This document shows, in pieces, positions 1 through 64,000 of a DNA stretch of 64,000 nucleotides. Positions within the stretch are counted from its first letter, which is position 1. Every line of letters begins with the position of its first letter. The notes below the pieces were generated by a model. The model saw only the letters and a program-made list of their open reading frames with translations. It did no database searches and was not told the DNA's origin. The position numbers and the translations under genes are program-made. The stretch is from Tepidiformaceae bacterium (GTDB lineage: Bacteria > Chloroflexota > Dehalococcoidia > Tepidiformales > Tepidiformaceae): positions 434,001 to 498,000 of the forward strand of contig OY282446.1 in assembly GCA_958295975.1 (NCBI GenBank), written 5' to 3'.

Positions 1-1176
1 CAGCCCGCCCGCGGAGGCGGAAACGTGGGCGTCGGACGCCCCGCCCTGCCGCAGGAGGGCGTACATGCCCAGCAGCGCCGCCAGCAGCGCCGCCCCCGTC
101 GCCCCGATCAGCCAGCGGCTCACCCCGACGGACGGTTCGGGGACGTCGGGCGACTGGAAGAAGCCGCCGAAGAGCAGGAAGGCCCCCAGCAGAAAGGCGG
201 CCAGCCCGCCCGCGCCGAACACGCCCACGCCCGGGGCCTGCAGCTCGAAGTAGAAGAGGGCCATGGCGAAGAGGATGAGCCCCACCCCGACCCAGTTCAC
301 GGGGAGCTGGCCGAGGGCGACGAAGGCGAGCACGAGCATGATCACCCCCGCGATGCCGGGACCGAAGGCGCCGGGCGAGAAGAACTCGGCCATGAGGGCG
401 AGGCCGCCGAGGCTGAGCAGCAGGAAGGCGATGTTGGGGTTGGCGATGGCGGCCAGGAAGCGCTCCGGCAGCGTCATGCCGATGCGGCGCACGGGCGCGC
501 CCGCGGTCCGCAGCGTCACCGTCCCCGCCGCCGTCTCCACCGTGCGCCCGTCGACGCGGGCCAGCAGGTCGTCCAGGTCGGCGGCGATGAGGTCCACGAT
601 GCCGAGCGCGAGCGCCTCGCTGGCGGAGTAGGCGCGGGCCAGCGTCACCGTTTCCTCGAGCGCTTCGGCGTTGCGCCCGCGGCGTTCGGCCAGCGCGCGG
701 ATGAAGGCGCGCGTGTCCTCGTTCACCTTGCGCGCCAGCGTCCCCTCCAGGTTCTCGCCGGATGAGCCGACGGGCGAGGCCGCGCCGATGTTGGTGGCGG
801 GGGCCATGGCGGCCACGTTGGCGGCGGCGGCGATGAAGGTGCCCGCCGAGGCCGCCCGCGCGCCCGCCGGGGAGACGTAGACGGCCACCGGCGCGCGCGA
901 CTCGAGGATGGCCTCGACCATGTCGCGCGTGGAGTCCAGCCGCCCGCCGGGCGTGTCCAGCTCCACCACCACGAGCGCCGCCCCGTCGCCGGAGGCCGCG
1001 CCGAGGCCGCGCGCAAGGTAGCGGGCGCTGACCGCGTCGATGGGGCCATCGATGCCCAGCACGGCGACGTGAGCGCCCTGGGCGTCCGCGGGCGCCAGCC
1101 AGTGCGCGAGCCCCAGCCAGCCGATCCCGATGGCCAGGAGCGTGATCCCGATGCCGCGCAACCGTCGCCTCGCCAT
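1..1176 (-). CDS. NfeD-type membrane-bound serine protease (ClpP class), 3' end outside window
   Basis: The reading frame stays open to the first base of the window, so 392 codons are present and the C-terminus is missing. It starts with an N-terminal hydrophobic segment (about residues 9-28), followed by a ClpP/SppA-like protease domain. The putative nucleophile Ser110 sits in an A-A-S-A-G context and the putative base is Lys150 in A-R-K-V-N, the Ser/Lys dyad expected for this family. From about residue 230 several hydrophobic helices follow, as in long NfeD proteins; the terminal OB-fold domain would lie outside. Such proteins cleave membrane substrates and often partner with stomatin-like proteins, which could lie beyond the window edge. 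The ATG at 1176 follows a GAGG-like ribosome site. Confidence 0.85.
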   Translation of the reverse strand, partial: MARRRLRGIGITLLAIGIGWLGLAHWLAPADAQGAHVAVLGIDGPIDAVSARYLARGLGAASGDGAALVVVELDTPGGRLDSTRDMVEAILESRAPVAVYVSPAGARAASAGTFIAAAANVAAMAPATNIGAASPVGSSGENLEGTLARKVNEDTRAFIRALAERRGRNAEALEETVTLARAYSASEALALGIVDLIAADLDDLLARVDGRTVETAAGTVTLRTAGAPVRRIGMTLPERFLAAIANPNIAFLLLSLGGLALMAEFFSPGAFGPGIAGVIMLVLAFVALGQLPVNWVGVGLILFAMALFYFELQAPGVGVFGAGGLAAFLLGAFLLFGGFFQSPDVPEPSVGVSRWLIGATGAALLAALLGMYALLRQGGASDAHVSASAGGL

Positions 1177-1200
1177 GCCCTCGTCGCGGAGTATGGCAAA

Positions 1201-1250
1201 CGCGCGCCGCCGCCGTCACTCGCGGACGGGCGGCGGCGGCGTTGCGCGCG
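1201..1250 (-). terminator. GC-rich hairpin after the iron-binding-protein gene
   Basis: Arms of CGCC/GGCG repeats (1201-1216 and 1226-1250) can pair around a 9-nt loop, with one bulged base. On the minus strand it lies just after the stop of the binding-protein gene and is followed by only three T residues. It is a plausible but weak terminator. Confidence 0.3.
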
Positions 1251-1258
1251 GGTCCGGC

Positions 1259-2287
1259 TCAGAAGTCGAAGCCGGCCTCGCGGATGAGCTCGAGCGTGCG
1301 CTGCAGGCCGCCGCCGAGCCGGTCGAATTCGCCGAGGTTGACGGCCCCCACCGGGAGCGCGTTCACCTCGCCGAGGTCGAGCCCGATGGCGAGGGGGTAT
1401 TCGTGCGTCTCCGTGCCGAAGTAGCGCTGCGCCTCCAGCCCGAGCATGTAGCGGATGAAGCGCCCGGCGAGATCCCGGTCGCCGCTGACGAGCGCGCCCG
1501 CGGCGGTGGCGATGGTGACGCCGCCGGGATCGCCGTCCGCGAAGTAATGGTTCTCGCTGGGCGTGGAGGGGTCCTCGTCCTTGAGGCGCAGGTTGTAGTA
1601 GTGGTTGACGAGGCCCATCCCGATCTCGCCGCGGGCCACGGCCTGCACGATGCCGCTGTTGTTGCCGAGCACGGGCGCGCCGCCCTCGCGCAGGGCCGTG
1701 AGCCAGGCGAGCGCCGCCTCGTCGCCGACCTCCAGCCGGAAGAGCGTGAAGAAGTCCTGGAAGGAGCCGTTCGCGGGGGCGATGGCCACGCGCCCCAGCC
1801 ACTCGTCCTCCACGAGGTCGTGGACGGAGGCGGGCAGGTCGGCCTCGTCGTAGAGGTCGGCGTTGTAGACGAGCACGCGCTGGCGGCCCGTGAGCGCCAC
1901 CCAGTAGCCGGAGGGGCTGGAGGGCGCGAGCGCCAGCACCTCGTCGTCGAGGGGCCTCAACATGCCCCGCTCGGCGAGGAAGGCGACGGGGCCCGGGCTC
2001 TGCGAGATGAAGACGTCGGCGGGCGTGCGCTCGCCCTCCTCCCGCAGCAGCAGGGCGAGGTCGGCGGAGCCGCCGTAGCGCACCTCCACGTCGATGCCGG
2101 TGTCCTCCGCGAAGCGCTCGATCAGCGGGCCGATGAGGTTCTGGCTGCGGCCGGAGTAGATGGTGAGCGTTCCCTCGTCGCCGGAGCAGGCCAGGGCGGC
2201 GAGGGCGGCCGCCGCGAGCGCGAGCATGGCGGCCAGGGGGATCGACGCGCGCCGAAGCCGCGCGGGGGTCGGAGTGAACGCGGACAT
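1259..2287 (-). CDS. Iron(III)-type ABC transporter substrate-binding lipoprotein (FbpA/FutA-like)
   Basis: A periplasmic binding protein of the type that captures ferric iron or a similar ligand for an ABC permease. A lipoprotein signal is visible: hydrophobic stretch, then L-A-C as lipobox, so the mature protein should be lipid-anchored. After it comes the family start T-I-Y-S-G-R, then the typical two-lobed fold with ADVFISQ and the C-terminal YxLGLEAQ-like helix. No permease or ATPase genes for it are in the window; they may be elsewhere. Two in-frame ATGs exist (2293 and 2287); the second has GAGGA at a good 6-nt spacing and is preferred. A perfect inverted repeat resembling a DtxR/IdeR iron box lies 19-38 bp upstream, which supports iron as substrate. 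Other anions or metals remain possible. Confidence 0.85.
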   Translation of the reverse strand: MSAFTPTPARLRRASIPLAAMLALAAAALAALACSGDEGTLTIYSGRSQNLIGPLIERFAEDTGIDVEVRYGGSADLALLLREEGERTPADVFISQSPGPVAFLAERGMLRPLDDEVLALAPSSPSGYWVALTGRQRVLVYNADLYDEADLPASVHDLVEDEWLGRVAIAPANGSFQDFFTLFRLEVGDEAALAWLTALREGGAPVLGNNSGIVQAVARGEIGMGLVNHYYNLRLKDEDPSTPSENHYFADGDPGGVTIATAAGALVSGDRDLAGRFIRYMLGLEAQRYFGTETHEYPLAIGLDLGEVNALPVGAVNLGEFDRLGGGLQRTLELIREAGFDF

Positions 2288-2305
2288 AGCCATTCCTCAT
2301 TTCCT

Positions 2306-2325
2306 GAGTTAGGGAATCCTAACTC
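2306..2325. promoter_or_regulatory. Perfect palindrome resembling a DtxR/IdeR iron box
   Basis: GAGTTAGG-GAAT-CCTAACTC is a perfect inverted repeat with 8-bp arms. Its TTAGG...CCTAA core is like the operators of DtxR-family iron repressors. It lies between the start codon of the iron-binding-protein gene and a possible -10 (TATGAA, 2329-2334, minus strand), where a bound repressor would block transcription. Confidence 0.55.
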
Positions 2326-2403
2326 TTTTTCATAGGCTCGGCGAAATAGTGGAGTATGCCCCCGCACAGTGCAAGCGGGCGGCGCGTGCGCGGCGGCGCG
2401 CTG

Positions 2404-2409
2404 TAGAAT
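2404..2409 (+). promoter_or_regulatory. Possible -10 (TAGAAT) of the liv operon
   Basis: TAGAAT lies 27 nt before the livH GTG, with GGAGG (2426-2430) in between. No clear -35 is visible. The promoter would be divergent from that of the iron-binding-protein gene. Confidence 0.4.
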
Positions 2410-2436
2410 GCGGCCCAACCGGACCGGAGGCCGTCC

Positions 2437-3732
2437 GTGACGCAGTCCCGCACGATCCCGCGCGCGCTCCTGCTGGTCGCCGCCGCGGCCGTCGCCGCCA
2501 TCACCCTGCTGGCCGGGAACGGGGCCTTCGCGCAGGGGGGCGAGGAGGAGGGCGAGGCCTTCTCCGGCACGCTGCGCTTCGAGGGCGCGCCCGTGGCGGG
2601 CGTTCGCATCGTGGCCGCCGACGCCGCCGGGCGGCCCGTGGGCGAGGCCGTCTCCGACGCCGAGGGGCGCTGGCGCATTCCCCTGCCCGGGCCGGGCACC
2701 TGGCGCGCCACCATCGTCGCCGAAACGCTGCCCGAGGGCGTCACGCTGCGCGACCCCGAACGGGCGACGCTGGAGGTGATGGTATCGGCGGGGCGCGCGC
2801 GGCCCCTCATCTTCGCGCTGGGGGAGCGGGCGACGGCGGGCCCCACCATCTGGGAGCGGCTGGCGCAGGCGACCTTCAACGGCGTCAAGTTCGGGCTGAT
2901 CATCGCCATGTGCGCGATCGGCCTCTCCCTCATCTTCGGCCTCACGGGGCTCATCAACTTCGCCCACGGCGAGCTGGTAACGCTGGGCGCGGTCGCGGCC
3001 TGGGCCTTCAACGCGGGCACGCCCGGCCTGCCCCTGCTGGCGGCGGGCGCCATCGCCATCCTGATCGCGGGCGCGGTGGGCGGCGGCGTGGAGTTCGGCC
3101 TGCTGCGCCCCCTGCGCGCGCGACGGCTGGGGCAGTTCCAGTTCATGGTGGTCACGATCGGGCTGTCGCTGCTGGCGCGGCACGTGATGCTGCTGTTCTT
3201 CGGCCCCGACCGGCAGCGCTTCACCGATTTCGCCCTGCAGTCGGAGTGGACCCTCGGGCCCTTCGCGGTGACGCCGCGGGACCTCACCATCATGGTCCTT
3301 TCGGCGGCGGCGCTGGCGGCGGTGGCGCTCTTCCTGCAGCGCGCGCGCGCGGGCAAGGCCATCCGCGCCGTCTCCGACAATCCGGCGCTGGCCGAATCCT
3401 CCGGCATCGACGTGGACCGCGTGATCCTGCTGGTGTGGATCGCGGGCGCGGCGCTGGCGGCCATCGGCGGCGTCTTCTTCGGCTCGGTGGAGGCCATCGA
3501 CTACCTGATGGGCTGGCGGCTGCTGCTGCTCATGTTCGCGGCGGTCGTGCTGGGCGGGCTGGGCACGGCCTACGGGGCCATGGCGGGCGGCCTCCTGATC
3601 GGCGTGGTGACGGAGGTGAGCACGGTCTGGGCGAGCCCCGAAATCAAGGCCGTGTTCGCGCTGGGCGTGCTCGTGCTGGCGCTCCTGATCCGGCCCCAGG
3701 GGCTGCTGGGCCAGCGCGAGCGGGTGGGCTAG
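2437..3732 (+). CDS. livH: Branched-chain amino-acid ABC transporter permease LivH with extra N-terminal domain
   Basis: One of two membrane subunits of a LIV-type importer. The C-terminal part (about residues 145-431) is an ordinary LivH, with F-G-L-T-G-L-I-N-F-A-H-G-E and about eight membrane helices. Unusually, it is preceded by a signal-peptide-like helix (residues 8-32) and a short beta-rich segment (about 40-125) that reads like a carboxypeptidase-regulatory-like domain (G-T-L-R-F-E-G-A-P-V-A-G-V-R), presumably outside the membrane. LivH proteins are usually near 290-300 residues, so about 130 are extra. The GTG start has GGAGG six bases upstream. The next gene begins directly after the stop, so livHMGF is one operon. 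Confidence 0.92.
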   Translation: MTQSRTIPRALLLVAAAAVAAITLLAGNGAFAQGGEEEGEAFSGTLRFEGAPVAGVRIVAADAAGRPVGEAVSDAEGRWRIPLPGPGTWRATIVAETLPEGVTLRDPERATLEVMVSAGRARPLIFALGERATAGPTIWERLAQATFNGVKFGLIIAMCAIGLSLIFGLTGLINFAHGELVTLGAVAAWAFNAGTPGLPLLAAGAIAILIAGAVGGGVEFGLLRPLRARRLGQFQFMVVTIGLSLLARHVMLLFFGPDRQRFTDFALQSEWTLGPFAVTPRDLTIMVLSAAALAAVALFLQRARAGKAIRAVSDNPALAESSGIDVDRVILLVWIAGAALAAIGGVFFGSVEAIDYLMGWRLLLLMFAAVVLGGLGTAYGAMAGGLLIGVVTEVSTVWASPEIKAVFALGVLVLALLIRPQGLLGQRERVG

Positions 3733-4728
3733 GTGGAGTTCGACGTCATCTTCGGCAACGCCGCCCGCGCCGGGCTGGGGCCGACGGCCGCCATCTTCGC
3801 CCTCGCCGCCGTCGGCCTGAACCTGCACTTCGGCTACGGCGGGCTGCTCAACTTCGGGCAGGTCGGCTTCATGATGCTGGGGGCCTACGGGGCCGCCGTG
3901 GTGGTGGCCACCTGGGGCGGCTCGCTGTGGCTGGGCATTCCCTTCGGGCTGGCGCTCTGCGTCGTCTTCGCGCTGGCGCTGGGGGCACCCACGCTGCGCC
4001 TGCGGAGCGACTACTTCGCCATCACCACCATCGCCGCCGCCGAAATCCTGCGCCTGCTCATCCGCTCCTCCCCGGCCACGGACGTGACCGGCGGGCCCTT
4101 CGGGCTGCAGACCATCGCCAACAGCTTCTACGCCCTCAATTTCCTGCCCGACGGGAGGCACGGCCTGGGCACGTTCAGCTTCTCCTCCAACCAGCTGTGG
4201 GTGATGCTGGTGGCCTGGGTGCTGGTGCTCCTCTGCTCGGCGCTGGTGCTGGCGCTCATCCGCAGCCCCTGGGGGCGCGTGCTGCGCGCCATCCGCGAGG
4301 ACGAGGACGCCGTGCGCAGCATCGGCAAGAACGTGGTCGCCTATAAACTGCAGGCGCTCGTCATCGGCGGCGTCATCGGCGGGCTGGCGGGCGTGGTGGA
4401 AGCGCTCCAGCAGTCGGGCGTGGGCTCGGAGAACTTCGAGCCGCAGGTCACCTTCTTCGCCTGGGCGGCGCTCATCCTCGGCGGCATGGCCACGACCGCC
4501 GGTCCCGTCGTGGGGGCCATCCTCTTCTGGTTCCTGCGCGAGGGCGTGGAATCGTTCATCCGCGAACTCTCCACCCAGAGCTGGCTGCCCGACCTGCTCG
4601 CCGATTTCCTCGACGGCTCGGAAGGCGCCATCAGCGTGACCTTCATGGGCGTGGGGCTGATCGCGCTCATGGCCCTGCGCCCGCAGGGCATCCTCGGCAG
4701 AGGGCGCGACCTCCACCTGGGCACATGA
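3733..4728 (+). CDS. livM: Branched-chain amino-acid ABC transporter permease LivM
   Basis: Second membrane subunit of the LIV-type importer, pairing with LivH. It has the family features: L-N-L-H-F-G-Y-G-G-L-L-N-F-G-Q near the N-terminus, the cytoplasmic coupling loop R-S-P-W-G-R-V-L-R-A-I-R-E-D-E around residue 180, and a C-terminal R-P-Q-G-I-L-G. About nine hydrophobic segments are visible, and length is normal. The GTG at 3733 abuts the livH stop, with GGTGGG just upstream as a possible ribosome site, so translation is probably coupled. Confidence 0.93.
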   Translation: MEFDVIFGNAARAGLGPTAAIFALAAVGLNLHFGYGGLLNFGQVGFMMLGAYGAAVVVATWGGSLWLGIPFGLALCVVFALALGAPTLRLRSDYFAITTIAAAEILRLLIRSSPATDVTGGPFGLQTIANSFYALNFLPDGRHGLGTFSFSSNQLWVMLVAWVLVLLCSALVLALIRSPWGRVLRAIREDEDAVRSIGKNVVAYKLQALVIGGVIGGLAGVVEALQQSGVGSENFEPQVTFFAWAALILGGMATTAGPVVGAILFWFLREGVESFIRELSTQSWLPDLLADFLDGSEGAISVTFMGVGLIALMALRPQGILGRGRDLHLGT

Positions 4729-4741
4729 GGAGCGAGACGGC

Positions 4742-5590
4742 ATGAGCACGGCCACGTCCACCGCCACCGCCGCCACCGCCACCGATGCGGATGGGGACGC
4801 GATCCTGACCGTCCGCGGCGTGCGCCGCGCCTTCGGCGGCATCGTGGCCGTGGACGTGGAGCGGCTCGACATCCGGCGCGGGGCCATCACCGCCATCATC
4901 GGGCCCAACGGCGCGGGCAAGACGACGCTGTTCAACCTGCTCACCGGCTTCGACCGCCCCGACGCGGGCGCGTGGGCGCTGGAGGGGCGCGCGCTGGAGG
5001 GACTGCCGCCCCACCGCATCGCGCGGCTGGGGATGGTGCGCACCTTCCAGCTGACGCGCTCGCTGGGGCGGCTCACCGTGCTGGAGAACATGGCCGTGGC
5101 CGCGCAGACGCAGCCGGGCGAACGGCTGGAGCGCGCCCTCCTGCGCTGGAGCTGGCGGGCCGAGGAGCGGCGCGTGGCCGAGCGCGCCCGCGAGCTGCTC
5201 GACCGCTTCGGCATCGCCCACATGGCGCGCGAACAGGCCGGCACGCTCTCCGGCGGTCAGCGCAAGCTGCTGGAAATGGCGCGCGCGCTCATGACGGAGC
5301 CCCGCATCGTCATGCTCGACGAGCCCACCGCGGGCGTGAACCCGGCGCTCACCCAGTCGCTGCTCGACCACATGCGCGCCCTCAACGAACAGGGCATGAC
5401 GATCGTGTTCGTGGAGCACGACATGGACGTGGTCATGGGCATCAGCGACCGCGTGGTGGTGCTGGCCGAGGGGCGCGTGCTCACGGAGGGGCGGCCCGAG
5501 GAGGTGGTGGCCGACGAGCGCGTGATCGAGGCCTACCTGGGCCGCGCGCGCGCGCCAGCCGAGACCCCCGCGGAGGACGGCGATGCCTGA
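4742..5590 (+). CDS. livG: Branched-chain amino-acid ABC transporter ATP-binding protein LivG
   Basis: Cytoplasmic ATPase of the importer. All motifs are present: Walker A G-P-N-G-A-G-K-T-T, signature L-S-G-G-Q-R-K, Walker B V-M-L-D-E-P-T-A-G-V-N-P, and the H-loop in V-E-H-D-M-D. The N-P after Walker B is typical of LivG. The first 18 residues are a low-complexity Thr/Ala tail. ATG 4742 is preceded by GGAG. The last 8 bp overlap livF. Confidence 0.94.
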   Translation: MSTATSTATAATATDADGDAILTVRGVRRAFGGIVAVDVERLDIRRGAITAIIGPNGAGKTTLFNLLTGFDRPDAGAWALEGRALEGLPPHRIARLGMVRTFQLTRSLGRLTVLENMAVAAQTQPGERLERALLRWSWRAEERRVAERARELLDRFGIAHMAREQAGTLSGGQRKLLEMARALMTEPRIVMLDEPTAGVNPALTQSLLDHMRALNEQGMTIVFVEHDMDVVMGISDRVVVLAEGRVLTEGRPEEVVADERVIEAYLGRARAPAETPAEDGDA

Positions 5591-6335
5591 GGCCGCCCCC
5601 GCGGGCAGGCCCCTGCTGGAGGTGCGCTCGCTGGTGGCGGGCTACCTGCCGGGCGTGCCCATCCTCAACGACTGCAGCCTCAGCCTGCGCGAGGGCGAGA
5701 TCGCGGGCATCGTGGGGCCCAACGGCGCGGGCAAGTCGACCGTGCTGAAGGCCGTGTTCGGGCTGGTGGAGACGTGGCGGGGCGAGGTCGTGTTCCGCGG
5801 CGAGGCCATCACCGGCGCGAAGCCGCACGCGCTCGTGGCCGCGGGCATCGGCTACGTGCCCCAGACCGACAACGTGTTCCCCCGCCTGAGCGTGCGCGAG
5901 AACCTGGAGATGGGCCTCTACCTGAACCCGCGCGCGTGGCGCGAGCGCTTCGAGGCCGTGGCCGCCCTCTTCCCCCTGCTGGCCGAACGCCCCGGCCAGC
6001 GCGCGGGCGCGCTCTCCGGCGGCGAGCGCCAGATGCTGGCCATGGGCCGCGCCCTCATGATGAACCCCTCCGTGCTGCTGCTGGACGAACCCTCGGCGGG
6101 GCTTTCGCCGCGCTACCAGGACCTCGTGTTCGAGCAGGTGGCGGCGGTCAACCGCGCGGGCGTGGCCGTCATGATGGTCGAGCAGAACGCGCGCCGCTGC
6201 CTGCAGATCGCCCACCGCGGCTACGTGCTCGACCAGGGCCGCACCGCCTACTCCGGCAAGGGCTCCGACCTGCTGGACGACGAACGCGTGGTCGAGCTCT
6301 ACCTCGGCACCCTGAGCGCGGGCGCGCGGGACTGA
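5583..6335 (+). CDS. livF: Branched-chain amino-acid ABC transporter ATP-binding protein LivF
   Basis: Second ATPase of the importer. Walker A is G-P-N-G-A-G-K-S-T, signature L-S-G-G-E-R-Q, Walker B L-L-L-D-E-P-S-A-G-L-S-P, and the switch is V-E-Q-N, with Q in place of H as usual for LivF. The Y-V-P-Q segment marks the Q-loop region. ATG 5583 lies inside the end of livG and has GGAGGA upstream. It is the last gene of the operon; the binding protein is encoded convergently on the other strand. Confidence 0.94.
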   Translation: MPEAAPAGRPLLEVRSLVAGYLPGVPILNDCSLSLREGEIAGIVGPNGAGKSTVLKAVFGLVETWRGEVVFRGEAITGAKPHALVAAGIGYVPQTDNVFPRLSVRENLEMGLYLNPRAWRERFEAVAALFPLLAERPGQRAGALSGGERQMLAMGRALMMNPSVLLLDEPSAGLSPRYQDLVFEQVAAVNRAGVAVMMVEQNARRCLQIAHRGYVLDQGRTAYSGKGSDLLDDERVVELYLGTLSAGARD

Positions 6336-6337
6336 GA

Positions 6338-6367
6338 AGCGGGCGCCGCCTTTCGACGACGCCCGCT
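6338..6367. terminator. Hairpin between convergent livF and the LivK-like gene
   Basis: AGCGGGCG (6338-6345) and CGCCCGCT (6360-6367) form a perfect 8-bp stem around a 14-nt loop in the only gap between the two convergent genes. There is no T tract, so it would serve as a weak or bidirectional terminator. Confidence 0.45.
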
Positions 6368-6394
6368 CCGGCGTTCCTTCCGACCGGGACCGGT

Positions 6395-8833
6395 CTAGCG
6401 GGCCAGGTCGACGACCTGCGTATCCACGTCGATGAGCTCGCCGCCCTCGAAGCGGCTGATCTGGTAGGTGGCGATGGTCGGGTCGCCACGCTCGTTGAGG
6501 TTGAGCCGCCCGACCTTGCCCACGTAGGCGATGTCGGCGTTCGTATCGAGCAGCCCGGCGCAGGCCGCGTAGCTTTCGCACTCGGCGTCGCCGCCCGTCA
6601 CGGCGGGGACCGCCGCCAGGATGTCGTCGCCGTCGGTGCTGCCCGCCGCCCTCGCGGCGAGCGCGAGGATGACGGCGCAGTCGTAGGACTGCGCGCCGAA
6701 GGCGAAGTTGCCCTCGACCTCAGCCGCCAGCCGCTCCTGGAACTGGTCGATGACGGGGCCGCCCGGGGCGACGGGCACGAACAGCGTCATGCCATCAAGC
6801 ACCTCGGGATTGCTCTCGTCGACGCTCTCCCAGAGGTCGGCGCGGTAGATGCCGTCGGAGCCGTAGAGCATGGAGGGGGGGAGACCGGCCTCGAGCAGGC
6901 CGCGGATGATGTTGACCCCCTCGTCGAAGACGATGAGCACGACGGCGTCGGGCGCGAAGTTGGTCACGGCCACGACTTCCGCGTCGAAGGTCGCCGCCGC
7001 CGGGTCGTAGCCGATGACCTCGGATTCGGCGCCGAGGTTCGCCAGCTGGTCCGCCAGCAGGCCCGACAGGGCGCGGCCGTAGTCGTCGGCGCGGGCCACG
7101 ATGGAGACGCGCGTGCCGCCGCCGGCGGCCACCGTGTCCGCCATGATGACGGCCATGGCCGTATCGGCGGGAGCGGTGCGGAAGTAGTAGCCCGCGTTCT
7201 CCTGCGTCGAGAACGACGGCGAGGTGTTCGAGGGCGAGCACTGCGGAATGCGCTCGTCGTAGAGCGTCTGGATGATGGCCTGCGAGATGCCCGAGGAGGC
7301 CGCCCCCACGACCACGTGGGCGCCCTCGCCGAGCAGGCGGTTGACCGACGCGTTGGCCACGTCGGGGTCGGTGCCGGAGTCCGCGTAGATGACCTCGACG
7401 TTCCCGCCCGCGGCGGTGATGTCCTCGATGGCCAGACGCACGGACGCGATCATGGGCACGCCGTAGGCGCTGAGCGCGCCCGTCTCCGGCAGCACCACGC
7501 CGATGCGCAGCGCCACCTCCGGCGGCGGGGCCATCTCGCCGAGCGCCGTGATGTCCACCTGCTGCGAGCTCACGGGCACGAGCACGCCGTCCCGGAACTG
7601 GGCGATGAGGTAGGTGCCGACCGAGGGGTCGCCCACCGCGTCCAGGTTCAGGGGGCCGCTCACGCCCACGTAGTCGATGTCGGTTCCGGCGTCGATGAGG
7701 GTGGCGCATTCGCCGTAGGAGCCGCACTCGGCGCCGCCGTCGGTGAGCGTGGCCAGGGCCTCGATCATGGCGTCGCCGTCGGAGGAGCCCGCCTGCCGCG
7801 CGGCCAGCGCCATGAGCACCATGCAGTCGTAGGCCTGTCCGCCGTAGATCACGTTGCCGTCGGTGATGGCCCCCAGGCGGTCGTTGAAGTCCGCGCCGCC
7901 GCCCGCGGCGATCAGCTTCATGCCGTCCAGCACGGTGGGGTCGTCGGGGTTCACTTCCTGCCACAGGGTGGGCACGAAGAGCCCGTCCGCGCCGTACTGG
8001 ATCTCGGGGCCGATGCCCGCCTCGATGAGGCCGCGGATGATGTTGGCGCCCTCGGAGAAGGAGATGTGCACGACCGCGTCCGGATCGAAGAAGGCGACCT
8101 CGGAGACCTCGGCGTCGAAGGTGGTGGCGTTGGGGTCGAAGGAGAGGGTCAGCACTTCCGCGCCGAGCTCCAGCAGGGCGTTGCGCAGCAGCCCCGCGAG
8201 GGCGTTCCCGTAGTCGTCGGCGCGGGCCACGATGGCGACGCGCGAGCCCCCGTCCCGCACCACCTCGTCGGCGATGATGGGCGAGACCGCCTCGTCGGGC
8301 GGCACCGTGCGGAAGTAGTAGGCCGCGTTCTCCTGCGTGCTGAAGGAGGGCGAGGTGTTCGAGGGCGAGCACTGCGGGATGCGCTCGTCGAACAGGATCT
8401 GGATGAAGGACTGGGAGATGCCCGAGGCGGCGGCGCCCACGATCGCGCTGGCGCCCTCGCCGAGCAGCCGGTTCACGGAGGCGACGGCCACGTCGGGGCT
8501 CGTGCCGGAATCGGCGTAGGTCACCTCGATGGCGCCGCCCTGCGCGAGGATGTCGGCCTCGGCGAGCCTGGCCGCCTCCAGCATGGGCGGGTTGAAGATG
8601 CTCAGCGCCCCGGTCTCCGGCAGCACCACGCCGATGTGCAGGACGTCGCCCGCGGGCTCCGGGGGCGGAGCGGACGTGGCGGTGGCCGTGGCCGCGACGG
8701 TGGCCGTGGCCGTCGGCTCCGGCGCGGGTTCGTCGCCGTCGTCGCCGCACGCGGCCACGAGCAGCGCGCCCGTCAGCGCGAGCGCCGCCGCCAGCGCCCA
8801 GCGGGGACGCGCCTTTCGCATGAATCGCTGCAT
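6395..8833 (-). CDS. Double-domain LivK-type branched-chain amino-acid binding lipoprotein
   Basis: An 812-residue binding protein about twice the normal LivK length. A lipoprotein signal ending in V-A-A-C (about residues 27-30) is followed by a Thr/Ala/Pro linker. Two complete Peripla_BP_6-type domains come next (about 64-430 and 437-812), each starting with I-G-V-V-L-P-E-T-G-A-L-S. Both carry the same ligand-pocket stretch D-E-R-I-P-Q-C-S-P-S-N-T-S-P-S. The halves align over their whole length, so this is an internal duplication, not a fusion of unrelated parts. ATG 8833 has GGAGGA five bases upstream; the open frame continues upstream but without a sensible start. It probably feeds the convergent livHMGF importer, possibly presenting two ligands at once. 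Confidence 0.9.
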   Translation of the reverse strand: MQRFMRKARPRWALAAALALTGALLVAACGDDGDEPAPEPTATATVAATATATSAPPPEPAGDVLHIGVVLPETGALSIFNPPMLEAARLAEADILAQGGAIEVTYADSGTSPDVAVASVNRLLGEGASAIVGAAASGISQSFIQILFDERIPQCSPSNTSPSFSTQENAAYYFRTVPPDEAVSPIIADEVVRDGGSRVAIVARADDYGNALAGLLRNALLELGAEVLTLSFDPNATTFDAEVSEVAFFDPDAVVHISFSEGANIIRGLIEAGIGPEIQYGADGLFVPTLWQEVNPDDPTVLDGMKLIAAGGGADFNDRLGAITDGNVIYGGQAYDCMVLMALAARQAGSSDGDAMIEALATLTDGGAECGSYGECATLIDAGTDIDYVGVSGPLNLDAVGDPSVGTYLIAQFRDGVLVPVSSQQVDITALGEMAPPPEVALRIGVVLPETGALSAYGVPMIASVRLAIEDITAAGGNVEVIYADSGTDPDVANASVNRLLGEGAHVVVGAASSGISQAIIQTLYDERIPQCSPSNTSPSFSTQENAGYYFRTAPADTAMAVIMADTVAAGGGTRVSIVARADDYGRALSGLLADQLANLGAESEVIGYDPAAATFDAEVVAVTNFAPDAVVLIVFDEGVNIIRGLLEAGLPPSMLYGSDGIYRADLWESVDESNPEVLDGMTLFVPVAPGGPVIDQFQERLAAEVEGNFAFGAQSYDCAVILALAARAAGSTDGDDILAAVPAVTGGDAECESYAACAGLLDTNADIAYVGKVGRLNLNERGDPTIATYQISRFEGGELIDVDTQVVDLAR

Positions 8834-9591
8834 CTGGTTCCTCCGGGCCGCCGGTGAGCGCGCGGCCACGGCGATTCTACCCAACGGCCCGCTACGCTCC
8901 AGACGGGGGCGGCGGGATCGCGCCCCGCCCGCCGCCAGCCCTCGCGGTAGCGCGCGAGCAGCGCCGGGGGCGCGTCCACGCCCACGGAGACCGTGGGGAT
9001 GACGATGGGGCAGCCGAGGGCGACGGCGCGGTCCACCGATTGCGGCGAGCTGGCCGAGAGCCAGACGGGCGGATGCGGACGCTGCACGGGCCGCGGCTGG
9101 ACCGTGACCCCGCGCAGGGGCGCGCGGAAGGCCCCCGTCCAGCTGACGCGCTCCCCGCGCCAGAGCAGGCGCAGCAGCTCGACCGCCTCGGCCAGCATGT
9201 CGGCCCCGCGCTCGGGGTCCTGGCCGAACTGGCCGTAGTGGTCGCGGTAGACGCCACGCCCGCCGACGAGCTCGACGCGCCCGCCGGAGAGCACGTCCAC
9301 GGTGGCGTAGTCCTCGGCCACGCGCACGGGATCGTGGTGGGGCAGCAGCGAGACGGCGGTCGAGAGCCGCAGGTCGCGCGTGCGCTCGGCCACGGCGGCG
9401 AGCACGGGCGTGGGCGAGGAGAGGATGTAGTCGCTGAAGTGGTGCTCGCCCAGGTGGAAGGAGGCGAAGCCGAGCGTCTCGGCGAGGACGCCGAGCTCGA
9501 CCAGCTGGCGGAAGCGGGCGCGCGCGCTGAGCCGCCCGCCGCCACGGGGATGCGGCAGGTTGTCGCCCAGCGAGACGAGCCCGGCCTCCAC
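8773..9591 (-). CDS. LLM-class (luciferase-like) flavin monooxygenase, apparently C-terminally truncated
   Basis: Residues 1 to about 235 match the luciferase-like family: L-G-D-N-L-P-H-P start, L-G-E-H-H-F-S-D-Y-I, D-V-L-S-G-G-R-V-E-L-V-G-G-R-G and P-H-P-P-V-W-L-S. After about residue 240 the frame turns into Arg/Trp-rich sequence and runs 61 bp into the start of the LivK-like gene and over its ribosome site. Relatives of this subgroup are usually 330 residues or more, so roughly 80-100 C-terminal residues of the barrel seem lost. The start is a GTG ten bases after the stop of the nucleotidase gene. It may be a decaying gene or a short active variant. The cofactor could be FMN or F420. Confidence 0.65.
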   Translation of the reverse strand: MEAGLVSLGDNLPHPRGGGRLSARARFRQLVELGVLAETLGFASFHLGEHHFSDYILSSPTPVLAAVAERTRDLRLSTAVSLLPHHDPVRVAEDYATVDVLSGGRVELVGGRGVYRDHYGQFGQDPERGADMLAEAVELLRLLWRGERVSWTGAFRAPLRGVTVQPRPVQRPHPPVWLSASSPQSVDRAVALGCPIVIPTVSVGVDAPPALLARYREGWRRAGRDPAAPVWSVAGRWVESPWPRAHRRPGGTRCSDSCERRVPAGRWRRRSR

Positions 9592-9600
9592 GGCCCGCGC

Positions 9601-12600
9601 TCAGGCCTGGCGGCGGGCCCTCCTCCAGACCGCGAGGCCCGCCAGCGCCAGCGCCAGCAGCAGGAGCGGCGGCGCGACGGCGGGGAGGGAGCGCGCGGAT
9701 GCGTGCGCCAGCCCCGTGCCCGTGGGCGGCGCGCCCACTTCCCCGGAGGCGGACGCCGGTTCGTACCAGCCGGAGCCGAAGATCAGCCCCCCGGAGCGCA
9801 CGGCCCACGTGTTCTTGCGCTGCAGCTCGCCCGTCTCCGGGTTCGCGAACACGTAGTCCACCCACGCGCCCGCTTCGTCCACGGCGACCAGCTCCCGGCC
9901 GAACTCCTTGCCGTTCACGTCCGTCAGCACGCCCGAGTCCGTGCCGATCAGATCCGGCCGCACGGGGTGGGCGATGATGACCCCGTCGCCGTCGGCGATG
10001 AAGACGTACCACGGCCCGTCCACGCTCTCCGGCGTGTTGTAGTAGGCGACCGCCCGCTCGCGTCCCGAAACGCTGGCGAGGTGGGCGGCCTGGTCCACGA
10101 GCGCCCGCGTGTAGGCCGCGGGGTCGTCCTTCGCGGGAGCCGGTTCGTACCAGCCGGAGCCGAAGACCAGCCCGTCGTAGCGGACGACCCAGGAGCGCTT
10201 CGTCTCGGAGACGCCGGTGGCCGGGTTCAGGAAGACGTAGCGCACCCACGCGCCTTCCGCGGTGGCCCCGTCCATCACCAGCCGCCCGGTGGGGAAGCCG
10301 TTGGGCCCGCGTATGTCGTCCGCGCCCAGCCCCACGTTCGCGGGGACGGGGGCGTGCGCCACCAGGACGTCGTCCTCGTCGCTGATGAAGACGTACCACT
10401 GGCCGTGGATGCTTTCGGGGGTGTTGTAGAAGGCGATGGCGGCGTCGCGGCCGATGGCGTCGTAGAGGTCGATGGCCTGCTTCACGAAGGTCCTGGTGAA
10501 GGCGGCGGGATCGTCGATGGTCGTGCCCGGCTCGTACCAGCCGGAGCCGAAGACCAGCCCGTCGCGGCGCACGACCCAGGTGTTCTTGCGCTGCAGCTCG
10601 CCCGTCTCCGGGTTCTCGAACACGTAGCTCACCCAGGCGCCCTCCTCGGGCGCGGCCACGACCTGGAGGCCGTAGGGCTTGCCGTTCACGTCCTTGCGCA
10701 CCGCCGGGCTGGTGCCGACGAAGTCGGGGCGCGTGGGGTGGGCGATGGTGATCCCCTCTTCATCGAGGATGAAGACGTACCACGGCCCGTCCACGCTCGC
10801 GGGATCGGTGTAGCGGGCGACGGCGGCCTCGCGCCCGTTCTCATGGTAGAAGCGGATGGCCTCGTCCACGAAGAACTGCGTGTAGGCGGCGGGATCGGAG
10901 CGCTGCGGCGCGGGGGCGTCCCCGGGCGCGTTCAGGATGGTGATGCGGCCTTCGCCGCCGGGGGCGTAGCGCGCGTCGTCCGCGGAAACGGTACCGAGCT
11001 CGCCCAGGTACTCGCGCCAGGCGCGCTCGTAGCTGGTGGGCAGCTGGAGCCGGTCGGGGTTGGCCGCGAACACGGCGTAGCCGTCGCCGCCCGCCGCCAC
11101 GAAGCTGTTGGTGAGCACGGTGACGGCGGGCGCGCCGTCGGCCACCGCGCCGTTCACCACGACCGCCGCGCCCCCCGCCAGCGTGAGGCTGACGACGCGC
11201 TCGCCCGCGGCGCGGGCGGCGTCGTAGACCACGGCCACGCCGCTCACCTGCAGGAAGCCGCCGCCGCCCGCGAGCGCGTGCCCGATGGAGGCCTCGAAGG
11301 CGGCCTTCAGGTCCTCCGGCGAAACCCCGCGAATGGCGGTGACGCCGTTGGGGAAGGGCAGCACGTTGAGCGTATCGACGAGGAAGATGTCGCCGGGAAC
11401 GGTCCCGTCCGCGGGCAGCGCGTCGCCCGCCGTCTGGCGCATGCCGCCGCCGTTCTGGACGGCGACGACGGGGTTGGCGGGGCCGCGTTCGGCCAGGCCG
11501 AAGCTGGCGGCGTAGCGGTCGTAGGCGTGCACGAAGGCGTCGGTCACGAGGTTGCCCGCGTTGCTCTCGCGCGTGCGCACGCCGTCGCTGGAAACGTCGA
11601 GCGGCACCTCGGTGGTGGCCACGACGGTGGTGGCGAAGCCGTCGAGGCAGGCCGCCAGCGGCGTCTCGATGGCGGCGACCATGTCGGCGTCCTTCGCCAC
11701 CGCGCCCGCGAAGCCCGCCGCCTGCGCGGCCTCGCCCGCGGGCACGACCGGGCGCGGGTAGCTCGACTCCGTGACGACGCGGGCGACCTCGCCGTCCGCG
11801 TCGAAGACCACGTCGAGCCGCCCCACGTAGCCGTACCGGCCCGAGGTGGTGACGATGTGGACCGTGCGTCCGTCGGCGTCCGTGGCGGGGAAGGGATAGG
11901 CGCCGTCGCTTTCGGCGGACTCGCCGGGCAGGCGCTGGAGCGCGGCATCGACGGCGGGGTTCAGCAGGAGCTCGTGGTTGGTGTCGCCGCTGCCCGCCAC
12001 GACCACGTCCACGCCCCGCAGCATCCCCACGATGTCCACGTAGCTGGCCGTCGTCTCCAGGTGGGCGGCGAGGACGATGCGCGTGACGCCGCGCTCGAGC
12101 AGGCGATCGATCTCGCGCTGCACGGCGGCGGCGGTGGCGGGCAGGTCGCCGGTGACGCCCACGTTGCGCGGGCTGGAGATGCTGGTGAGCGTGGGCGTGG
12201 TCGCGCCCACGATGCCGAAGCGCGCGCCCGTGGGCTCGTCCGTGACGATCAGGGAGCGCCCCACGAGGCGGCCATCCGTGACGGGCGCCTCGAGCAGCCC
12301 GTCGGCGTCGAGCAGCGGGGCGAAGCCCGGCTCCTGCGAGAAATCGAGGTTGGCGCTGAGGAAGGGCTCGTCGCCGAAGGTCTCGATGAAGAGGCGCGTG
12401 AAATCGGGCGTCGAGTCGAACTCGTGGTTGCCGAAGATGTGGGCGTCGTAGGGGATGAGGCGCTGCCCGGCGGCGTCGAAGAGGGGATTGCCCTCGATGC
12501 GGCTGCAGATGAACGCGGCGCTCGCGAGCGAGGCGTCGCCCGCGTAGACGTTGAGCACGGCGTTGCCGCCGGCGCGCGCCTGCGCCATCTCCCGCTCGAC

Positions 12601-12855
12601 GACCGCCTTGAAGGCGGCGATGCCCCCCACGGGCACGTTGAGCGCGGCCCCGCCGGCCTCGACGACGTTGATCCGCGGCAGCAGCGCGGAGTCGCCGTCG
12701 TTGTTGTGCAGCAGGGTGAGCGTCACCTCGCCGTCGCCTCCCTGGGCGGCGGCTTCGGGGAGGAAACGCCCCGCCAGCGACGGGAGCGCGAGGAGCGCCG
12801 CCAGCGCGAGCGCGGCGACGACGGGAAGGACGCGGAAACGGGAGCGCGAGTGCAT
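9601..12855 (-). CDS. Cell-surface 5'-nucleotidase/metallophosphatase with three Cache-like repeats
   Basis: A 1084-residue exported protein. Order: signal peptide (about 1-35); calcineurin-like phosphoesterase of the L-L-H-N-N-D-G-D-S subgroup with G-N-H-E-F-D; 5'-nucleotidase C-terminal domain (R-E-S-N-A-G-N-L and N-G-G-G-M-R). Three similar repeats of about 128 residues follow (starting near 654, 782 and 910), each with D-P-A-A, W-Y-V-F-I and F-G-S-G-W-Y-E-P, as in extracytoplasmic Cache-type sensor domains. A linker with A-P-P-T-G-T-G, a hydrophobic helix and a basic tail W-R-R-A-R-R follow, like a membrane or sortase-type anchor. It should release phosphate from nucleotides outside the cell. 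ATG 12855 has GAGG upstream and a TACACT hexamer at 12889-12894. Confidence 0.85.
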   Translation of the reverse strand: MHSRSRFRVLPVVAALALAALLALPSLAGRFLPEAAAQGGDGEVTLTLLHNNDGDSALLPRINVVEAGGAALNVPVGGIAAFKAVVEREMAQARAGGNAVLNVYAGDASLASAAFICSRIEGNPLFDAAGQRLIPYDAHIFGNHEFDSTPDFTRLFIETFGDEPFLSANLDFSQEPGFAPLLDADGLLEAPVTDGRLVGRSLIVTDEPTGARFGIVGATTPTLTSISSPRNVGVTGDLPATAAAVQREIDRLLERGVTRIVLAAHLETTASYVDIVGMLRGVDVVVAGSGDTNHELLLNPAVDAALQRLPGESAESDGAYPFPATDADGRTVHIVTTSGRYGYVGRLDVVFDADGEVARVVTESSYPRPVVPAGEAAQAAGFAGAVAKDADMVAAIETPLAACLDGFATTVVATTEVPLDVSSDGVRTRESNAGNLVTDAFVHAYDRYAASFGLAERGPANPVVAVQNGGGMRQTAGDALPADGTVPGDIFLVDTLNVLPFPNGVTAIRGVSPEDLKAAFEASIGHALAGGGGFLQVSGVAVVYDAARAAGERVVSLTLAGGAAVVVNGAVADGAPAVTVLTNSFVAAGGDGYAVFAANPDRLQLPTSYERAWREYLGELGTVSADDARYAPGGEGRITILNAPGDAPAPQRSDPAAYTQFFVDEAIRFYHENGREAAVARYTDPASVDGPWYVFILDEEGITIAHPTRPDFVGTSPAVRKDVNGKPYGLQVVAAPEEGAWVSYVFENPETGELQRKNTWVVRRDGLVFGSGWYEPGTTIDDPAAFTRTFVKQAIDLYDAIGRDAAIAFYNTPESIHGQWYVFISDEDDVLVAHAPVPANVGLGADDIRGPNGFPTGRLVMDGATAEGAWVRYVFLNPATGVSETKRSWVVRYDGLVFGSGWYEPAPAKDDPAAYTRALVDQAAHLASVSGRERAVAYYNTPESVDGPWYVFIADGDGVIIAHPVRPDLIGTDSGVLTDVNGKEFGRELVAVDEAGAWVDYVFANPETGELQRKNTWAVRSGGLIFGSGWYEPASASGEVGAPPTGTGLAHASARSLPAVAPPLLLLALALAGLAVWRRARRQA

Positions 12856-12923
12856 GGCAACCTCAGCCGCGGGCGTCGCGGCGCGGGGAGTGTACGCGAG
12901 CGCGCGCCAGTGGGCGAAAGCGG

Positions 12924-13745
12924 CTAGTAGAGGCGCGCCGCCTCCGCCTCCAGCGCGCGCCGCTCGCCCGCGTCCAGCGGCGTCCAGGCGCGCGCCGCGG
13001 CTGCGTTCGCGCGCACGTGCGCGGGGCGGCTCGCGCCCGGGATGGCCACGGAGACGCCCGCGTTCGACCAGACGTAGCGCAGCAGGTTGGCGGGCGTGAG
13101 CGGACCGTCGTAACCGGCGGCGATGCGCCCCCGCATGGCGCTCGCGCGGCCCGAGCCGCCCAGCGGACGCATGACGATGACGCCCACGCCGCGGTCGCGC
13201 GCGAGGTCGATCAGCGGCGCCGTCGCGGGGAAGAAGGCGGAGTACTCCAGCATGACGGCGTCGAACCGGCCGCCCGCGATGGCGCGCTCCAGCACCTCCA
13301 TGCTGTGCGAGGAGAGGCCGACATGTCCCACGAGCCCCCGTTCGCGCGCGGCGCGCAGCCCCTCCAGCGCGCCCCCCGCGCCCGTGGCCGCCTCCCACGC
13401 CTCCGGCGTCGACACGTCGTGCAGCAGGTAGAGGCCGACGCGCTCCACGCCGAGCGTTCGCAGGGAGCGGTCCACGTCGTACTGCGCGCCGTGGACCGTG
13501 CGGCTGAAGGTCTTGCTGACGAGCTGGAGGCCGTGCGCGGGCGCGCCCTCGCGCAGCGCGCGCCCGATGAGCGCCTCGCTGCCCGCGTACTCGCGCGCCG
13601 TGTCGATGACCTCGACGCCCTCCGCGATGGCGGCGCGGATGGCGGCCAGCCCCTCGGGCGACGTGGGCGCGTCCATCGCGCCCAGCCCCAGCTCCGCCAC
13701 GCGCGGGCCGCCACGGCCCAGCCCACGCCGCCCCAGCGCGTCCAT
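12924..13745 (-). CDS. Aldo/keto reductase
   Basis: NAD(P)H-dependent reductase of the AKR superfamily. The catalytic tetrad can be placed: Asp and Tyr in V-I-D-T-A-R-E-Y-A-G-S-E, Lys in L-V-S-K-T-F, and His in Y-L-L-H-D-V. The C-terminal A-I-P-G-A-S-R cofactor-binding segment is also present. It is 273 residues, slightly short but complete. It begins two bases after the stop of the Rieske gene, so the two are co-transcribed. The substrate cannot be told from sequence. Confidence 0.9.
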   Translation of the reverse strand: MDALGRRGLGRGGPRVAELGLGAMDAPTSPEGLAAIRAAIAEGVEVIDTAREYAGSEALIGRALREGAPAHGLQLVSKTFSRTVHGAQYDVDRSLRTLGVERVGLYLLHDVSTPEAWEAATGAGGALEGLRAARERGLVGHVGLSSHSMEVLERAIAGGRFDAVMLEYSAFFPATAPLIDLARDRGVGVIVMRPLGGSGRASAMRGRIAAGYDGPLTPANLLRYVWSNAGVSVAIPGASRPAHVRANAAAARAWTPLDAGERRALEAEAARLY

Positions 13746-13747
13746 CG

Positions 13748-14416
13748 CTAGCCGAAGGTGAGCATGGGCCCCGAGGCGGGCGGGGGCGACGGGTACTTCT
13801 CGGGCGGGCGCGCCACCGACGGCTTCTCCTCGCGGGGGATGCGGTTGTAGGCGAGGCGCATGGCGTCGTGGGCGTCGTGCCAGGCGCGCAGGGCGCGGGC
13901 GATGGCGAGCGCGTCGGGCAGGTCCGCCGCCGCCACCGCGCGCGGCAGCCCCGCGGGCGGCTCGACCTCCGTGCCCGTGACGGCGGCGCGCCGCCAGTCG
14001 ATGAGCACCTCGCGCGCGCCCGCGGTGGCATCGATCAGGGCGACGGCGGCGTCCGTGGCCGCGAGGAAGGCGGCGCGCGCCTCCCCGTAGGCCGCCGCCA
14101 GGTTCTCCACGCCCACGTACACGCCGTCGTCGCGCAGCTCGACCGGCCAGGCGGGCGGCCCCTCGTCGAAGGTGGGCGAGGGATGGCCGTCGTGGGGGTC
14201 GAACTCGTAGCGGTGCAGGGGGCAGACCAGCCAGCCGTTCTCGATGAAGCCCTCGCCGAGGGGGGCGTTCTCGTGGGGACAGCGGTTGTCGAGCGCGCCG
14301 TAGCGCCCCTCGTGGAAGGTGAGGACGACGAGCGCGCGCCCGGCGAGCACGGTCTTCACGTCGCCCTCGCCCAATTCGTCGCGCGCCGCCACGCGGTGCC
14401 ATTCGATCGCGGCCAT
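13748..14416 (-). CDS. Rieske [2Fe-2S] protein with C-terminal helical extension
   Basis: The N-terminal 105 residues form a Rieske ferredoxin-like domain. Its cluster ligands lie in C-P-H-E-N-A-P-L-G and C-P-L-H-R-Y-E-F-D. The remaining part is Ala-rich, probably helical, and ends in a Pro-rich tail; no domain was recognised there. It resembles the small electron-transfer Rieske proteins found next to oxidoreductases. The aldo/keto reductase gene follows directly. The iron-storage genes bfr and bfd lie upstream on the same strand. Confidence 0.85.
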   Translation of the reverse strand: MAAIEWHRVAARDELGEGDVKTVLAGRALVVLTFHEGRYGALDNRCPHENAPLGEGFIENGWLVCPLHRYEFDPHDGHPSPTFDEGPPAWPVELRDDGVYVGVENLAAAYGEARAAFLAATDAAVALIDATAGAREVLIDWRRAAVTGTEVEPPAGLPRAVAAADLPDALAIARALRAWHDAHDAMRLAYNRIPREEKPSVARPPEKYPSPPPASGPMLTFG

Positions 14417-14442
14417 GGCGGAAGGGGGAACGCGCGCGCGGC

Positions 14443-14910
14443 CTAGCCGAGCTGCTGCGCGAGGTAGCGCTCGACGCCGATCTGCGCGATGGCCGCGATC
14501 TGGCTCTCCAGCCAGTCGATGTGCTGCTCCTCGTCGCGCACCATCTCCTCGAAGCGGGAGCGCGTGCCGTAGTCCCCGACCTCGGCGCAGAGGGCGATGC
14601 CCTCCGCGAGCGCCTCCACGGCGGCCTGCTCGGAGGCGAGGTCGAGCTCGAGGTTCTCGGGCACGTTCTCGCCGATGCGCACGGCGTCGATGCGCTGCAG
14701 GTTGGGCAGGCCGTCCAGATAGAGGATGTGGCGCACGATCCCCTCGGCGTCACGCATCTCGCCCAGGCTGATCTCGCGCAGACGGTCGGCGAGGGGGCCG
14801 TAGCCCCAGTTCCGCACCATCTCGGACTGGAGGAAGTACTGGTTCACGGCGGTCAGTTCGATGGTGAGGATGCGGTTGAGCGCGTCCACGACGCCGGGCT
14901 TCGCTTTCAT
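14443..14910 (-). CDS. bfr: Bacterioferritin (His54 replaced by Asp)
   Basis: 155-residue haem ferritin that stores iron in a 24-subunit shell. It aligns without gaps to E. coli Bfr numbering through residue 57. Ferroxidase ligands Glu18, Glu51, Glu94 and the E-x-x-H pair (127/130) are kept, as is the haem ligand Met52. However position 54, normally His, is Asp (G-E-M-R-D-A-E), and His46 is Glu. The metal site is therefore altered or tuned differently. ATG 14910 overlaps the bfd stop by 4 bp (ATGA), so the pair is translationally coupled. Confidence 0.95.
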   Translation of the reverse strand: MKAKPGVVDALNRILTIELTAVNQYFLQSEMVRNWGYGPLADRLREISLGEMRDAEGIVRHILYLDGLPNLQRIDAVRIGENVPENLELDLASEQAAVEALAEGIALCAEVGDYGTRSRFEEMVRDEEQHIDWLESQIAAIAQIGVERYLAQQLG

Positions 14911-15155
14911 CGTTCGACTCCTTGCGAATTGAGCGTAGCCGACCGCGCCTCGTTCTGGCGAGCGCGCGCGGCGTCGGCGTCGCCTTGCGCGCGCAGGCGG
15001 GCGAAGAGCCATTCGGGGTCGCGCAGGCAGACGCCGCAGTTCTCCCGCGCGTCGATGCCGAGCCTGCGGATCAGCTCGCGGGCGTCGCGCGCGCCCTCGC
15101 GGATGAGCCGGTCGACCCGCGCCTCCGTCACCGCCCGGCAGCTGCAGACGTACAT
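14907..15155 (-). CDS. bfd: Bacterioferritin-associated ferredoxin-like [2Fe-2S] protein
   Basis: 82 residues. The BFD-like domain has its four cluster Cys as C-S-C near residues 4-6 and C-G-V-C near 40-43. The Bfd partner reduces Bfr to release stored iron, which fits its place directly upstream of and overlapping bfr. A 25-residue charged tail follows the domain. No iron-box palindrome like that at 2306 was seen upstream. Confidence 0.9.
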   Translation of the reverse strand: MYVCSCRAVTEARVDRLIREGARDARELIRRLGIDARENCGVCLRDPEWLFARLRAQGDADAARARQNEARSATLNSQGVER

Positions 15156-15237
15156 GCGCCGCGAGCGTGGGCAACGGGGAACGATCCGTCAAGCCGTCGC
15201 CGTCGAGCCGGGATCGGGCGCGCCGTCGGCCCCGCCG

Positions 15238-15243
15238 TATACT
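15238..15243 (+). promoter_or_regulatory. -10 element TATACT, leaderless start
   Basis: TATACT ends 7 nt before the ATG of the CoA-transferase gene, which places the expected transcription start at the start codon. Confidence 0.6.
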
Positions 15244-15250
15244 CGCGCGC

Positions 15251-16480
15251 ATGGGCAAGCCGCTCGCGGGCGTCACCGTGCTCGACCTCACGTGGGTGCT
15301 CTCCGGCCCCTACGCCTCGATGGTGCTGAGCGACCTCGGCGCGGACGTGATCAAGGTCGAGCGCCCCCCCTTCGGCGACGTGGCCCGCACCAGCGGCCCC
15401 TACCGCAACGGCTGGAGCGGCTACTTCTTCAGCATCAACCGCGGCAAGCGCTCCATCGCCATCGACCTCGCCCGCGAGGAGGGGCGCGAGCTGCTGCTGG
15501 CCCTCGCCGAAAAAGCGGACGTGGTCATGGAGAACTTCACGCCGGGCGTGATGGACCGCCTCGGCATCGGCTACGAGGCGCTGCGCGCGCGCAACCCGCG
15601 CCTCGTCTTCGCCAGCACCTCCGGCTTCGGCCAGACGGGGCCCTACCGCGAGCGCCCCGCCGTGGACGTGATCGTGCAGGGCATGGGCGGCGTCATGTCC
15701 ATCACGGGCGAGCCCGGCGGCGACCCCGTGCGCCCGGGCGTCTCCTACGGCGACATCGTGGCTGGCCTCTACACCGCCATCGGCGTGCTCGCCGCCCTCC
15801 ACGAGCGCGAGCGCGGCGGCGAGGGGCAGGCCGTCGACGTCTCCATGCTGGACGCGCAGGTGAGCGTGCTGGAGAACGCCATCATGCGCTACTTCGTCAC
15901 GGGCGAGGCCCCCGAACCGCTGGGCACGCGCCACCCCAGCGCCACCCCCTTCCAGGCCTTCCCCACGGCGGACGGCTGGCTGGTGCTGGCCATCGCCTTC
16001 CGCGAGGAGCAGTGGGCCCTCCTCTGCGCCCTGCTCGACCTGCCCGAACTGATCGACGACCCGCGCTTCGACAGCGGCCCCAGGCGCACGGCCAACCACG
16101 CCGCGCTGGAGCCGCTGCTCTTCGCCGCCTTCCGCACGCGCCCGCGCGCCCGCTGGCTGGCCGAATTCGAGGCCGCGGGCATCCCCTGCGGCCCCCTCAA
16201 CACCATCGCCGACGTGGTCGCCGACCCGCAGGTGCGCCACCGCCGCATGATCCGCGAGGTCTCGCACCCCGTGGCCGGCGCCCTGCCCGTGGCCGACACG
16301 CCCGTGCGCCTCTCCCGCTCGGAGACGGGCATCGGCGGCCCGCCCCCAAGCATGGGCGAGCACACGGTCGAGGTGCTGGGCGAGCTGCTGGGCATGGCCG
16401 AGGCCGAGGTGGAGGCGCTGGCGGCGGCGGGCGTCGTCGCCACCTCCGGCGGCCCCGACATCGCCGACCTGCTCGGCTGA
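15251..16480 (+). CDS. CaiB/BaiF-family CoA-transferase (class III)
   Basis: Moves CoA from one acyl-CoA to another carboxylic acid. Recognised from G-V-T-V-L-D-L-T near the start, G-A-D-V-I-K-V-E, the F-G-Q-T-G-P-Y segment, and the expected catalytic Asp in P-A-V-D-V-I-V-Q-G-M-G-G. The length of 409 residues is normal. The frame could begin further upstream at 15167, but ATG 15251 sits 7 nt after a TATACT box and the family starts at this point. The substrate is unknown; other CoA-ester genes in the window fit a role in carboxylic-acid breakdown. Confidence 0.92.
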   Translation: MGKPLAGVTVLDLTWVLSGPYASMVLSDLGADVIKVERPPFGDVARTSGPYRNGWSGYFFSINRGKRSIAIDLAREEGRELLLALAEKADVVMENFTPGVMDRLGIGYEALRARNPRLVFASTSGFGQTGPYRERPAVDVIVQGMGGVMSITGEPGGDPVRPGVSYGDIVAGLYTAIGVLAALHERERGGEGQAVDVSMLDAQVSVLENAIMRYFVTGEAPEPLGTRHPSATPFQAFPTADGWLVLAIAFREEQWALLCALLDLPELIDDPRFDSGPRRTANHAALEPLLFAAFRTRPRARWLAEFEAAGIPCGPLNTIADVVADPQVRHRRMIREVSHPVAGALPVADTPVRLSRSETGIGGPPPSMGEHTVEVLGELLGMAEAEVEALAAAGVVATSGGPDIADLLG

Positions 16481-16492
16481 GGGGGGACGGCG

Positions 16493-16498
16493 TATGCT
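16493..16498 (+). promoter_or_regulatory. -10 element TATGCT before a small ORF
   Basis: TATGCT ends 8 nt before ATG 16507, the start of a possible 24-residue leader ORF preceding the phosphatase gene. Confidence 0.45.
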
Positions 16499-16506
16499 GG
16501 CCGGGG

Positions 16507-16581
16507 ATGGAGCGGGCGGCGCCTCGAAAACGGTTCCGGTACGCGGCGGCGGCGCTGGCGGGCATCCGTCGCGGGCCGTAG
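16507..16581 (+). CDS. Possible 24-residue leader peptide
   Basis: ATG 16507 lies 8 nt after a TATGCT box. It opens a 24-codon ORF rich in Arg and Ala that stops (TAG) two bases before the ATG of the inositol-phosphatase-like gene. It is not homologous to anything I recognise. Its position suggests a leaderless small ORF that couples ribosomes to the next gene; it may equally be chance in GC-rich DNA. Confidence 0.3.
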   Translation: MERAAPRKRFRYAAAALAGIRRGP

Positions 16582-16583
16582 CG

Positions 16584-17369
16584 ATGGACGCGGAGCTGGC
16601 GGAGCTGCTCGGCCTGGCGCGCCGCGCCGCCGCCCTCGCGGGCGAGATCGTGATGCCGCTCTACGAGCGCGGCCTCGCCGTCGAGCTGAAGGCCGACGGC
16701 ACGCCCGTGACGGAGGCCGACCACCGCGCCGAGGAGGCCATGCGCGCCCTCTTCGCGCGCGAAACGCCCGCCTTCGGCGTGCTCGGCGAGGAGCTGGGCG
16801 AATCGCGCGGCGACGCGGACGCGCGCTGGATCATCGACCCCATCGACGGCACCCAAAGCTTCATCCGCCGCGCGCCCCTCTTCGGCACGCTGGTGGCGCT
16901 GGAGCGGGGGGGCGAACCCGTCATCGGCGTGGTCGCCTGCCACGCCGTCGGCGAGACCGCCTGGGCGGCGCGCGGCGGAGGCGCCTTCCTCAACGGCGAA
17001 CCCGCGCGCGTGAGCGCCACGGCGGCGCTGGCGGAGGCGACCGTGCTCACGACCTCGCCCGCGAGCCTGCACCGGCGCGCGCCCGACGGCTTCGCGCGGC
17101 TGGCGCGCGAGGCCGACCTGCTGCGCTCCTGGGGCGACTGCTTCGGCTACCTGGCGGTGATCGCGGGCCGCGCGGAGGCCATGATCGACCCCGTCGTGAA
17201 CCCGTGGGACATCGCGCCCTTCGCCGTGCTGCTGGCGGAGGCGGGCGGGCGGCTCACGGACTGGACGGGACGCGCGGGCACGGGCGGCGACGCCGTCGCC
17301 AGCAACGGCCTCGTGCACGACGCCGTGCTGGCCGCGCTCGCGGACGCGGACTCCCCCGGCGGGCGCTAG
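16584..17369 (+). CDS. Inositol-monophosphatase-family phosphatase (possibly histidinol-phosphatase)
   Basis: Mg-dependent phosphatase of 261 residues. Metal-site motifs are E-E near L-G-E-E-L-G-E, then I-D-P-I-D-G-T-Q-S-F and the C-terminal N-P-W-D-I-A-P-F. The D-G-T-Q-S-F variant is common in HisN-type histidinol-phosphatases, but function cannot be fixed from sequence. Its frame extends back to 16494; ATG 16584 matches the family start. Its stop codon shares the palindrome CTAG with that of convergent truB. Confidence 0.85.
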   Translation: MDAELAELLGLARRAAALAGEIVMPLYERGLAVELKADGTPVTEADHRAEEAMRALFARETPAFGVLGEELGESRGDADARWIIDPIDGTQSFIRRAPLFGTLVALERGGEPVIGVVACHAVGETAWAARGGGAFLNGEPARVSATAALAEATVLTTSPASLHRRAPDGFARLAREADLLRSWGDCFGYLAVIAGRAEAMIDPVVNPWDIAPFAVLLAEAGGRLTDWTGRAGTGGDAVASNGLVHDAVLAALADADSPGGR

Positions 17370-18265
17370 CCGCCAGCCACGACCTTGAGCGCGAGCACGC
17401 GGCCCGGCTCGTCCACGCGCCCCACGCCGACGAACGCGCCGTCCGCGCCGTAGAGGCGGGCGAGCGCGGCGGGCCGCAGGAAGCCGCCGCGCGCCCACAC
17501 CGCCTGGCCGTGGCGCAGCTGGGCGGCATGGTCGGGATGGAGGATGGCGGCGGCGCTTTCGGCCACACCCTCGTCGGCGGGGCGCACGATGGCGTCCAGC
17601 CCCCCGGCGAGCGCCTCCACGGGCACGGCCTGCTCCACGCGGAAGGGGCCGCTGCCCGTGCGGCGCAGGCTGGCGAGATGGGCGCCGCAGCCGATGGCGC
17701 GCCCGACATCGCGGGCGAGGCCGCGCACGTACATGCCCGGCCCGCAGCGCACGGCCACGCGCAGGCGGTCGCGGGCGGTGCGTTCGAGCCGCAGGGCGGA
17801 GACGCGCACGGGACGCGGCTTCAGGTCGGGGCGCTCGCCCTCGCGCGCCACGGCGTAGGCGCGCCGCCCCTCCACCTTCACGGCGCTGTAGGCGGGCGGC
17901 GTCTGCATGATCTCCCCGACGAAGCGGGCGGCGACGGCGTCGAGGTCGAGCGCGCCTGCGGGCGGCTCGCGCTCGCGCACGACGCGGCCCTCCGCATCGT
18001 CCGTCTCGGTCTCGCGGCCCAGCGCGATCTCGCCCTCGTACGCCTTCTCCCCGGCCATCATGTACTCGACCAGGCGCGTGGCGCGGCCGAGGCAGAGGAC
18101 GAGCAGGCCCGTGGCCATGGGGTCGAGCGCGCCCGTGTGGCCGATGCGGCGCTGGCCCGTGAGGCGGCGCGCGCGGGCGACCACGTCGTGGCTGGTCCAG
18201 CCCGGCTCCTTGTCGATGAGCAGGACGCCGGTGAGGCCGGAATCGCCGCGGCGGCGCCTGCTCAC
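17366..18265 (-). CDS. truB: tRNA pseudouridine synthase B
   Basis: Makes pseudouridine 55 in the T-loop of tRNAs. The catalytic Asp48 is in G-H-T-G-A-L-D-P-M-A-T-G. Other family blocks are D-K-E-P-G-W-T-S-H, P-P-A-Y-S-A-V-K and a C-terminal PUA-like segment. It is 299 residues, normal length. The GTG start overlaps the stop of rbfA, making it the last gene of the nusA-ylxR-infB-rbfA-truB operon. Confidence 0.96.
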   Translation of the reverse strand: MSRRRRGDSGLTGVLLIDKEPGWTSHDVVARARRLTGQRRIGHTGALDPMATGLLVLCLGRATRLVEYMMAGEKAYEGEIALGRETETDDAEGRVVREREPPAGALDLDAVAARFVGEIMQTPPAYSAVKVEGRRAYAVAREGERPDLKPRPVRVSALRLERTARDRLRVAVRCGPGMYVRGLARDVGRAIGCGAHLASLRRTGSGPFRVEQAVPVEALAGGLDAIVRPADEGVAESAAAILHPDHAAQLRHGQAVWARGGFLRPAALARLYGADGAFVGVGRVDEPGRVLALKVVAGG

Positions 18266-18624
18266 GGGGTCTCGTCGCGGGCGCGGGCCAGCTCGGCGAT
18301 GGCGGAGGCGAGGCGCGCGCCCCGCTCGATGGAGGGGTCGAAGCGGAAGCTGAGCGCGGGCGTGCGCCGCATCCGCAGGCGCCGCCGCAGTTCGCGTTCG
18401 AGCCAGGGCAGGGCGCTGCGAAGGCCCGCCAGCGCCTCCTCGCGCTCCTCCTCGCCGCCCAGGTGGGAGACGTAGACGGCGGCGGTGCGCAGATCGGCGC
18501 TGACCTCGACCGCCGTGACGGAGAGGAGGCGGCCCTCGATGCGGGGATCCTTGACGCCGTGCTGGACGAGATCGCTGATCTCCTCGCGGAGCAGCTCGCC
18601 CACGCGGCTGGTGCGCCTGCTCAT
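18262..18624 (-). CDS. rbfA: Ribosome-binding factor A
   Basis: Small 30S maturation factor of 120 residues. Recognised from R-V-G-E-L-L-R-E-E-I, the V-K-D-P-R-I motif and the terminal R-F-D-P-S-I. The start at ATG 18624 has GGAGG four bases upstream; a longer in-frame extension upstream is rejected because it is Arg-rich noise. It overlaps truB by 4 bp. Confidence 0.94.
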   Translation of the reverse strand: MSRRTSRVGELLREEISDLVQHGVKDPRIEGRLLSVTAVEVSADLRTAAVYVSHLGGEEEREEALAGLRSALPWLERELRRRLRMRRTPALSFRFDPSIERGARLASAIAELARARDETP

Positions 18625-18656
18625 CGCGCCTCCGCCCTTCCCGCGCGCGCGGCGCG

Positions 18657-20435
18657 CTAGTTGACGCGCTGCTGGTGGTAGAACTCGAGCAGGTCGCCTT
18701 CCGCGAAGGCGTCGAAACCGTCGAGCACGACGCCGCACTCGAAGCCCTGCTGGACCTCGCGCGCGTCGTCCCGGAAGCGGCGCAGGCCGCCGCAGCCGAC
18801 GTCGGCCTGCTCCTCCCCGTTGCGCAGGACGCGGATGCGGCTGTTGCGGCGCAGCGTCCCCTCCGTCACGTAGCAGCCCGCGATGCGGCCCACGCGGCTC
18901 GAGCGGAACAGCTGGCGCACCTCGGCCACGCCATCGACGACGCGCTCGTAGACCGGCTCGTAGAGCCCCTCCAGCGCCTGCTCGACGCTCTCGATGAGCT
19001 GGTAGATGACCTCGTAGGCGCGGATTTCGACGCCGGAGGCCTCGGCCTCGCGGGCGGCGGACGGCTCCGTCTTCACGTTGAAGGCGAGCACGATCGCCCC
19101 GGAGGCGCCGGCGAGCATGACGTCGGACTCGCTCACGGGGCCGGTGGCGGAGTGGATGAGCTTGACCTTCACGCCCTCCCCGCCAAGGCCCTGGAGCGCG
19201 CCGCGGATGGCCTCGACGCTGCCGCGCACGTCCGCCTTGAGGATGAGCACGAGCTCCTTCACGTTGCCCGCGCTCACCTCGTTGAAGAGCGTGTCGAGGG
19301 TGACGCGCCCGCGCGAGGCGCCCGCGCCCTCCGCCGCGCGGCGCGCCTCTTCCGCCAGGCGGCGGGCGGTGCGCTCGTCCGCCACGGCGCGGATGGCGTC
19401 GCCCGCGACGGGCACGTCCTCCAGCCCCATGACGCGCACGGGGCGGGCGGGCCCGGCCTCGCGCAGGCGCGCGCCGCGCTCATCGAACATGGCCTTCACC
19501 TTGCCGCTGACGAGGCCCGTGACGAGGGCGTCGCCCTGGCGCAGGGTGCCGCTCTGGACGAGCACGGTGGCGAGCGGCCCGCGGCGGGGATCGAGCTCGG
19601 CCTCGATGACGGCGCCGCTGGCGGGGCGGTCGGGGTTGGCGCGCAGCTCCTGCAGCTCCGCCACCAGGTCGATGGCCTCGACGAGGTCGCCGAGGCCCGC
19701 GCCGGTGGCGGCGGAGACGGGCACGGCCAGCACCTCGCCGCCGTACTCCTCGACCACGACGCTGTGCTCCGTGAGCTGCCGCCGGACGCGGTCGGGGTCG
19801 GCGGCGGGCAGGTCCGTCTTGTTGATGGCCACGATCATGGGCACGTCCGCCGCGCGCGCGTGGTCGATGGCCTCCACCGTCTGGGGCATGACGCCGTCGT
19901 CGGCGGCCACCACCACGACGGCGACGTCGGTGACCTGCGCGCCGCGCGCGCGCATGGCCGTGAAGGCGGCGTGGCCGGGCGTGTCGATGAAGGTGACGGG
20001 GCCGCCCCCCGCGCGCTCGATCTGGTAGGCGCCGATGTGCTGCGTGATGCCGCCCGCCTCGCCCGCCACCACGTTCGTCTCGCGGATGGCGTCGAGCAGG
20101 CTCGTCTTGCCGTGGTCGACGTGGCCGAGGATGGTGACGACGGGCGGACGGGGAACGCCCGTCTCGTCCGCGTCGGCGTCCCCGCCGGATTCGCGCACGG
20201 CGGCGGCCACGGCGTCGGGCGCGGCCATGCGCGCGGGCGCGACGCCCAGCTCGGCGGCCACCAGCGCCGCCGTCTCGTAGTCGATGGTGTCGTTCATGGC
20301 GGCCATGACGCCGTGGGTCATGAGCCGCTTGATGGTTTCGATGGGGGAGATGCCGAGGCGCTCGCCGAGCCCCTTGACGGTGACGGCGTCGGGCAGGGCG
20401 ACGGTGCGGGGGGGAGAGGTGGGCCGGGCCGTCAT
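18657..20435 (-). CDS. infB: Translation initiation factor IF-2 (short form)
   Basis: GTPase that places initiator tRNA on the 30S subunit. The G domain starts with G-H-V-D-H-G-K-T (residues 104-111) and has D-T-P-G-H and N-K-T-D. Domains II-IV follow to residue 592. The N-terminus is very short: only one IF2_N-like segment (about 12-70) stands before the G domain, whereas many bacteria have several hundred residues there. ATG 20435 overlaps the ylxR stop (ATGA), and GGAGGA is upstream. Confidence 0.97.
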
Positions 20436-20728
20436 GCTTCCTCCGCGCCGTTCGCCGGCATGGTCTCGAGGCGGCGGCGCAGCCCCGCCACGTCGGCGGC
20501 GGCGGGCTTCGCGCGCAGCGCCGCGCCTATCCTACCGCCCCGCAGGGCCCGCTCCCAGCAGGAGCGCCGCCGGTGGAGGTAGGCGCCGCGGCCGGGCAGG
20601 CGTTCGCCCGGCTCCTCCACGGCCACGCCGCCCCCGGCGGCGCGCACGATGCGCACGAAGCCGCGCTTGCCGGCCACCTCGCGGCAGCCGATGCAGGTGC
20701 GCTGCGGTTCCCGGCGCTCGTTCGGCAT
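20432..20728 (-). CDS. ylxR: YlxR (DUF448) RNA-binding protein
   Basis: 98 residues with the family signature R-T-C-I-G-C-R near the start and G-R-G-A-Y-L-H around 47-53. Proteins of this group bind RNA and nucleoid and are nearly always found between nusA and infB, as here. It overlaps infB by 4 bp and follows nusA by 3 bp. Confidence 0.93.
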   Translation of the reverse strand: MPNERREPQRTCIGCREVAGKRGFVRIVRAAGGGVAVEEPGERLPGRGAYLHRRRSCWERALRGGRIGAALRAKPAAADVAGLRRRLETMPANGAEEA

Positions 20729-20731
20729 GGG

Positions 20732-22264
20732 CTAGTGAATCCGGCCCGCGTAGTCGATGTCGTCCTCGAACTCGTCCTCTTCCACGCGCGGGCCGCGGGG
20801 ACGGCGCTTGCGGGGCTGGCGCTCCTCCTCGCGGGCGGGCAGCACGTCCTCGGCGAAGCGGATGGCCGTGGGGCGCTCCTCGGGGGCCACCACGGTGGGC
20901 ACCGTGTACTCCTCGCCCTCGTCCTCGTCGAACTCGTCCTCGCCGTAGTCCTCGGCCTCGCGCGTCTCCTCGTCGGGAACCTCCATTTCGGCGAGGGCGG
21001 CGGGGAAGGCGACGTCGTCCTCCTCGGGCGCCGCCTCGTCCCCGGCGGCGGGCTCGACCGTGGCGGCGGGCTCGACGGCGGGCGCGGGCGGCTCGGCCTC
21101 CGGCGGCGGCGGCGGCGGCTCGGCGGGCAGGTTGAGGATGTCCAGGTCCGGCTCCGTGCCCGGCGCGAAGGCCTCGAAGTCGGCGGGGGCCTCCACGATG
21201 GCCTCCCCGGCGTTCGCGCGCTCGGCCCCCGTCTGGCTGCGGATGCTGATGCGGAAGCCCGTGAGCTTGGCCGCCAGGCGGGCGTTCTGGCCCTCCTTGC
21301 CGATGGCCAGGGAGAGCATCGAATCGGGCACGATCACGGTGGCCTCGCGCGTCCGCGCGTCCAGCCGCACGTCGACGATCTGCGCGGGGCTGAGGGCGTT
21401 GCTGACGAACTCCGCCGGATCGGCGTCCCACTTGATGATGTCCACGCGCTCGCCGCCCAGCTCGTTGACGATGTTCTGGATGCGCGAGCCGCGCATGCCC
21501 ACGCAGGCGCCAATGGGGTCGACGCTGGGGCCGCGGGCGTGGACGGCGACCTTGCTGCGGTAGCCCCCCTCGCGCGCGACCGCCATGATTTCGACGCGGC
21601 CCTGGGCCACTTCCGGCACTTCCGTCTCCAGCAGGCGGCGCAGGAGCAGGCGGTGGCCGCGGCTGACGATGACCTGCGGGCCGCGCGCCTCCTCGTTCAC
21701 CTCCAGCAGGAGCACCTTCACGCGCTGGCCCGCGCGCAGGTGCTCGTTGCGCACCATCTCGCCGCCGGGCAGCAGCGCTTCCGTGCCGCGTCCGATCTCG
21801 ACCGCGGCCTGGCGCGATTCCACGCGCAGCACGTTGGCCAGCAGCACCTCGCCCTGCTTGTCGGCGTACTCCTCGTAGACGGCGCCGCGCTCGGCCTCGC
21901 GCAGCCGCTGGAACACCACCTGCTTGGCCGTCTGCGCGGCGATGCGGCCCGCGTTGTCGGGCTGCTTCACCTCGAATTCGAGCACGTCGTCGATGCGCGC
22001 GTCCTGCTTGTAGCGGCGCGCCTCATCGAGGTCCACCTGCGCGTCCGCGTCCTCGACCACGGGCACCACCGTCTTCTGGATGAAGGCGCTGATCTCGCCC
22101 GTCTCGCCGGAGATGCGCACATGCACCTCGGGGCCTTCCTCACCGTCGCGGCGGTAGGCGGAGGCGAGGGCGGCCTCGACGGCCTGGAAGACGACCTCGC
22201 GCGCGAGGTTCTTCTCGGCGGCCAGCTGCCCGATCGCAAGCAGGAAATCGTTTCTCGTCGCCAT
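20732..22264 (-). CDS. nusA: Transcription factor NusA with long acidic C-terminus
   Basis: Binds RNA polymerase and affects pausing, termination and antitermination. The N-terminal domain (1-125), S1 domain (about 135-200) and two KH domains (about 205-345, with G-M-R-G-S-R-I and I-G-K-E-G-Q-N) are complete. From about residue 365 a Pro/Glu/Asp-rich disordered tail of about 145 residues follows, ending in basic and acidic patches. The usual first gene of this operon, rimP, is absent; leucine dehydrogenase lies upstream instead. TACAGT at 22332-22337 may be its -10, leaving a 67-nt leader. Confidence 0.96.
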
Positions 22265-22358
22265 CAGATCGCGCCTTCGTCAAAAAGAGGCGGGCCGCCG
22301 CCCACCTCTCCACGGGGAGTGGTCTGCCCTTACTGTAGCAGAAGCCGCGCGCCCGCGC

Positions 22359-23444
22359 TCAGACGCCCGCGCGGCGGCGCGGCGCGCGCGCGTGCAGCCC
22401 GCCGATCGCATCGATGCGGCCGCGCGCGCGGGCGATGGCCCCGGCCAGCGGCGTGACGCCCTCCGCGCGGGCGCGCTCCAGCAGCTCGAGCACGATGCCC
22501 TCGATGCCGTCCACGCGCCGCTCCGCCCGCTCCGCGCGGTAGGGACGGCCCACCGCCTCGGCGATGTTGATGACGCCGCCCGCGTTCACGATGAAATCGG
22601 GCACGTAGAGGACGCCGCGTTCGGCCAGCGCGTCCGCCAGCGCGTCGTCCGCCAGCTGGTTGTTGGCGCTGCCCACGACGGCGGCGCAGCGCAGCTCCGG
22701 CACGGTCGCCGCGTTGAGCGCGCCGCCGAGCGCGCAGGGCGCGAGGAAATCGCAGTCCACGGCGTGCGCCTCGGCGGGGGCGACCACCTCCGCGCCCAGC
22801 TCGGCGGCCAGCCCCTCCACCACCTCCGCGTCCACGTCCGCGATGGTGAGGCGCGCCCCCTCCGCGGCGAGCAGGCGGCAGAGTTCGCCGCCCACCTTGC
22901 CCGTGCCCAGCACGACCGCGTGCCGCCCCTCCAGTTCGGGCGAGCGCCAGAGGTGGCGGGCGGTTCCGCGCATGGCCGCGACCAGCCCGCGCGCGGTGGC
23001 CGGCGAGGGGTCGCCGCAGCCGCCCGCGTCGCGCCCGGTGCCGCCCACGAAGGCCGTCTCGCGCGCGATCGTCTCCATGTCCGCCAGGGTCGTGCCCACG
23101 TCCTCGGCGGTGATGAAGGCCCCGCCCAGCGACTCCACCGCCCGCCCGTAGGCGCGCAGCAGGCGCTCGGACTTGATGGCGCGCGGGTCGCCCATGATGA
23201 CGCCCTTGCCGCCCCCGAAATCGAGCCCGGCGGCGGCGTTCTTGCGCGTCATGGCGCCGGAGAGGCGCAGGGCGTCGGCGATGGCGTCCGCCTCCGTGGC
23301 GTAGGCGTGGAAGCGCGTGCCGCCAAGCGCCGGGCCGAGCACGGTGGAGTGCACGGCGATGATGGCGCGCAGGCCGGACGCCTCGTCGCGCGCGAAGAGC
23401 ACCTGCTCGTGCCCGCCGTTCCCGATGGCCTCGAACACATCCAT
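22359..23444 (-). CDS. Leucine dehydrogenase / Glu-Leu-Phe-Val dehydrogenase
   Basis: NAD-dependent oxidative deaminase of branched-chain amino acids. It has G-G-T-R-F-H near residue 41, the catalytic-lysine block M-T-R-K-N-A-A-A-G-L-D-F-G-G-G-K-G, the nucleotide-binding G-T-G-K-V-G and P-D-F-I-V-N-A-G-G-V. At 361 residues it matches leucine dehydrogenases rather than longer glutamate dehydrogenases. It would link imported branched-chain amino acids to catabolism. ATG 23444 is six bases after a TACCAT box, so the mRNA is probably leaderless. Confidence 0.9.
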   Translation of the reverse strand: MDVFEAIGNGGHEQVLFARDEASGLRAIIAVHSTVLGPALGGTRFHAYATEADAIADALRLSGAMTRKNAAAGLDFGGGKGVIMGDPRAIKSERLLRAYGRAVESLGGAFITAEDVGTTLADMETIARETAFVGGTGRDAGGCGDPSPATARGLVAAMRGTARHLWRSPELEGRHAVVLGTGKVGGELCRLLAAEGARLTIADVDAEVVEGLAAELGAEVVAPAEAHAVDCDFLAPCALGGALNAATVPELRCAAVVGSANNQLADDALADALAERGVLYVPDFIVNAGGVINIAEAVGRPYRAERAERRVDGIEGIVLELLERARAEGVTPLAGAIARARGRIDAIGGLHARAPRRRAGV

Positions 23445-23450
23445 GCGCCC

Positions 23451-23456
23451 ATGGTA
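23451..23456 (-). promoter_or_regulatory. -10 element TACCAT, leaderless start
   Basis: On the minus strand TACCAT ends 6 nt before the ATG of the leucine dehydrogenase gene. Confidence 0.5.
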
Positions 23457-23542
23457 GCGCAGCGCGCGGGGATGGGGGCGCGTATTCTTTACCCGCAGGC
23501 CATCGGCCGGGTGCGAGACCGTATCAACTCTCGGAGGACGTC

Positions 23543-23809
23543 ATGGAGTTGCCCCCTGGTGAAAGCGTCCCCCCCAGGATGGTCGTCACGCTGCGCGGCG
23601 TTCGCGCCTGGTACGACGGCGCCGAGGAGTGGCGTGCGGAGAGCGAGCGGGTGCGGCTGGAGCTGGAGCGCGCCATGCCGCCGCCGTCCACGCCCAGCCG
23701 CCCCTCGCCCGACATGGGCGAGACGCTGCTGGAGCGGTTCGGCGATGACCTGATCATTCTGGAGTACTCCATGCCCGTCGATTGGTTCGTGCCCGGGCGG
23801 GTTTACTGA
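23543..23809 (+). CDS. Hypothetical protein, 88 residues
   Basis: Not recognised. The ATG at 23543 has GGAGG seven bases upstream, and codon use matches neighbours, so it is probably real. The sequence is soluble and mixed-charge with a Pro/Ser-rich middle (M-P-P-P-S-T-P-S) and an aromatic C-terminus (D-W-F-V-P-G-R-V-Y). It lies alone between the leucine dehydrogenase gene (divergent) and the GmrSD-like gene (convergent). Confidence 0.6.
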   Translation: MELPPGESVPPRMVVTLRGVRAWYDGAEEWRAESERVRLELERAMPPPSTPSRPSPDMGETLLERFGDDLIILEYSMPVDWFVPGRVY

Positions 23810-23863
23810 CGCGCGAGCGCCCGGGGCCAAGCACTGGTGGCGGACTGGCCTGCGACGCGGGGG

Positions 23864-25660
23864 TTAGATGCGGTCGGCGTGCGGCCAGACCTCGGCGGCG
23901 ACCTTCGCCAGATAGCGCGACCGATCCTTGATCGTATCCTCGTTCCACTTGCCCTCATTCACAAGCGACTCCTTAAGCCGCAGAACGCTGTACGTGTTGA
24001 GCGTCTCACGCTTCTCATCCCACGGGGCGTTCTTCAGTGTCGAGTTTAGCCTCTGGGTCACGAGGGTCAGATTGCCGATGGAATGAAGCAGACGATCACG
24101 TTGCGATTTCGCTTCACCGGGCACGTCAGTCTCGGGAGGCGGTGCCCAATGAGCACGCCACCCCTGTGGCATGAAATGCTCAATCGTGAGGTTCTTGGGC
24201 ACCCTCGTATTTTCTGCCAGCGGCGCGAGCAGCTGCTCTTCAATCCCTTCAAGGACGAGTCGCATCCTCCCTCGCGTCAGCAGCCGGTAGAGCGGCAGGG
24301 AACGGAAAGCATCTTCGAGACGACGATCATCCGGCCAGAGATTCGCTTCAGCGGTCTGTTCCGCAAGAAACGCCTCAATCACTGTATCTGCTTCCTCACC
24401 GTCCGCGTCATTCAACCGCTTCAACAAGGCATAGGACATGTTGGCGTAGCCAGTGGTCGACATCCGGCAAACCATCCGTCGCACCAAGTAGCTCTCGATA
24501 GTTCGCAAGGAGCGTTCGAGAGTCGGTCCCGAGAGATCGGCCGCACGCAGCCACATGAGCACTGGCGTCAGCACGCCAACCTGCATGACGCGCCAGCGAT
24601 AGAGAAAAGCATTCAGCACCGGATCATCCGCCGTACCCTGGATCTCACGGTAGACCCTTGCAATGTTGCCAATGTCGGCAGCCACATCTGCAACGGACTG
24701 TCCCTTCGCATCCTTCGCGTACTCACGGACAGTCTGGAAGACGTTGGTCGCCTGCACTTCGTCCGCCTGCCGCATGACGATCCAATAGTTGAGGAATACA
24801 TCGACGCGGGGGCGGATGAGGCGCCCTTGTGCCACATCCTCTCGCCACCACTCCGTCTCCAGCTTGCTCAAGTGGCCTTCGTAGAGCGCATCCGCATCCT
24901 TGCCTGCTTCGTGCAGGATGAAATTTTTGACCAGATCTGCCTGGAGCAGAGCCGTACCGCGCGCGTTCAGCGTCTCGAATATGATGTGGGGATCGTCATC
25001 CATGCTCAGGTCGATCACCACAAGGTGCAGCAGCCGGGTAATCGCCGCCTGTAGCGCCAACGCACACTGCTCCGGTGGCATCCGGCTGTCCTCGATCCAC
25101 TCACGCACCTGAAGTTTGAAGAAATCGTGAGCCTCCACGATGTTCGATTCTTTGTACTCATCGCTGGGCAGCTCGTTATGCATCGCGTGGCGGAAGGCAT
25201 CCTGGTCCATGAGCGTCGGCCACACCTTGAAAGCATTGTCCGGCTGCCCGTTGAGCATAACTTCGTCGTTCAGCACGAGCCTCCTCAGCTGCCGGTACGG
25301 CGCCAGATCGAGCTCCTCGAACACTTCCTGCGTGGCATCCAGCAGCAGTTGTAGCGTCGTCAAACGCTGCTGCCCGTCGATCACAAGCCGCCGCTCGATC
25401 TCGTGTGGCGGAAACGATTGCTGCTGGATGACGATGGCTCCGAGGAAGTGGGCGGGCGTACGATCATGGGCCGTCGCTTCGTTATCGGGGCCAGCGCGCT
25501 GCTGCTCCTCGATATAGCGCTCCGCAGTGCCGCGAACGTCGTTCCAGAGCGGTTCCCACTGATCATCCTGCGTCCACACGTACGGGCGCTGGAAAGTCGG
25601 GATCAGATAACGCACGTCCTTCTGGAAGAGGGCGCTCAGCGTAGAGATGTCAGCCTTCAT
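23864..25660 (-). CDS. GmrSD-like DUF262 + DUF1524 protein (putative modification-dependent restriction)
   Basis: 598 residues. The N-terminal DUF262 domain has I-P-x-F-Q-R-P-Y-V-W near residue 20 and the ParB-like I-D-G-Q-Q-R-L-T-T-L near 95, then F-E-T-L-N-A-R-G. A helical middle follows. The C-terminal DUF1524 HNH-type nuclease region has I-E-H-F-M-P-Q near 490 and I-G-N-L-T-L-V. Proteins of this kind use nucleotide hydrolysis and cut modified or foreign DNA. The gene is visibly less GC-rich than both neighbours, has no partner genes, and sits between housekeeping genes, which suggests horizontal transfer. ATG 25660 has GGAGGA upstream. Confidence 0.85.
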   Translation of the reverse strand: MKADISTLSALFQKDVRYLIPTFQRPYVWTQDDQWEPLWNDVRGTAERYIEEQQRAGPDNEATAHDRTPAHFLGAIVIQQQSFPPHEIERRLVIDGQQRLTTLQLLLDATQEVFEELDLAPYRQLRRLVLNDEVMLNGQPDNAFKVWPTLMDQDAFRHAMHNELPSDEYKESNIVEAHDFFKLQVREWIEDSRMPPEQCALALQAAITRLLHLVVIDLSMDDDPHIIFETLNARGTALLQADLVKNFILHEAGKDADALYEGHLSKLETEWWREDVAQGRLIRPRVDVFLNYWIVMRQADEVQATNVFQTVREYAKDAKGQSVADVAADIGNIARVYREIQGTADDPVLNAFLYRWRVMQVGVLTPVLMWLRAADLSGPTLERSLRTIESYLVRRMVCRMSTTGYANMSYALLKRLNDADGEEADTVIEAFLAEQTAEANLWPDDRRLEDAFRSLPLYRLLTRGRMRLVLEGIEEQLLAPLAENTRVPKNLTIEHFMPQGWRAHWAPPPETDVPGEAKSQRDRLLHSIGNLTLVTQRLNSTLKNAPWDEKRETLNTYSVLRLKESLVNEGKWNEDTIKDRSRYLAKVAAEVWPHADRI

Positions 25661-25709
25661 GATTCCTCCCGGCGGGGCCGTCCGGCCCATGACTATACAC
25701 CCATCCCGC

Positions 25710-28145
25710 CTAGTTCGCTTCCGTGGCGCTTTCCAGGAAAGGCTTGGCGGCGGCGGCCAGGCTGTGGTGCTCCGGGCGCTGGAGGAGCGGGTCGCGGGCC
25801 AGTACGCGACGGGCAAGGTCGCGCGCCTCGAACAGCAGGTCGCGGTCGGACGGGCGGGCCACGCGCAGCATGGCGTTGCCGCCGCTCTGGGCCAGCCCCC
25901 AGGCCTCGCCCTCGCCGCGCAATTCGAGGTCCTGCTCGGCCAGCGCGAAGCCGTCGGTGGTGCGCTCCATCGCCTTCAGGCGCACCTGCGCCTCCGCGTT
26001 CGGCTCGCCGTCGCTGCTGAAGAGGAGGCAGTAGCCCTGGCGGTCGGAGCGTCCCACGCGCCCGCGGAACTGGTGGAGCTGGCTGAGGCCGAAGCGCTCC
26101 GCGCCCTCGATGACGATGGTGGTGGCGTTGGGCACGTCGATGCCGAGTTCGACGACGCTGGTGGCGACGAGCGCCTGCGTGCCGCCCGCGGCGAAGCGGG
26201 ACATGATCTCGTCCTTCTGGCGGCCCTTCATGCGCCCGTGCAGCAGGTCGAGGGAGTAGTCGGCGAGCGGCCCGGCGCGCAGGCGCCCGAACTCCTCCTC
26301 GGCGGAGCGCACGTCCTCCAGCGCCTCCGATTCGCCCACGAGCGGGCAGATGACGAAGGCCTGCTCGCCCGCGTCCAGCCGCTCGCGCAGGATGTCGTAG
26401 GCCTCGGCGCGCTTCTCGGGCTCGACCCAGGTGGTGCGCACGGGCTTGCGGCCGGGCGGCAGCTCGTCGATGGTCGAAACCTCGAGGTCGCCGTAGAGGG
26501 TGAGGGCGAGCGTGCGGGGGATGGGCGTGGCCGTCATCACGAGCAGGTGGGGGTTGCCACCCTTGCGGCGCAGGCGCGTGCGCTGGTCGACGCCGAAGCG
26601 GTGCTGTTCGTCGACCACGGCGAGGGCGAGGCGGGGGAGGGCCACGGCCTCCTCAATGAGGGCGTGGGTGCCGATCACGATGTCGGCCCCGCCGTGGGCG
26701 GCCTTTTCGCGCACGCGGGCCTTGTCGGCGGCGCCGCGCGATCCGGTGAGCAGGTCGGTACGCACCTCGCGGCCCAGCCAGTCGGGCGTGAAGAAGCCCG
26801 CGAAGATGGGGGCGTGCCCGCCGCCGAGCAGCGCCGTGAGCGTGCGGTAGTGCTGTTCGGCGAGGATTTCGGTGGGGGCCATGAGCGCCGCCTGATGGCC
26901 CCCGGCGACGGCGGCGAGCAGGGCCGCGAAGGCCACGATGGTCTTGCCCGCGCCCACGTCGCCCTGCAGCAGGCGCAGCATGGGCGCGGGACCGGCGACG
27001 TCGGCCAGCACCTCGTCGAGCGCGCCGCGCTGGGAGCGCGTGAGCGTGAAGGGCAGGGCCGCGAGGTAGCCGTCGAGGCGATCAGCGAAGGAGAGCGCGG
27101 GGGCCGGTTCGCCGCCCTGCCAGGCCGCGCGCCGCAGCAGCACGCCCGCCTGCACGGCGAGGAATTCGCGCAGCGCGAGGGCGCGGCGGGCGCGCTCCGC
27201 CTCCGCCCGCGTTTCGGGGGCGTGGTAGGCGCGCACGCAGTCGCCGTACGGTTCCAGCCCCTGCTCCGCCGCCAGCCACGCGGGCGCGGGGTCGGGCAGG
27301 CGCGGCGCGAGCGCCTCCACGGCGGCGGCCACGGCGCGGCGGATGGCGCGCTGCCCCAGCCCCTGCGTGGCGGGGTAGACGGGCATGAGGCGTCCGGGCC
27401 GCATGACGGCCGCGTCGAACGGCTCGTACTCCGGCGGGTTCGCCATCTGCAGCCGCCCGCGGTAGAGCGTGACCGTGCCGGAGACGGCCAGGTCCTCGCC
27501 CTCGCGCAGGCCGCGCGCCGCCCAGGGCTGGTTGAACCAGACGAGGCGGAGGGCGCCGGAGCCGTCGTTGATGACGGCCTGGCTGCCGCGCACGCGCCGC
27601 CCGTAGCGCAGCTCGCCCGCGGAGACGATCGTGCCCACCACCGTCTTCGGCAGGCCGTCGGGCGCGAGGTCGGCGATGCGGCGCACGTCAGTGAAGTCGC
27701 GGAAGGTTCGGGGGAAGAAGCGGGCGGCGTCGGCGACGGTGTTCACGCCCAGCTTCGCGAAGCGCTCGGCGGCGCTGCGGCCCAGCCCGGGCAGGCGCGT
27801 GACCGGATCGTCGGGGGCCAGCGGACGCGACCGCGCGGACGCGGCGGGGCGCTGCGCGGGCTCGCCGCCGCGCGGGTCGGCGACGGCGACGGCGCCTTCC
27901 AGCCACCGCTTTCGTCCCTCGGGCGTGAGGCCGCGGTAACCGTGGCCGCGCTGGAGGGCGCGGATGCGCTCGTACAGGGGGTGGCCGCGCGCGATCACGC
28001 CGTCCTCGACGGCGCGGATGAGGAGGGCGTCGATGCCGCCGGGGATGTCGCGGTTGGCGGCGCCGGACTCCAGCTCGCGCTCGAAGACGCCCCGCAGCCG
28101 CGCGAGCTCGTCCGTGGCGGGGGGACGCGCGGGGCCGGCGGCCAC
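25710..28145 (-). CDS. recG: ATP-dependent DNA helicase RecG
   Basis: Remodels stalled replication forks and Holliday junctions. The N-terminal wedge/OB part is followed by helicase motifs: I L-Q-G-D-V-G-A-G-K-T, II D-E-Q-H-R-F-G, III T-A-T-P-I-P-R-T-L, and VI Q-F-R-G-R-V-G-R. The 811-residue length includes an N-terminal extension of about 110 residues, as in many Chloroflexota and Gram-positives. GTG 28145 directly follows the stop of degV. Confidence 0.96.
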   Translation of the reverse strand: MAAGPARPPATDELARLRGVFERELESGAANRDIPGGIDALLIRAVEDGVIARGHPLYERIRALQRGHGYRGLTPEGRKRWLEGAVAVADPRGGEPAQRPAASARSRPLAPDDPVTRLPGLGRSAAERFAKLGVNTVADAARFFPRTFRDFTDVRRIADLAPDGLPKTVVGTIVSAGELRYGRRVRGSQAVINDGSGALRLVWFNQPWAARGLREGEDLAVSGTVTLYRGRLQMANPPEYEPFDAAVMRPGRLMPVYPATQGLGQRAIRRAVAAAVEALAPRLPDPAPAWLAAEQGLEPYGDCVRAYHAPETRAEAERARRALALREFLAVQAGVLLRRAAWQGGEPAPALSFADRLDGYLAALPFTLTRSQRGALDEVLADVAGPAPMLRLLQGDVGAGKTIVAFAALLAAVAGGHQAALMAPTEILAEQHYRTLTALLGGGHAPIFAGFFTPDWLGREVRTDLLTGSRGAADKARVREKAAHGGADIVIGTHALIEEAVALPRLALAVVDEQHRFGVDQRTRLRRKGGNPHLLVMTATPIPRTLALTLYGDLEVSTIDELPPGRKPVRTTWVEPEKRAEAYDILRERLDAGEQAFVICPLVGESEALEDVRSAEEEFGRLRAGPLADYSLDLLHGRMKGRQKDEIMSRFAAGGTQALVATSVVELGIDVPNATTIVIEGAERFGLSQLHQFRGRVGRSDRQGYCLLFSSDGEPNAEAQVRLKAMERTTDGFALAEQDLELRGEGEAWGLAQSGGNAMLRVARPSDRDLLFEARDLARRVLARDPLLQRPEHHSLAAAAKPFLESATEAN

Positions 28146-28988
28146 CTACGCTTCCCGGCGCACCGTGCAGACGCCGGTGGCGTTGGGGCCGACGTGCGCG
28201 CCGATGGCGGGGCCGAGCTGGATCGTCTCCAGGCGCGTGTGGGGCAGGTGCGGGCGCACGCGCTCGAGCAGCTCGGCGGCGCCCGATTCGTCGTCCGCCC
28301 AGAGGGCATAGAGCGACTCGATGGTGGGATCCTCGAGCGCCACCTGTTCGAGGCGGCGCAGGGCGCGGGCGCGCGTGCGCACGCGGTCGAAGGGGGCCAC
28401 CTCGCCGCCGTCGATGTGGATCAGCGGCTTGAGCCGCAGGGCGCTCCCCAGCAGCGCGCTGGCGCGTCCGATGCGCCCGCCCTTGCGCAGGTACTCCAGC
28501 GTGTCGAGGGCGACCACCACGTGGCTGCGCGCCATCGCCCCGCGGGCGGCGGCGGTGACCTCCTCCAGCGTGCCCCCGTCGCGCGCGCGGGCGGCGGCGG
28601 CCAGCACGGCGGCGCGCAGGGCCGCGCCCACGGTGTAGGAATCGACGAGCTCGACGCGCACGCCGAGGTCGTTCGTCTCGCTGGCCACGGAGGCGGAGTT
28701 GAGCGTGCCCGAGAGCCGCGAGGAGACATGGATGGAGGCGATGTCGTCGCCCTCCGCCGCCAGCTCGCGGTAGGCGGCGGCGAAGGCCTCCACCGGCGGC
28801 TGGCTGGTGGTGGGGAACTCGCGCGCGCTCACGAGGCGCTCGTAGAAGGCCGCGGGGCTGACGTCCACGCGGTCGCGCAGGGCCTCCGCGCCGAACACGA
28901 CGAGCGCGGGCACGACGGTGACGCCGTATTCGGCGGCGGCCTCGGTGGAAAGATCGCTGGTGGAATCGGTGACCACGCGCACAGCCAT
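28146..28988 (-). CDS. DegV/FakB-family fatty-acid-binding protein
   Basis: 280 residues with the family start V-V-T-D-S-T-S-D-L and the lipid-pocket block S-S-R-L-S-G-T. DegV proteins (FakB) hold a fatty acid while the FakA kinase phosphorylates it. A FakA-like gene lies 1 kb away at 30025. The upstream extension to 29057 is rejected: ATG 28988 has GGAGG upstream and TATACT at 29012-29017. Confidence 0.93.
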   Translation of the reverse strand: MAVRVVTDSTSDLSTEAAAEYGVTVVPALVVFGAEALRDRVDVSPAAFYERLVSAREFPTTSQPPVEAFAAAYRELAAEGDDIASIHVSSRLSGTLNSASVASETNDLGVRVELVDSYTVGAALRAAVLAAAARARDGGTLEEVTAAARGAMARSHVVVALDTLEYLRKGGRIGRASALLGSALRLKPLIHIDGGEVAPFDRVRTRARALRRLEQVALEDPTIESLYALWADDESGAAELLERVRPHLPHTRLETIQLGPAIGAHVGPNATGVCTVRREA

Positions 28989-29011
28989 GTCGAAACGCCC
29001 TCCGCGCGTCC

Positions 29012-29017
29012 AGTATA
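29012..29017 (-). promoter_or_regulatory. Possible -10 (TATACT) of degV-recG
   Basis: On the minus strand TATACT lies 23 nt before the degV start, with GGAGG between; an ordinary leadered promoter, divergent from that of rpe. Confidence 0.4.
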
Positions 29018-29056
29018 CGCCTCCGCGCGGGGCGCGCCCGACGGCGGCGGAACGCA

Positions 29057-29062
29057 TAGAAT
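29057..29062 (+). promoter_or_regulatory. -10 element TAGAAT, leaderless start of rpe
   Basis: TAGAAT ends 6 nt before the rpe ATG; there is no room for a ribosome site. Confidence 0.6.
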
Positions 29063-29068
29063 CGCCCC

Positions 29069-29731
29069 ATGCGCACCGTGCGGCTCGCGCCCTCGATCCT
29101 GACCGCGGACTTCGGGCGGCTCGCGGACGAGGCGCGGGCGGCGGAAGCGGGCGGCGCGGACCTGCTCCACCTCGACGTGATGGACGGCCACTTCGTGCCG
29201 GTCATCACCTTCGGACCGGCGGTGGTGGAGGCGCTGCGGCGGGCCGTTTCCCTGCCCTTCGACGTCCACCTCATGGTGGCCGAGCCGGAGCGGCGGCTGG
29301 ACGCCTACGCGGAGGCGGCGGCCACCGTGAACGTGCACGTGGAGGCGACCGCGCACGTGCACCGCGCGCTCGACCTCATCCGGCGGGGCGGCGCGGAGGC
29401 GGGCGTCTGCCTCAATCCGGGCACGCCCCTCGCGGCCATCGAGGAATCGCTGCCGGAGGCGGACCAGGTGACGGTGATGACGGTCAACCCGGGCTGGGGC
29501 GGCCAGCGCCTGATCCCCTCCCAGCTCGACAAGGCGGCGCGCCTGCGCGAGACGATCGACGCCCGCGGCTACGGCGCGCGCATCCAGATCGACGGCGGCG
29601 TCACGGTCGCGAACGCGGCGCGATGCGCGGCGGCGGGCGCGGATGCGCTCGTCTGCGGCGGGAGCGTCTACAACGAGCGCGCGGGCGTGGCCGAAAACCT
29701 CGCGGCCCTGCGCGCGGCGCTCGACGGCTAG
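29069..29731 (+). CDS. rpe: Ribulose-phosphate 3-epimerase
   Basis: Interconverts ribulose-5-P and xylulose-5-P in the pentose phosphate or Calvin pathway. The TIM barrel carries L-A-P-S-I-L-T-A-D, the metal-site H-L-D-V-M-D-G-H-F, V-H-L-M-V, M-T-V-N-P-G-W-G-G-Q and I-D-G-G-V. The length of 220 residues is normal. The stop codon shares CTAG with the stop of convergent rpmB. Confidence 0.96.
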   Translation: MRTVRLAPSILTADFGRLADEARAAEAGGADLLHLDVMDGHFVPVITFGPAVVEALRRAVSLPFDVHLMVAEPERRLDAYAEAAATVNVHVEATAHVHRALDLIRRGGAEAGVCLNPGTPLAAIEESLPEADQVTVMTVNPGWGGQRLIPSQLDKAARLRETIDARGYGARIQIDGGVTVANAARCAAAGADALVCGGSVYNERAGVAENLAALRAALDG

Positions 29732-29940
29732 GCGCTTTTGGAAAGGGTGCGGAGGCAGCGCGTGCAGATGTTGAGCCTGTTCCACGAACCGTCGATGAAG
29801 ACGCGCTGCTTGTTCACGTTGGGCTTGATCTTGCGGCTCTTCTTCGGGGCCTTGCGCTCCCAGCGCCCGCCGTGGCGGTGGCGGATGCGGCGGCCGAAGG
29901 TGGTCGTCTTGCTGCACACGTCGCAGGCGCCGCTGGCCAT
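29728..29940 (-). CDS. rpmB: 50S ribosomal protein L28
   Basis: 70 residues. It has G-R-R-I-R-H-R-H-G-G-R-W, N-V-N-K-Q-R-V-F and a terminal C-T-R-C-L-R-T-L. Cys pairs (C-D-V-C and C-T-R-C) suggest the zinc-binding form. The start at ATG 29940 has GGAGGA upstream and TAGCAT at 29972-29977; the longer ORF upstream is rejected. Confidence 0.94.
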   Translation of the reverse strand: MASGACDVCSKTTTFGRRIRHRHGGRWERKAPKKSRKIKPNVNKQRVFIDGSWNRLNICTRCLRTLSKSA

Positions 29941-30024
29941 CGATCCCGTTCCTCCGCTGGAATGGACCGCGATGCTAGCACCCATGCCCGCTAGCGGCTA
30001 CGGCCCCGCGCGGATGGCCGCGCC

Positions 30025-31620
30025 GTGAGCGCGGACGCGCCCGACGGGGCGGAGCTGCGCGCGGCCATCGCCGCCGCCGCCGAGTACCTCGCCGCCTGCG
30101 CCGCGGCGGTGGACGCCATCAACGTCTACCCCGTGCCCGACGGCGACACGGGCTCGAACATGGCCGCCACCCTGCGCGAGGCGTCCGACCACGCCCTCGC
30201 CCTGCCCGGGCCCGCGACCGTGGCGGAGACGCTGGCGGCGGTGGCGCGCGGCGCGCTCTACGGCGGGCGCGGCAACTCCGGCGTCATCCTCTCGCAGGCG
30301 CTGCGCGGGCTGGCCGAGGGCGCGGGCGAGGTCGGGCGGCTGGACGGCGCGGCCCTCGCGCGGGGCCTGCGCCACGCCGCCGAAAGCGCCCGCGGGGCCG
30401 TCGCCGAGCCGGTCGAGGGCACCATGCTCACCGTGCTGCGCGCCGCCGCCGAGGGCGCGGAGGAGCGCGCGCACGCGCACGCGCCGGACGCGCTCGAGGC
30501 CGCCCTGCGCGCCGCCGAGCGGGCCGAGGCGGCCACCATCGACCAGCTGCCCGCGCTGCGCGAGGCGGGCGTCACCGACGCGGGCGGCGAGGGCGTCTGC
30601 GTCATCCTGCGCGGGCTCCTCGCCGCCCTGCGCGGCGAACTGCCCCCGCCCGCGGCCATCCCCGACCGCCCCCTCGCTATGCTCGCCGGACACGCCGACG
30701 ACGGCTTCGGCTACTGCACCGAGTTCGTGCTGGAGGCGGGCGCGGACGCCGTCGACGTCGCGGGCGTGCGGCGGCACACGGCGGGCGACGCCTTCGGCTC
30801 GGTCGTCATCGTCGGCGACGAACGGGCCCTGCGCGTGCACGTGCACACGGACGAGCCGGAGCGCCTGCTGGAGGACGCCGCCGCCTTCGGCCGGCTCGCG
30901 CGCCCCAAGTTCGAGGACATGGGCGCGCAGCACCGGCGCTTCCGCGCGGAGGGCAGCGGCGCGGGCGCGCGCACGGGCCTGCTGGCGCTCAGCGGCGGCC
31001 CCGGCTTCGACGAGGTCTTCGAGAGCCTCGGCGCCGCCGTCCATCGCCTGGAGGCCATCGTGAAACCGGCGGCGGGCGACATCGCGCGCGCCGCGGACGC
31101 GCTCGGCCCGGCGGACGTGATCGTGCTGCCCAACCACGCCAACGCCATCCCCGCCGCCGAACAGGCGGTGGCGCTGGCCCGCTGCCGCCTGCGCGTGGCG
31201 CCCTCGACCTCGCAGGCGCAGGGCGCCGCCGCCGCCGTCGCCTTCAACCCCCAGACGGCGGTCGCGGAGAACGCGGAGGCGCTGGCGGAGGTGCTGGCCG
31301 CCACGCGCACGGTCGAGGTCACGCGCGCCGCCGCCGACCGCGCCGCCGACGGCGTGGCCGTGCGCGCGGGCGAGGCCATCGTCCTCGTGGACGGGCGGCT
31401 CATCGGCGGCGCGCCCGACGCCCTGACGGCGCTGCTCGCGGGGCTGGCCGAGGCGGACGCCGCCGAGGCGGGCATCGTCACCGTCTACGCGGGCGCGGAC
31501 TACGCGGGCTCGCGCGAGGAGCTGCGCGAGCGCTGCGAGGCCGCCTTCGCGGGCGTGGAGGCGGAGGTGCTGGAGGGCGGCCAGCCGCTCTACGAGCTGA
31601 TCGCGGCGGTGGAGGCCTAG
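30025..31620 (+). CDS. fakA: DhaL-domain fatty acid kinase FakA-like protein
   Basis: 531 residues. The N-terminal DhaL domain binds Mg-ATP (V-Y-P-V-P-D-G-D-T-G-S-N-M near residue 35 and G-G-R-G-N-S-G near 80). The middle and C-terminal domains match the FakA/YloV architecture, including H-V-H-T-D-E-P-E. FakA phosphorylates a fatty acid bound to FakB (DegV), feeding phospholipid synthesis. rpmB, recG and degV nearby reproduce a common genomic neighbourhood. The start is a GTG; its stop shares CTAG with the convergent peptidase-like gene. Confidence 0.92.
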   Translation: MSADAPDGAELRAAIAAAAEYLAACAAAVDAINVYPVPDGDTGSNMAATLREASDHALALPGPATVAETLAAVARGALYGGRGNSGVILSQALRGLAEGAGEVGRLDGAALARGLRHAAESARGAVAEPVEGTMLTVLRAAAEGAEERAHAHAPDALEAALRAAERAEAATIDQLPALREAGVTDAGGEGVCVILRGLLAALRGELPPPAAIPDRPLAMLAGHADDGFGYCTEFVLEAGADAVDVAGVRRHTAGDAFGSVVIVGDERALRVHVHTDEPERLLEDAAAFGRLARPKFEDMGAQHRRFRAEGSGAGARTGLLALSGGPGFDEVFESLGAAVHRLEAIVKPAAGDIARAADALGPADVIVLPNHANAIPAAEQAVALARCRLRVAPSTSQAQGAAAAVAFNPQTAVAENAEALAEVLAATRTVEVTRAAADRAADGVAVRAGEAIVLVDGRLIGGAPDALTALLAGLAEADAAEAGIVTVYAGADYAGSREELRERCEAAFAGVEAEVLEGGQPLYELIAAVEA

Positions 31621-32801
31621 CGTTCGTCGCAGTGGCGCGCGGCCAGCGCTTCCGGCGTCTCCGGCAACGTGATGACGAGGTCCGTGCGGTCCCGCTCCGC
31701 GCCCGCGAACGGCGTCGCGCCGTCCGCAGTGAAGCCGTCCGCGCCCCACTCGCCGATGTCCGCCCAGGGCCCGTACGAGCGGCTTCCACCCGGGCAAGTG
31801 AGTATGAGACCGAGCGCGTAGCCGCTTCCCGGTCCGGTGAACGCGAACTTTCCGTCCCAGCGCGTGTAGGCCTCTCCCGCCCAGAACTGCCACTCCGGAT
31901 CGTCCGGGAGCCACACCCTGGCCACTACCAGAATGGCTTGAACCGGTTCCTCGTCCGGCCCTGCCACCGTTCCCTCGATCCGCCACGGGAATGGCGGCGC
32001 GACATCAAGACGGTGCTCCTCAAAAACGTCGAGGAACTCTTCCCAAGCCATGCCGAATCCGGTCCTGAACTCCGACCACCCGCCGCCAAGCCGGTAGTAC
32101 TCGGCGAGCGCTTCAGGGCCTCGCTCCCGCACCAGCCAATCGACCGCGAGAAAGCCGATGTCGTAGGAGAAGCGGGGCAGATCATTGGGGGCGTAGCGAC
32201 CGGGAAGCGGCTGCGCGAGCGCACGCCAGGTCAACCGACCGCCCTCGCGCGCCGTCTCCAGCCGCCCGCGTCCCCGCCCTTCCGCATGGAGGGCGGCGGC
32301 GTAGACGGCGGAGCCCTCATGCATCCACCGGGGCCCTGTGCCAACGACGAGGCCCAGGTACTGCTGGAGGACGTGAAAATACTCGTGGGCGATGGGGCCG
32401 CCGCGCTCCCGCGTCGCGTCACCGCAGCCCTGAAGGATGATGAAGATCGCTTTCGCCGCGGTGATGCCGCCGCAATCAAAGGGGATCAGCCAGTCGTTCC
32501 CGCGCACCTCCGCCAGCGTCGCGTTCAGCGCATCCAGGTCGTCCCCGAAGTACGCCGTGAAGTCGGAGTCGACGGCCCCGAAGCGCTCAGCGTAGAAGGC
32601 CTGCACGTCTTTGAGCGCGCCCACGATGGCCGCGCGCTCCGCGTCCGTGAAGTCGCCGATGAACTCGACCCGCGGCTCGGGCACGCCCAACGCGCGCCAG
32701 CGCTCCTCGACCGTGGGCGGCGACGACCCCACGAAAGCCAGCGCGAGCCCCAGCGCGACCACGGCCAGCAGCACGGCAAGCGTGGCGGCGTTCGGGCGCA
32801 T
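31617..32801 (-). CDS. Putative membrane-anchored zinc metallopeptidase, paralogue A
   Basis: 394 residues. An N-terminal helix (about 7-25) acts as signal or anchor. The gluzincin-like zinc site is H-E-Y-F-H (HExxH) with the downstream Glu in W-M-H-E-G-S-A. The C-terminal 120 residues are beta-rich (I-E-G-T-V-A-G-P...F-A-F-T-G-P-G), like a carboxypeptidase-regulatory domain. It is paralogous to the next gene on the same strand (32833-34092). ATG 32801 lies seven bases after TACACT, so the frame start at 32828 is rejected. The target is unknown. Confidence 0.75.
   Translation of the reverse strand: MRPNAATLAVLLAVVALGLALAFVGSSPPTVEERWRALGVPEPRVEFIGDFTDAERAAIVGALKDVQAFYAERFGAVDSDFTAYFGDDLDALNATLAEVRGNDWLIPFDCGGITAAKAIFIILQGCGDATRERGGPIAHEYFHVLQQYLGLVVGTGPRWMHEGSAVYAAALHAEGRGRGRLETAREGGRLTWRALAQPLPGRYAPNDLPRFSYDIGFLAVDWLVRERGPEALAEYYRLGGGWSEFRTGFGMAWEEFLDVFEEHRLDVAPPFPWRIEGTVAGPDEEPVQAILVVARVWLPDDPEWQFWAGEAYTRWDGKFAFTGPGSGYALGLILTCPGGSRSYGPWADIGEWGADGFTADGATPFAGAERDRTDLVITLPETPEALAARHCDER
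31625..31722. repeat. 98-bp direct repeat, copy 1 (peptidase paralogue 3' ends)
   Basis: Matches 32844-32941 with one mismatch (31667 against 32886, offset 1219). It covers the last codons of paralogue A. Confidence 0.85.
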
Positions 32802-32808
32802 GGACGCC

Positions 32809-32814
32809 AGTGTA
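32809..32814 (-). promoter_or_regulatory. -10 element TACACT, leaderless start
   Basis: On the minus strand TACACT ends 7 nt before the ATG of metallopeptidase paralogue A, so this copy has its own promoter downstream of paralogue B. Confidence 0.5.
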
Positions 32815-32832
32815 GCGCCCTGCGCCACAGGC

Positions 32833-34092
32833 CTAGCGCGGCGCGTCGCAGTGGCGCGCGGCCAGCGCTTCCGGCGTCTCCGGCAGCGTGATGACGAGGT
32901 CCGTGCGGTCCCGCTCCGCGCCCGCGAACGGCGTCGCGCCGACGGCGGGCGGCGAGCGCCCGTCCTCGCTGGCGACGAAGCCGTCCGCGCCCCATTCGCC
33001 GATGACCACCCAGGACCCGAAGCGCCGATCTCCGCCCGGGCAGGTCATCACGAGGCCAAGAGTGAACTGGCCTCCCGGACCCCGGAATGCGAACTCTCCG
33101 CTTGCGTCGGTATGCGTGTCGCCAGCCGACAGGGGGATCTCGCCCGGACGCCGCATCACGGTCAGCACCCAGATGCCTTCAAGCGGTTCGCCTCCCGGGC
33201 CCAACACCCTGCCGGCATTCATCCACTGGTACGGCGGCGCGACGGCGACGCGGTGTTCCTCGAACGCCGCGTGGAATTCGTCCCACGGCATCCCGAACGC
33301 GGCCTCGAACTGCGGCTGGCCGCCGCCATGCCGGAAGTAGTCCATGAGCGCCCGCGGGCTCGTCCGCTCCACGAGCCATTCCACCGCGAGGAAGCCAACC
33401 CGGTAGACCAGCACGCCAGCGCCCTCCTCGGTATAGCCGGTGTTGTCGAAGGCGCGGGGCAGCGGCAACCCGAGCGCGGACCACTCCGACCGGGCGCCGT
33501 CGCGCATCGCCGACAGCAGCCCCGGATAGCGCGTCTCCGCAAGGAGCGCGCTCGCGTACACGGCGGACCCCTCGGAGATCCAGATGGGGACCGTGCCGCC
33601 GCCAGCGACAAGGTCCCGCCCCAGCAGGTCCTGCTGGATGATGTGGAAGTACTCGTGGGCGATGGGGCCGCCCTGCTCCCGCACCTCAGGGGAGCACCCT
33701 TCCAGGATGATGAAGAGCGTCTTCGCCGGGGCCATGCCGCCGCAATCAAAGGGGATCAGCCAGTCGTTCCCGCGCACCTCCGCCAGCGCCGCGTTCAGCG
33801 TCTCCAGGTCGTCCCCGAAGTACGCCGTGAAGTCGGAAGCGACGGCTCCGAAGCGTTCGGCATAGAACGCCTGCGCGTCCTTCAGCTCGCGCATCCAGGC
33901 GATGCGTTCCCGCTTCGTGAAGTCGCCGATGAACTCGACCCGCGGCTCGGGCACGCCCAGCGCACGCCAGCGCTCCTCGACCGTGGGCGGCGGCGCGGGG
34001 CCGAAGGCCAGCACGAAGGCCAGCGGCACGGCGGCCATGAGCGACGCCGCCAGCACGAGCAGGAAGAGGATCGAGGTGCGGGTGAGCGCCAC
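32833..34092 (-). CDS. Putative membrane-anchored zinc metallopeptidase, paralogue B
   Basis: 419 residues, same architecture as its tandem neighbour: N-terminal hydrophobic segment, the shared block E-E-R-W-R-A-L-G-V-P-E-P-R-V-E-F-I-G-D-F, H-E-Y-F-H, then W-I-S-E-G-S-A-V-Y-A and a C-terminal beta-rich domain. It is longer than A by an insertion around F-D-N-T-G-Y-T-E-E-G-A-G and one near the C-terminus. GTG 34092 follows the rplS stop directly, so it is probably read from the rplS transcript. The zinc site suggests an extracytoplasmic peptidase; substrate unknown. Confidence 0.75.
   Translation of the reverse strand: MALTRTSILFLLVLAASLMAAVPLAFVLAFGPAPPPTVEERWRALGVPEPRVEFIGDFTKRERIAWMRELKDAQAFYAERFGAVASDFTAYFGDDLETLNAALAEVRGNDWLIPFDCGGMAPAKTLFIILEGCSPEVREQGGPIAHEYFHIIQQDLLGRDLVAGGGTVPIWISEGSAVYASALLAETRYPGLLSAMRDGARSEWSALGLPLPRAFDNTGYTEEGAGVLVYRVGFLAVEWLVERTSPRALMDYFRHGGGQPQFEAAFGMPWDEFHAAFEEHRVAVAPPYQWMNAGRVLGPGGEPLEGIWVLTVMRRPGEIPLSAGDTHTDASGEFAFRGPGGQFTLGLVMTCPGGDRRFGSWVVIGEWGADGFVASEDGRSPPAVGATPFAGAERDRTDLVITLPETPEALAARHCDAPR
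32844..32941. repeat. 98-bp direct repeat, copy 2 (peptidase paralogue 3' ends)
   Basis: Second copy of the block at 31625-31722, at the 3' end of paralogue B; one mismatch in 98 bp. Confidence 0.85.
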
Positions 34093-34455
34093 CTATGCGG
34101 TCGGGCGAGGCTCGCGGCGCTCCTTGATGCGGGCGGCGCGGCCCGTGCGACCGCGCAGATAGCTCAGGTTCTTGCGCCGCACCTTGCCCCGCCGCACGAC
34201 CTCGATCTTCTCCAGCCGCGGGCTGTGGAGGGGGAAGGTGCGCTCGACGCCCACGCCGCTGGCGATCTTGCGCACGGTGAAGTTGGAGGCCATGCCCTTG
34301 CGGCGCTGGCGGATGACCACGCCCTCGAAGACCTGCACGCGCTCCTTGGCGCCCTCCACCACGCGGGCATGGACGCGCACGCTGTCGCCGCTGCCGAATT
34401 CGGGCAGGTCGTCGCGCGGCGTGGCGTCGGTGAGGGCGTCGAGTTCGTACGACAT
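34093..34455 (-). CDS. rplS: 50S ribosomal protein L19
   Basis: 120 residues with [29 protein letters not shown] and the terminal [15 protein letters not shown] 34455 is chosen over the longer frame. TACAGT at 34483-34488 may be a -10. The usual trmD neighbour is not present. Confidence 0.95.
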
Positions 34456-34527
34456 GGCGTTGTCCCCGCGGGGCGGACGCCCACTGTAGGGCACGGGCGG
34501 GCTATGGCCAATTGGCGGGACGGCGGG

Positions 34528-34959
34528 TCAGCGGCCCGTGCTGCCGTGCCCGCCCGCGCCGCGCGCCGTCGGCGGCAGCGTCTCGCGCACGGCGAATGCG
34601 ACGGCGGCCAGCCGCGCGACCACGAGCTGGGCGATGCGGTCGCCGTGCCGCACGACGTGGCGCGCGCCGGGGGGCACGGCGTGGAGGGTGACGAAGAGCT
34701 CGCCGCGGTAGTCGGCGTCGAGCGTGCCGAAGGTCGCCAGCAGGCCGCGGCTGGCGAGGCCGCTGCGGGGCCGCAGCTGGGCGTCGAGGCCGGGCGGCAC
34801 GGCGAGGGCGATGCCCGTGGGCACGAGCACGGGGGCGTTCCCCACGGTCACGGGGCCGTCGGGCAGGCAGGCGTACAGGTCGAAGCCGGACGCGCCCGCG
34901 CTGGCGCGACGGGGCGCGCGCGCGCCCTCGCGCAGCAGCCGCACGCCGATCTCCTCCAC
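34528..34959 (-). CDS. dut: dUTP diphosphatase
   Basis: Trimeric dUTPase of 143 residues that removes dUTP and supplies dUMP. The five motifs are visible: A-S-A-G-F-D-L, R-P-R-S-G-L-A, G-T-L-D-A-D-Y-R-G-E, G-D-R-I-A-Q-L-V and a terminal R-G-A-G-G-H-G-S-T-G-R, the flexible arm. Motif 5 usually carries G-F-G-S-T-G; here the Phe is His. The start is a GTG eleven bases after the cofE stop. Confidence 0.93.
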   Translation of the reverse strand: MEEIGVRLLREGARAPRRASAGASGFDLYACLPDGPVTVGNAPVLVPTGIALAVPPGLDAQLRPRSGLASRGLLATFGTLDADYRGELFVTLHAVPPGARHVVRHGDRIAQLVVARLAAVAFAVRETLPPTARGAGGHGSTGR

Positions 34960-34969
34960 GCGGGCGCGC

Positions 34970-35719
34970 TCAGCGGAAGAGGTCGCGCTCGGCCTCGCGG
35001 ATGACGTCCGTCATCGAGGCCGTCTCGTCGGGCTCCCAGGGATAGCCGCGGATGACGGCCACGGGCACGCGGCTGAGGTTGCCCTTCACCAGCTCGGCGG
35101 CGCTGGCCAGCTCGTCGGCGCGGCAGGTGGCCTGCACGAGGAACTCGTGGCCGTGGGGGTCGTGCAGCCCGATGTAGCTGAGGACGGGGGCGAACCCGGC
35201 GATGCCGATGGCCACGTCCGTCTGGCCCTCGCGCCAGGGGCGTCCGAAGGTGTCGGAGACGATGACGGCGGCGTCCGCCCCCAGCTCGCGGAAGCGCGCG
35301 CGCAGGCGGCGGGCGCTGGCGTCCGGGTCCTCGGGCAGGAGCACGGCGCGGCCCGCGGCCCCGGAGCTGGACTGGTCGACGCCGCTGTTGGCGCAGACGA
35401 AGCCGTGGCGCGTCTCCGTGATGAGCACGGGGCCGACCTGCCGCACGACGCGGCGCGATTCGCGCAGCGCCAGCTCGACCACGGCGGGGTCCTTCTCCCA
35501 CGCCTCCGCGAAGCGGCGGGCGAAGGGCGAGGGCGTCACCGAGTCGAGCGCGACCGTGCGGCCCTCCGCCTTGGCAACGATCTTGGAGGTGACGACCACC
35601 ACGTCGCCGCCGGCCAGCGGCTCGCCAACGGCGGCGGCGGCTTCGGCGATCATGGCGGCCAGGTCCGCGCCCGCCTCGATCTCCGGCAGGCCGGGCACGC
35701 CGAAGATGGTGAGGGCCAC
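34970..35719 (-). CDS. cofE: Coenzyme F420-0:L-glutamate ligase
   Basis: Adds glutamates to the deazaflavin cofactor F420. Recognised from G-D-V-V-V-V-T-S-K-I-V-A-K-A-E-G and D-T-F-G-R-P-W-R-E-G-Q-T-D-V-A-I. At 249 residues it is the stand-alone CofE form rather than the longer two-domain FbiB. GTG 35719 follows the npdG stop by four bases; the ORF extension to 35839 is rejected. Confidence 0.93.
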   Translation of the reverse strand: MALTIFGVPGLPEIEAGADLAAMIAEAAAAVGEPLAGGDVVVVTSKIVAKAEGRTVALDSVTPSPFARRFAEAWEKDPAVVELALRESRRVVRQVGPVLITETRHGFVCANSGVDQSSSGAAGRAVLLPEDPDASARRLRARFRELGADAAVIVSDTFGRPWREGQTDVAIGIAGFAPVLSYIGLHDPHGHEFLVQATCRADELASAAELVKGNLSRVPVAVIRGYPWEPDETASMTDVIREAERDLFR

Positions 35720-35723
35720 GACG

Positions 35724-36380
35724 CTAGTCCGGCAGACCGGCGATGCGGATGCTGGTCTGCGTCTTGTGCAGGCGGTTGAGGTTGATGAGGAGGGAGGTGA
35801 GCATCTCCACGTAGCGGCTGTTGGAGAGGGCGCCGCCATCGACGCCGCGCACGCCCGCGATCTGGTTGGCGAGGCCGATGACGGTCGCCCTGGCCTCGCG
35901 GTCGTCGCCGCAGACGAGCACGTCGGCCTCGACGGGGGCGGCGAGGTCCATCAGCTTTTCGGCGCTCATGTTCTGGAAGGCGGAGACGACGCGCGCGCCG
36001 GGCAGGGCGGCGGCGGCCTCTTCGGCGGCGCTGCCGCCTTCCACGTCGAGGGCCACCGCGCCCGTGCCGCGCACGAATTCGAGGGGCGCGACCACGTCGC
36101 ACACGAGCGTGCCCGCGAGCGCGTCCGCCAGCGCCGCCAGCGTGGGGGCCTGGCCCGCGTAGGGGAAGGTGAGGAAGACGACGTCCGCGCCGGCCACGAC
36201 GTCCGCGTTTCCGCCGCCGCTCACGCTGGCGTCGGGCACGGCGGCGGCGACCGTGGCCGCGCCCTCCTCGCCCCGCTCGCGGGAACGCGAGCCGATGGCG
36301 ACGTGGTGACCAGCGGCGGCGAAGCGGATGGCGAGCCCCAGGCCCTCCGGCCCGGTGCCGCCCACGAAAGCGAGTCGCAT
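35724..36380 (-). CDS. npdG: F420H2:NADP+ oxidoreductase
   Basis: Transfers hydride between NADP(H) and F420. The nucleotide motif G-G-T-G-P-E-G-L-G-L-A is at residues 7-17, I-G-S-R-S follows the second strand, and F-Q-N-M-S-A-E lies near 137. The length of 218 residues is normal. It is the first gene of the npdG-cofE-dut-rplS group, and ATG 36380 lies seven bases after TAGACT. Confidence 0.93.
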   Translation of the reverse strand: MRLAFVGGTGPEGLGLAIRFAAAGHHVAIGSRSRERGEEGAATVAAAVPDASVSGGGNADVVAGADVVFLTFPYAGQAPTLAALADALAGTLVCDVVAPLEFVRGTGAVALDVEGGSAAEEAAAALPGARVVSAFQNMSAEKLMDLAAPVEADVLVCGDDREARATVIGLANQIAGVRGVDGGALSNSRYVEMLTSLLINLNRLHKTQTSIRIAGLPD

Positions 36381-36387
36381 GGCGCGC

Positions 36388-36393
36388 AGTCTA
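36388..36393 (-). promoter_or_regulatory. -10 element TAGACT, leaderless start of npdG
   Basis: On the minus strand TAGACT ends 7 nt before the npdG ATG. Confidence 0.55.
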
Positions 36394-36470
36394 GCGGAAC
36401 GCGGCGCACGCGCATCCGGCCCGCGCGCGGGGGTATGGGCGCGCTTACGCGAACGAAGGCGCGCGCCTGC

Positions 36471-36476
36471 TATACT
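36471..36476 (+). promoter_or_regulatory. Possible -10 (TATACT) of ftsH
   Basis: TATACT lies 35 nt before the ftsH GTG; a short leader with AGGAG follows. No good -35 is visible. Confidence 0.45.
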
Positions 36477-36511
36477 CCGCGCGGGCGGCCCCTCTGCCGC
36501 CAGGAGCGCCC

Positions 36512-38520
<2,009 letters not shown>

Positions 38521-38524
<4 letters not shown>

Positions 38525-38550
38525 CCCTAGGCGGGCCGCCTTCCTAGACT
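38521..38550 (+). promoter_or_regulatory. Promoter of rplU-rpmA-rpmE
   Basis: TTGACC (38521-38526, overlapping the ftsH stop) and TAGACT (38545-38550) are separated by 18 bp, the best sigma-70-like promoter seen here. It leaves a leader of about 45 nt before rplU. Confidence 0.55.
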
Positions 38551-38601
38551 GAAGGCTCCCCCGCCGCGACGGGAACGCGATTCGAACGACGGGAGCGACC
38601 G

Positions 38602-38913
38602 GTGCAGGCGATCGTGCGGGCCGACGGACGGCAGCTGCTGCTCACGGAAGGGCAGGAATTCGACGTGGGCAGCCTCGCGGGCGATCCCGGCGACGCCTTC
38701 GAGTTCGACGTGCTGCTCCTTATCGACGGCGAGGACGTGACCATCGGCGAGCCGGTGGTGGCGGGCGCCTCCGTGCGCGCGCGCATCGCCGCGCACGGGC
38801 GCGGCAAGAAGCTGCGCTTCATGAAGTACAAGAGCAAGGTGCGCTACCGGCGCACGCTCGGCCACCGCCAGCCGATCACGCGGCTCGTGGTCGAGTCGAT
38901 CACGAAGGAATAG
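38602..38913 (+). CDS. rplU: 50S ribosomal protein L21
   Basis: 103 residues. The start [10 protein letters not shown] resembles A-I-I-x-T-G-G-K-Q of other L21 proteins, with further matches [10 protein letters not shown] and [19 protein letters not shown] start with GGGAG upstream. rpmA follows by four bases. Confidence 0.94.
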
Positions 38914-38917
38914 GCCC

Positions 38918-39190
38918 ATGGCGCACAAGAAGGGGCTCGGCAGCACCAAGAACGGACGCGACAGCGCCGGCAAGCGGCTGGGCGTGAAGCGCTACGACGG
39001 CGAACGGGTGACGCCCGGCACGATCATCCTGCGCCAGCGGGGCACGCGCTTCCATCCGGGCGAGAACGTGGGGCTGGGGCGCGACTTCACCATCTTCGCC
39101 ACGGTCGAGGGGCGCGTGAAGTTCAGCCCCCACGCCAAGGGCCGCCGCAAGCGCGTGAGCGTGCTCGCCGCCGCGGGAGAGCGCGCGTGA
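38918..39190 (+). CDS. rpmA: 50S ribosomal protein L27
   Basis: 90 residues starting [16 protein letters not shown], then R-L-G-V-K and [10 protein letters not shown]. The N-terminus needs no proteolytic trimming, unlike Firmicute forms. It overlaps rpmE by 4 bp (GTGA). Confidence 0.96.
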
Positions 39191-39417
39191 GGCCCGACAT
39201 CCACCCCGAGTACGCGGAGGCGGTCATCTCCTGCTCCTGCGGGAACCGCATCGCCACGCGCGCGACGAAGGCGGAGATGCACATCGACGTGTGCAGCCAG
39301 TGCCACCCGTTCTTCACGGGCGAGCAGCGCATCGTCGACACGGCGGGCCGCGTGGAGCGCTTCCAGCGCCGCTACTCGCTCGGCGACCCGCTCTCCGCGG
39401 GCGGCGACGACGCCTGA
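39187..39417 (+). CDS. rpmE: 50S ribosomal protein L31 (zinc-binding type)
   Basis: 76 residues. Zinc ligands are visible as C-S-C-G-N and [10 protein letters not shown], the C+ form. The start H-P-E-Y and the D-T-A-G-R-V-E-R-F block are typical. GTG 39187 overlaps the rpmA stop. Confidence 0.95.
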
Positions 39418-39448
39418 TCCGGCCCCTCCGCGCACTCCCTCCGATCCC

Positions 39449-40357
39449 GTGAGCGCCGCCCCGCGCCCGAACGTCTACTACGGTGGCCAGGCCGTGATCG
39501 AGGGCGTCATGATCCGCGCGCCGCGGCACATGGCCGTGGCCGTGCGCCATCCCCGCGGCGACATCGTGCGCCACGCGCAGGAGCTGCGCGGCTTCGCCAC
39601 GGGGCGGGCGCGGCGCGTCCCCTTGCTGCGCGGCGCGCTCGTGCTGTGGGAGACGCTTTCGCTGGGGATGCGCGCCATCAACTACTCCTCGCGCATCGCC
39701 GTTGAGGACGCGGACGCGGACGGCGCGGAGGCCCCCGAGTTCCCCGAGGCGGTCATGTGGGGATCGCTCGCGGTGGCCATGATCGTGGCCGCGGGCCTCT
39801 TCTTCGTGGGGCCCGTGCTGCTCGCCAACGTGCTGGAGTCCGCAGGCATCGCGCGCGCGGGCGTGGTCGTCATCGAGGCGGTCGTGCGGCTGGGGCTGTT
39901 CACGGGCTACCTCGCGCTCATCGGGCTCATGCCCGACATCCGCCGCGTGTTCCAGTACCACGGCGCGGAGCACATGACCATCCACGCCTGGGAGGCGGAC
40001 CGCCCGCTCACGGTAGCGAGCGTGCGCGGCCTGCCGAAGGAGCACACCCGCTGCGGCACGAGCCTGCTGGTGGTGGTCGTGGTCGTGGCCCTGTTCGCCT
40101 TCCTCGCCTTCGACCTGCTGGTGGACCAGGGGGTTCTGGTGCGCGCCGCCTCGCGCGTCGTGCTGCTCGCGCCCATCGCGGGGCTCAGCTACGAGGTGCT
40201 GCGGCTGGGCGCGCGCTTCGAGTCGAACGCCCTCGTGCGCGCCCTCTTCGCGCCCAACATCGCCCTGCAGGCGCTCACCACGCGCGTCCCCGCGGACGAC
40301 CAGATCGAGGTGGCCATCGCCGCCTTCGAAACGGCGGCGGCGGCGGAACGGGCCTGA
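39449..40357 (+). CDS. DUF1385 (YqhQ-like) membrane protein
   Basis: 302 residues. It starts with the family signature Y-Y-G-G-Q-A-V-I-E-G-V-M-I-R and carries H-G-A-E-H at about residue 170 and the E-H-T-R-C-G-T-S block. About four membrane helices are visible. The biochemical role is unknown. In many Chloroflexota and related bacteria the gene follows rpmE, as here. The start is a GTG 31 bp after rpmE. Confidence 0.9.
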   Translation: MSAAPRPNVYYGGQAVIEGVMIRAPRHMAVAVRHPRGDIVRHAQELRGFATGRARRVPLLRGALVLWETLSLGMRAINYSSRIAVEDADADGAEAPEFPEAVMWGSLAVAMIVAAGLFFVGPVLLANVLESAGIARAGVVVIEAVVRLGLFTGYLALIGLMPDIRRVFQYHGAEHMTIHAWEADRPLTVASVRGLPKEHTRCGTSLLVVVVVVALFAFLAFDLLVDQGVLVRAASRVVLLAPIAGLSYEVLRLGARFESNALVRALFAPNIALQALTTRVPADDQIEVAIAAFETAAAAERA

Positions 40358-40389
40358 GCGCCCGTCTGGCGGCGGCGCGCCCCTTCCCG

Positions 40390-40395
40390 TACCGT
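40390..40395 (+). promoter_or_regulatory. -10 element TACCGT, leaderless start
   Basis: TACCGT ends 7 nt before the ATG of the metallo-hydrolase gene. Confidence 0.5.
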
Positions 40396-40402
40396 TGCGG
40401 GC

Positions 40403-41260
40403 ATGGCGGCGGCCAGCTACCGCACGGGCGAATTCGACATCGCCGTGGTCTCCGACGGGCACATCCGCCTCGACGGCGGGGCCGTCTTCGGGCTGGTGCC
40501 GCGCGTGCTCTGGGAACCGGTGGTGGGCGCCGACCAGATCGACGCCGAGCACCGCATCCCCCTGGCCCTGAACTGCATGCTCGCGCGCCGCGGGGACGAC
40601 GTGGTGCTGGTGGAGACGGGCATGGGCTCGAAGCTCACGGGGGCGATGCGCGAACGCATCTTCCCGGGCGACTACGGCCACCTGCTCGACGAGCTGGCCG
40701 CGCTGGGCGTGGCCCCCGCCGACGTCACGCACGTGGTCAACACGCACCTGCACGCCGACCACTGCGGCTGGAACACGGTGGCGCGCGACGGCGCGGTCGC
40801 GCCCACCTTCCCGAACGCGCGCTACTTCGTCCAGGCGGGCGAATACGAGGCCGCCTCCCACCCGAACGAGCGCACGCGCGGCACCTACTTCGCCGAGAAC
40901 TTCGCGCCGCTGGCGGAGACGGGCCAGCTCGAACTGGTGGACGGCGAACGCGAACTGGCGCCGGGCGTGACCTTCCTGCCGACGCCGGGGCATACCGCCG
41001 ACCACGCCTCCGTCGCGCTCGTCTCGGGCGGCGAGACGGCCATCTACACGGGCGACCTCGTGCACCACGCCGTGCAGGCGGAGCGCCCCGCGTGGATCGC
41101 CGCCTTCGACGTCCTGCCGCTGGTGTCGCTGGAGACGAAGAAGCGGCTGATGGAGCGCGCCGTGCGCGAGCGGGCGCTGCTCGTGTGCGTGCACAACGCC
41201 TTCCCCGGCGTCGGGCGGCTCACGGAGACGGACGGACGGCGGCGCTTCACGCCGGAGTGA
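40403..41260 (+). CDS. MBL-fold metallo-hydrolase (lactonase-like)
   Basis: 285 residues. The zinc motif H-L-H-A-D-H-C-G-W is near residue 115, H in T-P-G-H-T and D in Y-T-G-D-L-V-H-H complete the dinuclear site. The overall pattern is like N-acyl homoserine lactonases and related hydrolases, but the substrate cannot be assigned. ATG 40403 is probably leaderless. The following gene starts inside its stop codon. Confidence 0.88.
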   Translation: MAAASYRTGEFDIAVVSDGHIRLDGGAVFGLVPRVLWEPVVGADQIDAEHRIPLALNCMLARRGDDVVLVETGMGSKLTGAMRERIFPGDYGHLLDELAALGVAPADVTHVVNTHLHADHCGWNTVARDGAVAPTFPNARYFVQAGEYEAASHPNERTRGTYFAENFAPLAETGQLELVDGERELAPGVTFLPTPGHTADHASVALVSGGETAIYTGDLVHHAVQAERPAWIAAFDVLPLVSLETKKRLMERAVRERALLVCVHNAFPGVGRLTETDGRRRFTPE

Positions 41261-42303
41261 GCGCGGGCGGCCCCAACCGCCTGGCGCTGCACGCCGTCCA
41301 CGCGGCGCATGGCGCGGAGTTCGCCGCGCACGCGGGCTGGCTGCTGCCCGAAACGTACGGCGACGCCGAGGGCGAGTACGGACGCCTGCGCGCCCACGCC
41401 GCGGCCTGCGACCGCTCCGAGCGCACGCGCCTGATGGTGAGCGGCACGGACGCGGCGCTGGCGCTGGGGGCGGTGTTCGGACCGGCGGCGGCGGAGCTGG
41501 AGGAGGGGCGGGCCACGCGCGCGGCGGCGCTCGACGGCGCGGGGCGCATCGCCGATCTGGCCCTCGTGGCGCGCACGGGCGGCATCGCCTGGGCGGTCAT
41601 GGGCGAGCCCGGACGGGGCGCGGTCACGGCGGGCCTGCTGGAGGCGGCGCGCGGCCCCGGCCACGACCTCCGCGTCGAGGACCGCACGGCCACGACCTGC
41701 CTCATCGCCATCGCCGGACCGGCGGCGGCGGAGACGGTGGCGAAGGGCGTGCACGAGGCGTTGCCCGCGCGCCTGCCCGCGCTCCACGCCCTGCCCTTCG
41801 AGTTCCACGGCTACCGCGCGCTGGCGGTGCGCGCGAGCGATCTGGGCGAGGACGGATTCGAGCTGATGACGGCCCCGCCCGTGGCCGAACACCTGCTGGG
41901 GCTGCTGGCGGAGGCGGGCGCGCCCCCGGCGGGCTTCCGCGCGCGGGAGATCGCGCGCATCGAGACGGGCGTCCCCGCCTTCACGCCCGACCTCGAGACG
42001 GGCCTCACGCCCGCCGCGACGGGGCTGGCCGCAGCCCTCGGTCGCCCCGACGAGCCAGCCGCGCGCACGCTCGCCGCGCTGCTGTTCGAGGGCCGCGCGA
42101 CGCCCCCCGCGGGAACGCCCGCGCTCGCGGACGGCGAGGTCGCGGGCGAGCTGCGCAGCTGCGCCCGCTCCTTCGCCCTTGACGCTGCCGCCGGACTGGC
42201 AATACTCAATCGGGAGCACGCCCGCCCGGGGACGAAGCTGTCCGTGGGCGGCGAGCCCGCGCTGGTCGCGCGCAGCCCGCTCTACCGCCGGAGGAACACG
42301 TAA
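41257..42303 (+). CDS. GcvT/YgfZ-family folate-binding protein
   Basis: 348 residues of the aminomethyltransferase fold. Recognised from the ordered family blocks S-E-R-T-R-L near residue 50, F-E-F-H-G-Y-R in the middle, E-I-A-R-I-E-T-G-V-P and the terminal L-S-V-G-G-E-P-A. The true glycine-cleavage T protein cannot be separated from YgfZ-like or demethylase-type relatives by sequence alone; no gcvH or gcvP is nearby. GTG 41257 overlaps the metallo-hydrolase stop by 4 bp. Confidence 0.72.
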   Translation: MSAGGPNRLALHAVHAAHGAEFAAHAGWLLPETYGDAEGEYGRLRAHAAACDRSERTRLMVSGTDAALALGAVFGPAAAELEEGRATRAAALDGAGRIADLALVARTGGIAWAVMGEPGRGAVTAGLLEAARGPGHDLRVEDRTATTCLIAIAGPAAAETVAKGVHEALPARLPALHALPFEFHGYRALAVRASDLGEDGFELMTAPPVAEHLLGLLAEAGAPPAGFRAREIARIETGVPAFTPDLETGLTPAATGLAAALGRPDEPAARTLAALLFEGRATPPAGTPALADGEVAGELRSCARSFALDAAAGLAILNREHARPGTKLSVGGEPALVARSPLYRRRNT

Positions 42304-42306
42304 GCG

Positions 42307-42867
42307 ATGCCGCTCGGAAACATCCCCATGCCGCCCATGCCCGAACCCCGCTACGGGGGAACCCTCGAAATTCTGCTGGAAGGCGGCTGGCGCGCCGTCT
42401 ACGTCGACGAGGAACCCGTGCCCGAGGGCCTGCCCGAGCGCTACGCCTACGCCCTCGTCGTGCGCGGCGAACACGGCTACGTGACCGAGCGCGACGGCGA
42501 GCGCGGCTGGCGCATCGTCGAGGGCGCGACGGGCGAGGGCGAAAGCGGCGAGGACTTCGCGCGGCGCGCGGCCCTTGAGCGCACGGGGGCGTCCGTGGGA
42601 CGCACGCTGCTCATCGGCTACCTCGAGTGCGAGGCCATCGACGCCGACAAGCGCCCGACGGGCGAGCGCGCGGCGCGGCCCCTCTACGTGGCCGTGGCCG
42701 ACGAGGTGGGGCCCGTGCCGGAGGGCTCCGGCTACCACCGCCGGCGGCTGCGCCTGACCGACTTCCAGAACGAGGTGCGGCGGCGCTACCCCTCGCTCTG
42801 GCGCTACCTCTCGCGCGGGCTGGACCGCTACCTCATCCTGCAGCGCACGGGCCAGCTGGCGGGCTGA
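42307..42867 (+). CDS. NUDIX-like protein with degenerate Nudix box
   Basis: 186 residues. The segment G-E-S-G-E-D-F-A-R-R-A-A-L-E-R-T-G-A aligns with a Nudix box but lacks the R-E-x-x-E-E catalytic core, so hydrolase activity is doubtful. The C-terminus is basic and aromatic (Y-P-S-L-W-R-Y-L-S-R). It follows the GcvT-like gene by 3 bp and ends 3 bp before a convergent gene. No more exact family was recognised. Confidence 0.5.
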   Translation: MPLGNIPMPPMPEPRYGGTLEILLEGGWRAVYVDEEPVPEGLPERYAYALVVRGEHGYVTERDGERGWRIVEGATGEGESGEDFARRAALERTGASVGRTLLIGYLECEAIDADKRPTGERAARPLYVAVADEVGPVPEGSGYHRRRLRLTDFQNEVRRRYPSLWRYLSRGLDRYLILQRTGQLAG

Positions 42868-42870
42868 GCG

Positions 42871-43602
42871 CTACTCGATCTCCCAGACCGCGTTCACCGT
42901 CACGCTGAGGGCGGACGTGCCCGGCGAGATCGAGGTGCCCGCGCCGTCGGCGAAGGCGGCGGCCTCCTGGGGGACGCGCACCGCCACCGGCGCGGCCCAG
43001 CTCGTCTCGGAGACGCTGACGGGATCGCCGAGCGTGACGCCGGTGAGTTCGGCCAGCTGTTCGGCCTTGGCGCGGGCGTCCTCGACGGCGAGCTCGCGGG
43101 CGGTGCGCGTGTACTCCGCCGGGTCGTCGTAGCCGAAGGAGATGCCGTTGAAACGCGCGGCGTCGCCCCCCGCGGCGGCCGCGGCGTCGATCAGATCGCC
43201 CGTCGCGTCGATGTCGCGCACCGTGACCGCGACCGTGTTCGAGACGGCGTAACCGTCGATGCGGGGCCGGTCGTCGCGGTAGTCGTAGATCGCGTTGATG
43301 GAGAAGTTGGTCGTGCGGATGTCGGCCTCGGCCACGCCGCCGTCGCGCAGCGCGGCGATGACGGCGTCGGCGGCGCGGGCGGCGTCGGCGCGCGCCTCCG
43401 CGACGGTGTCCGCGCGCGCCTCGACGCCGAGGTTGAGGGTGGCGGTGTCGGGCGCGGCGCGCACCTCGCCGGTCCCGCTCACGCTGATGGTACGGGTCTC
43501 CGCATACGGCTCCTCGGTGACGCTGGTTTCGAAGCAGGCCGCGCCGAAGGCGAGCAGCGCGACGGCGCCCGCGAGCGCGGCGATGGTCCTGAAGCGAGTC
43601 AT
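42871..43602 (-). CDS. SIMPL (DUF541) domain lipoprotein
   Basis: 243 residues. A lipoprotein signal (F-G-A-A-C) is followed by the DUF541 start I-S-V-S-G-T-G-E-V-R-A-A-P-D and G-V-E-A-R-A-D-T-V-A-E-A. Later come F-G-Y-D-D-P and A-R-A-K-A-E-Q-L-A. SIMPL proteins are periplasmic or surface proteins of unclear function. ATG 43602 has GGGAGA upstream. Confidence 0.88.
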   Translation of the reverse strand: MTRFRTIAALAGAVALLAFGAACFETSVTEEPYAETRTISVSGTGEVRAAPDTATLNLGVEARADTVAEARADAARAADAVIAALRDGGVAEADIRTTNFSINAIYDYRDDRPRIDGYAVSNTVAVTVRDIDATGDLIDAAAAAGGDAARFNGISFGYDDPAEYTRTARELAVEDARAKAEQLAELTGVTLGDPVSVSETSWAAPVAVRVPQEAAAFADGAGTSISPGTSALSVTVNAVWEIE

Positions 43603-43700
43603 GCGAGTCTCCCCCGGCGCGCCCCGCGCGCAGTCCCTGCCGGATAGTATGCGCCCCCGCGCCGCATCGTTCCCGAATCGGGCGAACGGGCGCGAGGTGC

Positions 43701-43706
43701 TACGCT
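43701..43706 (+). promoter_or_regulatory. -10 element TACGCT, leaderless start of lepB
   Basis: TACGCT ends 7 nt before the lepB ATG. Confidence 0.5.
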
Positions 43707-43713
43707 CCCCCGC

Positions 43714-44478
43714 ATGCCCGTGTATGGCGAGCCCGGCCTGCCGCTCCCGCCCCTGCAGGGCGATGACGACGGCTGGGCCATCGGCGGCGAGCCCGCGGCG
43801 GCGCAGGCGCGCGAGGCCTCGCTCCAGCGCCGCCGGCGGCTGCGGCGGCTCGCGCGCGAGACCGTGGAGACGCTCCTGCTGGCGCTCATCGTGTTCCTGG
43901 CGGTGCGCGCCACGGTGCAGAACTTCCGCGTGGAGGGGCTGTCCATGTACCCCACGCTGGAGGACGGCCAGCACATCTTCGTGAGCAAGCTGGACTACGC
44001 CGAGATCAACACGGAGCGGCTGGCCGGCCTCGTGCCCGCGTGGAGCGTGGACGAGGGCGCGCGGCAGGAGGTGCTGGGCGGGCCCGCGCGCGGCGACATC
44101 ATCGTCTTTCATGGCCGCGGCCCCGCGGGCGACGACCTGATCAAGCGCGTCATCGGCCTGCCCGGCGAGCGCGTCGCCATCGTGAACGGGCGCGTCTTCA
44201 TCGACGGCCAGCCGCTGGCGGAGCCGTACGTGGTCGAGCCCTGGTTCGACACGCGCGCCGAGATCGCGATCCCCGCGCGCCACTATTACGTGATGGGGGA
44301 CAACCGCAACAGCAGCCAGGACAGCCGCAGCGAGATCGTGGGGCTGGTGCCGCGCGAACGCATCGTGGGGCGCGCGCTGCTGCGCTACTGGCCGCCCGGC
44401 GACTTCGGGCTGGCCCCGAACGGCGGGGCCGAGCTGGCCGCCACGGACCTTCCCCCCGAACCGGAGGCGGACCCGTGA
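43714..44478 (+). CDS. lepB: Signal peptidase I
   Basis: 254 residues, a membrane serine protease that removes signal peptides. One membrane helix (about 53-69) follows a cytoplasmic 50-residue tail. The Ser is in G-L-S-M-Y-P-T-L, the Lys in D-D-L-I-K-R-V-I-G-L-P-G, and box E is M-G-D-N-R-N-S-S-Q-D-S-R. The C-terminus is Pro/Glu-rich. It overlaps the downstream phosphoribosyltransferase gene by 4 bp. Confidence 0.95.
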   Translation: MPVYGEPGLPLPPLQGDDDGWAIGGEPAAAQAREASLQRRRRLRRLARETVETLLLALIVFLAVRATVQNFRVEGLSMYPTLEDGQHIFVSKLDYAEINTERLAGLVPAWSVDEGARQEVLGGPARGDIIVFHGRGPAGDDLIKRVIGLPGERVAIVNGRVFIDGQPLAEPYVVEPWFDTRAEIAIPARHYYVMGDNRNSSQDSRSEIVGLVPRERIVGRALLRYWPPGDFGLAPNGGAELAATDLPPEPEADP

Positions 44479-45029
44479 GCGAGCGCCTGCGCCGCGAACT
44501 CGAACGGCGCGGCGCGCTGCTGGAAGGCCACTTCCAGCTGGCGAGCGGCAGGCACGCGGGCGTCTACGTCGAGAAGTTCCGCATCCTGCAGTGGCCGGAC
44601 GTGACGGGGGAGTGCTGCGCCGAAATCGCGGAGCGCTTCGCGGGCGCGGCCCCGAACGTGGTGGCGGGCCCGACCACCGGCGGCGTCATCCTCGCCTTTG
44701 AGACGGCGCGGCGCATGGGGCTGCGCGCCATCGTCGCCGAGCGCGCCGACGGCGGCGGGCGCGAGTTCCGGCGCGGCTTCGAGCTGGGGCCCGGCGACCG
44801 CGTGCTCGTCGTCGACGATGTGCTCACGACCGGCGGCAGCGTGCGCGAGACCATCGAGGCCGTGCGCGCGCGCGGCGCGGAGACGGTGGGCGCGGGCGTG
44901 CTCGTCAACCGCGGCGCCTCCCCGGATCTGGGCGCGCCCCTGCACGCCTGCCTCACGGTGGAGATCGCGTCCTGGGAACCCGACGCCTGCGCCCTGTGCC
45001 GCGAGGCCGCGCCGCTCGTCATCACCTGA
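44475..45029 (+). CDS. Orotate phosphoribosyltransferase-like protein (second type)
   Basis: 184 residues. The PRPP-binding loop is V-L-V-V-D-D-V-L-T-T-G-G-S, and H-F-Q-L-A-S-G-R-H and a Cys-x-x-Cys tail (C-A-L-C) match one PyrE subtype. A second gene at 48959 encodes the other, UMP-synthase-like type, so this copy may act on orotate or another base. GTG 44475 overlaps the lepB stop. Confidence 0.88.
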   Translation: MSERLRRELERRGALLEGHFQLASGRHAGVYVEKFRILQWPDVTGECCAEIAERFAGAAPNVVAGPTTGGVILAFETARRMGLRAIVAERADGGGREFRRGFELGPGDRVLVVDDVLTTGGSVRETIEAVRARGAETVGAGVLVNRGASPDLGAPLHACLTVEIASWEPDACALCREAAPLVIT

Positions 45030-45052
45030 GCGCGGGGGCGCGCGGCGCGGCC

Positions 45053-45058
45053 TACAAT
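45053..45058 (+). promoter_or_regulatory. -10 element TACAAT, leaderless start
   Basis: TACAAT ends 6 nt before the ATG of the DinB-like gene. Confidence 0.55.
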
Positions 45059-45064
45059 GGCCCC

Positions 45065-45565
45065 ATGCGCGAAGCGCCGACGAGCAGCGACCGGTTCCTG
45101 CTGAAAGCGCTGGGCGAGGCGGCGGGCGAGCTGCGCGGCCTGCTCCATCCCCTGCGCGGGCGGCGCGCGCGCATCCCCGGCGAGGGGCCGGACGAGGGCT
45201 GGTGCCCGCTCGCCATCGCCGTCCACCTGCGCGACATCGAGCGCGCGGCGGGGGGGCAGTTCGAGACCATCCTGCGCCGTCCCTACGCCCCCATCCGCCA
45301 CGTCGACCTCGACGACATCCCCTTCCCCGAGGACTACGCGCGCGCGGACATCGACGAGGCGCTGGACGGCTTCGCCTGGCTGCGGCAGGAGACCTCGTAC
45401 GCGCTCTGGGGGCTCGCGCCGGAGGAGTGGGAGCGCCCCGCCCTCCATCCCTACCGCGGCGAGGTGCGGCTCATCGACCTCGTGCGCGAGCTGTACCAGC
45501 ACGACCTCGAACACCTGTGGCAGGCGCGGCGGATGCTGGGGCTCGGGCCGCTGCGGGCGCGGTGA
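45065..45565 (+). CDS. DinB-like four-helix protein
   Basis: 166 residues. Three His that could bind metal are spaced as in the DinB superfamily: H-L-R-D-I-E near residue 60, and H-D-L-E-H in the last helix. These proteins include thiol-dependent transferases; function here is unknown. ATG 45065 follows TACAAT by 6 nt, so the in-frame extension to 44996 is rejected. It overlaps the next gene by 4 bp. Confidence 0.75.
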   Translation: MREAPTSSDRFLLKALGEAAGELRGLLHPLRGRRARIPGEGPDEGWCPLAIAVHLRDIERAAGGQFETILRRPYAPIRHVDLDDIPFPEDYARADIDEALDGFAWLRQETSYALWGLAPEEWERPALHPYRGEVRLIDLVRELYQHDLEHLWQARRMLGLGPLRAR

Positions 45566-46764
45566 GGCCGCTCCTGCGCGCCGTCCCGCCCGCGCCCTGG
45601 GCGCTGGCCGCGGACGGCGGGGCGCTCCACGCCGCCGTCTTCGGCGGCGACCTCGAACGGCTGGCGCTGGCGACGAGCGCGCTCGGCCTGGGGCTGGCCG
45701 TCACGGCGGGCGCGGGGCGCGTGAGCGCGGACGCGGACGGCCTCGCGCGGCTCGAGGCCGAGCTGCGGCGGCGCGGCAGCCCCCTCGCCGAACCGCTCGC
45801 GCGCTACCTCGCGCCCGTCGCGCGCTGGCACGCGGGCGGACGCGAACTCCCGCTCGACGCGCCGGTCGTCATGGGCATCGTCAACCTGACCGACGATTCG
45901 TTCTCGGGCGACGGCGTGGGCGCGAGCGCGGAGGCGGCCCTGAAGCGCGCGGAGGCGCTGCGCGCGGCGGGCGCGGACGTCATCGACGTGGGCGCGGAGA
46001 CGGCGCGCGCCAGCCGTCCCCAACTGGAGGCCCGCGCGGAGGCCGCCATCGTCGCGCCCGTCGTGGCCGTGCTCGCGCGCGAAGGGCACCTCGTCTCCAT
46101 CGACACCTACAAGCGCGAGGCGGCGGAGGCGGCCATCGCGGCCGGGGCCGCCATCGTCAACGACATCAGCGGGCTGACGCTGGGCACGGGCGCGGCGGAG
46201 GCCGCCATCGCCGGCGGCGCGGGCTACGTGCTCAACTACAGCTACACCGTGCCCAAGCGCCGCCCCGACCCCATCCCCCGCCACGACGACGTGGTGGCGG
46301 GCACGGTGGCGTGGATGGCGGAGCGGCTGGCGCGGCTGGAGGCGGCGGGCCTGCCGCGCGAACGCATCGCCATCGACCCCGGCATCGCCTTCGGCAAGAG
46401 CCACGACGAGGACCTGCAGACGCTGCGCCGCCTGGCCGAGCTGCGCACGGCGGGCCAGCCCCTGCTGCTGGCGCACTCGCGCAAGCACTACATCGGCAGC
46501 GTCTCCGGCGCGGGGCCGGAGGAGCGCGACCTGGAGACGCACGTGACCAGCGCGCTGGCCTGGGCGGGGGGCGCGCGCATCTTCCGCGTGCACGACGTGG
46601 CGGGCGCGCGCCGCGCGCTGGCCATGGCGGCGGCCATCGTCAGCGCCGCGCCGGGCGACCACGCGCCGGACGCGAGCAGCTGGCCCTGGGCGGCCAACGC
46701 GACGGCTCCGGAGGCCGTGGCCGGGGGGGCGCTCATCGCGCCGCCGCCGGGCCAGCGCTGGTAG
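45562..46764 (+). CDS. Divergent dihydropteroate synthase-family protein
   Basis: 400 residues. A DHPS-like TIM barrel begins near residue 105 with M-G-I-V-N-L-T-D-D-S-F-S, and continues with I-D-V-G-A-E-T-A-R-A-S, S-I-D-T-Y, V-N-D-I-S-G, D-P-G-I-A-F-G-K and H-S-R-K-H-Y-I-G. The substrate motif E-S-T-R-P-G of true FolP is A-E-T-A-R-A-S here, and about 100 extra residues precede the barrel. It may not be the folate enzyme. GTG 45562 overlaps the DinB-like gene. Confidence 0.72.
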   Translation: MRPLLRAVPPAPWALAADGGALHAAVFGGDLERLALATSALGLGLAVTAGAGRVSADADGLARLEAELRRRGSPLAEPLARYLAPVARWHAGGRELPLDAPVVMGIVNLTDDSFSGDGVGASAEAALKRAEALRAAGADVIDVGAETARASRPQLEARAEAAIVAPVVAVLAREGHLVSIDTYKREAAEAAIAAGAAIVNDISGLTLGTGAAEAAIAGGAGYVLNYSYTVPKRRPDPIPRHDDVVAGTVAWMAERLARLEAAGLPRERIAIDPGIAFGKSHDEDLQTLRRLAELRTAGQPLLLAHSRKHYIGSVSGAGPEERDLETHVTSALAWAGGARIFRVHDVAGARRALAMAAAIVSAAPGDHAPDASSWPWAANATAPEAVAGGALIAPPPGQRW

Positions 46765-46796
46765 CGCGGCGAATTCGCGCGTTCACTGGCGCGCGG

Positions 46797-46802
46797 TATG
46801 CT
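46797..46802 (+). promoter_or_regulatory. -10 element TATGCT, leaderless GTG start
   Basis: TATGCT ends 7 nt before GTG 46810; the ATG inside this hexamer (46798) is therefore not the start. Confidence 0.55.
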
Positions 46803-46809
46803 CGCGCCG

Positions 46810-47538
46810 GTGACGCAAGCGCAGCGGCCCGCCACTCCCTTCGACCAGGCGTTCATCACGGACGTCGACGGGGCGCTCGGGCTCGCGCTCGTGCGGCACG
46901 GGCAGCAGACCGCCCCCGACACCCCGAACGCGCGCACGGGCGCCGCCCGCCCGGCCGACGTGTTCGACACGCCCCTCACCGAACTGGGGCGCGAACAGGC
47001 GCGGCTCGCGGGCGAGCGCTTCGCGGCGGAGCCCGTCGCCGCCGTCTACGCCAGCCCGCTGCGGCGCGCCTTCGACACGGGCGCGGCCATCGCGCGCCAT
47101 CACGGCATCGAGCCGGTGGTCGTGGACGACCTGCGCGAGGTCCACCTGTTCCGCAACGTGCCGCGCGACCAGACGGCGGCGGCGGCGCTGGGCGCGGACT
47201 ACCTGAAGGGCGTGCGCGCCCGCATGACGCGCGAGCGCTCGTGGGACGTGTTCCCCCTGAGCGAGCCGGCCGCCGCCTTCAACAAGCGCGTGGTGAACGC
47301 CATCGAGGGCATCGTCGCGGAGCGCGAGGGCCAGCCCGGGCTCGTCGTCATCGCCTGCCACGGCGGCGTCGTCAACGCCTGGGCGCGGTACGTGATCGGC
47401 GCGGCCCCGGACATGTTCTTCCGCCCCGCGCACGCCTCCGTGCACCTGTTCGCGGCGCGGGGCCCCTGGCGCGCGCTCCACGGCCTCAACGACGTGCACC
47501 ACCTGCGCGCCGCCGGGCGCGAGTTCATCACCTACTGA
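46810..47538 (+). CDS. Histidine phosphatase family protein
   Basis: 242 residues. The catalytic R-H-G block is L-V-R-H-G-Q, T-E-L-G-R-E-Q-A follows, and A-C-H-G-G holds the second His. It is a phosphoglycerate-mutase-like phosphatase with unknown substrate. GTG 46810 is chosen because TATGCT ends exactly 7 nt upstream. The protein has an N-terminal extension of about 30 residues before the active-site strand. Confidence 0.88.
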   Translation: MTQAQRPATPFDQAFITDVDGALGLALVRHGQQTAPDTPNARTGAARPADVFDTPLTELGREQARLAGERFAAEPVAAVYASPLRRAFDTGAAIARHHGIEPVVVDDLREVHLFRNVPRDQTAAAALGADYLKGVRARMTRERSWDVFPLSEPAAAFNKRVVNAIEGIVAEREGQPGLVVIACHGGVVNAWARYVIGAAPDMFFRPAHASVHLFAARGPWRALHGLNDVHHLRAAGREFITY

Positions 47539-47541
47539 CGG

Positions 47542-47946
47542 TCAGGCCCTGCTCCAGATCGCGCGCCGCCCCCAGCAGTGGGCGCAGACGCAGGCCATGG
47601 CGTCGGGTTCGCCCGGGCTGGTCGCGGGATAGAGCCGGTCGGCGAGGTGGCCGAGGCAGAAACGGCCCCCGCACTTCTCGCAGTCGAAGCCGTGGGCGTT
47701 GGCGCAGCCATCGACGCCGCACCGGCCCTCGCGGTTGCGGAGGCGCACGCCGCGCACGTAGCCGTGGTGCACCTGCAGGTCGTCGTGCCTGGCGGCGCAG
47801 GGCGGGCGCGCGCAGACGGCCTCGTAGCCTTCGAGCACGTAGGCGTGATCGCCGCAGAAGGGGCGGGCGCAGTACTGGCAGGTGTCGGCGGGCGGGCGGG
47901 AGCAGCGCCGGAAGCGTCCCCCGAGTTCGCAGCGCCCCGCCGCCAT
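47542..47946 (-). CDS. Cys/His-rich zinc-finger protein
   Basis: 134 residues with two modules of identical spacing, C-Q-Y-C-A-R-P-F-C-G-D-H and C-E-K-C-G-G-R-F-C-L-G-H (C-x2-C-x4-C-x2-H), like AN1-type fingers. Further Cys pairs lie between and after them, giving four or more potential zinc sites. No known function. ATG 47946 lies seven bases after TACCGT. The longer ORF to 48261 is a shadow of the next gene. Confidence 0.75.
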   Translation of the reverse strand: MAAGRCELGGRFRRCSRPPADTCQYCARPFCGDHAYVLEGYEAVCARPPCAARHDDLQVHHGYVRGVRLRNREGRCGVDGCANAHGFDCEKCGGRFCLGHLADRLYPATSPGEPDAMACVCAHCWGRRAIWSRA

Positions 47947-47953
47947 GCGGGGC

Positions 47954-47959
47954 ACGGTA
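47954..47959 (-). promoter_or_regulatory. -10 element TACCGT, leaderless start
   Basis: On the minus strand TACCGT ends 7 nt before the ATG of the zinc-finger gene. Confidence 0.5.
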
Positions 47960-48039
47960 CGCGCTCGCGGCGCGGCGGGCGAGGGCTGTTTACGGGCCGC
48001 CGCCGCTCGGCTATCGTTCCCGCCACACGAGGAGGGCGC

Positions 48040-48528
48040 ATGAGCGACGAGACGCGGGAATCGCTGATCACGGACGAGATGCGCGCGCAGGTCGGCGTGG
48101 AGTCCGAGCCGACCACGCTGGAAGTCGACAAGACCTCCGTGCGCATGTTCGCGCGGGCGGTGGGCTACACCGATCCGGTCTACTACGACGAGGAGGCGGC
48201 CAGGGCGGCTGGCTACCGCGGCCTGCCCGCGCCCGCGGGCTACCTGGGCACGCCCGTGCACGACCCCAACCGGCGCGCCGGGCGGACGGCGCAGCTGTCC
48301 ATGGAGCCGCGCCGTCCGCTCAAGCGGATGCTGAACGGCGGCACGGACGTCGAGTATCTGGCCGACATCTGCGCGGGCGACGTGCTCACCTCCACGAGCG
48401 CCGTGGCCTCCGTGGAGGAGCGCCAGGGGCGGCTCGGCGAGATGCTGATCACGACCACGAAGACGACCTACCGGAACGAGCGCGGCGAAACCGTCGCCAT
48501 CATGACCGGCACCGGCATCCGCTACTAG
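48040..48528 (+). CDS. MaoC-like dehydratase, N-terminal-type (FAS1-like) subunit
   Basis: 162 residues. Features are the start R-M-F-A-R-A-V-G-Y-T-D-P-V-Y-Y-D and L-N-G-G-T-D-V-E-Y near residue 105. Such subunits form a hotdog-fold heterodimer with the classic MaoC partner, which follows by 17 bp. They hydrate enoyl-CoA esters. ATG 48040 has GAGGAGG upstream and TATCGT at 48012-48017. Confidence 0.85.
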   Translation: MSDETRESLITDEMRAQVGVESEPTTLEVDKTSVRMFARAVGYTDPVYYDEEAARAAGYRGLPAPAGYLGTPVHDPNRRAGRTAQLSMEPRRPLKRMLNGGTDVEYLADICAGDVLTSTSAVASVEERQGRLGEMLITTTKTTYRNERGETVAIMTGTGIRY

Positions 48529-48545
48529 GCGCGAGGAGGAACGCG

Positions 48546-48962
48546 ATGGGCGCGACCTGGGACGAGGTCCACGAGGGCATGGAGATCCCGACGCTGACGA
48601 AGAACTGCAGCACGCAACAGCTGGTGTACTGGGCGGCGGGCTCCGGCGATTTCTACCAGATTCACTACGACCACGACTTCGCGCGGGCCACGGGGCTGGA
48701 CAACATCATCGTGCACGGGGCGCTCAAGCACGCCTTCCTCGGCCAGCTGCTGCACGACTGGGTGGGGAACGAGGGCGGGATCAAGCGCGTCGGCTGCAGC
48801 TACCGCGGCATGGACTACCCCGACCGGGACATCCGCTGCCGGGGCGTGGTCACGCGCAAGTACGAGGAGAACGGCGAGCGGCTCGCGGACCTCGAGATCT
48901 GGACGGAGAACGCGGAGGGCCAGCGCACCACGCCGGGGACCGCGACGGTGCGGCTGCCCTAG
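48546..48962 (+). CDS. MaoC-family (R)-enoyl-CoA hydratase-like subunit
   Basis: 138 residues. The hydratase-2 motif is visible as G-D-F-Y-Q-I-H-Y-D-H-D-F-A, with the catalytic Asp/His pair, followed by I-I-V-H-G-A-L-K. It is paired with the preceding subunit. GAGGAGGAACG lies upstream of the ATG. Its stop shares CTAG with convergent pyrE. Confidence 0.87.
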   Translation: MGATWDEVHEGMEIPTLTKNCSTQQLVYWAAGSGDFYQIHYDHDFARATGLDNIIVHGALKHAFLGQLLHDWVGNEGGIKRVGCSYRGMDYPDRDIRCRGVVTRKYEENGERLADLEIWTENAEGQRTTPGTATVRLP

Positions 48963-49600
48963 CCGCGGCGGGCCTCGACGTAGCGCACCACGCGCTCGTG
49001 GTCGGACGCCTCGATGCGGCCCGAATAGCGCAGGTAGTTGGCCGTCTGTTCGAGCGTGAGGATGCCGATGAGGTTGACGCCGCGCGCGCGCAGCGCCTCC
49101 GCGCCGCCCTCCTGCCGGTCGAACAGGGCGACGGCGTCGCGCACGACGAGGCCCTCCTCGCGCAGGGCCGCGGCGGTCTGCAGGATGCTGCCGCCGCCCG
49201 TGATCAGGTCGTCGATGATGAGGCAGGACTGCCCGCGCACGTAGTTGCCCTCGATCAGCCCGGCCCTGGCCGCGCCCGGCGGGTGGATGTAGATCATGGG
49301 CGTGCTCACCAGCAGCGAGAAGGCCGTGCCCACGTGCAGCCCGCCGAAGGGCACGCCCGCCACCAGCGTGAAGGGGTGGGCCTGGGGATGGCGCATGGAG
49401 ACGAGCGCCTCCAGCCGCTGGCGGATGAGGTCGGCGCAGCGATGCAGGGCGCGCGGGCTGCTGATCAGCTTGCGCAGGTTGACGTAGATGGGCGAATCGA
49501 CCGCCGTGCGCCCCAGCGTGAAGGCGCCGAACTCGATCGCGCCGAGGTCCCACAGCTCCCCGGCCAGCCAGAGGTTGCCCGCGATGGGTTCGTCGTTCAG
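48959..49600 (-). CDS. pyrE: Orotate phosphoribosyltransferase (probable CTG start)
   Basis: 213 residues if translation starts at CTG 49600. The sequence is continuous from residue 2: W-D-L-G-A-I-E-F-G-A-F-T-L, S-P-I-Y-V-N-L-R-K-L, V-A-G-V-P-F-G-G-L and the PRPP loop C-L-I-I-D-D-L-I-T-G-G-G-S. These match the UMP-synthase type of OPRT from its first helix. An in-frame TGA stands two codons upstream of CTG 49600, and the first ATG is residue 69, which would delete essential parts. GGGAGG lies 8 bases upstream of the CTG. Confidence 0.88.
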   Translation of the reverse strand: MNDEPIAGNLWLAGELWDLGAIEFGAFTLGRTAVDSPIYVNLRKLISSPRALHRCADLIRQRLEALVSMRHPQAHPFTLVAGVPFGGLHVGTAFSLLVSTPMIYIHPPGAARAGLIEGNYVRGQSCLIIDDLITGGGSILQTAAALREEGLVVRDAVALFDRQEGGAEALRARGVNLIGILTLEQTANYLRYSGRIEASDHERVVRYVEARRG

Positions 49601-49657
49601 CGCTCATGCCTCCCGGAAGCGTCCGGCCCCATTTTCTCCGCGACCCGCCGCACTCCG

Positions 49658-50644
49658 TCAAGCGCCGCCGCGGGGCGCGGGCGGGCGGTTGACGGGATTG
49701 GGCGGCGTCCGGCCCGCGAGCGCGGCCACGACGTTGCGCGCCGCCATCTCCGCCATGCGCGCGCGCGTGGCGTGGCTGGCGCTGCCGATGTGGGGCGTGA
49801 CGATGACGTTGGGGAAGGAGAAGAGGGCGTGGTCCGCGGGCAGCGGTTCGGGCACGGTCACGTCGAGGGCGGCCCCGCCGATGGCCCCCGCCCGCAGCGC
49901 CGCCACCAGCGCCTCCTGATCGACGACGCCCCCGCGCGCGGTGTTCACGAGGATGGCGTCCTCCCGCATGGCCGCGAACTCGGCGGCGCCGATGAGGCCT
50001 TCGGTGTCGGGGCCGAAGGGCACGTGCAGGCTGACGAAACCGGCGCGCGCCAGCAGTTCGGGCAGGGCCACGCGCTCGACGCCGAGTTCGCGCTCGACGT
50101 CGGGGCGGGGCGTGCGCGTGGCGGCCAGCACGGTCATGTCGAAGCCGCGCGCGCGCCGCGCCACCGCGCGCCCGATTTCGCCCAGCCCGACGATGCCGAG
50201 CGTGGCCCCGAAGGGGTCCGGCCCCAGCCAGGCCGTGGGCGACCAGGTGCGCCAGCCGCCCGCGCGCGCGTCGCGGTCGCTCTCGGCCACGCGGCGCGCG
50301 GCGGCCAGCAGCAGCGCGAAGGCGAGGTCGGCGGTGGTCTCGTGGAGCACGCCCGGCGTGTTCGTCGCCCAGACGCCAGCCACGGCGGCGGCCGCGGCGT
50401 CGATGTTGTCGTAGCCGACGGCCATGTTGGCCACGACGCGCAGGCGCGCGGCGGCGGCGAGCAGGTCCGCGCCGACGGGGTCGGTCACCATCGTGAGCGC
50501 GCCCTCGGCCTCGCGCAGGCGCTCGCGCAGGGCGTCGGCGTCGGGCGGCAGTTCCCCCGGCCACACGTCGACCGCGTGCCCCGCCTCGCGCAGCAGCTCG
50601 ACGGCGCGCCCGGGCACGCGGCGGGAGACGAAGACCCTGCCCAC
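49658..50644 (-). CDS. D-isomer 2-hydroxyacid dehydrogenase (glyoxylate/hydroxypyruvate reductase-like)
   Basis: 328 residues. NAD-binding G-L-G-E-I-G-R-A is near residue 155; catalytic Arg is in N-T-A-R-G-G-V-V-D, Glu in V-P-E-P-L-P and His in T-P-H-I-G-S-A. The pattern matches glycerate dehydrogenases that reduce hydroxypyruvate or glyoxylate. GTG 50644 lies seven bases after TACAAT, so the frame extension to 50710 is rejected. Confidence 0.92.
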   Translation of the reverse strand: MGRVFVSRRVPGRAVELLREAGHAVDVWPGELPPDADALRERLREAEGALTMVTDPVGADLLAAAARLRVVANMAVGYDNIDAAAAAVAGVWATNTPGVLHETTADLAFALLLAAARRVAESDRDARAGGWRTWSPTAWLGPDPFGATLGIVGLGEIGRAVARRARGFDMTVLAATRTPRPDVERELGVERVALPELLARAGFVSLHVPFGPDTEGLIGAAEFAAMREDAILVNTARGGVVDQEALVAALRAGAIGGAALDVTVPEPLPADHALFSFPNVIVTPHIGSASHATRARMAEMAARNVVAALAGRTPPNPVNRPPAPRGGA

Positions 50645-50651
50645 GCCCGCG

Positions 50652-50657
50652 ATTGTA
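50652..50657 (-). promoter_or_regulatory. -10 element TACAAT, leaderless GTG start
   Basis: On the minus strand TACAAT ends 7 nt before GTG 50644. Confidence 0.55.
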
Positions 50658-50721
50658 CGGCGGGCGCGGCACTTCCGGCGGCGCGCTACGATGGAGGGGC
50701 CAACGGGCACGGAGCGAATGC

Positions 50722-50943
50722 ATGGGACGCAAGGAGATCGCCGCCCTCATCGACATCCTCACGCGCGAGAACGAGCGCGGCGGCGAAAGCCTCGCGCTGG
50801 GCGCCTGGACGATCAGCTTCGACAAGGCCAGGGGCGCGTTCGCGTTCGACAAGTGCGAGGCCGAGGGCTACTGCGAGGAGCGCCCCGGCGTGATCGCGCT
50901 CGACGGGTCCGTGCTGGACGCGGGCGGCCCGCTCTTCGGCTAG
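50722..50943 (+). CDS. Hypothetical protein, 73 residues
   Basis: Not recognised. ATG 50722 has GGAG seven bases upstream and a TACGAT box at 50687-50692. The start M-G-R-K-E-I-A-A-L-I-D-I-L is helical; two Cys lie close together in D-K-C-E-A-E-G-Y-C. It stands alone between divergent and convergent genes. Codon use is like the neighbours. Confidence 0.55.
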   Translation: MGRKEIAALIDILTRENERGGESLALGAWTISFDKARGAFAFDKCEAEGYCEERPGVIALDGSVLDAGGPLFG

Positions 50944-51000
50944 GAGGGCGCGGGAACGTGGCCATGTGCCAGTGGCCCGCCCACGGCCCGCCGGATGCGC

Positions 51001-51798
51001 CTAGTCCCGCGCGCGGAAGTCGGGCTCGCGCTTCTCGCGGAAGGCGGCCACGGCCTCGGCGAACTCCGGCCCGCGCAGCAGCTGGCGCTGGAGCGGCCAC
51101 TCGAATTCGAGGTGCTGCTCCAGCGTGGTCCACTGCGCGTGCCGCAACATGCGGCGCGCGTAGGCGAGGGCGGTGGGGGGCTGGCTGGCCACCTCCGCGG
51201 CGAAGGCCAGCGATTCCTCCAGCAGCCGCTCGTGGGGCACGACGCGCGAGACGATGCCGAGGGCCAGCGCCTCTTCGGCCTCCACGATGCGCCCGCTGTA
51301 GAACAGCTCGGCGGCGCGCTCCGCCCCCACCATGCGCGGCAGGAACCAGGAGAGGCCGAAATCGGCGGCCAGCGCGCGCCTGATGAAGATGGTGCCGAAG
51401 CGCGCGCGCTCGCTGGCGATGCGCAGGTCGAAGGCGCCGCAGAGGCCGAAGCCGCCGCCCACGGCCGCGCCGTTGACCGCCGCGATGGTGGGCTTGCCGC
51501 AGCCGTGGATGGCCAGGATGGAGCGCCCCGGTCCGAGCGTGTCGAGCTCCTGCGCGTGGCGGGCGGGCGCCTCGCCGCTCTCGTGGCGCTGGCCCGCGTC
51601 CTCCAGATCGGCCCCGGCGCACCAGGCACGGCCCTCGCCCGTGACCACGAAGGCCCCGACGGCGTCGTCGCGCGTCCCCTCCTCGAAGGCGGCGAGCAGC
51701 TCGCGCATGAGCGAGCCGCCCATGGCGTTCATGCGCGCCGGGCGGTTGAGGCGCAGCAGCAGCACGCGGTCGTGGCGCTCGACGATGACATCCGGCAT
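51001..51798 (-). CDS. Enoyl-CoA hydratase/isomerase family protein
   Basis: 265 residues of the crotonase fold. The oxyanion-hole segments are W-C-A-G-A-D-L and G-G-G-F-G-L-C-G-A-F-D. It starts L-L-L-R-L-N-R-P-A-R-M-N-A-M as usual. It acts on acyl-CoA esters, exact reaction unknown. ATG 51798 has GGAGG upstream. Confidence 0.9.
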   Translation of the reverse strand: MPDVIVERHDRVLLLRLNRPARMNAMGGSLMRELLAAFEEGTRDDAVGAFVVTGEGRAWCAGADLEDAGQRHESGEAPARHAQELDTLGPGRSILAIHGCGKPTIAAVNGAAVGGGFGLCGAFDLRIASERARFGTIFIRRALAADFGLSWFLPRMVGAERAAELFYSGRIVEAEEALALGIVSRVVPHERLLEESLAFAAEVASQPPTALAYARRMLRHAQWTTLEQHLEFEWPLQRQLLRGPEFAEAVAAFREKREPDFRARD

Positions 51799-51862
51799 GG
51801 GGTTTCCTCCGCGGGCGCGATGATACGCGCCCGCCGCTTGCCCGCCCGTTCGGGGCGCGCGC

Positions 51863-51868
51863 TAAGGT
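51863..51868 (+). promoter_or_regulatory. -10 element TAAGGT, leaderless start
   Basis: TAAGGT ends 7 nt before ATG 51876. Confidence 0.45.
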
Positions 51869-51875
51869 GGACGCG

Positions 51876-52847
51876 ATGCGCGCGGTCGTGTGCCACGAGC
51901 TGGGCGAGCCGGAGGGGCTGCGTCTGGGCGAGCTGCCGGCGCCGCCCGTGGGGCCGGGCGAGGCCGGCATCGCCGTGGAGGCGGCGGGCGTCTCCTTCGC
52001 CGACGCGCTCTTCGTGCAAGGGAAGCATCAGACCGCGCACGAGCCGCCCTTCGCGCCGGGCATGGAGGCGGCGGGGCGGGTGACGGCGGTCGGGGCGGGC
52101 GTGGAGGGCCTGGCCATCGGCCAGCGCGTGGCCGCGCTGCTCCACGACGGTGGCCACGCGGAGCGCGCGACGGCGCTGGCCAGCGAGTGCTTCCCCCTGC
52201 CCGACGGCGTCGCGCCGGAGGTGGCGGCGGGCGCGCTCTCGGCGTACCTCACGGCCCACCTCTGCCTCGTGCGCGAGGCGCGGCTGGGGGCGGGCGAGCG
52301 CGTGCTCGCGCTGGGGGCGGGCAGCGGCGTGGGGCTGGCGGCGGTGGCCGTGGCGGCGGCGCTCGGCGGCGAGGTGACGGCGGCGGCCAGCAGCCCCGCG
52401 AAGCTCGCCGCCGCCGAAGCCGCGGGCGCGCGCCATCTCGTGAACTACGCCGCGGAGGACCTGCGCGAGGCCACGCTCGCGGCCAGCGGCGGACGCGGCG
52501 TCGACGTGGTCGTCGACCCCGTGGGCGCGCAGGGGGAGGCGGCCTTCCGCAGCCTCGACTGGGGCGGGCGCTACGTCGTGGCCGGATTCGCGGGCGGAGC
52601 GGTCCCGCAGTTCAAGGGGAACCATCTGCTCATCAAGAACCGCAGCGCCCTGGGCATGGTGCTCATGCACTACCGCGCGAACCGCATCGGGCACATGCGC
52701 CGGTCGGCGGCGGACGTGTTCGCCATGCTCGCGGACGGACGCCTGCCCGCGCCCGCCATCGAAACCGGCGCGCTGGCCGACGGCCCCCGCTTCCTGCGGC
52801 GCGTGCTGGACCGCGAGGTGGTGGGCAAGCTCGTGCTGCTGCCGTAG
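51876..52847 (+). CDS. NADPH:quinone reductase-type MDR oxidoreductase
   Basis: 323 residues. Zinc-free medium-chain reductase: N-terminal GroES-like part with F-A-P-G-M-E-A-A-G and V-G-A-G-V, then the nucleotide motif A-G-S-G-V-G near residue 150. It resembles the zeta-crystallin/QOR group, which reduces quinones or enoyl compounds. Start ATG 51876 is used rather than GTG 51867 because of the TAAGGT spacing. Confidence 0.9.
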   Translation: MRAVVCHELGEPEGLRLGELPAPPVGPGEAGIAVEAAGVSFADALFVQGKHQTAHEPPFAPGMEAAGRVTAVGAGVEGLAIGQRVAALLHDGGHAERATALASECFPLPDGVAPEVAAGALSAYLTAHLCLVREARLGAGERVLALGAGSGVGLAAVAVAAALGGEVTAAASSPAKLAAAEAAGARHLVNYAAEDLREATLAASGGRGVDVVVDPVGAQGEAAFRSLDWGGRYVVAGFAGGAVPQFKGNHLLIKNRSALGMVLMHYRANRIGHMRRSAADVFAMLADGRLPAPAIETGALADGPRFLRRVLDREVVGKLVLLP

Positions 52848-52896
52848 CGGGGGCGGCGCGGACGCGCTACCCTGCCCGAGCCACGGAGGCCCGCGC

Positions 52897-53739
52897 ATGA
52901 AGTTCGGCGTCACCATGTTCCCGACCGACTACGCCATCACGCCGGGCGAGCTCGCCCGCGAGGCGGAGGCGCACGGCTTCGAGTCGCTCTTCTTCCCCGA
53001 ACACACGCACATCCCCACGAGCCGCACGTCGCCCTGGCCGGGCGGCCCCGACCTGCCGCGCGAGTACTGGCACACGATCGACCTGTTCGTGGCGCTCACC
53101 GCGGCGGCGGCGGCCACCGAGCGCCTGCTGGTGGGCAGCGGCATCTGCCTCGTCATCGAGCGCGACCCGATCACGCTGGCGAAGGAGACGGCCAGCGTCG
53201 ACTACCTCTCCGGCGGGCGGCTGCTCTTCGGCATCGGCGGCGGCTGGAACCGCGAGGAGATGGAGAACCACGGCACCGACCCGAAGCGCCGCTGGCGGCG
53301 CATGCGCGAGACGGTCGAGGCCATGCGCGCCATCTGGAGCGAGGACGAGGCCGCGTACCACGGCGAGCTGGTCGATTTCGACCCCATCTGGCAGTGGCCC
53401 AAGCCCATCCAGCAGCCGGGGCCGCCCGTGCTCATCGGGGGCGACGGGCCGAACACGCTGCGGCGCGTGGCGCGCTACGGCGACGGCTGGATGCCGATCG
53501 ACGGGCGCTCGCGCGACAGCTTCGCCGAACCCATCGCCCGGCTGAACGAGCTGGCGGCGGAAGCGGGACGCGGCCCGCTGCCGGTCTCGCTCTTCGGCGT
53601 GGGGAGCGACCCGGCGCGCATCGAGGCGCACGCCAAAGCGGGCGTGGAGCGCGCCGTATTCTCGCTGCCGCCCGCGCCCGCCGACGAGGTGCTGCCGAAG
53701 CTGGAGGCGCGCGCCCGCCTGATGGAGGAGTTCGCATGA
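52897..53739 (+). CDS. LLM-class F420-dependent-type oxidoreductase
   Basis: 280 residues. F-G-V-T-M-F-P-T-D-Y-A-I at the start, F-F-P-E-H-T-H-I-P near residue 33, D-Y-L-S-G-G-R and G-G-G-W-N-x-E-E-M are typical of the subgroup assigned to F420 cofactor. npdG and cofE are in the same window, so F420 is available. GGAGG precedes the ATG. It overlaps the next gene by 4 bp and likely works on the same CoA or steroid-like substrate as the MaoC pair that follows. Confidence 0.88.
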   Translation: MKFGVTMFPTDYAITPGELAREAEAHGFESLFFPEHTHIPTSRTSPWPGGPDLPREYWHTIDLFVALTAAAAATERLLVGSGICLVIERDPITLAKETASVDYLSGGRLLFGIGGGWNREEMENHGTDPKRRWRRMRETVEAMRAIWSEDEAAYHGELVDFDPIWQWPKPIQQPGPPVLIGGDGPNTLRRVARYGDGWMPIDGRSRDSFAEPIARLNELAAEAGRGPLPVSLFGVGSDPARIEAHAKAGVERAVFSLPPAPADEVLPKLEARARLMEEFA

Positions 53740-54194
53740 GCGCGCCGCCGTCCGCCGCCGACATCGAGGCGCTCGTCGGCCACGAGTTCCCCGGGGGGAC
53801 CTACACCATCGCCCACTGGGAGAACTTCCTGCTGACGGAGTGCACGGGCTCGGAGCCGCTGCCCGACGGGCTGGCCCATCCCGCCGTCCTCTTCCACATG
53901 CCCATCCTCGGCGCGGGCACGTCCATCGGGGGCATGTTCGCGCTGGGCCGGGCGGAGTCCGATTTCTCCATCGGCATCGAGAGCTACGACTGGGAGATCC
54001 TGCGGCCCCTGCGCGAGGAGGTGGCGTACGACGTGCGCGGGCGCGTGACGGAGGCGGACCGGCGCGAGGGCGCGCTGCGCGGAGGCCCGCGGGGCACGTA
54101 CGACCGCATCCGCTTCCGCTTCGAGCTGCGCGAGCCGGACGGCGCGCCCGCCGCCGTCTCCACCATCACCTGGACCTACCTGAGGACGGCGTGA
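53736..54194 (+). CDS. Hotdog-fold protein, probable MaoC partner
   Basis: 152 residues. It contains F-P-G-G-T-Y-T-I-A-H-W-E-N near residue 18 and P-A-V-L-F-H-M-P-I. The length and its place directly before a MaoC subunit, with GTGA overlap, suggest the non-catalytic half of a heterodimeric hydratase, as at 48040-48962. Direct family assignment is uncertain. Confidence 0.6.
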   Translation: MSAPPSAADIEALVGHEFPGGTYTIAHWENFLLTECTGSEPLPDGLAHPAVLFHMPILGAGTSIGGMFALGRAESDFSIGIESYDWEILRPLREEVAYDVRGRVTEADRREGALRGGPRGTYDRIRFRFELREPDGAPAAVSTITWTYLRTA

Positions 54195-54607
54195 ACGCGC
54201 GGCCCGGCGACGCCATCCCGGAGTGGGTGATGGAGAGCGTGCGCCCCGAGCGGATGCGCACGATGGCGGCCATCCTGCGCGACCCCAACCCCGTGCACTG
54301 GGATCGCAAGGCCGTGGCCGCGCTCCCCTTCGGGCTGGGCGAACGCACCATCAACCAGGGGCCGCTGGGCCTCAGCTACATCCTCAACATGCTCATGGAC
54401 TGGGCGGGCCCGGCGAGCGTGCGCCGCATCACCATGCGCTTCCCCAAGGTCGTGCTCGACGGCGACCGCGTGACCGCGGGCGGGCGCGTGACCGCCGTGC
54501 GCGAGGAGGGCGGGGAGCGGCTGGCCGACTGCGAGGTGTGGCTGGCGCGCGCGGGCGAAACGCCCGCGCTGGAGGGCACGGCCACGGTGGCCCTGCCCGA
54601 CGCCTGA
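54191..54607 (+). CDS. MaoC-family dehydratase subunit
   Basis: 138 residues. The motif R-D-P-N-P-V-H-W-D contains the expected Asp and His of (R)-specific hydratases, and I-N-Q-G-P-L-G follows where others have V-H-G. GTG 54191 overlaps the preceding stop. It is co-transcribed with the LLM oxidoreductase. Confidence 0.82.
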   Translation: MNARPGDAIPEWVMESVRPERMRTMAAILRDPNPVHWDRKAVAALPFGLGERTINQGPLGLSYILNMLMDWAGPASVRRITMRFPKVVLDGDRVTAGGRVTAVREEGGERLADCEVWLARAGETPALEGTATVALPDA

Positions 54608-54633
54608 GCCGCCCTCCCCCGCGCCCGTTCCCC

Positions 54634-55893
54634 ATGTCCCGCGCCTGGCGGCGGATGCGCCGCGCCTGGTTCGGCTGGTGGCTGCTCGCCGGGTCGGTCG
54701 TCGCCGTGGCGCTCACGGCGGGGACCTCCTTCTGGTCCTTCGGCCTCTACATCGAGCCGCTCGAGGGCGAATTCGCGTGGTCGCGCTTCGAGGTGTCCAA
54801 CGGCTTCTCCCTGGGGCTGGCGGCGAGCGGCCTGGCGGCGCCGTTCATCGGGCGCTGGATCGAGCGCTACGGCCCACGCCGCATCATCTTCATCGGCGCC
54901 ATCCTGACCGCCGCCAGCTACCTGCTGCTGGCCACCACCAGCGAACTCTGGCAGTGGTACGCGTGGCAGTCGGTGAACGCCGTCTTCCGGCAGATGATGT
55001 TCTTCATCCCCTTCCAGACGCTGATCTCCTACTGGTTCGCGCGGCGGCGGGGGCTGGCCGTGGGCATCCTCGCCATGGGCTTCTCGCTGGGCGGATTCGT
55101 GGTCGTGCCCCTCATGCGCATCGCCATCGACGCCTTCGGCTGGCAGGGGTCGTTCGTGGCCGTGGGCATCGCCCTCACCATCCTCTTCACGCCCCTCTGC
55201 CTCTTCCTCGTGCGCGACCATCCCGCCGACGTGGGCGCGGAGCCGGACGGCGACGCGACGGCCGGCGGGGCGGGGCGCGCGCCCGCGGCGGCGCTGACCG
55301 GCGTGACCGCGCGGGAGGCGCTGCGCTCGCCCCTCTTCTGGGTGATCGCGGCGGCGCTGATGGCCTTCTTCTTCGGCATGTTCGGCTGGATGACGCACGG
55401 CATCCCCTACTACGAGTCGGTGGGCTATTCGGCGGCGTGGGCGGCCACCCTGTTCTCGATCGCGGCGGGCGGGGGCATGTTCAGCCGCCTCGCCTTCGGC
55501 TGGCTCGCCGACCGCATCCCCAGCATCGAGGCGGCGGCGGTGGTGGTGACGGGCGTCCTCGGCTGCGCCATGCTGGTGCTGCTGGTCACGGGCGGGAACG
55601 TGGCGGGCGTGGCCGTCTTCGTGGCCTTCTGGATCGTGGGCTCCAGCGGCGGCCCCATGATCGAGCCGCTGCTGCTCACGCGCGCCTTCGGCGTGGCCCA
55701 TTTCGCCTCCATCCTCGGCATCGTGGCGGTGGTGGAGACGAGCGGCCAGATCATCAGCCCGCCCGCGGCGGGCGCGATCTACGACGCCACCGGCTCCTAC
55801 GACTGGGCGCTGGTGATGCTCGCGGCGGCGCTGGGCCTGTCGGCGCTGCTGTTCGCGCTGGCCGGACGCCTGCCGCGGCCGGGGGGCCAGTGA
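54634..55893 (+). CDS. MFS transporter (oxalate/formate-antiporter-like)
   Basis: 419 residues with about 12 membrane helices. The N-terminus R-x-W-F-G-W-W-L-L-A is typical of this MFS branch, and R-W-I-E-R-Y-G-P-R-R is the loop between helices 2 and 3. A central cytoplasmic loop holds acidic and Ala-rich sequence. It is last in the LLM-MaoC group and may import the substrate. The ATG has no clear ribosome site. Confidence 0.88.
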   Translation: MSRAWRRMRRAWFGWWLLAGSVVAVALTAGTSFWSFGLYIEPLEGEFAWSRFEVSNGFSLGLAASGLAAPFIGRWIERYGPRRIIFIGAILTAASYLLLATTSELWQWYAWQSVNAVFRQMMFFIPFQTLISYWFARRRGLAVGILAMGFSLGGFVVVPLMRIAIDAFGWQGSFVAVGIALTILFTPLCLFLVRDHPADVGAEPDGDATAGGAGRAPAAALTGVTAREALRSPLFWVIAAALMAFFFGMFGWMTHGIPYYESVGYSAAWAATLFSIAAGGGMFSRLAFGWLADRIPSIEAAAVVVTGVLGCAMLVLLVTGGNVAGVAVFVAFWIVGSSGGPMIEPLLLTRAFGVAHFASILGIVAVVETSGQIISPPAAGAIYDATGSYDWALVMLAAALGLSALLFALAGRLPRPGGQ

Positions 55894-56011
55894 CCGGTGG
55901 TCGGTGGTCGGTGATCGGTGGCCGGTGGCCGGTGGCCGGTGGTCGGTGGCCGGTGGCCGGTGGCGGTGGCCGGTGGCCGGTGGCCGGTGGCCGGTGGTGG
56001 GTGATCGGTGG
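55894..56011. repeat. Heptamer tandem repeat (YCGGTGR), about 17 units
   Basis: Consecutive 7-bp units, mostly CCGGTGG with TCGGTGG and TCGGTGA variants. One unit lacks a base (55964-55969) and one reads TGGGTGA (55998-56004). It fills the gap between convergent genes and is neither coding nor CRISPR-like. Confidence 0.9.
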
Positions 56012-56018
56012 TGGGCCG

Positions 56019-56666
56019 CTAGCTGATGACCTCAATGTCATCGCAGCGCCAGACGGGTTCCTGATCGGGAACGGCAACCCCACGCAGAAAGCAACGGACG
56101 AGATTACCCTTCTCAATCCCGGCGGATGCCCGCATGGATGTTTCGACGAAGAACGTGAAACTGAAGTCATCCACATCACCCAGCGCGCCCGCGTGTATCG
56201 TGAGCTGGTCGAACTGCCCCTTCCCCAGTTCCCCCAGGAGCGCCGCGCCCATAGCCGTCGCTGGGATATCAAACCGCCGGTACAGGTCCACGGCGGGAAT
56301 GAACTCGCGAACAACGCCAGTCTCGTCCGCCTCAAGACCTTCGTAGGGAATCTGGCGATTGATCCGCGGCTGCAGCGGCTTCGGTCGGCGGGCAGCCTGC
56401 CGGATACTGCGCGCATACGCAGGATCGAGACGCAGCGTCGTCATCGACGCCTCAAGGCCACGGGCAAGGGCCTCCTTCCCGCCCACAAATTCGATGACGC
56501 GCTCATACGTGATGTGGTCACCGCAACGGTGCTGCGGCCACGGGTCTCCAAGCGCTTCGAAGAAAACCTTCGACCCGCAATCGCAGGAGAAGTAGAACAC
56601 GTCCGCATGGCAGATACGGCAGGTCGTGGGGTAGGTGCGCGTGCGGCACCCGTCGCCGTGATACAT
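56019..56666 (-). CDS. Hypothetical protein with N-terminal Cys cluster
   Basis: 215 residues from ATG 56666 (a GTG at 56678 is possible). The N-terminus carries C-R-I-C and C-D-C-G-S-K-V-F-F, then H-R-C and H, a probable zinc ribbon, followed by basic helices and a beta-rich C-terminus. No family recognised. It is less GC-rich than most neighbours, and lies 19 bp after the selenoprotein gene, so it may be recently acquired. Confidence 0.6.
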   Translation of the reverse strand: MYHGDGCRTRTYPTTCRICHADVFYFSCDCGSKVFFEALGDPWPQHRCGDHITYERVIEFVGGKEALARGLEASMTTLRLDPAYARSIRQAARRPKPLQPRINRQIPYEGLEADETGVVREFIPAVDLYRRFDIPATAMGAALLGELGKGQFDQLTIHAGALGDVDDFSFTFFVETSMRASAGIEKGNLVRCFLRGVAVPDQEPVWRCDDIEVIS

Positions 56667-56685
56667 CAACCCCGCCACGTCCGGC

Positions 56686-57252
56686 TCAGCGGCGGGGATG
56701 GGCGGCGGGCACGTACGGGTCGTCGAGTCGTTCGCCCCAGACGACCGCGCCCGCCTCGTCGAAGTTGAGGATGCTCAGGTTCTCGGCGTCGATGGGGTCG
56801 TCCGTGCCGAGGGCCACGGACAGCTTCTGCGTGCTCCACTTCGACATGTCCAGCATCAGCTCCACCAGCTGCGCCTCCGTGAAGTGGGCGCGCGCCTGCG
56901 CCCGCAGCTCCGCGCCGATGGCGCCGGGCGCGGTCACGAAGGCGTCGACCAGCCGCAGCGCGACCTTGTGGCGCTCCGGCAGATCGCTCTCCTCGTAGCG
57001 GTCGATCTTGGCGGCCATGTCCTCGTCGAGGCCGTTGTCCCGGGCAACGCCCAGGCGCAGGGACATTCAGGTATGGCACTGGTGCTGGCGGGCGCAGCGC
57101 AGCCGCACCAGCTCGGTGGTGACGGGATCGATCCCGCCGAGGCGCATGACGGCGTCCTGGTAGGCGCCGATGGCCGCGCCGAGCGCGGGCGCGACGGGGC
57201 GCTCCCCGGCGGCGGGATCGGGCAGGCGGCGTTCGCGGACGATGGCGGTCAT
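56686..57252 (-). CDS. AhpD-like (carboxymuconolactone decarboxylase family) selenoprotein, Sec62
   Basis: 188 residues when the in-frame UGA at 57067-57069 is read as selenocysteine. Upstream part: V-R-L-R-C-A-R-Q-H-Q-C-H-T-[UGA]. Downstream part continues in the same frame as M-S-L-R-L-G-V-A-R-D-N-G-L-D-E, the usual helix after the AhpD redox motif. Sec therefore replaces the second Cys of CxxC, giving C59-H-T-U62. A SECIS-like hairpin lies at 57039-57055. Such enzymes use the pair in thiol-dependent peroxide reduction. The gene overlaps its upstream paralogue by 4 bp (ATGA). ORF callers would split it into 57067-57252 and 56686-57066. No selenocysteine genes are in the window to confirm the machinery. 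Confidence 0.85.
57039..57055 (-). promoter_or_regulatory. SECIS-like hairpin for UGA decoding
   Basis: In the mRNA, CCUGGGC and GCCCGGG form a 7-bp stem (one G-U pair) with apical loop GUU. The loop begins 18 nt after the UGA and its first base is G, both expected in bacterial SECIS elements. A competing 5-bp stem is possible but weaker. Confidence 0.75.
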
Positions 57253-57722
57253 GCGGATTCCCCTTCCGGCGCGAGGACCGCGCGCAGGCCCAGCGCCAGC
57301 CGCTGGTGTTGGTCGAGGGCGAGCAGGGCGCTCACGAAGGCGCGCGCCCCGGCGGGCGTGAGGTGCTCCAGCAGGGCATCCGCGTCGGACTGCGTGACGC
57401 CGGCCACGTCGGCGACGAACTGCTCGGTGAAGGCGAGGCAGGCGCGCTCGCGCCCGTCGAACTGGGGCGAGGAGGGCCAGTCGCGCACGGCCGCCGCCTT
57501 CTCCGGCGGGAGGGAGGCGGCGGGCGCGGGGCGGGCCAGCCCGGCGGCGTCGCCCTGCAGCATGGCGATGCGCAGGCGGCAGAGCTCCAGCAGCTCCGCG
57601 TCGAGTTCGCGCCAGAGCGCGCCGTGCATCCCGGCCACGACCTCGCGCACCTCGGGGGCGAAGCGCGCGAGGCGCTCCTCCAGGTCGGGGGCGATCAGGC
57701 CGGAGGGGGCGTCGGCGGTCAT
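57249..57722 (-). CDS. AhpD-like paralogue without redox cysteines
   Basis: 157 residues of the carboxymuconolactone decarboxylase fold: L-L-E-L-C-R-L-R-I-A-M-L near residue 45 and the C-terminal F-V-S-A-L-L-A-L-D-Q-H. Where redox-active relatives have C-x-x-C after the R-L-R-I helix, this one reads Q-G-D-A-A-G-L. It may be a structural partner of the selenoprotein, whose start codon it overlaps. ATG 57722 lies six bases after TACCGT. Confidence 0.75.
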   Translation of the reverse strand: MTADAPSGLIAPDLEERLARFAPEVREVVAGMHGALWRELDAELLELCRLRIAMLQGDAAGLARPAPAASLPPEKAAAVRDWPSSPQFDGRERACLAFTEQFVADVAGVTQSDADALLEHLTPAGARAFVSALLALDQHQRLALGLRAVLAPEGESA

Positions 57723-57728
57723 GGGGCG

Positions 57729-57734
57729 ACGGTA
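57729..57734 (-). promoter_or_regulatory. -10 element TACCGT, leaderless start
   Basis: On the minus strand TACCGT ends 6 nt before ATG 57722, the head of the selenoprotein operon. Confidence 0.45.
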
Positions 57735-57753
57735 CGAGCGCGCGTGGGGCGCG

Positions 57754-58230
57754 TCAACCACGTTGGGGCGAGGACATATCTTTAGCCTGCCGTTTCTGCG
57801 CCGTGACGACGCTGGCCTTAACGGCTCGCGGAAGATTCACCACGAGCACCTCGATCCGGAGGCGCCGAAGCGCAGCCGCTCTCCAACTGTTGCCTTTGAA
57901 CGGGGCAGCGGCATCCTCATCAGAGAACGCCAGGATGGCACGGCACCCCGGGGGATCGCACAGGACCGAGCGCGCCAGCATCAGCTTCAGCGCATCGTTC
58001 ATAACCTTCAGCAGCTGAGCGCCTTTCGACGTTCCGACATGGGCCCACGCCTCACAGAGGATAGGCGGATCAGGCGCATAGCCGTCGATCTCCATCGCCT
58101 TGGAATCACTGTCGAGAGCGATGGATTTCTTCTCAAGCTCGACGCCAAAACGCTTACCGACGGCCGCGAGGATGTAGCGCTCAGCCGCCTGCTGCTCGCT
58201 ACTGTCGCTCGCGGTCCTCGACTTCGTCAT
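57754..58230 (-). CDS. Hypothetical protein, possibly restriction-endonuclease-like
   Basis: 158 residues. The core I-D-G-Y-A-P-D-P-P-I-L-C-E-A-W-A-H-V-G then S-K-G-A-Q-L-L-K-V resembles small proteins with a PD-(D/E)xK-like core, but the catalytic Lys is not certain. The gene is less GC-rich than neighbours. ATG 58230 overlaps the stop of the enoyl-CoA hydratase by 4 bp, so it is read with it. Confidence 0.55.
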   Translation of the reverse strand: MTKSRTASDSSEQQAAERYILAAVGKRFGVELEKKSIALDSDSKAMEIDGYAPDPPILCEAWAHVGTSKGAQLLKVMNDALKLMLARSVLCDPPGCRAILAFSDEDAAAPFKGNSWRAAALRRLRIEVLVVNLPRAVKASVVTAQKRQAKDMSSPQRG

Positions 58231-59054
58231 TCGCGCGGGATGCCGAGCGCGTCGTAGGAGTCCATGCCCGCGTCGTAGCGCGCCTGCGCCGCCTTCATGA
58301 TTTCGATGGCGTCGGCGCGGCGGGCGGTGTTGCCGAAGATGAACTGCTCGTTGCGGCGCGCGTCGTAGATGTCGCGGTCGCGGCCCTCCACGAAGCTCTG
58401 CTTGCAGGCGGCGAGGCTGAAGGCGGGCCACTGCGCGATGTGCGCGGCCCAGGCGATGGCCTCGGCGCGCAGGTCGTCGTCGGGCACGACCTTGTTGATG
58501 GCGCCCAGCGTCAGCGCCTCGCGCGCCGTGATGGGGCGTCCGTCGAGGATCATTTCGAGGCACTTGGCGGGGCCGATGAGGCGCGCGAGGCGGGTGCAGC
58601 CGCCCGCCCCGGGGGGGATGCCGATGGCCACCTCGGGCTGGCCGTAGGTGGCGGATTCGGCGGCGATGCGCAGGTCGCAGCCCCAGGAGAGCTCGGCGCC
58701 GCCGCCCCAGGCCTGGCCGTTGTTGGCGGCGATGGAGACGAGGGGGCTGTCGCCCACGCGCTCGAACAACATGCGGTTCGCGCCGTAGGGCCTGCGCGAG
58801 GGGGGCGCGTTGTTGCCGATGGCGGCCAGCCCCTCCATGGCCTCCACGATGCCGCCGAGGTGCCAGTGGGCGATGAAGTAGCCGGGCGTGTCGGAGGCGA
58901 GCACGAACACGCGCGCGCCGGAGCCCTCGACCTCCTCGATGGCGTCGAGGATGCGCGCGCCGAGCTCGCCGCCGCCGAAGTTCATGGGCGGGTCGGAGAA
59001 GGCGATGAGGCCGACGCCATCGGCGGGGTAGGTCACGTTCACGGTCACGGGCAT
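58227..59054 (-). CDS. Enoyl-CoA hydratase/isomerase family protein
   Basis: 275 residues. Crotonase-fold blocks are W-G-G-G-A-E-L-S-W-G-C-D-L-R and G-Q-P-E-V-A-I-G-I-P-P-G-A-G-G-C-T-R-L, the latter carrying the usual Glu. ATG 59054 has AGGAG upstream; the longer N-terminal ORF is rejected. It faces away from the P450 gene. Confidence 0.88.
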   Translation of the reverse strand: MPVTVNVTYPADGVGLIAFSDPPMNFGGGELGARILDAIEEVEGSGARVFVLASDTPGYFIAHWHLGGIVEAMEGLAAIGNNAPPSRRPYGANRMLFERVGDSPLVSIAANNGQAWGGGAELSWGCDLRIAAESATYGQPEVAIGIPPGAGGCTRLARLIGPAKCLEMILDGRPITAREALTLGAINKVVPDDDLRAEAIAWAAHIAQWPAFSLAACKQSFVEGRDRDIYDARRNEQFIFGNTARRADAIEIMKAAQARYDAGMDSYDALGIPRE

Positions 59055-59178
59055 GGGAGCGCTCCTGCGGATGGGAATGGCGCGCAGTGTGCGCGTTCGC
59101 GCGCCGCGCCGCCAGCGCTGGCCCCGATGCGTTGGAGCGCGTGGTAGTATCCGCGCACGCACAGGCAGGAGGGGCGCC

Positions 59179-60540
59179 ATGACGGCCACCGAGGAATCCG
59201 TGAACATGGACGAGGCGATTCAGGAGCAGCTGCGGCTCGCCATCGACCCGCGCGAGTTCGACGGCCCCGAATTCCGGCGCGACCCGTTCCCGCTCTACAA
59301 GCGGCTGCGCGACCACCATCCCATCTACCAGGACCTGTTCCACAACAACTGGGTGGTGAGCCGCTACGACGACGTGGTGGCCGTGTTCCAGAACAACGAC
59401 GATTTCGACCGCGGCGTCTACGACCCGAAGGGCGACTACGAGTTCGGCAGGCGCCACGTCTTCGGGCCGAACATCCTCGAGTACGGCAACAGCGACGAGC
59501 ACCGCTTCCTGCGCAACGTGGTGGCCGACCAGTTCGTGGGGAACCGCCTGCAGACGTTCCTGCCCTTCATCGAGCAGATCGCGCACGAGCTGCTGACCGG
59601 GTTCGTGCCGGAGGTGTACCGCAAGTCGGCGGACGACCTGGCGGAGGAGTTCGCGGGCACGGGCGAGGTGGAGCTGGTGGGGCAGTTCTGCAACCAGTTC
59701 CCCATCCGCGTCATCTCCAACATGCTGGGCCTGCCGCGCGAGGACGAGGACACCTTCGTGCGCTGGTACCAGCACCTGATCGAGGGGCTGGGCTTCGGCG
59801 GCGAGCATCTGGCGCGCGGGCTGCAGGCGCGCAACGAGATGTGGGCCTACCTCGACCCCATGATCCGCGAGCGCGAGGCCAACCCCACCGAGGACCTCGT
59901 CTCCCGCATCGTGCACGCCGAATTCCGCGGCCAGCGCATGAACCCGGACGAGATCAAGGGCTTCATCGCCCTGCTGCTGGCGGCGGGCGGCGACACCACC
60001 GAGAAGGCCATCGCCAACATGTGGTACCACATGCTCTACACGCGCCCCGACCAGTTCGAGCATGAGATCAAGCGCGATCCCTCGCTGTGGACCAACGTGT
60101 TCACGGAGATGATGCGCTACGACCCGGTGGTGCACACGCAGGGGCGCCACACCACGCGCGAGATTCGCATCCACGGCGAGGTCATCCCCGAGCGCGCCAA
60201 CATCGTCATGTACCTGGCGGCGGGCAACCGCGACGAGCGCGTGTTCAAGGACCCGGACACGTTCGACATCCTGCGCAACGACCTGCACATGGGGCGCGAG
60301 CTGCGCTCCGGGCGCTACGCCGACGGCAAGCACGGGCACCTGGGCTTTGGCATGGGCCAGCACTTCTGCATGGGCTACGCCATGGCGCGGCAGGAGGCCA
60401 TCATCGCCAGCACGCGCCTCTTCGAGGCCATGAAGAACCCGCGGCCCAAGTTCCGGGACCATCCCGGCGTCACCTCCCCCGCCACCGGCTCCGGCGGCTT
60501 CCGCACCCCCGAAGAGCTGTGGATCGAGTTCGACGTCTAA
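59179..60540 (+). CDS. Cytochrome P450
   Basis: 453 residues, haem monooxygenase. Haem ligand Cys397 is in F-G-M-G-Q-H-F-C-M-G; I-helix A-A-G-G-D-T-T-E near 270; the K-helix E-M-M-R gives the ExxR pair. It is soluble, without a membrane anchor. The ferredoxin gene follows by 14 bp and is its likely electron donor. TAGTAT at 59145-59150 may be a -10, and GGAGG precedes the ATG. Substrate unknown. Confidence 0.94.
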   Translation: MTATEESVNMDEAIQEQLRLAIDPREFDGPEFRRDPFPLYKRLRDHHPIYQDLFHNNWVVSRYDDVVAVFQNNDDFDRGVYDPKGDYEFGRRHVFGPNILEYGNSDEHRFLRNVVADQFVGNRLQTFLPFIEQIAHELLTGFVPEVYRKSADDLAEEFAGTGEVELVGQFCNQFPIRVISNMLGLPREDEDTFVRWYQHLIEGLGFGGEHLARGLQARNEMWAYLDPMIREREANPTEDLVSRIVHAEFRGQRMNPDEIKGFIALLLAAGGDTTEKAIANMWYHMLYTRPDQFEHEIKRDPSLWTNVFTEMMRYDPVVHTQGRHTTREIRIHGEVIPERANIVMYLAAGNRDERVFKDPDTFDILRNDLHMGRELRSGRYADGKHGHLGFGMGQHFCMGYAMARQEAIIASTRLFEAMKNPRPKFRDHPGVTSPATGSGGFRTPEELWIEFDV

Positions 60541-60554
60541 CCAGGGGGCGAGCC

Positions 60555-60749
60555 ATGCGCGTCACGGTCGATCTGAAGAAGTGCACGAAGAGCGGGGAGT
60601 GCTACTACAACCACCCCGCGCTCTTCCGCGTGGACGCCGAGGGCTTCCCCGTCGTGCGGGTCGATCCGCTCGACGACGAGGACCTGCGCGTGGAGGCGCG
60701 GCAGGCCGCCGAGGTCTGCCCCGTCGAGGCCATCACGGTCGGGGAGTAG
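60555..60749 (+). CDS. Small ferredoxin, P450 partner
   Basis: 64 residues. Cluster Cys are in C-T-K-S-G-E-C near residue 10-16 and V-C-P-V-E-A near 55, the three-Cys pattern of [3Fe-4S] ferredoxins often paired with P450s (a central Cys is replaced). ATG 60555 lies 14 bp after the P450 stop. Confidence 0.9.
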   Translation: MRVTVDLKKCTKSGECYYNHPALFRVDAEGFPVVRVDPLDDEDLRVEARQAAEVCPVEAITVGE

Positions 60750-60755
60750 CGCCGC

Positions 60756-61559
60756 TCAGTAGTGGATGGCGCGGCCCGCGCCCCCGCCGACGGCGATGGC
60801 GTCGCCTTGGATGGCGGCGGATTTGGGCGAGGCGAGGAAGGCCGCCACGTGCGCGATCTCGCTGGCGTCCACGATGCGGCGGATGGCGTTGCCCTCCGCC
60901 ATGCGCGCCCGCGCCTCCCCGGCGGAGACGCCCCATTCGGCGGCGCGCCGCTCCAGCAGCTCCGGCATCCGCTCCGTCCAGGTGAGCCCCGGATGGATGA
61001 CCGTGACGTTGATGCCGTGGGGGCCGAGCTCGTCCGCGAGGTTCTTCGTGAGCGCGGCCACGGCCACGTTCCTCATGCTGCCGATGGCCGTGCCCGACTG
61101 GCGCGCGGCCAGCCCGCTGACGTTGATGATGCGCCCCCAGCCGTTCGCCTTCAGGCGGGGCGCGACGGCGCGGGCGCAGCGCAGGTAGCCCAGCACCTTC
61201 GTGTTCATCTCCTCCGCGAAGGTGGCGTCGGCGATCTCCTCGATGGCGGGCGCGGGGCCGGGCCCGCCGCCGGGGCGGGCGGCGTTGTTGACGAGGATGT
61301 CGAGCCGCCCCAGCCGCGCCGCGGCCTCCGCCACCATGGCCTCAACCGCGGGCGTGCTGCCCGTGTCGGCCACGACGGGGACGATGCGGCGGCCCGTGTC
61401 CGCAGCCAGCTCGGCGGCGGCGGCCTCCAGCGGCTCGCGCGTGCGCGCCGCGATGGCCACGTCCACGCCCTCTTCGGCGAGGGCGCGCGCGATGGCCTTG
61501 CCGATGCCGCGGCTGCCGCCCGTGACGATGGCCGCGCGGCCCTCCAGTTCGAGGTCCAC
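60756..61559 (-). CDS. SDR-family protein lacking the YxxxK catalytic pair
   Basis: 267 residues. The Rossmann start T-G-G-S-R-G-I-G and N-N-A-A are normal, and I-N-V-S-G-L holds the usual Ser. Where the active-site Y-x-x-x-K should stand, the protein reads G-S-M-R-N-V-A-V-A-A-L-T-K, so Tyr and Lys are both absent. It may bind NAD(P) without classic dehydrogenase activity or use another residue. GTG start at 61559. Confidence 0.85.
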   Translation of the reverse strand: MDLELEGRAAIVTGGSRGIGKAIARALAEEGVDVAIAARTREPLEAAAAELAADTGRRIVPVVADTGSTPAVEAMVAEAAARLGRLDILVNNAARPGGGPGPAPAIEEIADATFAEEMNTKVLGYLRCARAVAPRLKANGWGRIINVSGLAARQSGTAIGSMRNVAVAALTKNLADELGPHGINVTVIHPGLTWTERMPELLERRAAEWGVSAGEARARMAEGNAIRRIVDASEIAHVAAFLASPKSAAIQGDAIAVGGGAGRAIHY

Positions 61560-61563
61560 GGCG

Positions 61564-61971
61564 CTAGCGCAGCGCGGCCCACCAGCCGGGCGGGAGCACG
61601 CGCAGCACCTCGTCGTAGGTGCGGGCGATGTCGGGCGCGTCGGCGGGCAGTTCCTGCGCGTTCGTGGGCGGCAGCGGCGAGGCCCCCTGGATGGGGTCCA
61701 CCCACTCGATGCCCTCCGCCTCGATGACCTCCATCAGCGGCGGCGTGGCCTCCTCGTGGTGGTCGCTGATCTGGTGGTTGATGAGGAAGGTGTTGTAGTC
61801 GGGGAAGGAGAGCAGGCAGTAGTAGCTGCGCGGCTCGCGCCCGCGCCACATCTCGTAGCGGAGCACGTCCGGCTCGAGGCGGTGGGTCTTCTCGTAGAGG
61901 TCCTTCTGGATCTCCTCGTAGCGGGCCTCCATGCCCTCCCTGATTTTGAGCGTGATGAGCACGGTGGCCAT
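61564..61971 (-). CDS. Antibiotic-biosynthesis-monooxygenase-like (ABM fold) protein
   Basis: 135 residues. It begins T-V-L-I-T-L-K-I-R-E-G-M-E and contains F-L-I-N-H-Q-I-S-D-H-H, a dimeric alpha-beta barrel pattern. Members act as monooxygenases or isomerases on polyketide-like or aromatic compounds. ATG 61971 has AAGGAG upstream. It precedes the SDR gene by 4 bp. Confidence 0.75.
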   Translation of the reverse strand: MATVLITLKIREGMEARYEEIQKDLYEKTHRLEPDVLRYEMWRGREPRSYYCLLSFPDYNTFLINHQISDHHEEATPPLMEVIEAEGIEWVDPIQGASPLPPTNAQELPADAPDIARTYDEVLRVLPPGWWAALR

Positions 61972-62054
61972 ACGGGGCGCTCCTTCGCGTGGGGGTGTGC
62001 GGGCGGCACGATACGGCGGCGGCGGCGCGACGGCAAGCGCAGTACCGTCGGGAC

Positions 62055-63773
62055 TCACTGCTCCAGGACCCGAACGCTGATGTCACCATAGCGGTAGCGT
62101 CCCGACTCGCTCAGACCACTCATATCGAGCGGAATCGTGCCCAACGTCTGCCATGATCCTTCCAGGGGGCGAGCGCTGACATACAGACTCAGCGCAGCGG
62201 CCACATTCTGCCACACGCGAACCTCAACGCTCGCCGAATCTCCTACAATCGGGAGCTCAAGCACAATGTCGCCATGGCGAAAGCGGCCCGATTCGCTCAG
62301 TCCTCTCATATCGAGGGGAATGGTACCAAGATCCTGCCAAGAACTTCCCTCCAGACGAGCACTAATATACAGTCGTCGAGCATCGGATATGCCTTGCCAC
62401 ACACGAACCTCAATATTAGTACATTCGGGAAGATCGATCGAAAAGACGTCAGTGAACGGGACAGCATGAAGTTGAACAGGCACGCAACCTTCAAAGTCGT
62501 TCCCTGCCAGAAAAAGTTCATTCAGTTCAGTCAAGTGACCAATTTGATTTTGGATTTCACCTGTCAGATGATTACCATGGAGATGCAAGGACAGCAATCC
62601 GGAGATGGCAGTGATCTCCACGGGGATAGCACCCGTTAATTGGTTGCCATGAAGCCAGGCAACACGAAGCCGAAGCAATTTTCCGATTGAAGAAGGAATT
62701 TCCCCAGATAGCGAATTGTGGTTCAGATGGAGAGAGACCAAGCTACTCAGGTTGCCAATGGATTCTGGAATATTACCTGTCAGCTGATTGTTATCCAGCA
62801 AAAGATCATAGAGTTCGTACAGGTTACCAATTTCCTCAGGAATACTCCCCGTCAAGAAGTTATCACCCAGCCATAGTTGTCGCAGATTCTGAAGATTTCC
62901 AAGCTCTGGCGGAATGCTGCCCTCGAGGAGATTCCCGGACAGTATCAGAGAACGCAGGCGAGAAAGTTTCCCAAGTTCCGGAGGTATTTCCCCGGAGATC
63001 TGATTGTCTCTGGCCCAGAATTGACCCAATCTCGGCATATTTCCGATCTCTCGTGGTATGGTTCCGTGCAATTCATTCGTGCCCAATAGCAGACTCTCCA
63101 TCCTCAACAACTTACCCAGCTCCTTCGGAATCGTTCCCGTGAGACGATTACTGTACAAATGAAGAGTCTCGAGGCGACGCAAGTGCGCCAATTCTCGAGG
63201 AATCGTCCCTGTTAGGCTATTTCCATTAAGATCAAGAATACGGAGTCTCCAGATTTCAGAGAGCTCTGCGGGAATCTCTCCTTGCAAAATATTATCCGAC
63301 AGGTTCAGCTCTTGCAGGCTATCCAGTTGCCCTATTTCCGCCGGGATTTTACCAGTCAACTCATTATGGGAGAGGTCCAGCACTGTCGGTCCGGACAGTC
63401 TGGCAAGCGCTGGCGGTATCTGGCCCGACAGGTCTGGCCCACTCCTGAACAACCCCACCAAGCGTATTCTGTCTACTCGATTGCTTATACTGTCAAGTTG
63501 AACCGTGACGCCCTCCCACTCCCCGATCGGCTTGTCCGCGCTCCAGTCGAGCGTGGCATCGCCCGCGAGCGTGTCCCGAATCTCCAGGAGGACCGCGCAG
63601 TCGTTGACCAGCCCCGGGTTCTCCTCGGGGTCGGGGACGGCGATGCCGTTCGAGCACGCCGGGATGGTGTGCTCCGACGCTCCGGCGGGCGACGCCATGA
63701 GCGCGATGCCCACGGCCAACAGGAGCGCCAGCATGCGCCCCGTCCGCCATCGCGCCACAGCTTCGGAGACCAT
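62055..63773 (-). CDS. Exported leucine-rich-repeat protein (plant-receptor-like repeats)
   Basis: 572 residues. A signal peptide (about 14-33) is followed by a conserved N-terminal cap (W-S-A-D-K-P-I-G-E-W) and about 14 LRR units of the L-x-G-x-I-P-x-E-I-G type, otherwise typical of plant receptor kinases. The C-terminus repeats a beta unit twice (V-E-V-R-V-W-Q... L-G-T-I-P-L-D-M). The repeat part is visibly AT-richer than the signal-peptide region and neighbours. The start ATG 63773 is chosen; TACCCT lies at 63787-63792. It is probably a surface recognition or adhesion protein. Confidence 0.85.
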   Translation of the reverse strand: MVSEAVARWRTGRMLALLLAVGIALMASPAGASEHTIPACSNGIAVPDPEENPGLVNDCAVLLEIRDTLAGDATLDWSADKPIGEWEGVTVQLDSISNRVDRIRLVGLFRSGPDLSGQIPPALARLSGPTVLDLSHNELTGKIPAEIGQLDSLQELNLSDNILQGEIPAELSEIWRLRILDLNGNSLTGTIPRELAHLRRLETLHLYSNRLTGTIPKELGKLLRMESLLLGTNELHGTIPREIGNMPRLGQFWARDNQISGEIPPELGKLSRLRSLILSGNLLEGSIPPELGNLQNLRQLWLGDNFLTGSIPEEIGNLYELYDLLLDNNQLTGNIPESIGNLSSLVSLHLNHNSLSGEIPSSIGKLLRLRVAWLHGNQLTGAIPVEITAISGLLSLHLHGNHLTGEIQNQIGHLTELNELFLAGNDFEGCVPVQLHAVPFTDVFSIDLPECTNIEVRVWQGISDARRLYISARLEGSSWQDLGTIPLDMRGLSESGRFRHGDIVLELPIVGDSASVEVRVWQNVAAALSLYVSARPLEGSWQTLGTIPLDMSGLSESGRYRYGDISVRVLEQ

Positions 63774-63857
63774 TTCTTCGCGCGCGAGGGTAGCACGCCG
63801 CCGAACGCGCCGCGTAGGATGCGCACCACAGCGGCGACGCGCCGCCGGAGGACAGCC

Positions 63858-64000
63858 ATGCAGCGACCGACCGCGGAGGCGCCCCACGCCACCGGCCACC
63901 GCGTGGACCAGATCAGCGAGTGCCCCGTGCAGCTGGACGACGTCGACCTCTTCTCGCCCGGGGCGCAGGAGTACTGGTTCGACTCCTACCGCATCCTGCA
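63858..64000 (+). CDS. Probable cytochrome P450, 5' end only
   Basis: 47 codons to the window edge. ATG 63858 has GGAGGA seven bases upstream. The residues D-L-F-S-P-G-A-Q-E-Y-W-F-D-S-Y-R-I-L match the N-terminal helix of P450s. The assignment rests on this short segment. Confidence 0.6.
   Translation, partial: MQRPTAEAPHATGHRVDQISECPVQLDDVDLFSPGAQEYWFDSYRIL

Follow-up and report, generated by a model that had tools for sequence, protein, structure and literature searches.

A selenoprotein gene of the CMD/AhpD-like family, almost certainly with selenocysteine at its redox site, and its overlapping Cys-less partner gene in a Tepidiformaceae genome

The window, i.e. the whole 64,000-nucleotide stretch of DNA analyzed here, contains on its minus strand a single frame of 188 codons, running from an ATG at 57252 to a TGA at 56686, whose sole interruption is a TGA at 57069-57067. 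The interruption leaves two ORFs in a common frame, 57067-57252 (61 codons plus the TGA) and 56686-57066, for which the preliminary description gave the exact coordinates and frame. When the UGA (57067-57069) is read as Sec, the gene (56686-57252) encodes a CMD/AhpD-like protein of 188 residues, as indicated by the frame, the Pfam match, and the orthologs. This protein includes E47-LVRLRCARQHQ-C59-H-T-U62-MSL-R66, and the UGA is found at residue 62, exactly where the CxxC motif of CMD/AhpD proteins has its second Cys. A bSECIS-type hairpin occurs at 57039-57055, and a second minus-strand gene (57249-57761), which the preliminary description had missed, lies directly upstream and overlaps the start of the selenoprotein gene in the word ATGA. 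It encodes a CMD-fold protein without a Cys pair, referred to below as the partner. Three TGA codons in the whole window qualified as candidates with coding-like flanks on both sides, and the other two resemble gene junctions. The whole window was also scanned with Rfam, without any match, which is unsurprising given how short a bSECIS is.

The Pfam CMD domain (PF02627) covers residues 22-80 across the UGA (E 2e-07, 31.4 bits versus a gathering cut-off of 23) and does so ungapped, consistent with the earlier proposal that the UGA falls at the second Cys of the redox motif with no gap in homology. The predicted structure, a model of moderate confidence (pLDDT 68), is matched by Foldseek to 7xw1 and 2ijc with E about 1e-5, which points to the AhpD-like all-helical fold. 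The best sequence and fold matches are PA0269 (2ijc, 7xw1), Atu0492 (2gmy), and the debrominase Bmp8 (6ohi), all of which have CxxC where the window protein has CxxU. PA0269 and Atu0492 also have a His after the motif, which is an Arg in the branch of the window protein. The active site of AhpD from M. tuberculosis follows the pattern E-x(11)-CxxC-x(3)-H; the window protein retains E47 and C59-x-x-U62 but has an Arg in place of the His. This R66, which stands at the histidine position of CxxCxxxH in the alignment to 2gmy and 2ijc, is invariant in this CMD branch. Since the canonical histidine is an Arg, AhpD peroxidase activity should not be assumed, and we file the protein as CMD/AhpD-like, not as AhpD itself. 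The sole NCBIfam model matching the selenoprotein, NF053654 ('YciW-related (seleno)protein'), does so with 29.9 bits versus a cut-off of 310, indicating that the selenoprotein is not a member of NF053654.

Orthologs with 70-77% protein identity occur in eight congeneric genomes (Dehalococcoidia/Chloroflexi MAGs), and the same UGA is present in all of them. The TGA is therefore not a lone sequencing error, which bears on the possibility, raised in the preliminary description, that resequencing would give TGC at 57067-57069. The gene is under purifying selection on both sides of the UGA, with dN/dS of 0.05-0.19 downstream and similar values upstream. More distant relatives, aligned at residue 62 as the preliminary description had proposed, have Cys at the Sec position, namely G145 (TGC), G012, and the mycobacterial relatives. 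We thus observe a UGA where homologs have Cys, its conservation in related genomes, and selection downstream of it, by which bacterial selenoproteins are recognized. A search of 393 genomes of the class listed 51 matches to the protein, of which 48 contain one TGA, so that in Dehalococcoidia this CMD branch seems to have Sec as a rule. In the same genome, three more CMD genes are each interrupted by a single in-frame UGA at the corresponding CxxU site. Two further CMD genes, at G000:C1:1498985-1499356 (L041) and 1473212-1473517 (L042), combine an in-frame TGA at this site with a SECIS-like hairpin.

The hairpin starts 11 nt past the UGA (57055-57039) and consists of a 7-bp stem, CCTGGGC/GCCCGGG, including one G-T pair, and a GTT loop (GUU in the transcript), whose G is the 19th nucleotide past the UGA, leaving 18 nt between the UGA and the loop. 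The bSECIS model specifies a stem of 4-16 bp, a loop of 3-9 nt, a G within the first two bases of the loop, and a distance of 16-37 nt from the UGA (PMC13188914). The loop of 3 nt, the stem of 7 bp, the first loop base G, and the 18-nt spacing all fall within this model, an agreement that is not significant alone. Indeed, a rule-obeying stem of at least 7 bp follows 12% of the local in-frame positions and occurs in 10% of synonymous recodings, so that the hairpin alone is weak evidence. The geometry given in the preliminary description and its fit to the bSECIS rules are both correct, and folding the sequence after the UGA yields the hairpin as described, but the improbability by chance that was claimed for it does not survive this local frequency, and the folding z-score of -0.08 corresponds to an average energy. 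We rejected hairpin rarity as evidence on both of these grounds, given that 10-12% of comparable GC-rich coding positions qualify.

The statistical weight comes instead from comparative data. We considered the 68 codons whose amino acid is invariant and at least fourfold degenerate in the nine orthologous genes. Fourteen of these 68 codons are identical in all nine genes, including all six hairpin codons (+4 to +9; hypergeometric P 2.7e-5), and the codons +3, +10, +12, and +13 that flank them are variable. The hairpin of the window gene is invariant across the orthologs and consequently has no covariation of its own. Fourteen sister Sec-CMD genes share a common, strongly covarying 8-bp hairpin, whose loop lies two nucleotides further on than that of the window gene. 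In their ungapped alignment, 94.6% of the cells pair and 36 two-sided changes are observed versus a shuffled mean of 11.6, where the choice of sister sequences that fold in this register inflates the percentage paired, though not the two-sided changes as such. Two-sided changes occur in all eight pairs, and the first G of the loop is invariant.

The preliminary description had made its reading depend on selA, selB, selC, and selD, and all four are present in the 2.4-Mb single-contig genome: selA at C1:211873, selB at C1:1400647 (an ORF of 620 aa), the tRNA-Sec gene selC at C1:967938 with anticodon UCA, and selD at C1:1262122, with an in-frame TGA within. SelD itself is probably a selenoprotein, because a single in-frame TGA interrupts its gene here (G000:C1:1262122-1263051, L047) as well as in 16 of the 18 genomes searched.

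Taking these data together, the apparent stop codon is almost certainly Sec at the redox site of the enzyme. A nonsense mutation, a pseudogene, or a sequencing error would be the simplest account of a single in-frame stop, but the same UGA in nine genomes and the purifying selection downstream of it refute these explanations, to which we give next to no probability. Termination at the UGA followed by reinitiation has somewhat more in its favor, even if we consider it very improbable: an ATG directly past the UGA (UGAAUG), kept in all nine orthologs, could start a protein of 126 residues after a 61-residue ORF, with no Sec involved. Nevertheless, there are sister genes with UGA at the same codon and no following ATG, the Cys relatives are contiguous proteins, the cut would split both the active-site motif and the helical bundle, and the conserved silent sites of the hairpin would be left unexplained.

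Decoding of the UGA as Cys or another amino acid rather than Sec is just as improbable in our view. The relatives do have Cys at this position, and Cys insertion at Sec UGA codons occurs in some systems under selenium scarcity. On the other hand, the genome encodes the full Sec pathway, and UGA is the ordinary stop codon that ends both the selenoprotein gene and the partner gene. The latter observation excludes a global reassignment, and code reassignment was rejected on this basis.

The best explanation of the whole, which we hold with high confidence, is a CMD/AhpD-like selenoprotein with Sec62 inserted through SelB and the hairpin, a probably redox-active U62, and a Cys-less partner that is probably translationally coupled. 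Judging from the machinery, the hairpin, and the conservation, SelB carrying Sec-tRNA(UCA) would bind the hairpin past the UGA and direct Sec to position 62, and the product would fold as an AhpD-like helical bundle. In AhpD chemistry, the second Cys of CxxC is the reactive one. By analogy, U62, which occupies this site, is probably the nucleophile attacking a peroxide or a disulfide and then forming a selenenylsulfide with C59 as the resolving residue. The upstream partner would be produced by coupled translation and would then assemble with the selenoprotein into a hetero-oligomer. The neighboring genes, encoding a P450, a ferredoxin-like protein, an enoyl-CoA hydratase, an SDR, and a luciferase-like monooxygenase, suggest oxidative catabolism as the context.

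Profile comparison (98%) identifies the partner as a distant CMD homolog; it has the AhpD fold, and LQGDAAG takes the place of the CxxC motif. The ATGA overlap with the selenoprotein start is present in all nine orthologs, and the two genes are probably translationally coupled. In a class-wide profile search, each of the 22 members of the partner subfamily (bounded at E 1.7e-19 or better) immediately precedes a CxxU gene of the same orientation; the profile included one second-type partner, and a less biased single-sequence search gave the same pairs in the genus. Because this tandem arrangement is invariant, the two proteins probably assemble into a hetero-oligomer, with a structural or substrate-binding role for the partner, and we infer that this complex would act as a peroxidase or a disulfide oxidoreductase. 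At another locus (L045, G000:C1:1655006-1656009), a second Sec-CMD gene (CGYU) has a similar CMD neighbor upstream, with CxxE, and is followed by a 426-aa ORF that resembles a Rieske-type ring-hydroxylating dioxygenase, as named by eye from its sequence. At locus L078 (G019:C191), the partner reads GCAYD at the CxxC site (CxxD), and it is possible that this is an intermediate in the loss of the redox pair.

The mycobacterial CMD genes L064 and L065 encode Cys homologs 35-40% identical to the selenoprotein, with CxxC where the window gene has CxxU. In Mycobacterium branderi (L065), the CxxC gene shares an overlap with a CxxE gene, similar to the tandem in the window. The M. ulcerans plasmid protein (L064) combines a CMD domain with an extra N-terminal region that bears a weak resemblance to the partner (one comparison gave E 9e-4). 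That the partner and the CMD domain are fused in the Mycobacterium protein P0003 is only suggestive: the similarity is weak, profile comparison placed the partner on the CMD half, and Pfam recognized neither half. We tentatively hypothesize, rating it at somewhat less than an even chance, that Sec-CMD proteins and CMD proteins that lost their redox cysteines constitute an obligate pair. Such a selenoenzyme/pseudoenzyme hetero-oligomer would have persisted through duplication in Dehalococcoidia, and it would have Cys parallels in mycobacteria.

In 2005, a Sargasso Sea study already described selenoproteins with CxxU, both CMD-domain (PF02627) and AhpD-like ones (PMC1088965). The GOS survey of 2008 found CxxU in 70 PF02627 sequences ('AhpD-like 2') and in 299 COG2128 sequences ('AhpD-like 1'), the latter having CxxU within the AhpD superfamily like the window protein (PMC2398784), and a 2026 review lists such proteins (PMC13188914). 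The window selenoprotein thus belongs, as an addition, to an already published class, and its novelty was overrated in the preliminary description. The Sargasso Sea and GOS PF02627 proteins share with it the Pfam domain, Sec at the second CxxC position, and Cys homologs elsewhere; as far as a comparison by description goes, those papers deal with single proteins, whereas here the host genus is identified and a CMD partner lacking the Cys pair is invariably present. The literature searched, outside of which most subscription papers fell, contained no account of this partner, and no paper joining AhpD with a pseudoenzyme or SAR202 with a selenoprotein. The conserved partner is a lead on the role of these common, functionally uncharacterized environmental selenoproteins. 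Gene callers using the standard code split the selenoprotein gene into two ORFs, so that its active site is hidden, and they treat three more paralogs of this genome and most of the relatives within the class likewise.

The stretch that separates the selenoprotein gene from the MFS gene (55894-56685), including a hypothetical ORF at 56019-56678, is absent from the congeners, which carry a second MFS copy in its place. The end of this stretch is tandem-repeat-like, around 55900-56000.
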